DNA of 64,000 bases, from positions 1,798,001 through 1,862,000 of the forward strand of contig JAFCIZ010000006.1 in assembly GCA_017871115.1 (NCBI GenBank), read 5' to 3'. The translations under genes and the position numbers were made by a program. This document shows, one piece after another, positions 1 through 64,000 of this stretch (positions within the stretch are counted from its first letter, which is position 1; the number at the start of each line of letters is the position of its first letter). Source of the stretch: Cunninghamella blakesleeana. Its lineage: Eukaryota > Mucoromycota > Mucoromycetes > Mucorales > Cunninghamellaceae. Below the pieces are notes generated by a model. That model was not told the origin of the DNA, ran no database searches, and was given only the letters and a program-made list of their open reading frames with translations.

Positions 1-353
1 AGGTAAATCAAATACTGTAGGAAGAAAATGAATATCAGGAGGTGTATTTAATAATGGTGTAGTGGAGTAAGTAACTATAATAATAATTTAAAGTTATTAA
101 AAAAATAGAGAAAGAAAAAAAAAATTAAGATTTTCGGTTTTTAAAATAAGCAAAAATAAAATATTATTCATCTCCTATTCATTTTTTTATTTAAAAATTA
201 TATAATTATATATAAATCTTTTTTTTTTTTACTATCTTTTCTTTTTTTTTTTTTACCTTGATTAAAAGTATCCATTTCGAGTTTAGGGTGAGAGGTTGTA
301 TAAGTAGTGGGAATGATATATTCGTCAAAAGTGAAATCAGTTTCGGTATTCAT
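1..353 (-). CDS. 5' end of an unrecognised gene (partial, runs off left edge)
   Basis: An ATG at 353 on the minus strand opens a frame of 32 codons plus one base (353..257). It ends in a GT donor (GTAAAA). An intron of 182 nt (256..75) ends in TATAG, and the frame continues in phase through 74..1, where it leaves the window. The 57 visible residues start MNTETDFTFDEYIIPTTYTT and are polar, rich in Thr, Pro and acidic residues, with no recognisable domain. Two exons in phase with consensus splice sites support a real gene. The function cannot be said from this fragment; a disordered N-terminus of a regulatory protein is possible but is only a guess. Confidence 0.6.
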
Positions 354-1415
354 TGTTAAAAAAAAGTAGTAAAATAATATAAAGTAGAAGCTTTAAATGA
401 TATTAGAGATATAAAAAGGAAAGACTAAGTAATAAAATAAAAAAAATTGAGAAAAAAGGGTATAGTAAAGGTAAAAAGGAATGGATAGGGAAGAAGAAAA
501 AAAAAAAAAAAGAGTGTAATGAACGGAGAGGGTTTTTAAAAGAATGGAGAGTTAGAAGAGGAACGAAAGGTTAAAGAAAAATATAATAAAAAAGAAAAGA
601 AGAAGAAAAAAAAAAGAAGAAAAAAGAAAAAAAGATGAAAAAAATAAATTATTATTTTTAAATATAAAAAAAGATAATATATTATTACATGTATGTAGTG
701 ATAATTCAATGATAATTAGTGTGTTCAGTCAAAAATAGCTCCTTAACCCTAAAAAGATCATGATTTTATATATATATAAATTTTTCTATTTCTTTTTCTT
801 TTGTAAACCATGTTTCCCCTTCTTTTTTTTTTAAAATAAAATATAATAAAATATATCAAGATGGAGATGATGATAGTTTATACTCTGTTTATAATTTACC
901 TTTGTTTGTATTTTTATTTCATTTCTGTATATATACTCTTGAGTAATTAATCTATTTACCCAAAGAACAATAAATGTACTATTCTTGTTTTAATTTTTTA
1001 ATATTATCGGGACATGTATGTTTAATTTTTTTGTACTACTTGGTTACAAATGAACGTAACACAAAAAAAGACTCAGTATGAAGAAAAAACAAAACATAAT
1101 ACTAATAAAACTATTTTATTTTCTCATATTATTTATTTTTATCTATTTATTTTTTACTTTACATATATAAAATGCTAATGTACATAAAGTATTAAAAAAA
1201 ATAGATTAAATTGAATATATAAAAGGAAAATCAATAATTAAGTTGAAAAAATAATAGATTGAGATACGAGTATTTACATTAATGATTTTTTTTATTGAAA
1301 TGCCAAAAAAATTAATAATAAAATAATAAATAATATAGTGATATATAAAGACATATATATATATATATATGAATAATTAAATGATTATATACGTATAATC
1401 CAAACGATGATCTTC

Positions 1416-1448
<33 letters not shown>

Positions 1449-1751
1449 TTTTTCGAAAAAAAAAAAAGTAATAGATGAGTTTTATACAAGTTGTTTTTTA
1501 AAAATAGGAGATTGATTGAGAAAGAGAAAGATCAAGTTTGAGTTTTTCCCCTTCGTTTTTTATCTCAGTTTATTTTTTTATTTTATTTTTATTCATTATA
1601 TTATATTATTATTATTATTTATTATATGGTGATGATGATGATAATGATGTTGATAATAATGAATGTTGACTTTTTATTATTACTATTATTATGATGTTGA
1701 TGATTGTCATTATATATATTATCCCTTAAATTAATTAAAACAACTCTATTT
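354..1751. other. Intergenic region, no gene seen
   Basis: Holds the upstream region of the left-edge gene and the 3' flank of SLU7. It is extremely AT-rich, with purine-rich tracts (about 470-640) and two AT dinucleotide runs. I see no ORF with coding character, no tRNA-like arm and no splice-linked exon on either strand. Confidence 0.7.
1352..1448. repeat. Two AT-dinucleotide microsatellites
   Basis: A TA/AT run of about 20 nt (1352-1371) and a second of about 30 nt (1415-1448) lie 45 nt apart between genes. They are simple slippage repeats, and similar runs recur throughout the window. Confidence 0.9.
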
Positions 1752-3359
1752 TTATTTTAATAGCTGAGCTGATGCTTGTTGTGCATCAATTCCTGCTTGG
1801 CCAGTACAATATGAATTCTTCATAAATGATCGACAACATTGATAACCCCATTTTCCTTCGGACCAATATGAACCCCAAACGGATTGATGATTATTGATAA
1901 ATACTATTTATTATAATTATTATAGAAAGAAAAGAAAAAAAAGTAGAATATATTAGTCATCAAAAAGATTAAGCAAATAATTACATATATATATATAATA
2001 TTAATACCAAAGAAAATCAAGTTAAAAAAAAAAATAAAAAAAAAATATATTTACCATCCTCTTCGTATTTAGATCTTGCTTTTGCCTTTTCTTGCCCCTT
2101 AATAACCCGACCTGTTCTTGAATATTCTACATAATTTTCAGTTTGAGCCAGTAATAATTCTTTTGGTAAGGATTCCAAATGTTCGGCACCACCATATTTT
2201 TCCAAAATACTTTTTTGAGTAGAATCACGTACATTATCCTTTTTAGATTCATAATCTTTATGTAATAATGCTACTTGAGTAGGATTTGCTTGTAGATGGA
2301 CATCAGTACCACGATCTGCTGCTTGCCAAGCAAACAATTGAACTTTGGCCATCTCAGGAGCGTCACCAGAATAACGAGTAAAGTTATCACCAGCAAACCC
2401 ACCATCGTGTTCTTTTTGAGGTAAAGGATTACCACGCATGGATCTTGTTTTTGGATCATAAAATGCGGATTCTGTATCTAAATTTAATAAATATTTGGCT
2501 GTATCTTCACGAATACGTAAATTACGAATAGTGGTTCTTGTCTTTTGGTTCACATGTTGACCCGGCATATCTGCTTGATCAGCATATTTATCATCATCAT
2601 CGTCATCATCATCCTCTTCTCCATTCTGTCCTTCTCCGCCTTTCTTTGCCAATTTTTTCAATTCCGTTGTAGTAGTAGGTCCTTGTTTATCTAATTCCGT
2701 TGCTTTGGCTGCCCGTCTTGCTTCTTCAATTTTATTATATTCTTCAATTACTTTATCGTGTTCCTTTGGATCATACCCATTCCAGCGATCTCTTTTCTCA
2801 TCCCAATCTAAATCTACATCTTGTACTATTTCATCTGCTTGAATGTTTTTGCCTGTCCATCTTGCTCCTTTTTTTCTTGGTCTTTCTACACAGTCTTTAG
2901 TTTTATGTGATATAGCTCCACAATTTTCACAAGCTCCTTTTCTATATTTTGTTGCCGCAGGTCCCTATATAATAATCAAAAATAATAATAGTAAAAGAAA
3001 GAGAATATATATATTGTTATTATTAATACGAATTAAATATAAAAATAATATATAACAAATTAAAATAAATATAAACTAATACTTACAGCTCTTTTTCCTC
3101 TTGCATACCAATAATTATCATCAGCACTAAATTTAGGTCCCTGTCTTTTAGCAGGTGCACGTTGATGTTTTAAAGACACTTTCCCAGTATCCACATACCA
3201 TGGTGCATTTAACATAAATTGTGGTGTATGTGGATTGATTTCATTTCCTTCGTCATCAATGGCTGCTGGTGCTGTCCCTGCTTTACGAGCTGCATCAAGA
3301 TCTTTTTGTCGTCTATATTCTTCTTTAGTCAATCGATTTGTTTGTGTTGAGGAGGACAT
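1752..3359 (-). CDS. SLU7: Pre-mRNA-splicing factor SLU7
   Basis: Three exons: 3359..3087, 2964..2055 and 1903..1752. All junctions are GT-AG and in phase, giving 444 residues. SLU7 acts in the second catalytic step of splicing, helping 3' splice-site choice in the nucleus. Visible landmarks: the conserved N-terminal block around APWYVDT; a CCHC zinc knuckle (C103-x2-C106-x4-H111-x4-C116) inside [11 protein letters not shown]; a [15 protein letters not shown] block; the ARSKYEED motif before the last intron; and a C-terminus with VWGSYW, WGYQCC and SYCTG. The length is between the yeasts (about 380) and animals (about 590). An Asp/Glu-rich stretch near residues 215-230 is an insertion in the linker. 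The start is the first in-frame ATG and opens the conserved [16 protein letters not shown] segment. Confidence 0.97.
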
Positions 3360-4028
3360 TATTATTATTCTTTTATTTTATTTATATAAATGGATATATA
3401 GTTACTTAATATATAAGATTATTATTACTATTATTGTTATTATTAATAAAATCGATTTATAGTGAAAAAAAAAAAAAAATGAAAATGAAAATAAAATTGA
3501 GTGGGAAAAGAAAAACAAAGAGAGAAAAAAAATTAGAATAATTTTTAAAAAATTAAAAGTCAGCCAAGACATAATTTTTCTTTTTTTTTAATAGGTGCTT
3601 TTTTTTTTTCCTTTCCATTTTTCTATTGTATCTCTTTCCAAATGATAACATTTTATTTTATTTTATTTTTACCATCTTGTTTTTTTGCTAATGATTAATA
3701 TATAATTAATGAAATAAAAATGATAAACTAGCAAAATTATTATGTTTCACTTAAAACTATCTTTATTATGTTTTATTATAATATATAGTTGACAAGAAAC
3801 TTCACATCTGCTTTGCCACATTTAATATTCAGCGCGTCAACTTAATTTAAATGGTAATCAGTTTTTTTTTTCTTTCTTTTTTTCTTTCTTTTTAGTATTT
3901 TTTTTAATATATTTTATTTTATACGTAAAAAAAAAATTTTGTTGTTGTTGTTGTAATAGTCTATCTATTTATTAAGCCCTTTGACATATATTCTCTTGAT
4001 AACAAAAATCATCCCACTTATCACCACC
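3360..4028. other. Divergent intergenic region between SLU7 and the SRPBCC gene
   Basis: A shared upstream region of 669 nt for two diverging genes. It contains T-tracts and A-tracts and, close to the right-hand gene, a TC-rich stretch and a CACCACC leader directly before the ATG. I see no further gene and no distinct element. Confidence 0.6.
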
Positions 4029-4529
4029 ATGACTGATAAAAATCTACAATTAAGCCAAATACCTATTGTCAAAACAGGGATGCTTATTCGGCAACCACCC
4101 TCCAAAGTTTATGAAGCCTTTGTTGATCCTGCCATCACCACAAAATTTTGGTTTACGAAAAGCACATCCAAATTGGAATTAGGTAAAGAAATTACATGGA
4201 CTTGGGAAATGTATAACGTATCTAGTCAAGTTAAAGTCAAAGAAATGGAAGAAAATAAGCGAATCTTGGTTGAATGGTCAGGATATGGCGCGCCTACTTT
4301 AATTGAATGGGAGTTTACTCTCCATCAAAAAGATGATGATAATCATAGTCAATATACTTATGTTAGTATTACACATTCTGGTTTTGAAGTAACAAAAGAA
4401 AAAAATGCTGATCAAGTGGTAAATGAAGCGTTAGGCTCAAGAGAAGGCTTTGCTTGGGTTCTTGCTGGTTTAAAAGCTTACCTTGAACAAAATATTCAAT
4501 TGAATCTTATTGGTGATGCTTTTCCTTAG
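4029..4529 (+). CDS. SRPBCC / AHSA1-C-terminal-like (YndB-type) protein
   Basis: A single exon of 166 residues. The chosen ATG at 4029 follows CACC; the upstream in-frame extension is only leader. The whole protein is one SRPBCC fold of the activator-of-Hsp90-ATPase-like group (COG3832 type). Visible hallmarks are the opening VYEAFVDPAITTKFWF (residues about 26-41), the TWTWEMYN strand, RILVEWSGYG, IEWEF, and a C-terminal helix beginning around GFAWVLAGLKAYLEQ. Such domains form a hydrophobic ligand cavity. The full AHA1 co-chaperone also has an N-terminal domain, which is absent here, so this is a stand-alone domain whose ligand is unknown. This compact single-domain form is common in bacteria and scattered in fungi. 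Confidence 0.85.
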   Translation: MTDKNLQLSQIPIVKTGMLIRQPPSKVYEAFVDPAITTKFWFTKSTSKLELGKEITWTWEMYNVSSQVKVKEMEENKRILVEWSGYGAPTLIEWEFTLHQKDDDNHSQYTYVSITHSGFEVTKEKNADQVVNEALGSREGFAWVLAGLKAYLEQNIQLNLIGDAFP

Positions 4530-5036
4530 ATAGATTAATAAATATATACATATATATACTGTATAATAGTATAGGTTTTATTGTTATTATTATTTTATTT
4601 TTACTATAAATATCATTTAATAATAATCCTATTTATATAATCTTATATAAGGAGTATATATATAAAGTTTAAAAAATGATGAATTATATATATATATATA
4701 TATATATATGAAAGGGGTTTTCATAATAAGAATCAATTTTGGTCAAAAGTAATAAGGAGATTAACTATGAACTTTTCAAATTGCAATTTACCAAAGGAGA
4801 TGTATGGATAAAAGTTTTATATTATTTCATGAATAAAGAATTTGTCTTATTTATTACTAGATATTAGAATATAAAAATAAACATGATATAGGAGTTAAAA
4901 AAAAAAAAGTAAAAGGTTTATATATACAAAATAGATTATAATCATTATTATTATTATTATTTAATACATGTAAAGAGAATAAAAAGAAAAAAGAAAAAAT
5001 CGAGACCAGCCCATATAAATTGATTATCGTTATTAT
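4530..5036. other. Intergenic region (convergent 3' ends)
   Basis: AT-rich 3' flank of two converging genes. It contains an AT microsatellite at about 4688-4710. No coding potential or RNA gene seen. Confidence 0.65.
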
Positions 5037-6251
5037 TTAATTATAAGGATGATTTCGTATTACCATTGATGATGCTATATTATCTAGCTGAATGATAGGC
5101 CTATCATACAAAGGAGGGGCACTTGCTGTATAAGCTGGTGGTGGTAGATCAGGAGGAATGAGTGGATGATTTATTGATTGTGATGATGATGATGATGGCT
5201 GTTGTTGCTGGCTTTGATAAAAATAATTATCATTTTCATGATCATGTTGGAATGATGGATAACGACCTACACTAACTCTGTTTTCTCTTTGATAATCCAG
5301 TTCTTTTGCTGACGGTGCTGATGGCATAGGTAAAGAAGGCGATTGTTGAGCTTGTATAAATGTATGTTGTCGTTGTTGCTGTTCTATGGGTATAGTTGAT
5401 AATGTAGGTATAAAAGCTGCTGATGTAGAAGTAGAAGTAGTGGAAGATGGAGGAGCAGATGGCTGTGGATTAGAAGGCGGTGGATTTCCATTTTCTTCCA
5501 CGTCATTATTAATATTATTATTATTATTATCATACTGTCTTCTTTGTGGTAATGATGGTTGCTGAGGATTTCTGTTTTCATCATTATTAGGTCTTCTTCT
5601 TTGTGGTAATGGTGGATAGTAATTGGAATTAAAAGGCATTTCATTAAATGGTGAGGTTGTAGTTGAGATGGACCCATCGTTATTATTATTGTTATTGCTG
5701 TTATTATTGTGATCTTGATACCCATTATCTCGATAATAATGATTATGTTCATCTTCGCTTCTTCTGCTCATTTCTTTTCCCAGTTTTTGTTTACGACTAC
5801 GCAATTTTGCAAATATAATAAGAGTCGTAATAATAGCCAAAGCACCTAACCCACCTACCAATGAAAGTATCATGACCATTCTTTTTAATGCCAACTGATC
5901 GTCTTTAAGTTGCTCTTCTAAACTAGCATCGTCTCCGGGCGTTTTAGAGGTACTAGTATTGTTATTATTTGGATCAACAGTATTATTGTTTGGATTAGCT
6001 AATGCCGATTGAGCTACATAATTTATATAAGGGTGATGGTAGATGGTTGTATTATTTTCTGATGTTAGATTCTCTCTTAATTCATCATGTTGTACTATTT
6101 TTATATTATTATCGTTATTATTATTACTATTATTAGGTGGTGATACTGTATTTATTACTTCATTATTATTATCTGCTAGGACTAAAATTATTCCATTTAT
6201 AAAAAATAATCCTATAAACCATATTAATGGTAGAGTGAAAACCTGTCGCAT
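5037..6251 (-). CDS. Single-pass membrane protein with Pro/Asn-rich tail and PPxY motifs
   Basis: A single exon of 404 residues that I do not recognise as a named family. Residues 1-26 form a signal peptide (LPLIWFIGLFFINGIILVLA). An Asn/Thr-rich outer segment with several N-x-S/T sequons runs to about 125. One membrane helix (about 128-150, VMILSLVGGLGALAIITTL) is followed by positively charged KLRSRKQKL, consistent with a type I topology. The cytosolic tail of about 250 residues is low-complexity and carries two PLPQRR/SLPQRR repeats plus PPAY (371-374) and PPLY (379-382). PPxY is the ligand for WW domains of NEDD4/Rsp5-type ubiquitin ligases, so a role as a sorted cargo or ligase adaptor is plausible but inferred. 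The N-runs are coded by AAT/ATT repeats. Confidence 0.75.
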   Translation of the reverse strand: MRQVFTLPLIWFIGLFFINGIILVLADNNNEVINTVSPPNNSNNNNDNNIKIVQHDELRENLTSENNTTIYHHPYINYVAQSALANPNNNTVDPNNNNTSTSKTPGDDASLEEQLKDDQLALKRMVMILSLVGGLGALAIITTLIIFAKLRSRKQKLGKEMSRRSEDEHNHYYRDNGYQDHNNNSNNNNNNDGSISTTTSPFNEMPFNSNYYPPLPQRRRPNNDENRNPQQPSLPQRRQYDNNNNNINNDVEENGNPPPSNPQPSAPPSSTTSTSTSAAFIPTLSTIPIEQQQRQHTFIQAQQSPSLPMPSAPSAKELDYQRENRVSVGRYPSFQHDHENDNYFYQSQQQQPSSSSSQSINHPLIPPDLPPPAYTASAPPLYDRPIIQLDNIASSMVIRNHPYN

Positions 6252-7198
6252 TTCATGAATAGTTTATAAAAGAAATAAAAATATAATAAAAGAACTATAC
6301 GACTTTTAATAAAAAAAAAAAAAAAAGGAATAAAAGAAAAAAAAAAAAAGAGTGGGAAAAGGAAAAAAAAAATTTATATTTTTGGAAAATAAAAAAAAAA
6401 TGTCGGGATTTTAATTTTGTAATTAAAAAAAAAAATTTGATTTTTCCTGGTAAAAATAAATGCCTAATTTATAAAATTTATATAAATAAATAAAACAATT
6501 CTTATTAATATTAGTTATAAATATATCTTTACACCTTTATATATATCTATATATAAATATGAATTCAAATTATTTACGTATATAATAAATTTTGGTAAAA
6601 AACTAAATTACTGAAAATGTAATATAAAGTGATAGGAGCAAAAATATTCCATTTATTTAAACTGCTTAAAAAAAACCAAGAGGAAAAGGTTAATTTGGCT
6701 AGTAAGAATACTCTGATCACATGCTAGCCTACTTTTCAACTACCATACCAACAATTCTCTTATTTCATCATGGAATTTATATAATCAAAGAATGGCTACT
6801 AATTTTTTTAAAAAAAAATATAGCAGGTAGGTATAAAAAAATCATCAAGGACGTTTTTTTTTTAAAAAAAAGACTGGAAAGTCTCAAAAAATGAAAAACA
6901 ATACATTGATATCAAGCTTTCTCAACTCATCCAATCCATTCATAAACTACTTTTCTAAAAAAAAAAAAGGTCATCACCTATCATTAGCCTTTTCCAAAGA
7001 GATTGTGATTTGTGAGCAAATAATATTTATTTTTTTTAGCCCATCGGGTTCGTTCTCGTCTCACCCAATTTAAAAAATTAAAAAAATGTATAAATAAAAT
7101 AAAATATGTACAAATAGCACAAAAAAAAGCGTATACTAATAAACTAACTACAAAAAATTAAGGATAGTAAAATATTAAAAAAGCAGAGATTAAATAAT
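6252..7198. other. Intergenic region, no gene seen
   Basis: Upstream of the membrane-protein gene and downstream of the eL22 gene. A 60-codon frame at 6891-7073 has no domain and no partner exon. A T-tract switching directly to an A-tract lies at about 6857-6872. Nothing else is supportable. Confidence 0.6.
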
Positions 7199-7567
7199 CT
7201 ATTCTTCATCAGCTTCTTCATCATCGTTAGAGATGTTGAAGTAGCGAAGTTCAAAGGATTGCTTATCGGAAGCAATAACACGAAGCCAATCACGGATTTG
7301 ATTCTTCTTCAAGAATTTCTTGGTCAAGTATTTAAGATAACGCTTAGAGAAAGCAATGTTAGCAACAACAATGATTTTATTATCAGAACGAGTAATAACC
7401 ACATCTTCACCCAAGTTATTAGTACGACCATTTACCTTGACACGATCATGAAGATACTTTTCAAAAGCGGCTACATCAAAGATTTTATCGTTAGCAGGAG
7501 CTGAACAATCAATAATGAATTTGGATTTCTTGATAGCAGAGGTCTTGGTATTTTTAACAGGGGCCAT
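7199..7567 (-). CDS. RPL22: 60S ribosomal protein eL22 (RPL22)
   Basis: One uninterrupted exon of 122 residues, the full family length. eL22 is a non-catalytic protein of the large cytosolic ribosomal subunit that binds 28S rRNA near the exit tunnel. Diagnostic stretches are [15 protein letters not shown] (about 18-32), [39 protein letters not shown] and [18 protein letters not shown], followed by the usual acidic C-terminus. The start is fixed by the conserved basic N-terminus ([16 protein letters not shown]). The gene is intronless here. Codon choice is less AT-biased than in its neighbours (for example many AAG and GGT), as expected for a highly expressed gene. Confidence 0.98.
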
Positions 7568-8191
7568 TGTTGGTTGCTTTTTTTAAAATGCTAAAAAAAA
7601 TAAAAGGAAAAAGAGAAAGAAACAGGAAAATGAAAACAAGAAAAAAAAAAATTTTATATAAATTAAAAGCCACATAATATTTTTTAAACGGCAGTTGAAT
7701 TTTTTTTTTTTTACTTTCCAATATGGTTTTATAATACAACATATACACAAACATATAAAAATAAATATATACATGTAATGATTATTTTATATGCTTAGTA
7801 TACATTATAATAATAAACAAACTGTTTGAATATGCATATGTCTTTTTTTTAGTGTTATGTATATATATTGATACTACGTATATATATTTATGATATGGAT
7901 ATAGTTTTATAATATAAATAATATATTCTTTTTTAAAAAATAATAATACTAATAAAGATAGTAAGAACAAGTAATATTATAGAATTAAAAAAATAAAAAA
8001 TAAAAATGGCGGAATATAAATTAGCATAATTTGATGCTTGCTGAGAAGTTAATTTTTTTTTTTGTTCCTTTTTTATTTTACTCCCCTTTTTTATTTCCTT
8101 CTTTCTCTTTTTTTTTTTTTTTCTCTTCCCTTTCCTTTTTTTTTTTTTTTTATCACTGTTATTTGCTTTATAATATAATCTATTTACAGCA
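7568..8191. other. Divergent promoter region of RPL22 and PPN1
   Basis: A 624-nt spacer between two diverging starts. It holds long T- and C/T-rich tracts (about 8048-8150) just before the PPN1 start and A-rich stretches upstream of RPL22. Open frames here are low-complexity artefacts of those tracts. Confidence 0.6.
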
Positions 8192-10109
8192 ATGTTTAAA
8201 ATAAAATATGTTATAATATACATTTTTAGTATGATATTATTATTTTTTTGGCTACTACAACATATAACATTTGAAAATGTGAAACTTGGCGATTCAAATC
8301 CTATTTCAGACACTGATTATGGTTATTTTCTTCATATTACTGATGTTCATGTAAGTCCATAATTTATCAACTCCTTTCTTTTTGAAACTTTTATAGAATG
8401 AAACGTTATATGTATATAGTATTGTCATTATCATTATCATTATTATTACTATTATTATTATTATTATTATTATTATCACTACCACTATTATTATATGATT
8501 TACTTTATATAGTTTAGTATTTTCTTATTAATGAATGTTCTTTTTTTTCTTTTGGTTCTCTTCTTTCTTTTTACCTTTTATTTAGCTGGATAGTAATTAT
8601 ATAGCGGGTGCAACCTTAAAATCAGCTTGTCATAATCTTAGTTCATCCTATGATGTTTCTGAACAACTTTCAAAGACTTTTGGTACAAGTGGATGCGATT
8701 CTCCCATTATCTTGGCACAAAAAACAATGGATTGGATCAAAAAGGAATGGAAAGATAAACTTGATTTTGTTGTTTGGACGGGTGATAATGTAAGGTAATT
8801 TAAAAATATATTTGAGGACTAAAAAATAAAAAAAATTTATTAATATTATTTATTTAATGATTCCAAGAATATAAATATTGATTCACTTACCGATACATAT
8901 ATTATTTATAGACACGACTGGGATAAATCAATTAAACGAGATCGGAGCAGTGTTTATAAAACAAATCAATTAATGGCGACAATGATGCATGATGCTTTAG
9001 GTTCAGTTCCAGTTATTCCATCATTGGGTAATAATGACGTTGTACCACACAATCAGATGATTGATGGTGATTTAGATAAAAATACAAACCAACTTTTAAA
9101 ATACTATTTCGACTTATGGCAAGATTGGATTCCTCAAGATCAGCATGATCAGTTTCAATTACAAGGTAGTTTTATCCATACCGTAGCACCTCATTTAAAG
9201 GTATTATCCTTAAATACCATGTATTTTATTAAAAAGAATGTTCGGTCTGATGGGTGTAAACGTTATGGATCTGCCAAAAAACAGATGGATTGGTTTGAAC
9301 AACAACTATCTTTAGCTAAAAAGAATGGTGATAAAGTCTTGGTCATTGGCCATGTCCCTCCTACTGAAGAATATAAACAATCTTGCTTTAGTGGCTATAT
9401 TCATATTGCTTCTATGTATTCTGATATTATTGTTGGTCATCTTTATGGTCACTTAAATAAGGACCACTTTTTGCTTTATGACGCTAGCCAGCTTCAACAA
9501 AGGCAAGGACAAAACCTAATCCAAGAGAAGGATGATGATGATAAAATAAAAGTAAATCGTCAATATGCTCATCATTATAGAAATAAAATAAGAGATACAT
9601 TACAACAACAACAACAACAAGCTTTTAAATTTAAAGTAAAAATACCTAAATTTGCTCGCCAACTTCATAAAATGTATGCTAAATTAGATCCGCAACTACT
9701 CTCAAATAATCATAATGGCCCTTCTCATCTTACTGAAAATTCGCCCGTAATTGCTATTCAAGTCAATCCTTCTGTATTACCCAAATACTATCCCACCTTA
9801 AGAATATACCGCTATAACAAAAAAAATACCATCAATAATGTTGATTTTGGAAAAATCATGGATTATCAACAATACTTTGCAAATATTACTCAATGGGATC
9901 AAGAATACACTTCTTCCTCTTCATCATTACCTTCTTATGACTATCAATTGTCATATTCTACTTTAAAAGATTACGGTATGAAAGAATTAACTGCTGAAAG
10001 CTTTTTTAATTTTGCAAAAAAAATGGTTAATCCTAAAGACAAATCCGAAGCTAACCTTTGGAAAGATTATGTCAACAATATTTTTATACGCTCAAAATTA
10101 TATTTTTAA
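8192..10109 (+). CDS. PPN1: Endopolyphosphatase (PPN1/PHM5 family)
   Basis: Exons 8192..8350, 8586..8794 and 8912..10109, all in phase, give 521 residues. The enzyme cleaves long inorganic polyphosphate chains internally; in fungi it sits in the vacuole as a type II membrane protein. The N-terminus shows a short cytosolic stub and one membrane helix (about 6-22). Metallophosphatase signatures follow: D51-x-H53, GD120N, GNND (162-165), GHVPP and GHLYGHLNKDHF, the last two being the C-terminal metal-ligand region. A GNNDVxPHN block is typical of this family, as opposed to sphingomyelinases, which share the fold. A poly-Gln stretch lies in the C-terminal half (9602-9620). Intron 1 cuts directly after the first catalytic motif. 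Confidence 0.93.
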
Positions 10110-10439
10110 TATAATAATAATCATTACCCACATTTATATATATTTACTATAATATTAAAAATAAAAAAATAAAAAAAAATAGAATTTATACATATTTACA
10201 GTTTATATATAGTTGTTTTATATAAATATATTTTCATGATCACAGTGTTAATAAAAAAAAATTTAAAAGTAGCAATGATTGAGTATAATTTTGTTTTTCT
10301 TTTTTTTTTTTATATGTATATATTAAATAAAAATATATATGTAAAATAAAAATAGCAGTAAATGATAAAAAAATAAAATCCAAAAATTGATCAATAGTAA
10401 TACACACACAATATTTTTTTTTTCTTCCTAGATTTATTG
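10110..10439. other. Intergenic region (convergent 3' ends)
   Basis: AT-rich, with T-tracts near 10300 and 10412. It lies between the PPN1 stop and the RNA1 stop. No gene seen. Confidence 0.65.
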
Positions 10440-10551
10440 TTAAATATGAGTGTTTTTCAATTGATCAGCCAAATCATCATCAATCTTTTTATCATCATTT
10501 TTATGAACAGGTTCCTTTTCTTCTTCTTCATCTGCTTTTTCAACCAAAGCA

Positions 10552-10613
<62 letters not shown>

Positions 10614-11804
10614 TTCACTATCTAATTCTTCCATATCATCCAACTCATCTAAAGCATCTTCATGATCCCATTCAGCAAGAGCTTCTAGTAAAATCTTGGT
10701 TTCGTATTCATCAGCATCAAAACGATTTCCGTTTAACTCCAAATGGACCAATTCTTTAAGATGTAATTTGATGGCATTAGCAAGTGTAAGAATAGCAGGG
10801 GCAGTAATTTCATTGTATTGAAGATGTAAATGAGATAATTGACGATTTTGACCTTGTTCTAAAGCACTAGCTAAAGCTAACCCACCAGATTTACCAAGTA
10901 AACAATCACTAATATTAAGAATTGTTAAAGAAGGCCAAGAAGGAAGTGCTGAAGCTAAAGCTTGACTACCCTTTGAAGTGAAAGTGTTGTCTTGCAAATC
11001 TAAATGACGTAATTGAGGACATTTGGCTAAACCTTGAACAAGAGTTTTAATTCCATCAGGACGAATTCCATTTTGAGGCATACGTACAACTTGTAATGTA
11101 CCATGAGAAGCGAAAGCATTGGCTAAAGCTTGACTACTACCATCTTCTAAACGATTACGTCCACAAATAATGGTATGTAATGAAGAAGGGCGATCTTCGG
11201 CACGAGCTTTATCGGCTGAGGCTTGTAATGCTTTAGCAATCATGGTCCCTCCACCAATACCTAATCCATTATTATTTAATCGTAAAATACGTAAAGTTTT
11301 ACTGTTGGATAAAAAATCAATTAAAGGCTCAGCTCCTGCTGGTCCAAAGGCATTATCGGATAAATCCAATTCTTCTAAAGATGTTTGTTCTAAAGCATCA
11401 CATAAAGATTTTAAAGCAAGTGGGATTTCTGAAAGAAGTCGGCCAGTGAAAATATCAGAAAGTGAAGCAATCTATTTTAATATAAAAGAATAAAAAAGAA
11501 TTTATATATATATCAGTAAACTATCTCCTCTTTTTATTTCATTTGATTTTTAATAAACTAGAAATAAATAGATTAATTATTTTACCTTGAGGGTAGATCT
11601 TGATTTTAAAGCATCAGCTAAAGCTTGCGCAGCTTCTACACCAATAGTATTTCCAACAAGCTTGATTTCTTTTAAATCATCCATTTGGACGATAGTATCG
11701 ACAAAATCTTTTACATCATCATAAGTATTTAATTTTAACCCTTTGCCTTCAATAGAAAAGACAGTGTTGTTTTCAAGAGTGTATTGATTAATAGGTGCAA
11801 CCAT
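10440..11804 (-). CDS. RNA1: Ran GTPase-activating protein (RanGAP, RNA1)
   Basis: Two exons, 11804..11586 and 11471..10440, phase 0, 416 residues. RanGAP stimulates GTP hydrolysis by Ran on the cytoplasmic side of the nuclear envelope and so sustains the gradient driving nuclear transport. The protein is a leucine-rich-repeat array: DLSDNAFGPAGAEPLIDFL, ICGRNRL, PQNGIRPDGI, DLQDNTFTSKGSQALA, LQYNEI and ELNGNRF are repeat units in family order. The segment SDIFTGR just after the intron holds the Arg (R84) that aligns with the essential arginine of fission yeast Rna1. The C-terminus is the typical acidic tail, here expanded to a long Glu run coded by GAA/GAG repeats (10558-10618), and ends ADQLKNTHI. 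There is no SUMO-binding extension of the vertebrate type. Confidence 0.97.
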
Positions 11805-12768
11805 GAATGAGAAAAATATATCAAAATAAAAAAAAGGGAAAAAAAAGAGAGGAAGAAAAACAAAAAATAATAAATTGAGTGAAAAAAAAAAAAAAAAAAA
11901 GCCGGAGTATAAATTTTTTTTTTCATTCGTTTCATTTTTTTTCCAACAGTGATCAATTTTCTTAAACTTTAAAATACATGAAGATGCATATTTGAATTAT
12001 TTATTTGTTGTTAATGCTTTAATCTAATTTTATAAAAAAAAAATTTGATAAAGTTACTTATTTGATGATTAAAAATTAAATTCTTCAAAAAATTATAGCT
12101 TACCCGCTACTTTATAGATTATCATATGTTTTTCACATATACAATTAAAAAAAATGCTTCATAAAAACTTTATGAAATGATCGTTCAAAAATCCTTGTGC
12201 TGATATAAAAAAAAAAGAAAAAAGTAAAATATTAAAAAAAAAAACGATGACGATTATTTAAAATGTACATGTTAAAAAAAATCTACTATTAATTTTTTTA
12301 GAAAAAACAATATGATCACCTCAGCTTCGAAAAAAAATGCCCTTTACATACGTATAATTTGTAATATATGTTAACAATTGTATTTATGATAAAAAATTAA
12401 AATGATCACTTATTTTATAAAGATTTTTTTTTTCCTTTTTTCTTTTCTAAAAACAATCTTTTTCCAGACTTATGATATAAATAAATAAAATTCGATATTA
12501 AATAAAACAAAAAATAAACAAAAACAGAATTATGCTTATGCTTACTTCTGCGTACCTAACAAGGTAAAGAAAAGGTTAATCTAAAATGGAAATGAAAAAA
12601 GTGGATCTGGGTTTAAACAGGCCTTAATAAAAAATAACTTCAATAAATTTTTTCTCGTTTTCTTTCTTTCTTTCATTTTCAACTCTTTATAACCATCTAT
12701 TTATTTTATTCTATATTCACTCCTTTAATTCAAATTGCATATCACTTTTATTAGTTTAAACCTACATC
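11805..12768. other. Intergenic region (divergent RNA1 / AP-2 alpha)
   Basis: About 960 nt with poly-A/T tracts. A CT-rich stretch lies within 110 nt of the AP-2 alpha start (about 12655-12680). No ORF with coding character and no RNA gene recognised. Confidence 0.6.
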
Positions 12769-15700
12769 ATGAGAGGATTAACTTTATTTATTGCCGATAT
12801 AAGAAATTGTAAAATAATAAAAATGATAATATTTTATGGATGATGGTGGAATTAGTTAGATAATTTACTAGATAGTTTTAAACGATACTAATATATATAA
12901 TTTGTTTACTATTGTTGTTGTTGCTATTATTATTATTATTATTGTCTTTGTATTATTATTATTATTTTCCTTTTAGGTCGTGTACGAGAATTAGAAGAAA
13001 AAAGAATTAATAAGGAAATGGCCAATATTCGTTCTAAATTTAAAGGTACAGTGATATGCTTAAAATGAGTTAATAAAAATAATAAAGACAACCTATTTTG
13101 TTTTATTTCATTCCATTTACTAACTTTAATTCTATATATCTATAATAGAGGGAAATTTAAATGGTTATCAAAAAAAGAAATATGTATGTAAATTATTATA
13201 TATGTATATTCTTGGATGGGATATTGATTTTGGCCACTTGGAAGCTGTCAACTTAATTTCTAGTCAAGTCTATAGTGAAAAACAAATTGTAAGAATATCT
13301 ATATACAATGGATGATTTTTATGAAAGGATCTAAATATATATATCTATATATATTCATGCTTTTTTTTTTAAAAAAAAAAAAGGGTTATTTGGCAGTTAC
13401 TTTATTATTTCATGAAAACAGTGACTTGGTACGCTTAGTAGTCAACTCAACAAAAAAAGATTTGGATGATATGAATGAAATAAATAATTGTTTGGCTTTA
13501 CATGCTATTGCTAATATTGGTGGAAGAGAAATGGCCGAATCTTTAGCAAATGATGTTCATCGTTTACTTATCTCACCGTAAGCTATATAATAATTATTAT
13601 TAAAAAAAAATGGAAGGAAAATAAACTCTATAGTGGATGAACCTAATTAATACATTATTATTATTAATATTATTTTGTCTATCATAGTACATCAAAAAGT
13701 TTTGTCAAAAAAAAGGCAGCTCTAACATTATTACGTTTATTCCGTAAATTTCCTGACGTGATTCCAGTTACTGATTGGGCTGAAAGGATTATAAATATTA
13801 TGGATGAATATGATTTGGTAATAAGAAATTAAAAAATAAGGACATTATAAATTGATATATGTATAAGGAATGAATAATAAAGAACAATGATCATTTACTT
13901 TTTTTTTTTTGTTTATATTTATAATTAGGGTGTAGTATTATCTGTTACAACTTTGGTACTTGTTCTTGCTCAAACCTACCCCATTGAATATTCTGGCTGT
14001 TATGTCAAGGCTGTAAACCGTTTAAAGAGAGTAGGTTTTATTTCTTTTTCTTTTTCTTTTTTTTTATTTATTTATACATACATATTATATATTTTTTCAT
14101 TATTTTGTTAACTAATCATTTATTATTTTTATTTTTACTACCATTATTATTGTTATAAATATCTTAGATTTTAGTTGATCGCGATTATAGTTTAGATTAT
14201 ATTTATTATAAAGTGCCTACGCCATGGTTACAAGTGAAGTGTCTTCGCCTTTTACAATACTACCCTCCTCCTGGTAATGAATAATAATAATAAAATGGAA
14301 TAATATAAAAATATGATGATATGGGTGTAAAAATAAAAATAATAACGATAATCAATAAACTTATTAATTATTACTCTTTTATATATAATTATACTGAATG
14401 AATATAGATGATCCAAAGTTACGTTCAGATATTAGTGAATTACTTCAAATTATTATTACCAATTCCCAAGATACACCAAAAAATGTTCAACATAGCAATG
14501 CTCAAAATGCGGTATTGTTTGAAGCCATTAATCTTGCCATTCACCTTGACAGTAATTCAACCATATGTGCTCAAGCAGCTTCATTATTGGGTAGATTCAT
14601 CTCTAGCAAAGAAACAAATGTACGTTATTTGGGTTTGGAAACCATGGCACATTTAGCAGCATGTGTAGATTCATTGGACCCCATTAAACGACATCAAGAA
14701 ACTATTTTAATGTCCCTTCGTGATAAGGATATTAGCGTTCGCCGTCGTGGTTTAGACCTTTTATATTCCATGTGCGACACATCTAATTCAAAAATCATTG
14801 TCTCTGAATTGCTACGATATTTACAAGTAGCTGATTATGCAATGCGGGAAGAAATGGTACTTAAAATTGCTATTTTAGCTGAAAAATTTGCAACAGCTTA
14901 TTCATGGTATGTTGATATCATTTTACAATTGATCTCAACAGCTGGTGAACAAGTTGGAGAAGAAGTATGGTATCGTATTGTTCAAATTGTTACAAATAAT
15001 GAAGAACTTCAAGAATACACAGCTAAAACGGTCCTCCACTACCTTGAATCACCTCAATATAATGAAACTCTGGTCAAAGTGGGTGCTTATATTTTAGGTG
15101 AATTTGGCCATTTGATCGCCAATTTCCCAGGTAGTAGCCCTATTGAGCAATTTAATGCTGTCCATTCTAAATTCAACTTATGCTCACTTCAAACACGTGC
15201 TTTGATGCTCACTACCTATGTCAAATTTGTGAACCTTTTCCCTGAAATCAAAGGTCAAGTACTTAATGTATTTAATCAATACCGTTATGTCTTGGATTCA
15301 GAATTACAACAACGTGCTTGTGAATACCTTGCTCTTTCAACAATGCCAACAGATGATTTACTTCAAACAGTATGCGAAGAAATGCCTCCTTTCCCTGAAC
15401 GTGAATCTAACTTACTATTAAAATTGAATCAAAAACACAGTGATACAGAAGATAAACGAGTATGGGTAGTAGGTGGAAAAGAAGCTAATGTTGAACAGCA
15501 AGACGGATTAAAACGGATAGCTACTTTAAGATCAAACTCTTATAGTAATAATAATAATGAAAACAAATCACCAGTGGCTCAAATAACAGCACCACCATCA
15601 CAATCGTCAATAACAGAAACAGCCGCTAACCATGATTTAGTAGGATTTAATGATTTATCACTTAACGATAGTAATAATAATAACACTATGATTCAAAAAG

Positions 15701-16535
15701 CACTACCTACAAATATGCCTTTAGCACCCGGATATGAACTTGGTTATAATCGTTTACAATATACTACTGAAGGCGTTTTATATGAAGATAATCAATTGCA
15801 AGTCTCAATGAAAAGTGAATATCATACCCACCAAGGGCGCATTGCTTTATATATCAGTAATAAATTATCTTTCCCAATGACCCAAATTACCGTTCAAGTC
15901 TCCTCTCATGAATCTTTCCAAGTCACCCTTGCTACACCTCATCAACATACCATTGCCCCAGGTGCTCAAATTCAACGACTTGTTCAAATTGAATGCATTG
16001 ATGTATTTACTGAATCACCATCTTTGTTTATTGGATATAACGATCAAATGATCCATCTAAAATTACCTGTTATTTTAACAAAATTCCAAGATCCTATCGA
16101 TAATATGGATGGTCAAAGCTTTTTCAAAAGATGGAATCAAATTGGTGGTCCTCCTCGTGAAACCCAAGCTATTTTCTTAAGCAAAGTCACCATTAAACTG
16201 GAAAAAGTTAACCATCTCTTGCGCGGATTCCGCTTTGGATTACTTCAAGGTGTTGACCCTAACCCTAATAATTTTGTTGGTGTGGGTGTGATCCATGCTG
16301 GTTCAGAAGGTGGAAAAATTGGCGCTTTGATCCGTTTAGAACCTAATTTGGAACAAAACGTAAGAAAAAAGAAAAAAAAATAATAGGATGATAGATTACA
16401 ATGATTAATTTCGTTTTTATTTTATATATATATGTATATTTATAGATGTATCGGTTAACTATTCGTACACCAAGTGAAACAGTATCACAACTTTTATTGT
16501 CGTTACTTCAACAGCCTCTCACTGTTGGATCTTAA
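12769..16535 (+). CDS. APL3: AP-2 complex subunit alpha (alpha-adaptin)
   Basis: Nine exons: 12769..12808, 12977..13045, 13149..13288, 13384..13577, 13688..13817, 13929..14030, 14168..14273, 14408..16359 and 16446..16535. All are in phase, giving 940 residues, the normal alpha-adaptin length. AP-2 links clathrin, PtdIns(4,5)P2 and cargo at the plasma membrane. The start [15 protein letters not shown] is characteristic of alpha rather than gamma adaptins. The armadillo-like trunk (about 1-590) includes [20 protein letters not shown] and [11 protein letters not shown]. An Asn/Ser/Gln-rich hinge (about 625-680) is followed by the ear (about 690-940) with the [12 protein letters not shown] platform motif. 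Exons 1-7 are tiny while exon 8 holds two thirds of the protein. The acceptor of exon 4 is preceded by a poly-A run. Confidence 0.96.
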
Positions 16536-17544
16536 TTTTATATTTTTTTAATTAGATTATAACTCTTTTTTTATTAATTTAAAACAAATACGCTTATTAT
16601 TTATATTACTTTTCATCATTTGACATACCCTAATAATAAAAAAAAAAAAATAGTAAAAATAAAAACAATATAATATATGTAATAAAAGCATCATCCTTTA
16701 AAAAAAAAAAAATAGATCAAAAAGAAAAAAAAAAACCTGGTAGTTTAATCTTTTATTTTTTTTAATTTTTTTTTTATCTTACTAGAGTTAATCAATCACT
16801 GCAGTAGATTCTAACGAGATACAGTAGATCTTAGTGGTATCATATTTTTCCTTGTAAGCGAATCTTTACAATATTATCATTTTTTATTCCTATCGTGTAT
16901 TGCCACTCTAATGATGGTTTAGCGAGACGTAATAAGATCATAATAGCAATTTTTTTATTATATATTTCAAAGTGGTCAAATACTCGTTTATTTTTCATTA
17001 AAAAAAGAATCAGTAAAAAATCAAAAATTTGTGTTTTATATAAAATTATCATTATATAAATCAATGAAAATAATTTATGCATAAAAAAAGCATTATTAAA
17101 ACAATTTATTTTATTCTCGATTATTTTTTTATATATTTACTTTATTTCATTTATTTCTCTTTTCCTTTTACTTTTTTTTAAAAATAATAATAATAATTTG
17201 CAAATACTGTGCAAACAGTAATAACTCTAACAATATTTCAAAAACAAAAGAATGATTAAAACCTTACATATATGTTGCTGTAGCTATTTTTTATTTTATT
17301 AAAAAAAATAAGTAAACATGGATATAAAGTAAAAAAATGAAATAAAAATAATGATCATTTTATTAAGGGTAAATTCCAATATACATATATATAAAGAAAG
17401 AGTAAAAAAAATTATGGGCAACTTTTATCCAAGAGAGACAGAAATAAAAAAAATGAACATACTTGTGCGCGAAAATAAAATTAACCAACTTTAATAAAGT
17501 CCGAATTTCTTTTTCTGTTCCTCGTTTTCTCATTTTTTTTAAAT
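16536..17544. other. Intergenic region, no gene seen
   Basis: About 1 kb between AP-2 alpha and NSE2, both on the plus strand. Poly-A and poly-T tracts dominate. An 80-codon frame on the minus strand (16840-17082) has no domain, no conserved feel and no splice partner. Confidence 0.6.
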
Positions 17545-18884
17545 ATGGAAGATTATGAAATACAAACTCAAGAAGTAGCCGATTATCAAACTATTCTAAA
17601 TAATTACAACCTAGAAACATATCATGTAGATCGTTTACCTGGATTTGTTAATGATTGTCCCCAAATTTTGGATTATATCCATAAAGCTATGAACTACACT
17701 TCGGATGTTGCTTTTGATTTAGAAGAATTTGATCAGCATGATTTACTTGACGATTTAGAAGCTGGATTGAAAGAGTGTATCAATCTTGAAAACGCTATTA
17801 ATTTACAAAAAAGCACTTTTTCAAAACTTCGGTCGGATGTACAAGAAGGAAATCAAATTGTAAGCAAAGAATAAATAATAGAAAGAGAAATAAAAAAGAG
17901 TATTATTATTACTACTATTATTATTTACAAACTTCTATATATATATATATCTCTCTATTTGTAACATTTATATTTCTTTTTAGGGTGAAGGTACACTTAA
18001 GTACAATGAATACTGGGATTCGGAAATGCGAAAATATAATAGCTTATCAGAAAAAGAAAAATATCATAATCATGAAAAATATAAAGAATTTAAACAACTT
18101 ATTTGGGTAATATTATATACATATATATATATATATATTAATATTATATGTCAATATAAAATCAGTTTATATAAAGATAATTCTTTTTTTCTTTCTTTTT
18201 TTAGAGTGTAAAACACCCTGATTCACTTATGCCAAACTGGCAAGAGAATGAAGATAATGATGATATTGTGGTAGCTGCAGCTAAAAAATCATTAAAATGT
18301 CCAATAACTACAAGTTGGTTAGAAGAACCTGTAACAAGGTATATAAATATAGATACAATTAAAAATAATGGTACATATATGAATATAATTCTTCAATTCT
18401 AATGATTTGATTTGTATATACTTATATAAATAGTAAAAGATGCACTCACACATTTTCAAAGTCTGCTATTATGGGTATGATTGAAAGAGCTCGAGTTGCC
18501 ACTGTCGAATGTCCTATACCAGGTAATGAAATACTCTTATATATATGCCTATGTGTACTTTTGTTTTTTTGAACTAGTATTTTATAAATACAAATTATAT
18601 TAAATAATAATATGTGTCTTGTATTTCTTGTATTTATATAGGTTGTCATGAAGCTTTAACTAAAGAGTCCTTTTATGATGATACACTAATGGAACGTCTG
18701 GTAGCAATGGAAAAGGCAAAAGAACAAAATAATGGATCACAGGTAAGTTAAATAAAGAGTAAAATAGCCGAAATAATGAAATAATAAAAGAGTTAAAATA
18801 ATATAAACCCAAAATTTGTCTATTACTCATTTTTTTTTTTCCTTATTTCATCTCAAATTTATTTAGTTCCATGATGTAGAATAG
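17545..18884 (+). CDS. NSE2: SUMO E3 ligase NSE2/MMS21 of the SMC5/6 complex
   Basis: Six exons: 17545..17859, 17984..18106, 18205..18338, 18434..18522, 18642..18742 and 18867..18884. All are in phase, 259 residues. NSE2 docks on SMC5 and sumoylates complex subunits and partners during DNA repair. The N-terminal half is helical and acidic, as expected for the SMC5-binding part. The C-terminal SP-RING (about 175-245) shows KCPITTSWLEEPVTS, then C194-x-H196 in the RCTHTFSKSAI block, and C217-P...G-C222. The opening K-C178-P-I-T matches the SP-RING lineage, which lacks some zinc ligands of a true RING. The last exon codes only five residues (FHDVE). The family call rests on the SP-RING; PIAS proteins also carry one but are longer with SAP/PINIT domains, which are absent. 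Confidence 0.9.
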
Positions 18885-18925
18885 ATTATTAGTATTTTTA
18901 TACTTTGTAAATAATGATAATTTTT

Positions 18926-18964
<39 letters not shown>

Positions 18965-19119
18965 TATCAATTTGGCTATGATTTTATTTTATTAAAAAAG
19001 AAAAATATTGAATATAATGAAAAAAGAAAAAGATATAGGTATAAGAAAGAGTGATGAAAAATGGAATGATAGAGAAAAAAAAAAGGAAGGATAAACTTGA
19101 ATAAAATAGTGATTCAAAT

Positions 19120-20086
19120 TTAAGCAGTAGCAGCTTGTTCATCATCTTGTTGTTGTGGTCTTTGCTTAAGAACTAATTCAGTACCTGTAATACGACGGTA
19201 TAATTGACGTACATCTTCACATACAGTTTCAAAATGACTAGTAGCGTCATAGGAACGAGAAATATATACTTGATCTTTAGTACCATCAGCTAAAGGTTCT
19301 TCAATATCTAATACAGATACAAATCTATATAAAAAAAAGGAAAAACATAATGAATATGTTAAATCCAAGTTTATTCATTTTTATAAAATCCTATTCTTAT
19401 ATCCTTTCCTATCTCTATTTTTTTTAACTTACTTTTCATGAATAGGACCTAATAATTTCAAACCATCTTCAATTTCCTTTTCTGGTTCATCAGTTTCAAC
19501 AATAGTAGATACAATAGCTAAATAAACATCTTTAGGACAAACATAATGATTATTGGACACACAAGCAACATATACATCATGTTTACGACCTAATTGGTTT
19601 TGGGGAATAACGATTTGACAAGAATCGGCATCACCAGTGTTTGGAATAGGGTGTTTAAGAATGCAAATAGCACGAACGACTTTACCAGTAGCTTTTACTT
19701 TATCTTTTACATAAGAAGGATCACAAATAATTTGCTTAGCTTTGGCTAATTCACCTTGAGATTTCACACCAACAGCTACGCCATTTTCATAAACAATTTC
19801 ATCCACAGCTCGATCCAACATATAAGTACCTCCATGAATAGCACTTAATCTAAAATAAAAATAAATATATATATAAAAAACAAGATATTTAGTTTATCAA
19901 GGAGTCATTAAGGTTATATAAATAAATAATATGTATAGAAGGGGATAGGGGTTCCATTTTTTTAAAAAAAATAAAAAATAAAAAATAAAAAAAAAAACAG
20001 GAAGGGGTTTTGGGGTATAACAACAAGTAGAAAAACACGAGAAACTTTAAATTTATATGTATGCTTATATAGGAGCATATATAAGC

Positions 20087-20118
<32 letters not shown>

Positions 20119-21061
20119 AAATAAAAAATTATTATTATTATTTACCTAGCAAAAGATTGTGGAAGTTCACCAAGACCATAAAGAGGATAAATATAAGGAC
20201 TTTTACCGTAACGGGCAACACTGCCAATATAAAGAATGATTTTATCAATAGTAGCACGAGCAGTTTGTTCTAAATAAGTATCATCCAAATGTAAAGCCAT
20301 GGCATGACCAATAATATCTTGAGTTCCAGGTTCCAAATCAAATTTCTTATATAAATCAGCCATGGTAATAGTATTAATATTGATTCCATTATGAGTGGAT
20401 TCATCATCATCCTTATAATTTTGAATAAATTCAAAGAATTTTTGTAAACGACGTTTTTCTACTAAACCTAAAAGAGAAGAGCCAATGGCTTCGGCTTCAT
20501 TAGCAGGCATATGAGATATATTACCATCTTTATAAACATAAGAACCAGCTATTTGTTTGAATTCTAAATAACGAGTAACATCAGTATGAACCAAGAACTT
20601 TACGATTTCACCATTAGCCATCATAAACTTGGGGATTAAATCAAAGTTATAATCTCGGTCACGACCTAAACTTTCAGGAACTGTTTCATCTGGACGGAAA
20701 TGGCGATAGAACTATTTTAAAAATAAAAAAATAGAAATTCATATATATTATTATATATTCACTTCGTATGTATTCTCTTTTATTTATATTTATATAATCA
20801 TTATTACCTGAGTTAAATGAAGAGAAGCTGTTTCACCACCATAATAATCATTACGATCCATATGTAATACCTTTTTGCCTTCAATAGATAAAATACCGGA
20901 TAAAATACACTCGGTTAAACCAGTACCAAGGACAATAACATCATATTCTTCATTCTATATAATATAAGGATGGTTTTAATATACAGATGAATAAATGGAC
21001 GTGTTTTTTTAAAAAAAAAAAAATTACTTATTTAAATATGAATAACTATTTATATTACCAT
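19120..21061 (-). CDS. GDI1: Rab GDP-dissociation inhibitor (GDI)
   Basis: Five exons: 21061..21059, 20954..20808, 20711..20146, 19849..19433 and 19324..19120. All are in phase, 445 residues (yeast 451, human 447). GDI extracts prenylated GDP-bound Rab GTPases from membranes and recycles them. The N-terminal dinucleotide-fold signature is [17 protein letters not shown], then [26 protein letters not shown], the Rab-binding region around [20 protein letters not shown] and a C-terminal [17 protein letters not shown]. The first coding exon consists of the start codon alone (ATG followed directly by GTAATA), with a 104-nt intron before AATGAAGAATATGATG; this restores the expected MNEEYDV. It is distinguished from the Rab escort protein by size and lack of the REP insert. 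Confidence 0.96.
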
Positions 21062-21904
21062 ATTGTAAAAAATAAATTTATATATAGCTTTTAAAAAAAA
21101 AATTAAGTTTGGATAAGTAAAAAAAAAAAAAAAGAGAGAGAGAGAGAAAAAAAAAAAAGAAAAAAAAATTAGACTTTTTTAAATAAAAAAAAATAGGCAT
21201 ATTCTGAGTATAAAAATGAAAGGGGAGGAAAAGAGCATGTGTAGTAAAACTAAAATAGGATAATAAATCTATGCAGATAAATTGAATAGGAAGACAATAA
21301 ACTTATAAACTAAATACACGCGTTTAAATAATATAAAAGTCAAACGATGTATAGGTTTGTTTAATATGAAGGAAACACATGGTGTTATAAAAAAAAAAAA
21401 GAGAGATACCTTAAAACCCCGCTATCATCGTTTGCATAAAACAGGAAAGGGACTGGATGATCCACAAAATTAATATATATTTAATATTATTATAATTATA
21501 ATAATCTATATATATATTACACTATATTACAATACATGAATATTATTACTATTATTACTATAATACTTACTATTATTTAAGTTAGCTCATTTTATAATTA
21601 ATAAAATTGAATACTTTTTTTTTGACATATGTCAAACTAACAATATTTGATTAACGTTTATGGAGAAAGAATCACATTTGATAGACCGACAATAGCATAT
21701 TCCTATTTTAGAATTATATATATTTGTACATCTTTTTTTAATATATATCTTTACATATAATGAAAATAAAACTAATATGTAATGTTTAACAAGCATTATA
21801 GTTTTATGTTCATTTAATTACTGTTTTTATTTTTAGATTTGAGTGAAAAATTTTAAAAATTTTAAACCAATCAGAGTATAACAAAAATCATAAATGACAC
21901 AAGG
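21062..21904. other. Intergenic region between GDI1 and the transposon
   Basis: AT-rich, with A-tracts near 21118-21168 and a GA-rich patch (21135-21147). I see no coding region or RNA gene. The GDI1 promoter must lie in its left part. Confidence 0.55.
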
Positions 21905-21993
21905 AAAATTTGGGCTAGAAAGGCGAATTAGTAATTTTTAAACTCAGATAAAAATAACAATTAAAATAAAATTGAATTTGTTAATATTTAAAA

Positions 21994-22641
21994 ATGAAGA
22001 TAGAGGAGTTTTATAATAAAATTAAGAGATCAATAATTATAAATTTTATGATAGAAAATAATATTGATAGTATAAATATTAAATATAGTAAAGAAAATAA
22101 TGAAATAAATTTTAATGTATATAAAAACGATAATAATTATCAAAATATATATAAAATACCAAAAAAAAGAAAAAAAAGAAACACTAAAAATAATAGAAAA
22201 AATGGTATTCAAACTCCAATAAATACAGATGAAGAAATAGAAAGTGATAGTGAAAGTAGTGATAAAAATATGTCTGAATCAAGTAATATTGAAAATACAA
22301 ATGATAATATACCAGAATATATGAAAAAAATATTCAATAAATATAATAAAAGAGATTTATCTTCTCCTAATATAATAGATGCTAATAAAAAAACTAAATA
22401 TTATGAATCTGATAATGAAAATACTAGCAATAATGATGAAAGTGAAAATACAAGTTTATTTGAAAATGAAGATTTAGACAATATTTTTGTAAAAGATGAA
22501 TACTGTTTAAAATTATTGTATAATATATTAACGTGTGAAAAGAAATTATTAGAAGAAAATGATATAAAAAAATTGAAGAATGTAGAAATTATATTTGATA
22601 AAATAAAAAATATATTTATTAATTTGGGTTTTTCTTTTTAA
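21994..22641 (+). CDS. Accessory ORF of the Merlin-like element (unknown function)
   Basis: A single exon of 215 residues, unrecognised. It starts MKIEEFYNKIKRSIIINF. A very basic cluster, KKRKKRNTKNNRK, at about residues 56-68 looks like a nuclear-localisation or DNA/RNA-binding patch. A long Ser/Asp/Glu/Asn-rich disordered middle follows (about 75-165), then a compact helical C-terminus (about 165-215) with repeated Leu/Ile. Codon use is almost entirely A/T-ending. Its 3' end overlaps the transposase gene on the other strand by 23 nt, so it lies within the transposon unit. It could be a regulatory or targeting protein of the element, or a captured gene; nothing in the sequence decides between them. 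Confidence 0.65.
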   Translation: MKIEEFYNKIKRSIIINFMIENNIDSINIKYSKENNEINFNVYKNDNNYQNIYKIPKKRKKRNTKNNRKNGIQTPINTDEEIESDSESSDKNMSESSNIENTNDNIPEYMKKIFNKYNKRDLSSPNIIDANKKTKYYESDNENTSNNDESENTSLFENEDLDNIFVKDEYCLKLLYNILTCEKKLLEENDIKKLKNVEIIFDKIKNIFINLGFSF

Positions 22642-23521
22642 TTAAATTATAATGACATATAATGGTATTTAGTATTTCGAATAAATTATTTTGATATCTT
22701 TTTCTTAAAGCTAATTCTAAAAAGTATAAAGCATATAATTCACTATCTTTTCTTATATTTGGCATATATTTTCTTAGGTGCATCCAAAAACCTTCTATAG
22801 TATTAGTATGTATAGATTTATCATCAGGATGGACAAAATATTTAGAATGATTTACAGTTTTATGAATATATCCAAAATTTTTCAAAACTTTATATGATTT
22901 AAATTCATCTGTTATAATAGTTGTACCTTTATATAAATGGTTATTTATAATAGGTATTATAGTTTCCATTTTCCTATCAGGTACTGGAATTAAAAAGAAT
23001 AATTTTGAATTTCTTTGATGACCACCTAAAATCCACATATGTTTATTATACCGTTTATTTGCAACAACACTTATCTTTGTTTTTCCAAGACAACATTCAT
23101 CAATTTCTACAATTTCATTTTCACCACCAATTTTATTTTTCCATATATCTTGATTATCTATTATCCAAATTTTTACAGCAATCCTTAATTTTGTATATAA
23201 TCTTGTAACTGTTTTTTCATCAACACCTGTTTGTAAAGAAACTTTTTTAGGAGAAGGATCTATAATCCATTGTCTTAATAATTCAATAATTTGTATACTT
23301 CTTAAATTTGTTTTTTCAAATAATGTTTCAGAATAAATACCCCTTTTAATATTATCTGTATAACAATAGTATCTAAATTTATTATAATATTTTCCAATTG
23401 ACAATGGATTTTTACATTTTATACAAATAGGGCAATGAATTAAATTGTGGTTTTGTAAATATATTATAGCTTGTTTGTCATCATATAGTGTTCGAAAAAA
23501 TTCCTCATTTGATTTAAACAT
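22619..23521 (-). CDS. IS1595/Merlin-family DDE transposase
   Basis: A single intact exon of 300 residues. An N-terminal zinc-ribbon (C30-x2-C33-x2-C36, then C53) is followed by a helix-turn-helix-like segment (about 75-112, LQTGVDEKTVTRLYTKLR). The catalytic core shows the family motifs EIDECCLG (D141), a glycine-rich WILGGHQRN strand, TTIITDEFKSY (D205) and HTNTIEGFWMHLRKYM (E243); all three acidic catalytic residues are present. Together these place it with ISXO2-like/Merlin transposases rather than Tc1-mariner or hAT. The frame is undamaged, so the enzyme may be active. It converges on the accessory ORF and their ends overlap. Confidence 0.9.
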   Translation of the reverse strand: MFKSNEEFFRTLYDDKQAIIYLQNHNLIHCPICIKCKNPLSIGKYYNKFRYYCYTDNIKRGIYSETLFEKTNLRSIQIIELLRQWIIDPSPKKVSLQTGVDEKTVTRLYTKLRIAVKIWIIDNQDIWKNKIGGENEIVEIDECCLGKTKISVVANKRYNKHMWILGGHQRNSKLFFLIPVPDRKMETIIPIINNHLYKGTTIITDEFKSYKVLKNFGYIHKTVNHSKYFVHPDDKSIHTNTIEGFWMHLRKYMPNIRKDSELYALYFLELALRKRYQNNLFEILNTIICHYNLIKKKNPN

Positions 23522-23645
23522 TTAAAAAGAAATAAAAAGATATGAAGAATAAAAAATTTAAAATAAAATAAAAACTCAAATAGTATTCTGAGTTTGAAAA
23601 TATATTTGTGTAACTTCCCATTACGCCCTTGTTACCAAAATTTGT

Positions 23646-24711
23646 AATAGACACTCATATTAACGAATATAAATATATATATATATATATAATATAAGTA
23701 ATAGCGACTTATATAATTAATATTTAAATAATAATAGTAATAAATCGATTTACCAGGCAACGTCTAATGACTCGTGGACATTTATACCTTCAATTTGGGG
23801 AACAGGGTAGATCAAAAAAAAAAAAAAAAAAAAAAAAGAGCGCAGAGAGAATAGATATATAAGTTTACAAAAGGTAAAATAAAAAGTAATCTCCAGCTTT
23901 AGAAAGAGAAAGAAAAGAAATATTTTTTAATCAAGAGAGGGATAGATTTTCATATAAAACATAAGTAGATCAACTAAAAAAAAGCGGAGTTTGCAGAGTA
24001 AAATTACTTTTTTAATAGAGAAAAAAAAATTAGATTTCTCTTTTTATATATATATCAAATAAACTTTAAGTATTTGGATAAACATATGCACCACTTGTAT
24101 AAATAAATTTACTTTTAAAATTAAATATTAGATTACTTAATCTACTTTTATCCAGGCATTTTGAGAGTTAGTATATATATATATACAATAGATTTTATTG
24201 TCTTTTAATTCATTTATTTTATACTTGATCCCATAGATGGTTTTAAAGGTTATCAAGTAAATGACTCTTGATCAGATGAATCAATGGTAAAAAAAAAAAA
24301 AAAAAAGAACCATAGTGTACATAAATAATATAAATAATGATAATGATAATGGCGTATAATACATAATAAAATTTATAAAAAATCTTATTTTAGAAAACTA
24401 TCAAATGCCATTATTTGTTTCGAAATAAAATATCATGTAAACAAAAGTCTCCTTTTTATTCATTCATTCACCACACTTTAAATCGACAACAAATAGAATC
24501 CACGGTATTACTAGAAAGTAAATGTATTCGGTCTTTTTATTTTAAAAAATCGATAAAAACAATATATATATTAATTATCTATTTATTTTTCTTTCTTTCT
24601 CTCTTTTCATTGTTTTAATATATATATATATATATATATAATCTTTCTTATTTATAATTTTTCTATCCTATTACCATTAATATTATTATTTACAAGTACT
24701 ATAAAAAAAAA
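23646..24711. other. Intergenic region between the transposon and an orphan gene
   Basis: AT-rich, with AT runs (about 23674-23690 and 24618-24640) and poly-A tracts (about 23818-23837). A 67-codon frame at 24415-24618 has no domain and probably represents leader sequence. No supported gene. Confidence 0.55.
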
Positions 24712-25653
24712 ATGGATCGATTGCATTATAATGTTGGCTTTCGTTTATATGTTGGGAATAGCAATTGGATAAACCTTAGTCCTAAAATGACAGCTGATTT
24801 CATTGAAATATGGAAAAAGGGTCAACCTACCAAGTATAAATTAGCTCCTGGTCTTAGTATCGATATTCTACCTAATGATGTTGACTGTAATAGTAAAACC
24901 ACCGATTTGCCTATGTTAATGCGTGCTGATTTATGTTATGATAAAGAAGCTATGTATGAACATACTAATGATGACGATGATAATTTGAACAATAAAGATA
25001 AAGATAATAATTATATAACCCTACTTCAACAGCCTAAAACATTAAATGAACGTAAAGAAATAGTACAACAACGATTATCACTATTTGTCAAAAATATTTT
25101 GGATTCACAGGGAATTATAGATGCTTTCCCTCCTACTTCTTCTTCAGATGATATTTTACCTCCTATATTCAATATTCCAACTCATCGACATCTTGGACTA
25201 ATCCCTGTTATTGCTAAATTGGCTAAAAGGATTACCAACCTTAAAGTAGTTCCTTCTCCATCTACTAATGATTCAACCTTCTCTACTACACTCACTTCCT
25301 TTCCTTCTTCTTCACGTGCATACACTGAATCTGATTCTATCCAATCAGAAAATCACCACCAACCCCATCATCATCATAATAAGAAGGGTATGGATAATGA
25401 CAACAATAAAAATAATAGCAAAAAAGGAAAAGGAAAGACTCATTCTACAAATAATCATAAATTATATAGGAAATCGAAAAATATAAAGAAAAAATTAATT
25501 AATAAAAAAATTCAGCTAGCTTCATCACCCTACTATTTTCGGGCATCCACTTATGCAGTAAGCTCATTGACGACAACTGAAGAAAATAATAATACCCTGA
25601 CAACTTCTCCAACTTCCATTTTTATGGAATCAACTTTGACAACATTATATAAC

Positions 25654-25684
<31 letters not shown>

Positions 25685-26511
25685 GCAATAGTGATGATCA
25701 ATTAAACCAAACTACAACTCCTGATACTACTACTTCTTTTGATTGGTTACCTACTTATTCCAATCCAAACCCACCTTTATCCTATCAAAAAAATGCAGAA
25801 GTACCTTTAATACCTCATAACAACGATAATAACAATGAAGATAATAATAGCGATATATATGAGAGAAAAAGTATTAGCAGTATAACAACACGATCGATTG
25901 ATTCGAAAACAAATGATTTTTTTCAACCTTTGGATATTGGAACGCCAGTATTAAGTAATGATTCTATTATACCTCTTATAAACTACCGTCAAATAAATCA
26001 TCATCATCATCACCATCGTCGAGAAAATGAGATAAAAAATAGTAACAATGATACAAACCATCATCAACACAATGATAACAATAATAATATAGATTCTTTT
26101 TGGTATGACTCAACCAATGAACATCAGCAACAAACAATAGTATCAGCTCAACCTAATTTATTATCTTCGTCCCCACTTCCTCCTATACCTACTCCTTCTT
26201 CTTCTTCTTTTTTATATCCTACTCATCATCAACATCAATATCAACGTATGTCTATGTATCCTTCATCAGAATATTCATTTAATACCTACCCTGATCATGA
26301 GTACCACAACTTACAAACTAATACATCTCATTACAATAATTTAAGCCACTCGCCTACTCTTTGCCATTATCAAGATACTAGTCATTGTGAACAATCTTCT
26401 ATGACTCACCTTTTTCATTCAACTCACAAATTAACGAACGAAGCGAATCATCCTACGGCACGAACAAAATCTTTGCGACGGCCAAGTATTGAATCTGCCG
26501 TTACATTTTAA
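24712..26511 (+). CDS. Orphan low-complexity protein, 599 aa
   Basis: A single exon that I do not recognise. The first 75 residues are normal in composition and look folded (MDRLHYNVGFRLYVGNSNWI, a KKGQPTKYKLAPGLSIDILP segment). A second ordered patch lies near 105-175 (ERKEIVQQRLSLFVKNILDSQGIIDAFPP, then LGLIPVIAKLAKRITNLKVV). The rest is disordered, rich in Asn, His, Ser and Thr, with a poly-Asn run coded by AAT repeats (25651-25690) and a His run (about 25999-26018). The C-terminus ends with RTKSLRRPSIESAVTF, containing an RRPS basophilic-kinase consensus. The long uninterrupted frame and conserved-looking N-terminus argue that it is real; a signalling or transcription-related role would be a guess. 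Confidence 0.7.
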
Positions 26512-27498
26512 TTTTTTTAGTTTATTACTATATATTATTGTTAATGGTGATAAAAATTCAATATCATATATATATATATAATTAGTTAAATCTATTCTTT
26601 TTTTAAATAATAAAAAGTAATAAGTCTGGTTTTAACATATTCTATATTAATACGGAGTCAATAGATCAAGTTTAAACACGCTGGCGATTTTTTTTTTTTT
26701 TTTTTTTTCAAGTTAGCCCTATAAAATCATTTTATTTTTTTATTTTTATTTTTATTACTTCTCACTCTCTTTTACTTTTATTTTTTATATTATTTTTTTA
26801 CAAATTTGTTTACTTTATCCCTTTTAATTAGTTAATAATAGTATAAAGGTGATATATAGGACTGATGTCTTGGTAAATATGCTTTGTATTATTTAATTGT
26901 CATGTTTTCCATTTATATTTTATATTTAAAAAGCTATCTTATAATATAGAGGTATGTACCTATATATATACTTTATTATTACTATTTAAAAAAAATGAAT
27001 GGAAAAAACAGTAATAATAGGATACATAACCAATTTTTAGACTAAAATTAAGGAATAAAGAGTACATGGAATTAATCATACTGAAGATGGCGGTGATGAT
27101 AAACATATATAACAAGCTCTAAATCAACTGCTTATCTTACAGTTAAAAGTTAAAAAAGAAAAAGATTCCTTGTTGTTTTATTAAAATAGAAAAATTAGTA
27201 TTTACTTTGATTAAATCTAGTTAGTTATTTATTTTTCAATATGGAGTGAGAAAAAGAAAAAATTGCAAAATTCATTTTTTATATAAATGTAATTTAAAAC
27301 AAATAGCATTATAATTATTACTATTTCAGTTAGACATTGATTATATAAAATTGATGATATTTTATTAGGCAGTTAATTTATTTAACAATGAAGGAATAAA
27401 AATGAGTTAAAGAATATTATGTAAAAAAAAAAAAAAAAAAAACTATGAATGCTGTATGTATAATTATTATATTATGTATGCTGATCTTATTATTATTA
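26512..27498. other. Intergenic region (convergent 3' ends)
   Basis: About 1 kb of AT-rich sequence with a poly-T run (26691-26708) and a poly-A run (27424-27441). No gene or structured RNA that I can support. Confidence 0.6.
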
Positions 27499-30400
27499 CT
27501 ATTTTAAGTACAGAGAAGTATTGTATTCATTTTCAATTGCATTTGATACTGATTGTTGTATATCATCTAAAATTGAACCCCATTTAAACCCGCCTCTCTT
27601 TTTACCAACATTAATAAGGTGGAGTAATAATAAATGCACTTTTTCTAATTCTTTACAGCGAACCAAGTTTAAAAAATAAGTTTTTACTTTAATCACATCA
27701 TTTTCGTGTGGAACTTCAGTATAGTTTTCTATCCAAGTAGTTATTAATTCCCTAACGTCGTTTATTTCTGATACTCCCATTAACTTAGGTTCTTTTATCT
27801 ATTTATCAAACAAATGCGCACACAAATACATATATATAAGTTAGTCTTCCATATAAATTTACATGTGCTTATATTTATTCATTTTTTGTGGTTAAAATAT
27901 GAACATCTTTACTTTTTTAGAATTTTTTGAAATTACATTAGTTTGATTTGCTGTACTTTCACGGTATTGATTATAGTCACTGAGCAACTCTTGTTGAATA
28001 TCTATTAATAATAATAAAAATTAGAAGTTATACATTATTAGTATCTGGTGTTTTTATTCATATTCTATGTATCATTTAATTTATTTATTTTTACTTTAAA
28101 AATAATTGTAATAATTGTAATAATTAAAAAAAAAAAAAAAAAAGATTCGTACCTTTTGGTAATTCAGACCATACTTCCATATCTATCGGATGCTCCACAT
28201 CTAATTGGTTGGTTCCATATGCACTTTTACCCTGACCATTATTAAGGTGATGATTTGACTCTACCTTATTTTTATCTAAACGAATCACTATATCTTCGTA
28301 TTTTTCTTGATCTGATGATATATACAATTGTGTCAAGGTGTGTGTATTGCTATTCATTTTTCCCTTCTCCTTTCCGTTTTGTTTTTGGATTACTTTGATA
28401 CTACTATTATGATAACGCTGTTTTTGTTGTTGTAGTGGTTTTTTTATTTTCGAAGCATCATTTCTTGTTGAAGTTGAAGATGACTGTTTAGGTATATTAT
28501 CATTTTTTTCTCCCGCTATTATTGCTTTATTTTCTTGTTTTTTTTTCCCCATCTTTTTATAAGCTTCTAAAATTTGACGCTGCATACTTTCTGGTAGTTC
28601 TAAAAGTGCAGAAGGGTCTAATTGTGACCAACTTGGAAGATCTGGAATGGATTGAGACATCAATGTAGGTGGAGAGTGGTGAATTGATGAAGATTCAAAA
28701 TTGCTTTCATTTATATCAATATTATCATCACTATCAATTTCATTCATAGCTATATCAATTATTTGGTTATTATTGGTATTTGACCTTGAATGTTGATGCT
28801 CATATGAAGTTATTGGCTGATTTATCAGTTGCAATTCATTCTTTTCTTTTAACTCTTGACGAATAGTTTGAGGCAATTCCATAAACACATTATAATCTGC
28901 AACCTAAATAATTAAAAAAAGGAAAGGAAAGAAAATTAGCAACTTTTAGCATTATTTTCGTTTTTAATATAAAAAAGTAATATCACAGATAAATAAGATT
29001 TAAATATATTATTTACCATGTTATCTTTCAGTGGTGTATTGTCAACTACTGTACTTTTATTTTTGTTTGGCATTTCAGCTGGTCGGAAAAACAGTTTATT
29101 TTTATCATCTATATAAAATTAATAGTTCATAAACGAATCATATATCTATATGCTTATGTCTATATATGCAATTAAAAAAATTCCACTTACTTATACTGTT
29201 TATATGTTCTTCTTCATCTTCTTCCTCTTCATTATTAAGTTTCTGTATATGTATCCCTATTCCTAAATATAAATGTAAACACGTGTAAAAATAAAGAGCG
29301 ATAAATTAGTTGAATATGAAATACATCAAAATGAAATAGATATTATCGGCGTAGTATTTTGTACCTCTAACATTAATTACAGTAAAGTGTAAAGAATCAA
29401 ACAGATGTGTAACATGATGTGCAATGGTGTCAGCATCATCTATATATTTGTCCAGTAGTATGGATTTAGAATGGCTATCACATTCACCTCTACCGAGATA
29501 TTTTGTTTCTTTGGATGCGTTGGCAGACTTTACTAACACCTATAAAAAAATAAAAAATATATAGGTAAAAAATAAGTAAATCAACATAAATATAATTAGA
29601 TAATTATCAATATATTGATAAATATTCATATTTAGACCTTTATATTTACCTTTAAAGTAATACTCTTCCCTTTTTTATTAATATTTTGTAGACGTTCACT
29701 AACTTCAACAGACAACGATTTAAGGAATTTCTAAATAAAGAGATACATATCAAAATAATAATGATAATATATTAAGTTAGCAACTATAATTTACTTATTT
29801 TCTTTTATTTATTAATTTATTATTTTTTAAAATACATTAATTTGATTTTTGTTTTCAAATCGAATAGCCCACTATCATTAATTAATAAAAATAAAACAAC
29901 ATTAATATTAAATACAAACGTTCATTATTGTTATAATATATGAACACATATCAATATTGATTTACAGTAATTTCAGCACTAACAGATTTTCGTGGTTGAT
30001 TTTTTATTAATTTACGTTCGTCAATGCCCCTAGCGTAATTAAAAAATAATTGACCAGTACGTAAACCAAATTTTGAAGTCAAAGTTGCTAGTGTTATTTT
30101 TTTAAGATCGCCAACAGTATCAACATTCTATAAATATATATATATATTTAGATGCATAGTTTACTGATATATAGTTATATATTTTATTTCCAGCAACCAA
30201 TTTATATCTATTTATTTACCAAATCTTTGAACTTTGATGACATTGCATATCCAACCTATTATTAAGAAAAGGAAAATAATAAATTAGAGAGAAAAAAGAA
30301 AAAAAAAAGCATATAATATACTGCATTCATATTTATATATATAAGAATGTATATTACTCCAGGTAAGTCAGTAACTTTTTGGTTTGATAAAAATTCATCT

Positions 30401-32265
30401 ATTTCCTCCGGCTTGCAATAATATTGCCCGCATGGTTTTGCTTTTTTAGTTGATAATCTAATAATAAAAATAATAAAAATAAACAATCAAACTATTGAAT
30501 TCATTAATCTTATTGTATTTTTTCTACTATTATCATTACCTCGCTAATAATATGTTGGATCCAATTCCAATACTAGTTTCACAGCCTGTTTGTTGACGAA
30601 TATCATTACGTAAAGTAGTAGCTAAAGCTTCAATCTCATCATAACTATCTGCCCATACTTCCACTAAAGCTTCATCTACACTGACAGCTTGAATATCTTT
30701 TGTAAATTTAAATAAAATCTATTTTATAATAAACATAAATATATTTGTATACGTATGTATGTTAATAATTTATATAAAAAAACTATATACATTTGGACAT
30801 TTTCTTACGTTGTAAAACGTTGTTGATGTTGCTTTGTATTTTTCAAAATCATAACTAACATAAAAAGGATTAAAAATAAAGTAATAATAATGATGATAAA
30901 GTTAGAAAATATATATATATAAGTATATTTATATTATTATTACGGTATGATTTTTAAGTTCGGGCACATTTTTTTAGCTTTTCCAAGCCTAATAATAGAA
31001 TTAAAAAATAGTGTATGAGATAAATATATATTATATTTGACTTTTTTTTTAAATAGAAAAAAATAAATTAAATAATAATCCCTTACAACATTCCATTAGA
31101 AACTCCAAAAGAACGAGCTATATAATTACATGATGCTAGCAATATATAAAGTAAAAAAAAATGAATATAAATAATGAGAATATAAACTACACCTATAATT
31201 TTTTATTATATCAAATCAGTTTATATTTCCAAATTACCAATATCGCTAGATGAATTTTCTTTTAATCCCTTCCCATGAGCTACTGCAACCTAGTAATAAT
31301 AATAACAATATAAATCAAGATATCCAATATGAATCTACTTGATCATATATATACGTATCTGCGTGTATGTGCTAGTTGGCTATTATAAATACTTATATTA
31401 CCGGCTGATCTTTTAATTCTGGTCTATCTTTAATCCCAACAGCAGTAAAAAAGCAATCGAAATCAATATGCATAATATAACTTTGGAGATGTTGTTTAGA
31501 GCCATTAGTTAATAATGAATTTGATGAACGATGATGATTATGATGCAATTGTTGTTGTTGCTCAGCCTTTCTAACAATATCTTTAAGTTCTTCCCTCATT
31601 GCAGATAAATAATGTAATCGAGATGATTTATAATAATTTTTAATAAAATCAGGATGAATACTAGTGTGATGGCGATCCCAAGTACTGAGTGGTGAGTTTA
31701 AATTTTTATTTATTGGCGCATTTTCTACTTTTTCGTATTGTTGTTGTTGGTTTATTAAAGACAAAGTGTGTTCATTATTTAAATTAATTGATATGCTATT
31801 ACTATTATTATAATTTGAATTATCTTGATGTAAATTCTCTATATATGCATTGATTTTTTTATTATTACATGAATTAGCTAAATTATTATTATTATCATTA
31901 TTATTGGTTGATACTACTGTCATGCATTGTTTTTGTTTATCTTTATTTTTTGTACAACCATTTTTACTACTACTATTACTATTATCACTAGCATTAATAT
32001 ATGGATTGGATTGAAGATTGATTGAAGATACTGAAGTAATAGAAGTACTGTCTTTGAGTTTTGTCGCGTTGTCATTAAATACAAGTTCTTTTTGTCTACT
32101 TTGATTACGAATAACTCTATATTGATTCCAAGGTAATAATCGACCTGCCCTTTTTGAATCTAAAATCCAATCAGGTGTTACTACTTTGTACGCCCTAAAA
32201 TAAATAAAGAAAATGAAAAATCGAAAGAGTAATAAAGAGTTCAATTAAAAAAACTATATTTATGT

Positions 32266-32311
<46 letters not shown>

Positions 32312-32816
32312 ACATATATCTACCTAAACTCTTCCATTTTTGAATTAGTTAAAGTTGTAGCTATAATATGGGTCACTTTTGATTTTCTCACTTTATAGAA
32401 AATATTAATAAAAATAACAGCAATAAATATAATAATTCATTAGTAAACATTCAAATAAGCACTGTATTTATTTTTATTATTACAATACATACAATAGTGC
32501 TGGTAATCACCACCAAGAGCTACGATCAATTTCCTTAATTCGCTTTGCGGTGGATCTGTATAGCCATTAATATGAATTGAAAGCCCTTTTAATAGAGATG
32601 GTAATTTAGGATCTTCAAAATCTATACTAATAATAATAAAAATGAATTAGTAGATCGTAATAAAGTAGCAATCCATTTGATTGCATAAAATATTTTAAAT
32701 AAATGGAATGGAAATAAATCTTACAGTCCGGCCTCTTGTTCTTTTAATTTAGATTGTTTATTTTGCATATATTTTCTAAATTCACCAAAGTTAATGGCAC
32801 CGTATGGATCACCCAT
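27499..32816 (-). CDS. REV1: DNA repair polymerase REV1 (Y-family deoxycytidyl transferase)
   Basis: Twenty exons joined in phase: 32816..32725, 32626..32493, 32390..32324, 32194..31402, 31289..31238, 31135..31087, 30988..30944, 30854..30809, 30718..30540, 30457..30358, 30255..30220, 30127..29966, 29871..29836, 29730..29650, 29539..29365, 29262..29191, 29108..29017, 28903..28153, 28001..27913 and 27798..27499. They give 1116 residues. REV1 inserts dCMP opposite abasic sites and scaffolds translesion synthesis. A BRCT domain (about 43-122, ending in WILDSKRAGRLLPW) is followed by a Ser/Asn-rich linker. The polymerase core has HIDFDCFF (D342), SVDEALVE (D441, E442), GIGSNILLAR and KPEEIDEFL. 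Three ubiquitin-binding LP motifs lie near 740-756, 832-852 and 979-1000. The C-terminal four-helix domain (about 1025-1116) is the REV7/Y-polymerase docking module. Confidence 0.95.
32269..32309. repeat. AT microsatellite inside REV1 intron 3
   Basis: An uninterrupted TA repeat of about 41 nt fills a third of the intron between exons 3 and 4 of REV1 (32323..32195). It is likely length-polymorphic. Confidence 0.9.
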
Positions 32817-33430
32817 GAGGCTGATCTTTTTTTTATATTTTACTCTAATTTTTTTAAAATAAAAATTAAAAAGAAAAAAGAGTGGTGGAAAAAATATACA
32901 GATGTAAAAATTGATTTAAACCCAGTTTTTTTAAAAAGAACTTTTATAAAATACACTATTTTAAGCATTTATATATTCAACTTTACATTATTTTACTATA
33001 ATCATCAACAGTTTTTACTCTAATTTATATAAAATAAAATGGATAATGTCAATAAATCTTAATAAAAAGAAAAAAAACAAAGATATATTGCGCCCACAGT
33101 ACTATTAAAGATCCAAATAATCACACTTTTTTCCTATCATTTTTTTAAAATAATAGAAGAGTTGAAATTCCTTATTGATCATTATTATAAATAATTATAT
33201 TATTACAGATAATTATGAATGATGCCAATTAAAAAAAATAATAAAGAATTTAAATGCTCATTTTTTTTGACCTGAAAAAAGACCTTAAAATGTACAAAAA
33301 AGGAAACTCGCTTGGCTATTTTTTTAAAACTCCAAGTGATTTTTTTTAAAACTTGAGCCCCCTTTGAATTTTTCTCTTTTCTTTCTTTTCAATTTTTTTA
33401 ATCACCAGATATATATTTTTTTAAGTATAT
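32817..33430. other. Divergent intergenic region (REV1 / STIMATE-like)
   Basis: A 614-nt shared upstream region with T-tracts and several TTTTTT-AAAA switches (for example about 33319-33330). The minus-strand ATG of REV1 and the plus-strand ATG of the membrane protein face away from each other. No gene seen. Confidence 0.55.
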
Positions 33431-34768
33431 ATGACACATTCAGTTTTATTATCTACAAGAGATCCAAAGCCAGATGATGGTATTGATCCCGGAGGATGTA
33501 AATTGATGGATTCCTTTGCTATATTTATACAGTTATGCCTTGCATCTATTGCCTTTTCTACACTTATTTTAAAACGACATCGGGAAAAACCTCAGCGTCC
33601 TTTACGTATATAGTAAATATCATAAATAAGTATATTTTATTAAAATTAAAATATAATAATAAAAAAAAAGACTCGAATAAACTGAGCAAACAGTAACATA
33701 AAATATATAAGCCTTTTCGATATTTCTAAGCAATTAGTAGGATCTATATTTATTCATTCATTAAATGTTATAGCAGCTTACTTTTTTGGTGTTAAAACCG
33801 AAGGCGAACAGTCAAATCCTTGCGTCTGGTAATAATAATATATTTATTAAATCTTATTACTATTATTATTTTAATAAACTAAATAACATATATATATATA
33901 TATATATACTGGTATATATTAGGTACTTTTTAAATATTTTAGTAGACTGTACGCTTGGTGTTGGGATACTATGGCTCGTACTTCAAGGGTTTAAATATTT
34001 AACTATATCTGTATTACAGTGGACTGGATTTCAATCTGGTGTCTATGGTGATCCGCCTTTGAAAGAACAAATAAAACCATGGCTTAAACAATTAACTGTC
34101 TACACACTTAGTTTAATGATCATGAAGGTATTGGTGGTATTGATCTTTCATCTTTGTCCTTGGTTGGAAGATTTTGGCTCTTGGGTATTAGGATGGACTT
34201 CTGGTAATTATAAATTACAAGTAGCCTTTGTTATGCTTGTGTAAGTGATAAAAGAAAACAAAATAAAAAAGGAATGATAAGAAATGAAAGCTAAATATTA
34301 TACATATATATTGTTTTTATTTTTAGATTTCCATTAATTATGAACATTCTTCAGTTCTGGATTATTGATAATATAGTAAAACACAATGATAAAAATCCAA
34401 TTCGATTGCGCCACCCCTATGGAGAAGATGATGATGTAGAAAACTTATTATCAACAATGGATAATGATAACGAGCACCATGACACGCGAGAAGGAAGTTT
34501 AGACGCAGAAAGTATCGCTATTGGAGAAGAATCATTAAGACCAATAAAACAAAATAAATCTAGAGTAGAAGATCAAACACCTTTACTGGATGATATACAG
34601 CGGAGGGAAAACGATTATCATAATGACAAAGGATCAACTGAAAATCTTCATGATATAGACCATCATCAGAATTTTTCACCCATATCAACATCTCATAATA
34701 ACAACAATAATAAAAATAATATTTATGAACTTGGATCAAATGATTTACATTTAGATAGATTAAAATAA
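33431..34768 (+). CDS. STIMATE / YPL162C-family multispanning membrane protein
   Basis: Four exons, 33431..33612, 33712..33828, 33923..34240 and 34327..34768, in phase, 352 residues. The family (animal STIMATE/TMEM110, yeast YPL162C) comprises multi-pass proteins; STIMATE works at ER-plasma membrane junctions in calcium entry, and the yeast member is on the vacuole. Visible hallmarks: a first helix (FAIFIQLCLASIAFSTLILK), the block RIYLFDISKQLVGSIFIHSLN, NPCVWYFLNILVDCTLGV, a long amphipathic segment with QTGxQSGxYGDPP-like spacing (TGFQSGVYGDPPLKEQIKPW), two more helices, and MNILQFWIIDNIVKH. The tail of about 120 residues is acidic and Asn/His-rich, probably cytosolic. The family call is secure; the compartment is not determinable here. 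Confidence 0.88.
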
Positions 34769-34961
34769 TTTTTACTTTATCATTCTATACATTTTATATA
34801 TACATATATATATTGATTCCATATTATCATATTTATTATTTATTAGTGCACGCTCCATACATATTTTTATTTTATTTATTATTCCATTAACTACATCGTT
34901 TTATTTATTTATTTTAGTATATAAATCTTGTACCTTTTTTTAATCATACTGTACATCGCAT

Positions 34962-35008
<47 letters not shown>

Positions 35009-35107
35009 TATACATAGTTAACTGTTAAAACATACCCATTAATTAATAAAAAATAAAAAGATAAAGTAAAATAAAATAAAATACACAAATTTGAATATAT
35101 ACGTATG
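34769..35107. other. Intergenic region with AT microsatellite
   Basis: Convergent 3' flank of two genes, containing a TA run of about 40 nt (34963-35003). No coding region seen. Confidence 0.65.
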
Positions 35108-38100
35108 TTACATGGAATTAATATTATTTTCAGCTTCAAGCACGTTAACTAAAAAGAGATGAGATAAATTGCTCTGGTTTTCATTTTCATTCACTTTTGG
35201 ATAACTTGTTACAAATTGATTATTCATAGCACTCATTCTTGTTGATGGACCGTCAAAATAAATCATCACTAGTGTATTTAATAATTCTGCTTGTTTATTT
35301 TCCAAAGACCCACTTTGTAATTCAGCAAAAGTCAACCAACATTCACTAAGCTCGGTAAAAAACTGACTCCTTTCTTCACCAATTTCGCTTCCCATGATTT
35401 GATAGGCTTGATTGGCAACTTTGATTCCATCTTCTAATCCTCTTTCTTGATATGATATACTGCAAGCTTTTTTATATGCTTCCTTATTAAGAATCTATAT
35501 ATTATAACAATAAAATAAAAATAATAACTGTATGAATAAACTATACATATTTATATGTTTTGAATTATATTAAAGGTTCACCTTAATAATAATCTTCCCT
35601 AACTTTATAGCAATATGATTGAAGCCAATATTATTCAAGCCATTGTATTTAGTAATTAAAATATCATTGAGTAATAAGTGTGTACGCCATGAATCATTTA
35701 ACTGTTTAAAAATAATTATCTGTTCCAATGCATCAGAATGTTTATTTAGGTTGAATAATGATAACGCATTTGTAATAATTTGACCCATTGATATATATTG
35801 CAAATAAAGTTCATATAGCTGACAAAGGTTATCATTATCCCTAATGATTTCTCGTATTTTTGCTAACATTATTGATGATAATTTAATATCTATGCTCTCT
35901 GTATCGTTTTTATCATTGGTGTTTATATCATCAGCATCGATACTATTAGTAGTTGTATTCTAAAAATAATAATATATAATAAAAATAATAAGTATTTCGC
36001 TTTTTTTTTTTCAAATTTAAATACAATCCTTAAAATATAATCAGTAATATCTATATGCTTACTTTGACATGCTCATCAACTAGTTTAATATATGTTGCCA
36101 AAGTATTAACATCACCTGCAACTGCTAAAAACATATCAAATCTATATTTTTAAATAATAATAATAATAATAAAAACAATAACGTTAGGAAGATATAAATA
36201 AAATAAATTACCAGCATACATGTATAAATAAGTTTATATTTAAATTTATATATTTACCTTTCCAAAAATTTATTATTACTGCTTGTATAGTCACGAGTCG
36301 CTATAATCATATCTACAGCAATATCCATAGCGATTGAATCAAATGCTGTAACATCCATAGATTGATCATCAATTGATAGACTTTCATTAGAAGACTTTGT
36401 GTTATCATCATTGCCACCATCATAAGAATCGTCGTTATCCAAATCGTTAGATAATGAGTACTGTTCATGTTGGTTATACGTAACTACATTTTCTTGCACT
36501 GGTTCATCAAAAACGCTGTCGCTGATCGCTTCATAAGAATAATTCTTGGACGATTTGTTATATTCTTCCTCACCTAAACTTTGTTCAGAAACGCTGGCAT
36601 CACCCCATCCCCCATAATTATTTGCTGAAACTGTTGAAAGATAAGTTGAATCATTCACTGCTGTATCCTCATTGGTATTATTATTATAATTTTGGATTTC
36701 TTTTAAGAATATATCATTATCATGCTGTATAATATTCTATTTTTTTAATAAAAAAAAGTAATAAAAAAAGAAATTAATATAAACACTTCAATTATATATA
36801 TATATATATATATATATTATTAATACTAAAATTATAATTATTATTTTATTACCTTTAATTCATCTGGTATATATTTATCTAGTTCTTCTCTAGTTAAACA
36901 TGGTATGGATCGGTCAACATATAATAATGCAAATGGATTTCTTTCTTCATTCCAAACATCCTCTTCTTGTACACGTCGAACTTCCGCATCACAAAACCAA
37001 TACCAACCTCCATCTTCCACCTCAATATCTGCTAATAAATTTTTTTCGTTGGGTTCTACAAAAATATAGGCCCAATAATGGCCAGTGCCACTAAGCCCAT
37101 CCGTATATAAAACTGCACGTAAGTCATATGGTTTCTCTTGTAAACATGTATCATTAAAGATATCTTGTAGTTGCTGCTTCCTTTCAATTTCTATTTGCTT
37201 TAATTCTAAAATAAGAATAATAATAGACACAATTTCGTATACATACATATATATATATGTTAGTTTACATGAAAATAAATAAATAATATTATAAATATAT
37301 ATAAAAACTATAATACCTGTTTGCTTTTTTTCAATATTATTCTGAACTTGCTGTAAAACATTTTGTAAAGATTTTAAAGATTTAAAATAATCATTATTTT
37401 CTGGAATATCTTCTGCCGCTTTAATTTTATTATTAAAATAGGTAATGGTTGTGTCTAAAAGTTGATGTTTATTTAGATCATAATCACTATGTTGAATTTT
37501 TTGCAATTCATATTGTGTTCGCCTAATTTCTTTTCTAAGTTCATCAGCCTGTTGATATTTTTGTAATGATATCGATTTATTTGTATTAAGATACCGATCT
37601 AAATAGATTGTTTTTTCTACCGTATATGTTTTTTTGTTGGCTGCATTTTTAATTGTTTTAAAATCGCGTCTATCCTCTAATGTCATAAACAGCAATGGCG
37701 GAACTTGAGTGAAGGTAGTAAATTTATAAGGCAATACTTCATTTTCATCAGAGGCATTACTGATTATCTCATCATCAGGGTGAATTGTTGTTGAATCATC
37801 TTGAAAACTTTCATATATAAGAGGATCCAGACAGTCATAGAATGTTTTTGTTGTAGCATCAATACTTAAATTTAAATAATAAACTTCTTCTATATCAACT
37901 TCGTCACCACTACAAACTTCAGCTTGGAGTTGAAATAAACTAATAGAAATAAAAGAATGAAAAATAAGAAGAGTAAAAATCATAAGTATTTTTCATTTAT
38001 TTATACATATTGTATTTAATTTCAATAAACTTTGGTGACAAACTTACTCATGAAACGATAATAGCCCTTTTAACTCTTCATTATTTTTCATAAATTCATT

Positions 38101-38421
38101 GGTTTGATCGACTGATATTAGTCCACGGAAAAACAAATCCAAAAACTCTATAAAATTTAAACAACGATATGCATTAAGTAATGTATTCAATTTTTATCTT
38201 TTTTTTAACGGTCGTTATTTTTATAAGTATGACTTAAAATTACCATCGATGTTTTTATCATCCATTTTCCAATTGCTTGAAGATATTGCTGCGTTTGAAT
38301 TAAAAACTCGAATAAAATGTGATATGGATCCATACATTCTTTTACTATAGCTAAGAAATGTAAACAACTTTTGTAATTCTGCCAAGGCTAAAAATGGGTA
38401 GATAATTAAAACACAATAATG

Positions 38422-38457
<36 letters not shown>

Positions 38458-39899
38458 TTATTTTATTTGTTTTTTGAAAATTACCAAGTTGATCCTTAGA
38501 CATAGTAACAAACTCCGTCTTGTTTTCAATCGCATTGTTAGAAGTTGTCCTAAAAGTATCATTATCATTGTGATCTATAGCGGTAGTTTGCATTTGCATT
38601 GTTATTTCATCCATTGTATCACTATCATTATGTTTAATTATATATCCTGATACAGATTCACCAAACCCTTTCCAATAATTCCTAGTTGGCCCCCAATCAT
38701 AAGGCAATGGTCTGAAAGAAAGTATCGCAAAACGAAAGAGTGATATGTGAAACAACGCTTGAATAATTATTGGCGAATAGGCAAAATTATAAGAAGGTGG
38801 CCGTAAACCAATAGGCCTATTTTAAAAAGATATAAAATAAAAATCAGACCAATGAATTATAACTTATACTTTATATTCGCAAAACTAAAAAATAAAAACT
38901 CACTTATTATTTACGGTAGCACGATCTAATGGATTTTCTGGATCAGTCCACCATGTTAAATTAGCTTTTGTTAATCCTTGTTCATATTCTTCAGTCTTTT
39001 GTTCAGCTACTTCAGGCTATAAGTAAAATATAAAATATATAAAAAAATTACAAGTAATGAATAATTGTTTTATTTTAAAATATACCCATAGTTATTAATA
39101 TTCATATATACCGAAGAAATTACTTTTTCAACAAATGGGACTACACTCCATTGAGCAGAATCATGTATAATTGCTTGTCTTTTTATTTGGGGCTCAGTTT
39201 TTTCGTAATCTTTAGTTAAAATTGCTCGGCGTTCTAATTAAAAAGAAAAAAAGCATTTATTTTACTACAAGTATAATAGAAAACACTTAAATATTTAAAG
39301 ACAATGATAATATTTACCTTCAAAAGTATCATCCAAGTTAGCATCAACTGTATCTGAAGATAGGCTTTGGTGTTTTTGTTGTTGCTGTTGTTGTTCAGAA
39401 GTATATATATTTTCAAAAGAGCTAGACTGTGCCCAAGGAAACTCGCTCACCTATTTAAACACGATAGTGAGAAAAAAAAATTAATATTAGAAACAAAGTT
39501 ATATACACATATATGCATATTTATTATTTAATATTTATACTAGCTTCTTACATCATCCGAATCTGAATCAGCGTTTCCAGAAAATACGTAATCTGCAGCT
39601 CTTTCGACATTGTTATTATATCGCTAGATAAAAATCGTAAAAAATAAAGTAAAATGAATAAAAGTTAGCATAAAATAGCAGTTTTCGATAAGGTTGATAT
39701 TATATATGTACTGATACAAAAAAATATACTCCATCTTAATTTAATATATTCTGTTATAACGTACGTTCAGTGCTTTAATTGCTTTTTTACGGTCAATGCC
39801 CTACTTGAAAAAATTATAATAGATAAAATAGACTAGAATTAAAACTACTATTTAACAGACTAGCGCACACTAATATATTTAACATATTGTATTATCTAT

Positions 39900-39930
<31 letters not shown>

Positions 39931-40030
39931 CTCATTTATTTATTCTATGTAATAATCAATAATAACAATACCAACTTACCAACATTTCCAGTTGAGAAAC
40001 TGCATCTTCGATGCTAGATTCTGTTGCCAT
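35108..40030 (-). CDS. UBP2/USP25/28-like ubiquitin protease homologue, probably catalytically dead
   Basis: Fifteen exons in phase: 40030..39980, 39800..39765, 39623..39552, 39450..39318, 39233..39112, 39016..38904, 38816..38485, 38387..38244, 38147..38048, 37939..37317, 37205..36853, 36736..36258, 36141..36063, 35959..35582 and 35494..35108. They give 1133 residues. A UBA-like domain (about 12-45, GIDRKKAIKALNRYNNNVER) is followed by Gln-rich linker and a USP fold split by a long helical insert (about 480-575), then an extended helical C-terminus, the layout of UBP2 and USP25/28. The Cys box, normally G-N-T-C-Y, reads Y-N-F-A188-Y before SPIIIQALFHI. The His box is intact (GTGH618YWAYIF). 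The third triad position, usually Asn/Asp in a YND motif, is Cys647 (WFCD). With nucleophile and third residue gone, it should bind but not cleave ubiquitin. Confidence 0.88.
39897..39944. repeat. ATTT tetranucleotide microsatellite in an intron
   Basis: Roughly eight perfect TTTA units followed by a short interrupted tail, lying in intron 1 (39979..39801) of the UBP2/USP25/28-like gene. Confidence 0.85.
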
Positions 40031-40240
40031 AAGTATAGATAACTAGTTATTACTATTTTTATTTTTATTTTTAAAAAAATAAAGAGGTAAAAAGGTGAAA
40101 AGATTTCGATTTTTTAAAAATTTATGTAAATTTTTTTGGAGTTCCGCCATTATTTTAAAAAAATTCGTCATAAAATTTTTTCCTTTTCTTTTTCTTTCTA
40201 TTCCTTTTTTTAAACTAGAAAATAAAGTTTGAATAACAAT

Positions 40241-41934
40241 ATGAAAAAAAAGAAAGTAAGCATTAGTTTTAATATGCGACCTATTATCATTGTCTTTATT
40301 TTTATTATCATTAGTATTTTATTTATTTTATGAAATAAAAAAAAAAATAAAAAATAGTATAGCTTACCAAAAATACATCCTTTATCTTATCATAAACTAA
40401 CAGCTCACTCTCTCCAAAACAATGATTATATAGGTTTTATTGATGGGTAAAAGTGGATCTGGAAAAACTTCCATGCGTTCTATTATTTTTAGTAACTATA
40501 TTGCTCGAGATACAAGACGATTGGGTGCTACAAGTAATACTTGAAAACATTTTATTTATAAATATAAAAAAGTTTCTACAAATATTTATATCACTCGATT
40601 TTTTTATTTTTTAATACTTTTTATAGTCGATGTGGAACACTCTAATGTAAAATTCTTGGGTAACCTTGTATTAAACCTATGGGACTGTGGAGGGTAAAGT
40701 AAATAGCGATGAAAAGGAAGAAAAAAAAAGAAAAGAAAATCATATTTAAAAAAGAAAAAAAAGTGTTAATACATATTTTATTATTATCATTGGTAGTCAA
40801 GAAGCATTTATGGAAAATTATTTTGCATCACAAAGAGATCGGATATTTAAGAACGTTGAAGTGCTTATATATGTGTTTGATGTAGAAAGTAGAGACTGGG
40901 AAAAGGATTTGCATTATTATCAATCATGTTTAGATGCAATATTAGCGAATTCGAAGGAAGCTCGAATATTCTGTCTTATTCATAAAATGGATCTTGTACC
41001 AGAACATCAACGTAACGAAGTAATAAATGATAATCAATTTACTTTTCGATGTAAAAACATGAAATCAAAGATAATTTATTAATTTCATTTATCCTTTTTC
41101 AAATATATATACTATATAGATATTTAATGGAAGATTACAAGAGCTACGTAAACGATCTGAACCTTTACATATTGAAGGTTATTGTACATCTATTTGGGAT
41201 GAAACTTTATATGCAGTAAGATCATTTATATATATATACATAAATAAATAATAATATATAGATGCATAATGATATTATTTATTTTTTTGGTATTTCTTAT
41301 CGTCGCTTTTTTTTTTTTTTTTTTTATAGGCATGGTCTCAGATTGTTCATTGTTTAATTCCCAACATTCGTACATTGGAGTCCCATCTTGATAATTTTTG
41401 TAGAATTTGTGACGCTGATGAAGTCGTATTATTTGAACGGACTACCTTTTTGGTAATTGCTAACGCCGCTACCATTAAACATCAAGATCTCCATCGCTTT
41501 GAAAAAATTAGTAATATCATAAAACAATTTAATTTAGGTTGCAGGTAATAATAAAAAAAGAAACGAGACGTATCAAATCGAAAAAAGGTACACATTTATA
41601 ATATATAACTTATTACTTATTTCATTGCATTTTTATATATTTATTTCATATAGTCGATCACAAACCAGATTCAAAAGCATGGAAATTCGAGGAAGTTCAT
41701 TCACCGCGTTTATTGATGTACTTACAAACAACACCTATGCAATGATTATAATGTCTGATCCTCATATTCGTAAGTGATTTAAATTACATCTACATGTTCG
41801 TGTGTCTATCTATTCATATTCATAACGGTGATGGTTTGATTAATTTTATTTATGTATATATAGAATCTGCTGCTACGCTACTTAACATTGCAGCTGCTAA
41901 AAAGCATTTTGAAAAATTGGAAGGTCCCCAATAA
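40241..41934 (+). CDS. GTR1: Rag-family small GTPase GTR1/RagA
   Basis: Eight exons: 40241..40255, 40434..40533, 40627..40693, 40797..41019, 41120..41215, 41330..41544, 41654..41769 and 41864..41934. In phase, 300 residues. Gtr1 pairs with Gtr2 on the vacuole/lysosome and relays amino-acid sufficiency to TORC1. The G1 loop is [13 protein letters not shown]. Switch regions include RRLGATIDVEHS and [15 protein letters not shown], and G4 is the family-typical HKMDL. The C-terminal roadblock-like domain shows [23 protein letters not shown] and [20 protein letters not shown]. Sequence features match RagA/Gtr1, not RagC/Gtr2. The first coding exon has only five codons (MKKKK) before a 178-nt intron. 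Confidence 0.97.
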
Positions 41935-42519
41935 TCATTTCAATCAAGTTACCCATTTATACTTTTTTATATGTATTTTTTTTAAAAAAAAGACTGATTT
42001 TTCCCTTTACACTCTATATATATAACAAATTCGCAGAAACTGAAAAATCAACAGCCATTTTTGTATCTTATATTTTTATACTACATTATTATGAATATTA
42101 AAAAATAAAAAACGAGGTATAAACTATTTGAATTATGATTTAATGTAAACTATAAAAATTATTTTGCTCTCACTTTCAATATAATAGTTACAAAAAGAAA
42201 GGAAAGCACACTTTCTTCAACGACGCCTTACATATTTTAATTTTTCTTTTTTAACTTTTGGTGTCCATATATATATAAATTATAATAATAATATGTTTTA
42301 ACTTAAATAAAACTATTAAAAAAAAAAAATGAAAATAATATTGATCATAGTTATGTAATGAGTACAATAGAATAAAAATATTTTAATTATAAAAAGAATA
42401 ATTCTCCTCAAACAGAAAAAACTAACGGAGTTTAAATGATGATCACTTTTATTTTTTTTAACAACCTAATTTTTTTTTCTCCACTTCTTTACACTCTTTT
42501 ATATTTTATTTTTTTAATT
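41935..42519. other. Intergenic region, no gene seen
   Basis: Lies between two plus-strand genes. A TTTTTTT-AAAAAAA switch lies at about 41977-41992. The in-frame ATG at 42436 upstream of the next gene would add a T-rich hydrophobic stretch, and I treat it as leader. Confidence 0.5.
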
Positions 42520-43918
42520 ATGATTTTGTTACAATCAAGAATTATTAATAGATCTATTTTAAAATCATCTAGACTTTATAAATTAGATAACACATTACAA
42601 TATAAATATTTTAGTGATCAGCCTTTTCCTTCCCCATACCCCAACCGACCCGTGGTTGACCATAAAAAGGAACAAAACATTGAAGAGACTGGACTTAGTA
42701 ATAACAATGCTTTACAAAATTGGAATCCAAAAGATAACAATAATAATGATAACTATATATCTATAGACAACACTTTGGATAAATTAAAAACAAATCCTTC
42801 AACAACTAATACCTTACAACCATCTTATAATAGACAGCATCATTTTGATACCTATCGACTCTTGGAAGCTCTAGAAAAACAAGGTTTTACCCGCAGTCAA
42901 GCAGAAGTAGTTATGAAAGGAATCAAATATAAATTACGGGAAAGGTAAAGATAATAATAAAGATTTCTTTGATTTATTTTTTCTCTAAACCCAAGCGTCA
43001 ATAATATCAAAATTTATATTTTTTTAAAAAAAACACTAATATATATATATATATATATATTGTTTATTCGTTTATTCGTCTATTCGTTTATTATTATAGT
43101 ACAGCGTTATTAAGGAAACAATTATTACTTCGATCAGATCTAGAAAATGTAATAGCAATATAATGGAAAAAAAATTGATATATTTATATATATACATATA
43201 TGTGTGTGTGTGTGCCAATAACAACGACAACAAAAAAATTAAAGATGAACAAGAGAAAAAGAAGAATTAAATATGAAAAATGATATTTATATATGAAATA
43301 TATATATAGGAATCCTATTTATTTAAAGCAGAGTTATCAGAGTTAAGAACAGAAATCCAAGTGATGCGCCGAAATGATACACAAATGTTACAAACGGAAG
43401 CAGCAATGATCACAAGGGAAGTAGAAGCTTTAGCACAACGGTTAAGAGAAGACGTATCAACTATGAAGAATGAAGTAACATTAGATATGAATAACAGAAA
43501 AAATGAAACACAAGAGGAACAAAAAGCAATCGATATGAAAATCCAAGAAATTAATAACAAATTTACAGTACAAATGGGTGAAGTAAGAACTGAATTAGAA
43601 GCCGTAAGATGGGAAACTATTTGGAAAGGAATGGGTAATAAATATAAATAAATATAAAAATAATACTTAATAAAATAATATAATATAAATATGATATGGC
43701 ATGGAACTAAATAGAATAATATTGGTCTTGATCTGTATTACTATTATTTAGCTGGTGTTGTTGGAGCTGGAATGGGTATTGCTACATTAGGGTATATTTT
43801 GACAAAATTTGCTGATAGACAGGCTGAGGCAGCAAGATTAGAAAAATTAAAAAAGAAAAAACTACTTAAAGAAGAAGCTCGACAATCTGGTGCCGCTGAT
43901 ATGGAAGTTATATATTAA
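42520..43918 (+). CDS. CCDC90/MCUR1-like mitochondrial coiled-coil protein (DUF1640)
   Basis: Four exons, 42520..42944, 43100..43148, 43310..43634 and 43752..43918, in phase, 321 residues. I start at 42520 because MILLQSRIINRSILKSSRLYKL is a good mitochondrial presequence (basic, no acids, amphipathic); an upstream ATG at 42436 is possible but adds poly-T-coded hydrophobics. The family core follows: HFDTYRLLEALEKQGFTRSQAEVVMKGI, a long coiled coil with RRNDTQMLQTE, RVREDVSTMKNEV-type heptads and IQEINNKF, then RTELEAVRWETIWKGMG and one C-terminal membrane helix (VVGAGMGIATLGYILTKF). Such proteins sit in the inner mitochondrial membrane with a matrix coiled coil; yeast Fmp32 and human CCDC90A/B are members. 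The fine function (calcium uptake or respiratory assembly) is not resolvable here. Confidence 0.9.
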
Positions 43919-44194
43919 CTTGTATATTTAACTATTTTTTTTTTAACTGTATAATTAATTTCTATATATATAATAAAATAAAATAAAATAATCTTTTAAA
44001 TATAATTACCGTTTGAGCTAAGGAGAACAACCGGGTTTTTTTTTTTTGATAAAAAGAACTAGTTAGATAAAATTAAAAATATAAAATGACTAAAATATAT
44101 AGTATTAATATCAAGCAATTTTATTTTTTTAAAAAAAAAATAATCTTTTTCTTTTTCTCTTTCTTTTTATAACTTTATTCGTTAAAAAAATAGA

Positions 44195-44982
44195 ATGCAC
44201 TATTCTTCACTTCAGCGTTCCTGTTCATTGCCTTTATTCTCTAACTCAACTCCAACTATCACCCGTACACAACTCAGCTCAATAAATTCTTTTTCATTAT
44301 TTGAAGCAGAACATAATTCATTTAAACAATCTATGATTAATAGAACATTTAATCGCTCTAAACAATGGAAAGAATATGATAATGATGAATTGGTCCTCAA
44401 TCCACTTACAAAATCAAATTTAGAATACCATAAAACAATAGTAAGCTTAAAATAATCGGAGTTAAAAAACTATACGTTTTATCTGATTAATTTTTTTTTT
44501 GGTTCTTTCTTCTCCAAAACAATTTTTCTTTTTTAAAACAATATTATTACTATAGTTTCCCTCCAGTCAAGATAATAAAATAAACTATGTAGATTCATTT
44601 ATTAAACAGCAAAAGGCATTATTTGAATATGAAATTGAATCGCAACGTAAAATAAAAGAAGAAATCCAGTCTATGGTTTCTTTTGGTAATTCAGTCAATA
44701 GTCAAAAAGTTAATCAAGAACAAGAATGGATAAACTGTTCAAATATAAACGATTCTAAACTTTCAATAAAAAACTGTAATAAAATAAATCAAGATCATTC
44801 TCTTGACAATAATAATAGAGAAGCAACTAGTTCTTATCATGATTTAACTAAGATATATATTGAAAAATCAGAAAAAATAATAACCAGTAAAGTAAAAAAC
44901 ATATCAATTATTAAAAATAAATGTTTACGAACTTTATCACGATGGATGAAGCCTAAGCAACAACAGAAGAAAAATAACAATT

Positions 44983-45016
<34 letters not shown>

Positions 45017-45836
45017 AACTACTTTAAAAGATTGCAATAATATAAAAATAATCATATCGCCTTCGCCTTCGCCTTCGCCTTCGCCCCAATATTTTGAAAA
45101 AGAAAATCAAATACACCCATCAACATCAACGGATGCATCCAAAATAAATAGACGTACATCATGGTCAATAAAAACGCCTTATGAAGAATATAAAGAAAAG
45201 AAAAAAATAACCGTGGATCATGATTTATTAAACGTTAAAAATGGTAACCAAAGTAATATTACACAACAAACCTTATGTCATTCCCAATTTGGGTCAAAGA
45301 CTTCTTCCTCTTCTTCCCCCATTTTAAATCATCCTCCTTCAACAACAATATTAGATTCGACTTCAGATTCTCAAGCTTCTACCCTGCATATAAATGAGCA
45401 TTTTTTACCACCGTCATCATCTTCCTCTTCTCTTTCTTCCACTTGTTTAATAGCCAAACCAAGCCTTAATAATAGTAATAAAAACTCTAGTTTTTCTTTT
45501 TTATTACAACAAACTTTAACAAGCGCAAAAAAATTGACACCGCGGAAATCATCAAATAAAAATAAAAATCATATAAAACCTTATATCACCACTCCTATAA
45601 ATCAATTTCATAATGGTGATCATCAAGATGATGATAATGAAATGAATATATCTGTACTAACTCAAAACAATAATAATAATAAAAGCACCCATTTTGAAGA
45701 AATTTATTCACCAAAACTAAAATCATTTAATGAAGAAGAAATAGCATCCTCAGTTATGAAAAACTCTAGTTTAGCTGACTTTCGGTTCCCAAAAATGGAC
45801 CCTATCCAAGTTTTAGAGAACACCACCCGTTTTTAA
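44195..45836 (+). CDS. Orphan low-complexity protein, 508 aa
   Basis: Two exons, 44195..44440 and 44556..45836, phase 0, 508 residues; unrecognised. A short coiled region spans the junction (about 85-120, FIKQQKALFEYEIESQRKIKEE). The remainder is disordered, with poly-Asn (AAT repeat at about 44985-45014), an SP dipeptide repeat from TCGCCT units (45057-45085), several Ser runs and basic KLTPRKSS-like patches that suit proline-directed or basophilic kinases. It ends with a conserved-looking block, SLADFRFPKMDPIQVLENTTRF, which may be a docking peptide. The gene model rests on consistent phase and consensus GT-AG sites. No function proposed. Confidence 0.68.
45057..45085. repeat. TCGCCT hexanucleotide coding repeat
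   Basis: More than four tandem copies of TCGCCT, encoding alternating Ser and Pro. It is conspicuously GC-rich for its surroundings. Confidence 0.85.
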
Positions 45837-46209
45837 AAATATGGTCAATCCATCAATCACTTTACAATCTTTTTAACTGAGTTTATTAGTTTTAACTGAT
45901 CTACAGTATTTTTTATTTTATTTTATTTTATTTTGTTTAATTATCATTATTATTACGTATTATTCTTTTATTTTATAACTATTATTCTAATCATTTTTAA
46001 TTATTATTACCAACTACTTTATTATTTAACAAGCTGTATAGTTTATATTTTTTTTAAAAAATTATAAAATTAAAAAAATTGAAACCCAGTTAAAATTTAA
46101 AAATTTAAAAATTCGATTTCCAAATTTTCTTTTCTCTTTTCTTTTTTGATTTTTTTTTTTAGACTTCATCTTTAACAAACTTCTTTATTCATTCTTTATA
46201 TATAACACA
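45837..46209. other. Intergenic region, no gene seen
   Basis: AT-rich spacer between two plus-strand genes, with a TC-rich stretch (about 46128-46165) shortly before the transporter start, in the position expected of a fungal core promoter. Confidence 0.55.
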
Positions 46210-47493
46210 ATGTCCGTCTATCATTCTCGGAGGACGTTTTCAAAGAAGGATATTCTACCAACTTCAGTACCAAATGGAAAATCAAAAGGTATTAATTTAT
46301 TATTACTATTATTTACCCTTTTTAAGATATATATATATGTAAATACAAATCATTTTTTTTAATTTATATCTTTATGTATATATGTATATTATATTATATA
46401 TATATTTGTAAAAAATCAAATATTTAAAATATAAAAAAAAATAGTTGAACCATTAATATTTGGACTGACACGTAAACAACTCTCGCTTATTATTTTGGTT
46501 GTTCAAAATAGTACACTTGTTTTGATGATGCGTTACTCTCGGATTGTACAAAAACCTGGTCAACCAATGTATATTGCCTCAACAGCTGTCTTTCTTGCAG
46601 AAGTATTGAAAATCATTGCTTGTTTGATAGTTATGCGGCACCAACAACCTTCCTGGTCCCGATTTATTGATTTTCTTAAAACAGAAATCCTCTTTAGACC
46701 TAGTGAAACCTTGAAAATGTTAATACCTTCTGGATTATATGCTTTACAAAATAATTTACTCTATGTGGCCCTAAGTAATTTAGAAGCTGCCACGTTTCAA
46801 GTAACTTATCAGATGAAAATTTTATCAACAGCTATATTTTCAGTGGTACTTTTAGGACGATCATTACAACGGGATAAATGGATTGCACTTATATTACTAA
46901 TGATTGGGGTAACAATGGTTCAATCCCAAAGTATGGCAGCTTCATCATCATCTACTACTACTACAAATGACAGTAATATCAATGGAAATACTAATGATAA
47001 CAATAATCAGTTGGCCAATCAATCACCTTTTATTGGATTAATAGCAGTTATTACAAGCTGTATATCATCAGGTTTTGCTGGTTGTTATTTTGAAAAAATT
47101 CTTAAAACATCAGATACATCCATGTGGGTAAGAAATATTCAATTAGGGATTTCCGGTGCCTTTTTTTCACTTATCGGTATGTTGATGTATGATATGCAAC
47201 CTATTAGAGAAGGTGGTATGTTACAAGGATACGATGGTTTGACATGGATTGTAGTAGCAAATCAAGCATTGGGTGGATTATTGGTTGCTATAGTAGTGAA
47301 ATATGCTGATAATATATTAAAAGGGTTTGCTACAAGTTTATCAATTATTGTTTCCGGGGTAATTAGCTTTTATCTTTTCAATTTTCAACCTACTTTACCT
47401 TTTGTCTTGGGTGCTTTTATTGTTATGATCTCTTCTTATTTATATGGTATTGATTTTTCTAAAAAGTTTGGTGGTGCTGTTAAACCTCATTAA
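46210..47493 (+). CDS. UDP-galactose-type nucleotide-sugar transporter (SLC35A / Gms1 family)
   Basis: Two exons, 46210..46288 and 46445..47493, in phase, 375 residues. SLC35A proteins exchange UDP-galactose or related nucleotide sugars for UMP across the Golgi membrane. About ten hydrophobic segments are visible. Family marks include VQNSTLVLMMRYSR, ASTAVFLAEVLKI, LYALQNNLLYVALSNLEAATFQVTYQMKI, SGFAGCYFEKILK, NQALGGLLVAIVVKYADNILKGFATS and SGVISFYLFNF. The central loop between helices (about 165-190) carries an Asn/Thr-rich insertion. The closest described fungal relative is fission yeast gms1. UDP-galactose is the most likely cargo, but UDP-GlcNAc or CMP-sugar specificity cannot be excluded by reading. 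Confidence 0.92.
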
Positions 47494-48694
47494 TTATTTT
47501 TATTTATTTATTTAATATAATTTTTTTTTTTCTTATCATATTATTACTACTATTATTATTATTTTATTTGCTTTACTCATGTTACTTCATATTAATTACT
47601 ATATTTTTTATTTTTTATTATTTTGTTATAATCATTATTATTATTATTGTTTGCATTGATTATTATTACTACTATTATATATACATGTTAATTGTTAGAT
47701 TTTATATGCCTTTATTAAAAGAAGCATCCTTTTCATAGTTTGCTGATTGTTTTATTAAAAAAATTACATACTCATATTATATATTAAAATAATATACAGA
47801 AACATATATTCTGTTCCTTTATATTTATTATATTTGAATTGATTTATTTTTAGAAATAACAATTTTATTGCATGAAAAAACTATTAATGCTAATGATAAT
47901 AGTAACAAAACCAATGAATCTAAATTGATCAATAATAACAAAACCATTCGCTCAATAAGAATATTTTTAGTAACTCTAGGGTCAAACTTAGGAGTTAGTA
48001 GAAAAAAAAAGAGAGAGAGATTGATTTTATTAAAGATGTCGTATAATTAATTATTTATATATTGAAACGATATTTAATTTCTGATAATAATTGAATGACG
48101 ACATTCTTCTAATAAAGGAATGGAACTTTATTAATAAACATAGTTAACAATAAAACAATATAAATAAATAAAATAAAGTAAAGTAAATAGTAATATAATA
48201 ATAAAAAGTAAATATCATAAATGTAGAACGAATGTATATAAATCAATAAAAAAGATGGTACTGTGTAAACACTGCAACCAAAAATTATTATAAAAAAGAC
48301 TAAAAATAATAAATAAAATATAAACAAAAAATAGTAAATATATAGATATAAAAAATAAGAATATATATAAAAAAAAAATAAGGTATCATAAAAAACCTCT
48401 TAATAATTATAAAGATCATAATAGTAAAAATAATAACGATAGTATTGTAATGATAGCAAGTGTAGTAGAATAATAGAATAATAATAGTAATAGTAGTAGT
48501 AGTAATAATAATAATAATAATAATTGTAATAATAACATAATCTTTTTTTTTTTTTTTTTTTTTAATATAGATTTTTTTAATATTAATTTTTTTAATGATT
48601 TTTTTTTTAATAAAAAAAATTTTTTAATTTTTTAATTTTTTAATTTTTTTTTTATTTTATTTGATATTTATAAATTATTTATTTATTTATTTAT
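47494..48694. other. Intergenic region, no gene seen
   Basis: A 1.2 kb convergent spacer with TAA/ATT repeats (about 48496-48527) and a poly-T run (48542-48563). A 60-codon frame at 47868-48050 shows no domain. The right end has a run of TTTTTAATTTTTTAA-like repeats (about 48600-48650). Confidence 0.6.
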
Positions 48695-51600
48695 TTACCA
48701 ATGAGTAGCTAAATCCGATTCTTTTAGTACTTGAGAATGAATATGTAAGGGAAGAGATTTCCATTTTTGATACCATTTCTGATTAAATAAATAAGGACGA
48801 GATGGAAATGGAGAAGAGATTTTATTAGTAGCAGTAGTAGCAGTAGTAGCAGTAGTAGTTGTTGTATTTGTAGCAGTATTGACCAAACCATTATTATTAT
48901 CATTATCGTCTTGTTGGAGTCTTTGACGCTTTTGTCTTATATCCAATTGATTATTATTTTTTTTACTTTTTTTCCTTTTTTTTTGTTGTAAATATTCATA
49001 TTGTAATTCTAGCATTTGACGAATTGTTTGCCCAGCTAAACCAAATAAACTACTAACCCTATGATGTTGATGATGTTGAGAAGGAATAAATTCATAAGCC
49101 AATACTCTTTTTTTCGTTGCTACATACAAATAACGTCCATCTTGAGACCATTGTATTCCATTAATTTTAGCTAGAATACGTAACCGACGATCTTTTTCAC
49201 CTCTAAATGCAACCATTGTCATTTCATGTCTTGCTTTTAAATGTTGGGTATGATAAGCTGAATAATGATGATCCATTCCCCTCCCCTCGCCTTCTTCTTC
49301 CCCTTCTATACTTGTATTGATACAATAAGCATTACATATATGCTCACGTACTTTGGTTGTTTGTTTATCAAAATCATAAATATTACAATAATCTGTCGAT
49401 GATGTAGTAGTGGCTGGTTTCTTCTTTTCATTAGTTGTTAGAGTAGTGATATCTAAAGCTTGAGTAAGATCTACAGTATGAAAATATCCATATCTATTGG
49501 CAAATGCAAGCACTCCATCTAAATAAGGATGGAATTTAATTCCATATGTATAACCAGCTGTATCAATTGAATATAAAATATCGTGAGTCGAAGCACGCCA
49601 GACTAAAACACGATAATGGGTATCCGATGTATGAGCAAAATATTCTGAACTATGATTCCAAACCACATGCTGAGAAGAGTAAGGTACCATAACTTGATTA
49701 TATAAATCACTGCTGTTGTTGATGTTGTCGTTATTATCATTATTATTATTACTATTATTATTATTATTATTAGTATTAGTATTAGCATTACTATTATTAC
49801 TATTATTATAGTAGTCATTGTTGTTGTGAAGATAGCTATTATCATTACTATTACTGCTACTATGACCATCTATATTATTATTATTATTATTATTATCTCT
49901 GATTGAATGAGCATGCCCTTCCATTTCAGATTCTAATATAGCTGTTGTTGTTGATACAACTTCAGGTTGAAGTAATTTTGTTGGAATAAGTAGTTTTACA
50001 GGTTCACCAAATGAAATCACACGATCGTCAACAGTCATATGATCCATATCTTCCACTACCATAGAAGAAGATGAAGATGAAAGAGATGAATAAGAAGAAG
50101 AATTATTTAAATGAGATGAATGTTGATGATGATAAATATTAATTAAAAAAATAAAATTGTCGTCTCCAACACAAACTAATTTTTTTCCATCAGGACTAAC
50201 TTTAGCGTCATTAATAGGTACATGATCAAACGACCTTAAATGAGCATATAATTGCGCTGTAGCAGTATTACATATTGATGATGGAATTGGTGTTGATGCC
50301 ATGTTAACTGAATTATCGTGCCGTTGATGTTGGTGTTGTTTTTCAAGACACTGATGATGTGATGGTAACTTATAGACAAGGATCCCAGCCTCGTTCATAC
50401 AAGCAAATAAAAAATAATCATATTCATCTTGAAGATTATTTTCATCATCCTCATCGTCGACTCTATCAGTTGGTGTTGTTGCTGTTGATCGTTTCCATCT
50501 TACAATTTGAATAGCATTTGTCATTAACATAATATTATCTTTTCCTTTAAATTTTGTCCCCCATATTTTGAACGGTTGGTCTTTATTCATACAACAATAT
50601 AATTCAAATTCACCTTCTAATCCACCTATTGCCATATACCCATATTTATGTTCTAAACAAAGTGGTTCAAATCCAAGACCAGCATAAGCATTCTGATATC
50701 CAGACGGTGGTGTAAATTCTGATCTTTTAATATATTTTGTATAAGGAATGAATTTAGATATACATTGATTTACATTAGCAGCCAATCCTCTTTTTCCAAA
50801 AGTAATGTCATTTATTGTAGGTGTTGAAGTAGGCAATATAGTTGAAGTTGATGATGAAGAAGATAATCTTCTTAAAGAAACTGATATATGAGTAGAATAG
50901 AATTTAGAACCTTCAGATGAAGAAGAGGAAGGTGATGAATACTGAGGAGGTTTCGATGATGATGGTGTAGGAATTTCTTGGAAACTGTCTTTTGGATGAA
51001 ATGGAAATGTATGAGTGGGGGTAGATTCACTATCAATCCACGTAGTAGTATGTTTAGAATGGTGATTACTTGTATTAATATTCTTTTTGTTTTTATTAAC
51101 TCTATATGCATCTTTTGTATTAGTAGTAATAGAAGAAGAAGAAGAAGAAGTTGATGGTGACGATGTTGTCCAAGGTCTACCACATTCAATAATACGATCA
51201 CGATATATACCATAAAGTTTATCGCTTGAAGCATAATTAGTAGGGACTAAACACAAAGCATTTGCTGATTGATCATGGTTAGTTGTCGTAGAAGAACAAG
51301 GTAACTGTTTTGGCCAGCCTTTTTCTTTTCTCCAAAAACTAGAAGGTTTATTATTATTCCATGAAGCTAATGAATCAAGGTGCAAGAGTCGGCGCTGTTT
51401 TTTCTTTATAAAATATGTCAAACGCATATCGTTTGATTCCCAAGTAAAATCATTCGTACTATATGGATCTTCATCCCACATATCAAAATATGGTTGCTGC
51501 TGATGTTGTTGTTGTTGTTGCTGTTCTTGAGCAGTATTATTATCATTGATTGTATCGGAAAGTTCAGAAGCTATACTATCAGCATCGTCGCGATCTCTAT

Positions 51601-51847
51601 ATACAGGATGTCGTGGACCAAGATATTCGTAATCTAAAGAATAATCAGAGTCGCCATCATTTTCGTTATCTAAATTATCATAAGTATATTCCATAGCATT
51701 ATTGTTTGAGATATCTCTAGTTGATACAGGTTGCTGTTGTTGTCGAATTTGTTGTTGATCGGAATGTTGATAATCCAATAGTCTATCAGATGTTTCAAGT
51801 TGATCTTCTAAACCATCCTCAGTATCCGCCTCATAGTAATCCATCAC
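48695..51847 (-). CDS. WD40-type protein of the DUF2415 family
   Basis: A single exon of 1050 residues. The N-terminus is acidic with poly-Gln (about 105-125). A conserved leader block follows (FTWESNDMRLTYFIKKKQRRLLHLDSLASW). WD40-like blades appear in the second half: GLGFEPLCLEHKYGYMAIGG, AIQIVRWKR, FACMNEAGILVYKL, INDAKVSPDGKKLVCVGDD, VVWNHSSEYFAHTSDTHYRVLVWRAS, GIKFHPYLDGVLAFANRYGY and NGIQWSQDGRYLYVATKKRVLAYEF; the last is the DUF2415 signature. Long Ser- and Asn-rich loops separate blades, one a poly-Asn run at about 49730-49900. The family is fungal and its role is poorly known; a scaffold function is implied only by the propeller fold. A 3.1 kb frame with no intron is unusual among these neighbours. 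Confidence 0.87.
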   Translation of the reverse strand: MMDYYEADTEDGLEDQLETSDRLLDYQHSDQQQIRQQQQPVSTRDISNNNAMEYTYDNLDNENDGDSDYSLDYEYLGPRHPVYRDRDDADSIASELSDTINDNNTAQEQQQQQQHQQQPYFDMWDEDPYSTNDFTWESNDMRLTYFIKKKQRRLLHLDSLASWNNNKPSSFWRKEKGWPKQLPCSSTTTNHDQSANALCLVPTNYASSDKLYGIYRDRIIECGRPWTTSSPSTSSSSSSITTNTKDAYRVNKNKKNINTSNHHSKHTTTWIDSESTPTHTFPFHPKDSFQEIPTPSSSKPPQYSSPSSSSSEGSKFYSTHISVSLRRLSSSSSTSTILPTSTPTINDITFGKRGLAANVNQCISKFIPYTKYIKRSEFTPPSGYQNAYAGLGFEPLCLEHKYGYMAIGGLEGEFELYCCMNKDQPFKIWGTKFKGKDNIMLMTNAIQIVRWKRSTATTPTDRVDDEDDENNLQDEYDYFLFACMNEAGILVYKLPSHHQCLEKQHQHQRHDNSVNMASTPIPSSICNTATAQLYAHLRSFDHVPINDAKVSPDGKKLVCVGDDNFIFLINIYHHQHSSHLNNSSSYSSLSSSSSSMVVEDMDHMTVDDRVISFGEPVKLLIPTKLLQPEVVSTTTAILESEMEGHAHSIRDNNNNNNNIDGHSSSNSNDNSYLHNNNDYYNNSNNSNANTNTNNNNNNSNNNNDNNDNINNSSDLYNQVMVPYSSQHVVWNHSSEYFAHTSDTHYRVLVWRASTHDILYSIDTAGYTYGIKFHPYLDGVLAFANRYGYFHTVDLTQALDITTLTTNEKKKPATTTSSTDYCNIYDFDKQTTKVREHICNAYCINTSIEGEEEGEGRGMDHHYSAYHTQHLKARHEMTMVAFRGEKDRRLRILAKINGIQWSQDGRYLYVATKKRVLAYEFIPSQHHQHHRVSSLFGLAGQTIRQMLELQYEYLQQKKRKKSKKNNNQLDIRQKRQRLQQDDNDNNNGLVNTATNTTTTTATTATTATNKISSPFPSRPYLFNQKWYQKWKSLPLHIHSQVLKESDLATHW

Positions 51848-52218
51848 TATAGATGGTGTTAGAGTATTTTTTTATAAAAAAATAAATAAAAAAAAGTAAA
51901 AAGGAAAGAAGAAGAAATTAAAGGAAGGAAGGAAAAGGGAAAGAAAAAAATTAAAAAGTAATAGCAATGGAAAAAAAATAATAATAATAAAAGGGTAAAG
52001 GGAAAAAAAAAATTAAATAATCAAAAAAAAAAGTGAAAGAAAGAGGAAAGAAAAAAAAAAGAGAGAGAGAAAAAAAAAATTTAATTATAAATAATTATAA
52101 TACTTAAAAGGAGCCAAGCTTGAAACACCGACTAAAAATTTATAAATTCGTCGATCATCCCTTCTTTCTTCTCTTTTGAAAAAGGTAATAAAACTTTCTT
52201 TTATACCTTTTTTAATAT
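51848..52218. other. Divergent promoter region (DUF2415 WD40 / MSH1)
   Basis: A purine-rich tract (GA/AAG repeats, about 51895-52075) on the plus strand, followed by a TC-rich stretch just before MSH1. No gene seen. Confidence 0.6.
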
Positions 52219-52545
52219 ATGTTATTAAGAACTTATTCTGCCTATAAATGTTCTTATAATATTTATCACTCTTTTCGTTATTTTTCTTCTACTATTTCAG
52301 TAAAAAAACGTGTTACAGCTGGAACAACCGAACAATTGCTTGGCTCTCTTAATAAAAATACCAAAGTAAAGAAACCCTCTATTTTATCAACTAATACTAC
52401 AAAACAATTAACTGATAAAACTCTTGCACCTAAACTAAAAACTACCGGCTCAATAGTATTAGATGCTGTATATGAATATACTTTGAAATACCCTCTTTGT
52501 GTATTACTAATTCAAGTTGGTGATTTTTATGAAGTAAAAAAAAAA

Positions 52546-52580
<35 letters not shown>

Positions 52581-55258
52581 TAATAATTTTAATATTTATA
52601 AACTATTTATTCTAAACGATTCCTTTATTACTACTATTACTATTATTATTATTATTATTATTACTATTTCTCTCTTTGTATTTATATTTAAATTTACATT
52701 AGTTATATGATACTCATGCCACAAAATATGCTTCGTTATTAGATTTAAAGTTAACACGTAAACAAGTTAGCACTGGTCATGTAGTTGATTTTGCTGGTTT
52801 CCCTTCAAGAGCTTTAGATCGGTATGTTGATATTTTAGTCAATCGCTTAGGTTGTCGAGTAGCTATATGCGAACAAATAGGTATAAACACACGCCACGAT
52901 GGATCAATTCTTGGAGTACAAAGGGATATTACAAGAATTATAACGCCTGGAACTGTAATTGAAGAAAAATATTTGGATGCACATAACTATAATTATCTTT
53001 TAGCAGTATATCCAATAAAGACAACAACAATAACTGAATCAACTACTATTGGTCTTGCTTGGGTAGATTTATCGATCGGTGAATTTATATTACAACAATC
53101 AACAGTAGATTCTTTTAAGGATGATATCGTTCGCATTAAGCCTAGAGAAGTCATTTTACCTGATTGGATGCAGCCCAGTCAATACAACAGCAGCAATGAC
53201 CAAAATAACAGCCCTTTTGATTTAAATTGGAATAATTATGATCCCATCACTAAAATACTGGCTTCAGAAGCTTCCATTGCTTTAACTTATCAATCCGATT
53301 CTACTTTTAATGCTTCAGAATATAAAAAATCATTACAAACAATATTTAATCAAGACAAAAACAATAGTCAATTAAATCATTTATTATCTACTTTTCCAAA
53401 TCAATCCTTGGCAGCTGGAATGGCTATATTACATTATATTGACCAAACACATGTAGGAAAAAAACCAACATTACAATTTCCTTTACTGTTTTTGACAGAA
53501 AATACACTTCGGATCGATAGCGCAGCAATGGCATCATTAGAATTATTAAAAGGATTAAAAGACGGTAGCCGTAAGGATAGTTTGCTTGGAATACTTGACC
53601 GCACAGTTACAGATGCTGGTTCAAGATTGCTTTCACAATGGATTTCATCTCCTTTAGGCACACTTGATTTAATTCATGATCGACTCGACGTTGTAGATTA
53701 TTTTTATCACGATTCATTTTTATTGAACGACTTTCGATACCAATTAAAACAAAGCACCGATACACAAAGGGCATTACAACGTTTATCAATGGGGCGTGGT
53801 CAATATATTGATTTGATTGATATTCATTCTACTCTTAGTGTCATTAAAGCAATTCAACAATTATTTCAACATCATCAAAATAATCAAACTATTCCAATTG
53901 CAATGAAAAAATTATTATTTAAATTAAATGCTCATGATGATCTTTCTAAAGATATTCAATTGGCTTTTATTGATCAACATACCACTACTAACACCGATAT
54001 GAACCAAGTTATAGCTGCTACTGCTGCTGCTTCTAATGGTGATCATAGCCATGGCGATGGTGATGATTATAGTGAAATAAACTACCCATTCAAAGAAAAT
54101 TATTATTATGGTAATGTGAATCCAAATTATCATCCTACCTTAAAAAGACTTTATAATAAAATGAAGAAATTGGAAATAAAAAAGACAGCCCTTCAAGAAG
54201 ATTTACAAATGATATGTGGTCGATCAATTACTTTAACAACTAGTTCTCCTTATCGTCATATTGTGGAAGTGAATGCAACTCAAGCTAAAAAATTAGAGGA
54301 ACATTATCAGGGGCAAGAAGGATCACTCGTTTTAGTACATCAAACGAAAAATAAAAAAAGATATCATTTACAACTTTGGACAGATCTATCTATTCAACTA
54401 GAAGAAACAATAAGTCGTATAGCTGATTTTGAAACACAAGTTTTTCAAAAAATAGTAGAACAACTACTTGAACGATCACATACCATTCGTCAAAGCTGTA
54501 TAACTTTAGCACAATTAGATATATTATCTACTTTTTCATGGCTAGCTAGTAAAAATAATTGGATACGGCCTCAATTAGTTTCTGATCGTCATGATATTAA
54601 TATTTTTAAAGGCAGGCACCCTGTTATAGAAACCTATTTAGGAAAAAAAGGTCGATCATTTACACAAAACGATTGTCAATTAACCAACAATCAACGTATT
54701 TGGCTACTAACTGGGCCCAATATGGGTGGGAAAAGTACCTTTTTAAGACAAAATGCAATCATTGTTATCATGGCCCATATGGGTTGCTTCGTACCAGCTG
54801 AAAGAGCAACCATTGGATTAACAGATTGTATCTTTAGTCGTGTAGGTGCAGCTGATAATATTACACAAGATCAATCTACTTTTATGGTAGAAATGACAGA
54901 AACTGCAACAATTTTAAAACATGCAACATCAAAATCTTTAGTGATTATGGACGAAGTAGGCCGTGGCACATCAACAGCAGATGGATTCTCTTTGGCCTTT
55001 GCTATTTTAAACCATCTTGATCAACAAATTGGATGTAACACATTATTTGCAACGCATTATCATGAATTGGCTGATACAGTACATGCTTTTCAGCATTTAA
55101 AATGTTTCATGACAAGTATATATGAAGATGATGTAGGGTTTACTTTTTTACATAGAGTGGAACCTGGTGTATGTAAACAATCTCATGGTTTAAAAGTAGC
55201 CCAAATAGCTGGTAAGTTTTATTTTTATGATATCCTTTATTATATTCACACACACACG

Positions 55259-55301
<43 letters not shown>

Positions 55302-55483
55302 TTATATACTAATTAAATTATTTATTTATATATTTATTTATTTATTTTTTTAAAAAAAAAATAGGATTACCACCTTCTGTTATTAATATAGCTAAATCAG
55401 TTTGGCAATCATTAAATCATACACCTATAATATCAGTTAATATGACAAAAGAATTCGATATAAAAAATAAACACTCAACATGA
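52219..55483 (+). CDS. MSH1: Mitochondrial MutS homologue MSH1
   Basis: Three exons, 52219..52533, 52703..55211 and 55365..55483, in phase, 980 residues (yeast 959). MSH1 is an ATP-driven mismatch-recognition protein that protects mitochondrial DNA. The N-terminus is a mitochondrial presequence (MLLRTYSAYKCSYNIYHSFR). The mismatch-binding F-Y-E motif lies in GDFYE (103-105), exactly before intron 1. Conserved MutS blocks follow: TRIITPGTVIEE, SLLGILDRTVTDAGSRLLSQWI, Walker A TGPNMGGKST (about 54715-54738), the STFMVEM loop, Walker B VIMDEVGRGTSTADG and TLFATHYHEL. A Gly/Asp/His loop with Ala repeats sits near 54010-54075. Intron 1 starts GTAAAAAAAA and continues as an AAT microsatellite. Confidence 0.95.
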
Positions 55484-55487
55484 CAAT

Positions 55488-55528
<41 letters not shown>

Positions 55529-55563
55529 GGAGTAAGTTCGTAGTAATAAAAATAATGTATAAT

Positions 55564-55603
<40 letters not shown>

Positions 55604-56704
55604 GCACAAGTTTAGATGAATTTAATTAATACTATAAGATAAAAAAATCAATGACTATTATTATTTAATTAATCCATGAAAAATAACAATATTATGTATA
55701 ACAATAATAATATTAATAATATTAATAAAATAGCTATTAAATAAATAAAATAATGTATATATATATTTATAAAATGATCCCTTGGTTTTTATTTTATTAT
55801 TATTGTTGTATAAAAATATTGGAGAAAAAAAAAAAAAAGCCAAGATATTGAATTTTAAAAAAGTGATTGATCTAGGAGAAATCCTTCTTATTCCCCTTAA
55901 AAAGAAGAAAGTTTAAAACACATTCTTTGACCTTTTTATTTTATTTTATTTTTTCAATTTCCCCAAAAAAAGAACCATTGTTACTCATTACCACCTTTTT
56001 TTTAAAAAAAAAATATATTACTATGTTGAGTTGTATTTATTAGCCACGATATGACTTTAGAATTTCCTTTCCAGAAAACATGTCTTTTTTTATAAAACTT
56101 TTTATTAAAATAAAAAATACTATAGATTGTTTCAAATTTATCCTTTTTTAAATATTTTATATAGCATATGCTATTTCTTTTTCTTATTTTTTTTTTTTAA
56201 TTAATACTCATATATATATATTATATCTATTATATCTATTATATCGCCCAGGAAAATAACACTGTTGGCATTTTAAATTAACTTTTTGTCGAATTTTACA
56301 ACCTCACCCTCACAACATTTTTCTTTTCTTTTCTCTTTTGTACCCCTTGTCCCCGTTACTTAAAACTTACGCTCGAACTAAATTGTGTATCAATATAAAT
56401 AGGCCAGAATTTATTTATTTTTTTTGTCGAATTTTATATAAAATTTTAATAATAAATCTTTATTTGCTCAAATTAATTTTATTTTGTTTTAATTTTATAT
56501 TGATTTCTTAATTGAAATTATTTTATTTATTACTGCTATAACATACTTGGTTTATTTCTTAATTAAGTTGTATCAACTTATAAAGCAAGAATATCATGCT
56601 CACTGAAAATTAAACAATAATCTAAATTACTTACTTTTTTGAAATATAAAAGAGACTACATTTTCTAAGCAACCATAGAAACCCAATACTTTTTAAATAA
56701 CCAT
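55484..56704. other. Intergenic region with AAT repeat and a degenerate LTR-like segment
   Basis: Begins with an AAT microsatellite (about 55488-55526) and a poly-T/poly-A switch (55566-55604). No coding frame is convincing. The right part (from about 56260) becomes retrotransposon-like: the motif TGTCGAATTTTA occurs at about 56288 and 56427, and a stretch at 56563-56695 is homologous to the end of the candidate 5' LTR. Confidence 0.5.
56563..56695 (+). repeat. Diverged copy of the LTR 3' end
   Basis: Aligns without large gaps to 57228-57345, sharing AAGTTGTATC.ACTTATAAA.CAAGA, then TGCTCACTGA.AATTAAAC, ATAAAAG and CAACCA blocks, at roughly three-quarters identity by eye. It ends right before the candidate LTR start (56705). 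It is most simply a remnant of an older, related LTR next to the present element; an internal duplication of one long LTR is the alternative. Confidence 0.55.
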
Positions 56705-57361
56705 TGTTGCGCGATGGATTCGCTTGGATCATTTCGAAGACCGCTCATGGAATTTGATTGGTTAAAATATTTCATCATTTTTGGTAACAATTTTTCTAAC
56801 ACTTTTTATATCATTTTCGATAACAAATTTGTTAACACTTTTGGTGACAAATTTGATGACAAAATCAGTAACACTTTTTATGTCGAATCTGACATAAAAT
56901 ATAAAACCTTATTTTTATTTTTTTATATAAATACTCGACAATTTTTATTTTATTTTTGAAAAATCAGTTAATAACAAGTTAATTTTAAATAAAAGAACTT
57001 ATATTATAACCAATAAGTCTATTAACTCATCTTTTTAGCTAAAGATTATTTTTATTTTATATTAATATTGTTGATTACTATCCAATATTACTTTATATTA
57101 TTTTATTATAATAATCGTTGATCTTTATCCGATATTATACTTATTTTATTTTAATTTTATTACTTTGTCTATATAATTGTTGATCTTTATCCAATTATAT
57201 AATTTATTTTATTTTAAACTATCAATCTAAACTAAGTTGTATCTACTTATAAAACAAGATACTGGTGCTCACTGACAATTAAACTAAACTACAAAGCTAT
57301 CTACTTTCCAAAACTATAAAAGGAAATTCTACTTTTACAACAACCAAAAATTTACACAACA
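56705..57361 (+). repeat. Candidate 5' LTR
   Basis: Starts TGTTGCGCG and ends ACACAACA, obeying the TG...CA rule, about 657 nt. It is followed after five bases by a TGG-initiated primer-binding site. The left part has short direct repeats around AACACTTTTTAT (about 56797 and 56871) and AACAAATTTGTTAAC, and the right part has repeats around TTGATCTTTATCC. A TATAAAAGG box lies at about 57314-57322. The left boundary is inferred from the offset of about 660 nt between the two LTR-end homologues and needs the 3' LTR for proof. Confidence 0.5.
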
Positions 57362-57366
57362 TATTT

Positions 57367-57386
57367 TGGTGCTCACTGGCGGGGGT
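57367..57386 (+). other. Candidate tRNA primer-binding site
   Basis: TGGTGCTCACTGGCGGGGGT begins with TGG, the complement of a tRNA CCA end, and is followed by GC-rich sequence that is exceptional in this AT-rich region. The tRNA was not identified; its 3' end would need to read the reverse complement. Confidence 0.6.
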
Positions 57387-57536
57387 AATACTAAAAACCG
57401 GGGAAACACTAATTATCAAGGAATAACTAAATCTATAAAAGAATATAATCAAGAATACTTAAATTCAAGTTAAACAACTACTTTAAAAATATACAAACTT
57501 TATCATCCTATTTCAAAAACTTATCTTTATATTCCA

Positions 57537-58658
57537 ATGGAAAATCCACAAAAATCAAGTATCGAGCAAACCGCGTTGGAAAATCATGATCATCACCATG
57601 ATCCTAACCTTGCTGCTAAGCTGAAGCTTAATCTTTTAACTTTTTCAGGTTCTGATGACGAAGACTTTCGTTATTTTGAAAAGTCCTTGGAAAATTATTT
57701 TAAATTATCTAGAGTTGGTATGGATAGAAGGGCAATTATCTTGAAGGTGCAATTGTCTGGTCCTGCTGAATTCTATTTTGAACAATTAGAACAAGATCCT
57801 AATATGGCTAATGATTATCAAAAATTGATGAATGCTTTAAGGGAAAAGTATGTCACCAAAGAATTGATATTATCATACGAAATTGCACTTGGTACTATTA
57901 AACAAGGCAATGACGAAAGACCAAAGAACTTTTTGGCACGTATCCAAGAAATGGCAAGATTGGCACAATTGAAGGATGACCATATTATATTGATGAGATT
58001 CCGTGCTGGTTTAAAAGAAGAAATCAGAATACACTGTATGGATCAAGGTGCTGAAACATTGAATCAATGGTATAACTATGCTGAAAATTGGTGGAAGACA
58101 AGACATATACAATCATTACCATCTGTATGTAATCTTACCAATGCTAATAGATTTGCTGGAGGCCATAAAAAGAAGTCAAATAATAATTATGGTGATCATA
58201 ATGGCAATATATCATTAAATACAGCTGAACATGTTGATGGAGAATCTGCATTCATGCAAAAACTTTTAGGTCATATGGAAAAATTGATAAACACCAAATT
58301 GGAAGACAAAAGAGGTTCGTACAATAACCAAAGAAACAACAACAATAATACTCGTAACAACCAAACATATAATGGACCTAATAATTACAACAGAAATAAT
58401 AATCAAAAATACAGAAATAATCAGTATAACAATTATCGTCAATATAATAATAATAATAACAACAACAATAATCATAATTATAACAATCAATATTTACCTG
58501 AAGATAATTATAACAACAGAGATTATTATTACCAAGGAAATCAAATGCATAATAATAATAATTATAATCCACAATATAACTATCCACAACAAAATAATTA
58601 TAATAATCCACCAAATAATAATCAAAACAACACACCAGTTAATGGTTCAAAAAACTAA
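57537..58658 (+). CDS. gag: Retrotransposon Gag
   Basis: A frame of 373 residues. The first third is a Ty3/Gypsy capsid-type domain (about 30-195): FSGSDDEDFRYFEKSLENYF, a YFEQLEQDP helix, LMNALREKYV, KNFLARIQEMARLAQ and MRFRAGLKEEIRIHC. It should assemble the virus-like particle. The C-terminal 130 residues are almost wholly Asn/Tyr/Arg with scattered basic residues. There is no CCHC zinc knuckle, so RNA binding probably depends on the basic low-complexity tail. The start codon is the first in frame after the leader and has A at -3 (CCAATGG). The stop codon TAA follows directly on the slippery heptamer A AAA AAC, so a fraction of ribosomes should continue into pol. Confidence 0.93.
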   Translation: MENPQKSSIEQTALENHDHHHDPNLAAKLKLNLLTFSGSDDEDFRYFEKSLENYFKLSRVGMDRRAIILKVQLSGPAEFYFEQLEQDPNMANDYQKLMNALREKYVTKELILSYEIALGTIKQGNDERPKNFLARIQEMARLAQLKDDHIILMRFRAGLKEEIRIHCMDQGAETLNQWYNYAENWWKTRHIQSLPSVCNLTNANRFAGGHKKKSNNNYGDHNGNISLNTAEHVDGESAFMQKLLGHMEKLINTKLEDKRGSYNNQRNNNNNTRNNQTYNGPNNYNRNNNQKYRNNQYNNYRQYNNNNNNNNNHNYNNQYLPEDNYNNRDYYYQGNQMHNNNNYNPQYNYPQQNNYNNPPNNNQNNTPVNGSKN

Positions 58659-58699
58659 ATAGGGCAATTGTAACAGATGGTCAATTGGGAATCCCTATT
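58649..58699 (+). promoter_or_regulatory. Probable -1 programmed ribosomal frameshift signal (gag-pol)
   Basis: The heptamer A AAA AAC occupies 58649-58655 in the gag frame (TCA AAA AAC TAA), a canonical X XXY YYZ site, and the pol frame is exactly -1. Downstream, AATAGGG plus CAATTG (58658-58670) can pair with CAATTG (58682-58687) and CCCTATT (58693-58699). This gives 13 base pairs around an 11-nt loop with a 5-nt bulge. The full stem begins two to three bases after the heptamer; opening its weak lower A-U pairs gives the usual longer spacer. No ATG is available near the start of the pol frame. Confidence 0.75.
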
Positions 58700-61600
58700 A
58701 CAAAATCCATCCATCCAAATAATAATCAACTATATCAAGAAAATAATATTAATAAATATCACAACTATAATACACCAAATAACTCCAACATAAATACACG
58801 AAATTATAATACAAATACTTACGTTCCACACAACATAATGGACAACCATAATGATTATTTATCAGCACAAAATCATTATTATCTTCAAAATATATTAGAT
58901 AGTGATCAAGAAATCAATGATTGTGATTTTAATGTTGCTGCAAATCCAAAACCACCAGTTGTTGAAAAAGCAATAAGAAAACCACGTACAAGGAAGACTA
59001 TAGAAAAACCAAGTACATCAGCAGCTGCTACAAAATCTATTCCACAACAAATACAACAGGATATTCGTGATCATACACATGTTCCACCACAAAATAATCC
59101 ATTTTTCCAAAACGTATTTTCACAGCATCCAAATCAAGATGTAGCTGAACCTTCTAAATCAAATAATAATGATATGATGGAAGAAGTACAAATAATAAAT
59201 GATAAAAGGAAAAAAGTATCCATTCAAGAACCACCTGTGGATAAAAAGAAGAAGACACCAAAAAGGAAATCACAACCATTATCAATAAATTATAATATTT
59301 CTGAAGATATATTACATCAAAAAGCTAATATTAATGTTGGTGATCTTATAACTATATCTGCTCCATTAAGAAGAGAATTGATTACAGCTTGTAGACAATC
59401 AAGAATAAAAAGACCAATTGATAAAGGTAAAGAAAAAGATGTACAATTAAATTCTATTGATAATAGTGATGTTGTAACTACCGCTGCATATGCCGATATA
59501 ATGGTGAATGATGTAAAGGTTACTGGATTAATTGATTGTGGAGCTGCAAGAGCTTGTATGTCCAGGGCAATGATGAAATCATTAGATCTAGAAATTGATG
59601 CACCATCCACAAGTATTTTTGTGATGGGAAATGGTACTAAACAACCTGCGTTAGGTGTAATTCATGATGTTCCTATTACTGTTGGTAAAGGATTGACTAT
59701 ACCAATTGATGTTGAAGTATTACCAAAGTGTCCACCACATATAGTGTTAGGTACTAGCTGGTTGGATCATGCACAAGCGGTGATTAACTTTAAAACAGGT
59801 ACTTTAAAGGTGACTTATAAACGTCGTACACAAGAAATTCCAATTACATATATAAAATCAAATGAACGTCCATATACATACCAACGTGTTACAAATGCAA
59901 GATATGAATTGGAACAGCCGCAAGGTGAAGATGTAGCTGAAAATATATCAAGTGCTAGTGATTCAGAAGATGATACTGATTCTAATGATGAAGATTCTAC
60001 TGATGATGGAGATTCTACTGATAGCAATGAAGAAGATGCTGTACAAGATGATGAAGACTTTTATTTAATGGATGATCATGCAAAAAGTCCAGTAATCCAA
60101 ACACGTCCAAATAAAGATGAAGGTACTATGATGATATTAAGTGGAAGTACTGGTTTATCAATACCACCTTACCATATTTGTCAAATCAACTATGCTATTG
60201 ATGAAAATATAATTGTTCCACATCTTAAACATCTTGATGAATTTTTGGATAAACATGAAGACTTTGATGTAATCTTGGAAATTATCAATAAAACTGAAGA
60301 CATGATGGAAATACCGCCAAACAACGTACTAGGTGAATTCATAAATAGGAAACAATTTCCAATACAAAAGGATCCATATGTCGAATATACTGGTTATGAT
60401 TTTGAAGACCACTATAGAGAATTACCACCTTCTCTGCTGGAAGATGATACTGAAGAAATTATTCTTGATCCTAATATAAAAGGAAAAATCCAAATGGGTG
60501 ATATACCTGAAGAATACAAAAAGAAATTTTATAAATTAATACATCATTATCAAGATATTTTTGATTGGAATAATGATAAAATGGGAAAAACTACATTAAT
60601 CGAACATGAAATAATATTAAAAGAAAATACATTACCTATCAGACACAGACCATATAGATTGGGGCCAAGTGAACAAGAATATTTGAAGAATGAATTAAAC
60701 CGTCTTTGTGAATTGGGAATTATAAAACCTTCAAATTCACCTTTTACTGCACCAATTATCTTAGTCAAAAAGAAGAATGGTGAATATCGTATGGTAGTTG
60801 ACTATCGTAAACTGAATACACATACAAAGGTTGATTCATATCCACTACCACGTATTGATGATTTAATTGACGAACTTGGAAAATCAAAAATATTTTCTGC
60901 TTTGGATTTAAGATCTGGTTTCCATCAAGTTCCATTAAAAGAATCAAGTAAAGAATTAACTGGCTTTACAACTAAATTTGGTACTTATCAATACGAAATG
61001 CTGCCAATGGGATTGGTGAATAGTCCTGCTACCTTCCAAAGATTAATTGATATCTGTTATAAAGATTTGCTGCATAGTAATCTAGTTGCATTTATTGATG
61101 ATCTTAATGTACATTCTAAAAACTTGGATCAACACCTAATTGACTTGGAAAGATTATTCGAATACACTAGAAGAGGTGGATTGGTGTTTAATATTGAAAA
61201 GTGTATATTCTTTAAAGATGAATTAAAATTTTTAGGCTACATAATAACTGCTGAAGGAATCAAGACAGATCCAGATAAAATTGCAAAGGTTAAAGATTAT
61301 CCAATACCAAAAACAATTAAACAAGTTAGAGGCTTCTTAGGTTTAGCTTCATATTACAGAAGATTTGTAAAAGGATTTGCTGCTACTGCTAGGCCATTAC
61401 ATGATCAAACAAAAACCAAAAAGAGAATACCATGGACAGAAGATACAACAAAAGCTTTTGAAAAATTAAAGGAAAATCTAATCAATGCTCCAATATTAAG
61501 AAGACCTGATTTTGATAAACCATTCATTGTTGTATGCGATGCTTCACAACTAGGATTAGGTTCTATATTAACACAATTAGATGATGATGGTCGTGAACAT

Positions 61601-61894
61601 CCAATAATATTTGCTAGTAGAGGATTGAAGAATAGTGAATTAAACTATGGTGCCACTAAATTAGAATGTCTTGCTTTGGTATGGAGTTTACAAATATTCA
61701 GACCGTATTTATTGGGAAAGAAGTTTACTGTTATATCTGATCATTCGCCGCTAAAATGGTTAATTGAATCGCCAAAAGCTACTGGAATTGTTGCAAGATG
61801 GATCACATATTTGGCCGATTATGAATTTGAAATCAAATATAGGGCTGGAAGAAAACAAGAAGCTGCCGATTTTCTTTCAAGACTAGGCTACTAA
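58649..61894 (+). CDS. pol: Retrotransposon Pol: protease, reverse transcriptase, RNase H
   Basis: Expressed as a Gag-Pol fusion after a -1 shift; 1081 residues counted from the heptamer. A disordered Asn-rich linker (about 1-215) precedes a retropepsin-like protease (about 275-385). Its active-site triplet is D296-C-G (LIDCGAARACMS) instead of the usual D-S/T-G, with a later ILG-like strand (HIVLGTSWLD). An acidic Asp/Glu/Ser tract (about 440-475) separates it from RT. RT (about 670-860) has KKNGEYRMVVDYRKLN, DLRSGFHQVPL, the FxTxFGTYQYEMLPMGL block and catalytic F815-I-D-D818. The connection GFLGLASYYRRFVKGF leads to RNase H (about 960-1075) with VVCDASQLGLGSIL, LECLALVWSL and FTVISDHSPLKWL. 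It ends at RNase H; there is no integrase in this frame. Confidence 0.93.
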   Translation, partial: KKLNRAIVTDGQLGIPITKSIHPNNNQLYQENNINKYHNYNTPNNSNINTRNYNTNTYVPHNIMDNHNDYLSAQNHYYLQNILDSDQEINDCDFNVAANPKPPVVEKAIRKPRTRKTIEKPSTSAAATKSIPQQIQQDIRDHTHVPPQNNPFFQNVFSQHPNQDVAEPSKSNNNDMMEEVQIINDKRKKVSIQEPPVDKKKKTPKRKSQPLSINYNISEDILHQKANINVGDLITISAPLRRELITACRQSRIKRPIDKGKEKDVQLNSIDNSDVVTTAAYADIMVNDVKVTGLIDCGAARACMSRAMMKSLDLEIDAPSTSIFVMGNGTKQPALGVIHDVPITVGKGLTIPIDVEVLPKCPPHIVLGTSWLDHAQAVINFKTGTLKVTYKRRTQEIPITYIKSNERPYTYQRVTNARYELEQPQGEDVAENISSASDSEDDTDSNDEDSTDDGDSTDSNEEDAVQDDEDFYLMDDHAKSPVIQTRPNKDEGTMMILSGSTGLSIPPYHICQINYAIDENIIVPHLKHLDEFLDKHEDFDVILEIINKTEDMMEIPPNNVLGEFINRKQFPIQKDPYVEYTGYDFEDHYRELPPSLLEDDTEEIILDPNIKGKIQMGDIPEEYKKKFYKLIHHYQDIFDWNNDKMGKTTLIEHEIILKENTLPIRHRPYRLGPSEQEYLKNELNRLCELGIIKPSNSPFTAPIILVKKKNGEYRMVVDYRKLNTHTKVDSYPLPRIDDLIDELGKSKIFSALDLRSGFHQVPLKESSKELTGFTTKFGTYQYEMLPMGLVNSPATFQRLIDICYKDLLHSNLVAFIDDLNVHSKNLDQHLIDLERLFEYTRRGGLVFNIEKCIFFKDELKFLGYIITAEGIKTDPDKIAKVKDYPIPKTIKQVRGFLGLASYYRRFVKGFAATARPLHDQTKTKKRIPWTEDTTKAFEKLKENLINAPILRRPDFDKPFIVVCDASQLGLGSILTQLDDDGREHPIIFASRGLKNSELNYGATKLECLALVWSLQIFRPYLLGKKFTVISDHSPLKWLIESPKATGIVARWITYLADYEFEIKYRAGRKQEAADFLSRLGY

Positions 61895-62165
61895 AATAAC
61901 AAAATGCAAAAATATAAATACATATATATATATATATATAAAAAAAAAAAAAAAAAAAAAAAAACAAAAAACAAACAAAAACAAAAAAAAAAAAAAAATT
62001 CAATTACTTACCAATCGACCAAGTTTTGCTGAAGTCGTAAAAAGCTGCATATATTCAGATAAATACAATATATATAACAACAATACAATCAACATAATCA
62101 ACATAAATACTGAAACAATATTCAACAAACAATCTAATTAAAAATACACAACAAATAACAGCAAA
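61895..62165 (+). other. A-rich spacer between pol and integrase ORF
   Basis: A 271-nt non-coding stretch between RNase H and the integrase ATG. It has an AT run (61922-61940), then about 60 nt of nearly pure A (61941-61998), then less biased sequence leading to ACAGCAAAATGG. There is no frame linking pol to integrase and no clear GT-AG pair that would fuse them. It could serve as a leader for separate initiation. Confidence 0.7.
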
Positions 62166-63479
62166 ATGGAACAAATCAAAATCGACTTGATAAAAAATTA
62201 TTTAACAACACTAAAATTACCTGATAACATCACCAAAAAGGAAAAGAATTATTTACAAAAACATTCCCATAAATTTATATTACATAATAACGATCTATAC
62301 AGATACAACATCAACTTGCAGACGATCAGAAAAGTTTTGAATAAAGATCAAGTTTCAGAAGCACTATACATGCATCATCAACATCCATTAGGAGGACACA
62401 TGGGGTATCACAACACCTTATTTAAACTTGCAAACCATTATTATTGGGAAAACATGACAAAAGATGTACAAAACTATGTCAAAAACTGCAGTAGATGTCA
62501 AACCACAGGACCTGCCAAACATAACGAATTGTTACATCCTATTCCAACTTCATCTAAACCTTTTTTCCAATGGGCATTAGATGTCAAACACATCTCTACT
62601 TCTAAAAATGGATATAGATATATAGTTGCTGGTATTGATTATCTAACTAAATGGGTTGAAGCTCGAGCATTAAAATTTCAAACTGCAGCTGAAATTGCTT
62701 TATTTATTTATGAAGATATCATATGTCGCCACGGTACACCGCATATAATTATAACTGATAATGGAAAACCATTTATAGGTGATCTAATCAAGAAAGTCTG
62801 TTTCTATTATAAAATTCATCACAAGACTATAAGCGTTGGAAATTCACAAGCGAATGGGCTGATAGAAAAGTTTAATTCCACGTTAGGTGCTATTCTAAAG
62901 AAGCTAAATAATAAAGAAAAACAAGTATGGGATCAATATCTACCTTCTGTTCTATTTGCTTATAGGACTATTAAACAAAAATCAACAAATTATTCTCCAT
63001 TTTATTTGACTTACGGTTATGAAGCAAAGACACCTTATGACACAATCTTAAATATACCTTTGGAAACAAACTCTGCAAGTTTTCAAAATCAGCTAAGGGA
63101 ACGCGCCACAAAAGAATTATTAGCACTGAAACAGATAAGAGAAGACGCTGCAGAATTTATACAAAAATCCCAAAAGAATCAAAAGAAGGCTATTGATAAG
63201 AAGATAAATAATCACAAGAAAGAATGGAAGCCGCCTTTTAGAACTGGTGATATTGTTATGATGTATGTTGGAAGAAAACCAAACTCTTGGGGTGGAAAAA
63301 TATCTGACAACTGGAAGGGCAAATATATTATTCATCAATGTTTAGGCAAAGGAACATATTTGATAAAAGAATTCAACGTGACCAACACTAAACTAAGAAG
63401 GATACACGGAAACAAATTAAAGTTATTACAGATGCCTGATGTATTTTGGATTGACTTTTCCAAAAAGACAATTGTTTAA
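62166..63479 (+). CDS. int: Retrotransposon integrase in its own ORF
   Basis: An intact frame of 437 residues starting at an ATG in good context (A at -3, G at +4). The N-terminal zinc-binding domain shows His residues in HHQHPLGGHMG (about 70-78) and C108-x2-C111 (NCSRCQ). The catalytic core has D139 (WALDVKH), D198 (IIITDNGKPF) and E234 (QANGLIEKFN), with the D-to-E gap of 35 residues typical of retroviral-type integrases. The C-terminus has a GPY/F-like module (GDIVMMYVGRKPN, NWKGKYIIHQCLGKGTYLI) and no chromodomain. In standard Ty3/Gypsy elements this domain is the last part of Pol; here it is in a different frame from pol and 271 nt away, so it must be translated from a separate start or a separate RNA. 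Confidence 0.94.
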   Translation: MEQIKIDLIKNYLTTLKLPDNITKKEKNYLQKHSHKFILHNNDLYRYNINLQTIRKVLNKDQVSEALYMHHQHPLGGHMGYHNTLFKLANHYYWENMTKDVQNYVKNCSRCQTTGPAKHNELLHPIPTSSKPFFQWALDVKHISTSKNGYRYIVAGIDYLTKWVEARALKFQTAAEIALFIYEDIICRHGTPHIIITDNGKPFIGDLIKKVCFYYKIHHKTISVGNSQANGLIEKFNSTLGAILKKLNNKEKQVWDQYLPSVLFAYRTIKQKSTNYSPFYLTYGYEAKTPYDTILNIPLETNSASFQNQLRERATKELLALKQIREDAAEFIQKSQKNQKKAIDKKINNHKKEWKPPFRTGDIVMMYVGRKPNSWGGKISDNWKGKYIIHQCLGKGTYLIKEFNVTNTKLRRIHGNKLKLLQMPDVFWIDFSKKTIV

Positions 63480-63647
63480 AAAAAAAAAAAAAATTTTTTA
63501 AAAAAAAAAAAAAAGAAAAAAAAAAAAAATAATGATAAAACAAAAAGGAGAAAAATTGAAATTCCGAAAAGAAAAATAGATATAAAAAAAAAAAAAAAAA
63601 AAATAGTAAAAATTTTTAATTATATTTTATAAAATAACAATCTTAAC
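63480..63647 (+). other. Second A-rich spacer of the retrotransposon
   Basis: 168 nt dominated by A-runs (63480-63530 and about 63588-63603), again placed directly before an ORF. It resembles the pol-integrase spacer in composition rather than in exact sequence. Confidence 0.6.
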
Positions 63648-64000
63648 ATGAATTCAAACAACACTACAAGTATTCTTTTTCAAGGTCTTAATATTCAAGA
63701 TATATTCTCGGATACAAGTAACTCGGATCCCATGGAAACAAAATTGAATAGTGAAGCTGATATGATGGTGGATCAACTGTTCAATGAATCTATGATGATA
63801 TGGCTAAACCAAGATTATACCGTTGATGATCATTTGAAATTTATGATCACAAACAATTTTAATAAGTTTACTGATCATTGTATTGCTGAACTGGATAACA
63901 AATGGCGAAAAGAAAGCTTATTAGATAATACTATTATTCCTGATACTATTACTTACCTTCATAATATTTTTAAGAAGCCAAATACGAATTCCCAAAAAAG
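63648..64000 (+). CDS. Fourth ORF of the retrotransposon (partial, unknown)
   Basis: An ATG at 63648 opens a frame that is still open at the window end (117 codons visible). It begins MNSNNTTSILFQGLNIQDIF. The product is acidic, rich in Asn, Asp and Thr, with helical stretches (MMVDQLFNESMMIWLN, KFMITNNFNKFTDHCIAEL) but no signal peptide and no membrane helix so far, so an envelope-type protein is not supported. Codon use resembles the other element ORFs. Its place after integrase, where the 3' LTR would usually be expected, makes it an extra gene of the element; a host gene downstream of a hidden boundary is the alternative. Confidence 0.6.
   Translation, partial: MNSNNTTSILFQGLNIQDIFSDTSNSDPMETKLNSEADMMVDQLFNESMMIWLNQDYTVDDHLKFMITNNFNKFTDHCIAELDNKWRKESLLDNTIIPDTITYLHNIFKKPNTNSQK

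Follow-up and report, generated by a model that had tools for sequence, protein, structure and literature searches.

A USP25/28-type deubiquitinase without its nucleophile in Cunninghamella blakesleeana, a candidate non-catalytic partner of Ubp2

What is a USP-type deubiquitinase kept for once its catalytic nucleophile is gone? The question is raised by a minus-strand gene of Cunninghamella blakesleeana that lies within a 64 kb stretch of DNA (the window, analysed over its whole length of 64,000 nucleotides). A scripted splice model resolved the gene (40030..35108) into 15 exons, in phase, that encode 1133 amino acids plus a stop, with GT-AG borders at 14/14 introns. The rebuilt model confirmed the complete gene, free of frameshift or stop, described in an earlier sequence-only reading; the span highlighted there (36853-38816) corresponds to exons 7-11, the USP domain. 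The protein is still matched by Pfam UCH (E 2.7e-10) and is 90% identical over its full length to a C. echinulata protein (P0001). The UBA domain, helical insert, His box and long C-terminus noted in that reading are all retained, the last matching the C-terminal domain of USP25 weakly in the profile comparison. Limits of the insertion were transferred manually from P0001 (residues 478-582). The features, with the basis for each, are as follows.

35108..40030, minus strand: whole pseudo-USP gene (splice model; 90% identical C. echinulata protein)
40030-39980, 39800-39765, 39623-39552, 39450-39318, 39233-39112, minus strand: exons 1-5 (splice model)
39016-38904, 38816-38485, 38387-38244, 38147-38048, 37939-37317, minus strand: exons 6-10 (splice model)
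37205-36853, 36736-36258, 36141-36063, 35959-35582, 35494-35108, minus strand: exons 11-15 (splice model)
39552..40030, minus strand: UBA domain, residues about 8-53, exons 1-3 (UBA_7 PF22562, E 3.6e-6)
38789..38800, minus strand: PPSY, residues 182-185, a PPxY-like motif within the former Cys loop (motif scan, codon check)
38780..38782, minus strand: Ala188 codon at the USP nucleophile position, USP28 C171 (splice model, alignment, codon check)
38143..38259, minus strand: degenerate QQD box DKNIDEF, split across exons 8 and 9 (splice model, alignments)
37162..37587, intron 10 included, minus strand: helical insertion, residues about 486-590 (model, VIA alignment, interface positions)
37078..37080, minus strand: His618 codon, the retained USP histidine (splice model, codon check)
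36991..36993, minus strand: Cys647 codon at the third triad position, followed by Asp648 (splice model, alignment, codon check)
35108..36352, minus strand: C-terminal helical domain, residues about 822-1133 (6hem profile match, E 5.2e-4; model)

Two sets of open frames flank the gene, both on the plus strand. Those at 40440-41940 are head-to-head with the pseudo-USP, about 400 bases from its start, and presumably encode a Rag GTPase of Gtr1/RagA type (WDCGG and HKMDLV stretches). The frames at 33774-34768 are convergent and downstream, and are taken to encode a multi-pass STIMATE/TMEM110-type membrane protein.

The Cys box of the window protein reads PIGLRPPSYNFAYSPIIIQALF. Aligned with its USP28 counterpart, the box (IGLRPPSYNFAYSPIIIQALF) carries one inserted residue and A188 in place of C171; this alignment was made with the 90% identical P0001 and the window codons were checked separately. 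The USP motif QQDVSEF, part of a box that lines the ubiquitin-tail groove, is replaced by DKNIDEF, YND has become FCD (C647, D648), and GHYWAYI is retained (H618), so that a Cys box without Cys, a Cys at the third triad position and a degenerate QQD region were all found where the sequence-only reading had placed them. In USP15, the third critical residue is reported to be dispensable, with the fourth Asp doing the job instead (PMC10867860), and therefore a change at the third position alone is no proof of inactivity; the lost nucleophile is the decisive point for the predicted inactivity of the window protein. The strict Cys-box pattern was absent from all six reading frames of the window (64 kb), a scan that an intron-split motif would escape, and an alternative exon supplying a Cys box was rejected on this result. 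The plus strand of the window carries five loose NxC strings and the minus strand none; the string at 37312 lies antisense within the pseudo-USP gene.

Three protein searches yielded, among the matches listed, 35 family members (20 Mucorales and 15 Glomeromycetes, assigned by species name with two lineages looked up); P0022 and P0023 are UBP2s and were excluded. In the alignment of these early-diverging fungal homologues (A3), a residue was present at the nucleophile column in 28 of the 35 (18 Mucorales, 10 Glomeromycetes) and was never Cys (A, 8; P, 4; S, 4; Y, 4; G, 4; N, 2; T, 1; H, 1), the remaining seven being gapped and apparently partial or differently predicted models. The QQD-box Asp was absent from all 30 members with a residue at its column, and the fourth critical Asp was D in 33/34. 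The catalytic His was H in 19/19 Mucorales proteins covering the position, and N (n = 7), Q (n = 4), H (n = 2) or R (n = 1) in 14 Glomeromycetes. At the third triad position (P0001 column 639, equivalent to C647), Cys stood beside the retained His in 17 of the 19 Mucorales covering it, with S or R in two Phycomyces proteins; among 15 Glomeromycetes, Q occurred in seven and C in three. In P0035 from Glomus cerebriforme, Cys is the residue immediately after the nucleophile position (NYGCAGP), the sole case among the 28. The record for P0006 (Parasitella parasitica) also contains a polysaccharide deacetylase domain (PF01522), perhaps two genes fused by annotation.

A tree that took 14 of the 35 members (P0029 was omitted as its cut-out was too long, and the outgroup was a long branch) placed all 14 in one clade (support 100/99). 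The simplest reading of these patterns is that the cysteine was lost once, before the Mucorales and Glomeromycetes diverged. Within the Mucorales, mean column majority was 0.58 for the main USP part, 0.62 for the USP end and 0.54 for the C-terminal domain, against 0.43-0.46 for the linker, the insertion and the disordered stretches; as judged from these alignments, the protein has been retained since the loss of catalysis. The earlier reading of a pseudoprotease is thus strongly supported at the level of sequence, with a loss older than a single locus could reveal. No second family copy was detected in the genome among the best candidates scored (13 of 14 rows were the window locus, the other UBA-like, E 0.04), and no Mortierella, chytrid or Basidiomycota homologue was found among the 7990 and 7995 top shared-word candidates, which is not proof of absence.

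The label UBP2/USP25/28 given in the earlier reading held for USP25/28 and not for UBP2: the family profile matched USP25 (E 1.2e-49) and USP28 (E 3.5e-49) far better than three UBP2s (E 1.1e-19 to 7.6e-19). Among solved USPs, USP25/28 were nearest (profile E 2.5e-46) and the next other USP was USP35 (E 4.5e-7), though the UBP2/USP25/28 branching order was weakly supported in the tree (80/64). The same genome carries a separate UBP2-like gene, known from matches at C1:4259806-4262136 with exons only partly rebuilt, whose motifs are intact (GLNNIGNTCYLNSLLQ, GKQQDVTEC and GHYWLYI...FNDSTV); an active-looking paralogue, as the sequence-only reading had envisaged, was thus found. Three WW and two HECT matches lie on one strand at C1:1070091-1072607, which by its domain matches is an Rsp5-type layout.

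In S. cerevisiae, Ubp2 is described as binding the UBA protein Rup1, seemingly completely and likely in equal amounts, and Rup1 as tethering Ubp2 to Rsp5, partly via PPPSY at residues 131-135 (PMC2626285). Rup1 promotes Rsp5 self-ubiquitination and reportedly increases Ubp2 activity in vitro, its physiological role being described in the same source as unclear (PMC3777918), while fission yeast Ubp2 is reported to bind Ucp6 (PMC2935449). The yeast Rup1 sequence used here (645 residues) is provisional and does not come from a database record, which makes the Rup1 link a lead and not a test. It has PPPSY at 131-135, in agreement with the published position. Against the 35-member profile A3, the provisional sequence matched at E 7.2e-16 (0/200 shuffles at E <= 10), and residues 101-645, which exclude the UBA, at E 4.4e-7. 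Residues 141-645 scored 31.8 bits, whereas 1000 block shuffles reached at most 3.7 and the reversed sequence gave -2.9; hhalign gave a probability of 97.4 for the whole sequence and 86.2 for residues 141-645 (maximum of 1.9 in 30 shuffles). The loose alignment (2-631) was collinear from the UBA through the last strands, and the strict alignment covered 236-543. With sub-profiles, the non-UBA part matched at 0.044 (15-member A1) and 8.1e-4 (Mucorales-only), with no match to the Glomeromycete-only profile (1.2e3). The provisional sequence had no Pfam UCH match, and a search with it against the genome returned nothing, an empty result that is uninformative. Provided that the provisional sequence is correct, Rup1 probably belongs to the pseudo-USP family as a more decayed member. 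Neither a fungal USP25/28-type pseudo-deubiquitinase nor Rup1 called a USP appeared in the titles and abstract openings of the papers listed, a weak negative as few subscription journals were covered.

A possible point of contact is offered by the helical insertion, the counterpart of the USP28 dimerization insertion. USP28 is reported to dimerize via this insertion, and USP25 to be made monomeric by charge changes at L548/L552; the corresponding USP28 pair V541/L545 and a further pair, L415/I419, both occur as Glu-mutant constructs (PMC6509359). The four USP28 interface positions, mapped manually onto the family from the profile alignment, were hydrophobic in 18/35 (V541), 35/35 (L545), 30/34 (L415) and 31/34 (I419) members, compared to an insertion-helix mean of 28%; the V541 site was Thr in 16/35, 13 of these from the Glomeromycetes (13/15). 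The first insertion helix is also present in the aligned UBP2, where Trp occupies the L415 site; the same residue is seen there in 10 of the 20 Mucorales members. On the strength of the interface hydrophobicity and the helix common with UBP2, a heterodimer of live Ubp2 and its dead partner, joined through the insertion, is proposed.

The former Cys loop offers a second candidate surface. A PPxY was found in the loop of the window protein and of 12 of the 18 Mucorales proteins covering the box (any PPxY in 82 of 1750 shuffled proteins), was missing from it in Phycomyces (PPSH), Phascolomyces, Circinella and Zychaea (PPQF), and occurred nowhere in the 15 Glomeromycete proteins. The motif may dock WW domains or may be only structural. 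Direct homology with the Rup1 PPPSY was rejected, PPPSY aligning upstream of the Cys loop.

Overall, we lean, at somewhat better than even confidence, to a dead USP25/28-type deubiquitinase kept as a non-catalytic partner that acts on Ubp2 as Rup1 does. Catalysis would have been lost once, before the Mucorales/Glomeromycetes split, and the protein then retained as a partner; as this fungus's Rup1, it would hold ubiquitinated cargo and live Ubp2 through its UBA and USP body and bring both to the Rsp5 ligase. Ubp2 would likely be contacted through the insertion used in USP28 homodimerization, so that two related USPs, one active and one inactive, would be paired. Points against this reading are that the V541 site is Thr in 16/35 members, that sub-profiles match the non-UBA part of Rup1 weakly or not at all, that the genome search with the Rup1 sequence came back empty, that the Rup1 PPPSY aligns outside the Cys loop and the Glomeromycete proteins lack any PPxY, and that the UBP2/USP25/28 branching order is weak. 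A broader version, in which Rup1, Ucp6 and the pseudo-USPs are one lineage, catalysis was lost before Mucoromycota and Dikarya parted, the dead partner meets Ubp2 via the insertion and the loop became a WW-docking PPxY in many Mucorales, is offered tentatively and we rather doubt it in full.

The protein might instead serve as a scaffold in its own right, forming a USP25/28-like homodimer that has other partners and no relation to Ubp2 or Rsp5. The insertion and most interface positions are retained, the closest relative, USP28, is the one reported to dimerize this way, and Rup1 is matched weakly by the sub-profiles; the full-profile match of the provisional Rup1 sequence and the reported Ubp2-Rup1 and Ubp2-Ucp6 pairs (PMC2626285, PMC2935449) render this unlikely. 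A decoy, in which the dead USP domain holds ubiquitin in the S1 site and competes with active deubiquitinases, is close to the ubiquitin-binding competitor of the sequence-only reading and would account for the retained USP fold, the invariant Mucorales His and the UBA. That competitor was not borne out: the QQD box is degenerate in every readable member, and 12/14 Glomeromycetes have N, Q or R in place of the His though the modelled fold persists, in keeping with a binding surface located elsewhere. A role as partner or scaffold is the better fit, and we regard the decoy as quite improbable. Far less credible is cryptic protease activity through a different cysteine, for instance C647 beside H618. 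C647 is conserved in most Mucorales, activity without a classical triad has been argued for USP52 and USP39 but is disputed (PMC10919355), and USP53/54 were wrongly labelled dead and proved active; yet the USP54 structure has a canonical triad (PMC12037411), the window protein has no nucleophile, and C647 occupies the third triad position, where the two Phycomyces proteins have S or R and 7 of 15 Glomeromycetes have Q. A sequence or gene-model artefact or a decaying pseudogene, for which no supporting point was found, is refuted by the homologues: the 15-exon frame is intact, there is no alternative strict Cys box, and the same box in C. echinulata and other genera means that neither a sequencing error nor a gene-model slip is involved.

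To our knowledge, pseudo-USPs are few and their origins poorly dated. The present family forms a pseudo-USP clade in the USP25/28 branch that is still recognizable, and it sits alongside a UBP2-like gene whose motifs are intact. If the pseudo-USP is Rup1, the structural basis for the Rup1 role would lie in two USPs, one active and one inactive, that together control the Rsp5 ligase, and the reading also indicates which surface matters for testing. USP39/Sad1 and USP52/PAN2 belong to other USP branches. They share a USP domain without a classical triad within larger complexes (PMC10919355), but these are splicing and deadenylation complexes. With USP25 and USP28, the window protein shares the lead-in W.DP..P..R, the USP fold, an insertion at the same place, the C-terminal helical domain and the UBA (USP25), but it lacks the nucleophile Cys, the QQD box and the third triad Asn, and no activity is expected from its sequence. 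Among solved structures, the Ubp2 USP domain (P0022) is also nearest to USP28, but its active motifs are intact and it has RPT repeats and no UBA match. Rup1 resembles the window protein in its N-terminal UBA and in the match of its provisional sequence to the 35-member profile over the palm and insertion, and differs in being more degenerate, without a Pfam UCH match, and in the position of its PPPSY; Ucp6 is likened by its Ubp2 partnership, the sequence comparison covering the provisional Rup1 sequence. BRCC36-Abraxas is a comparable active/inactive pair.
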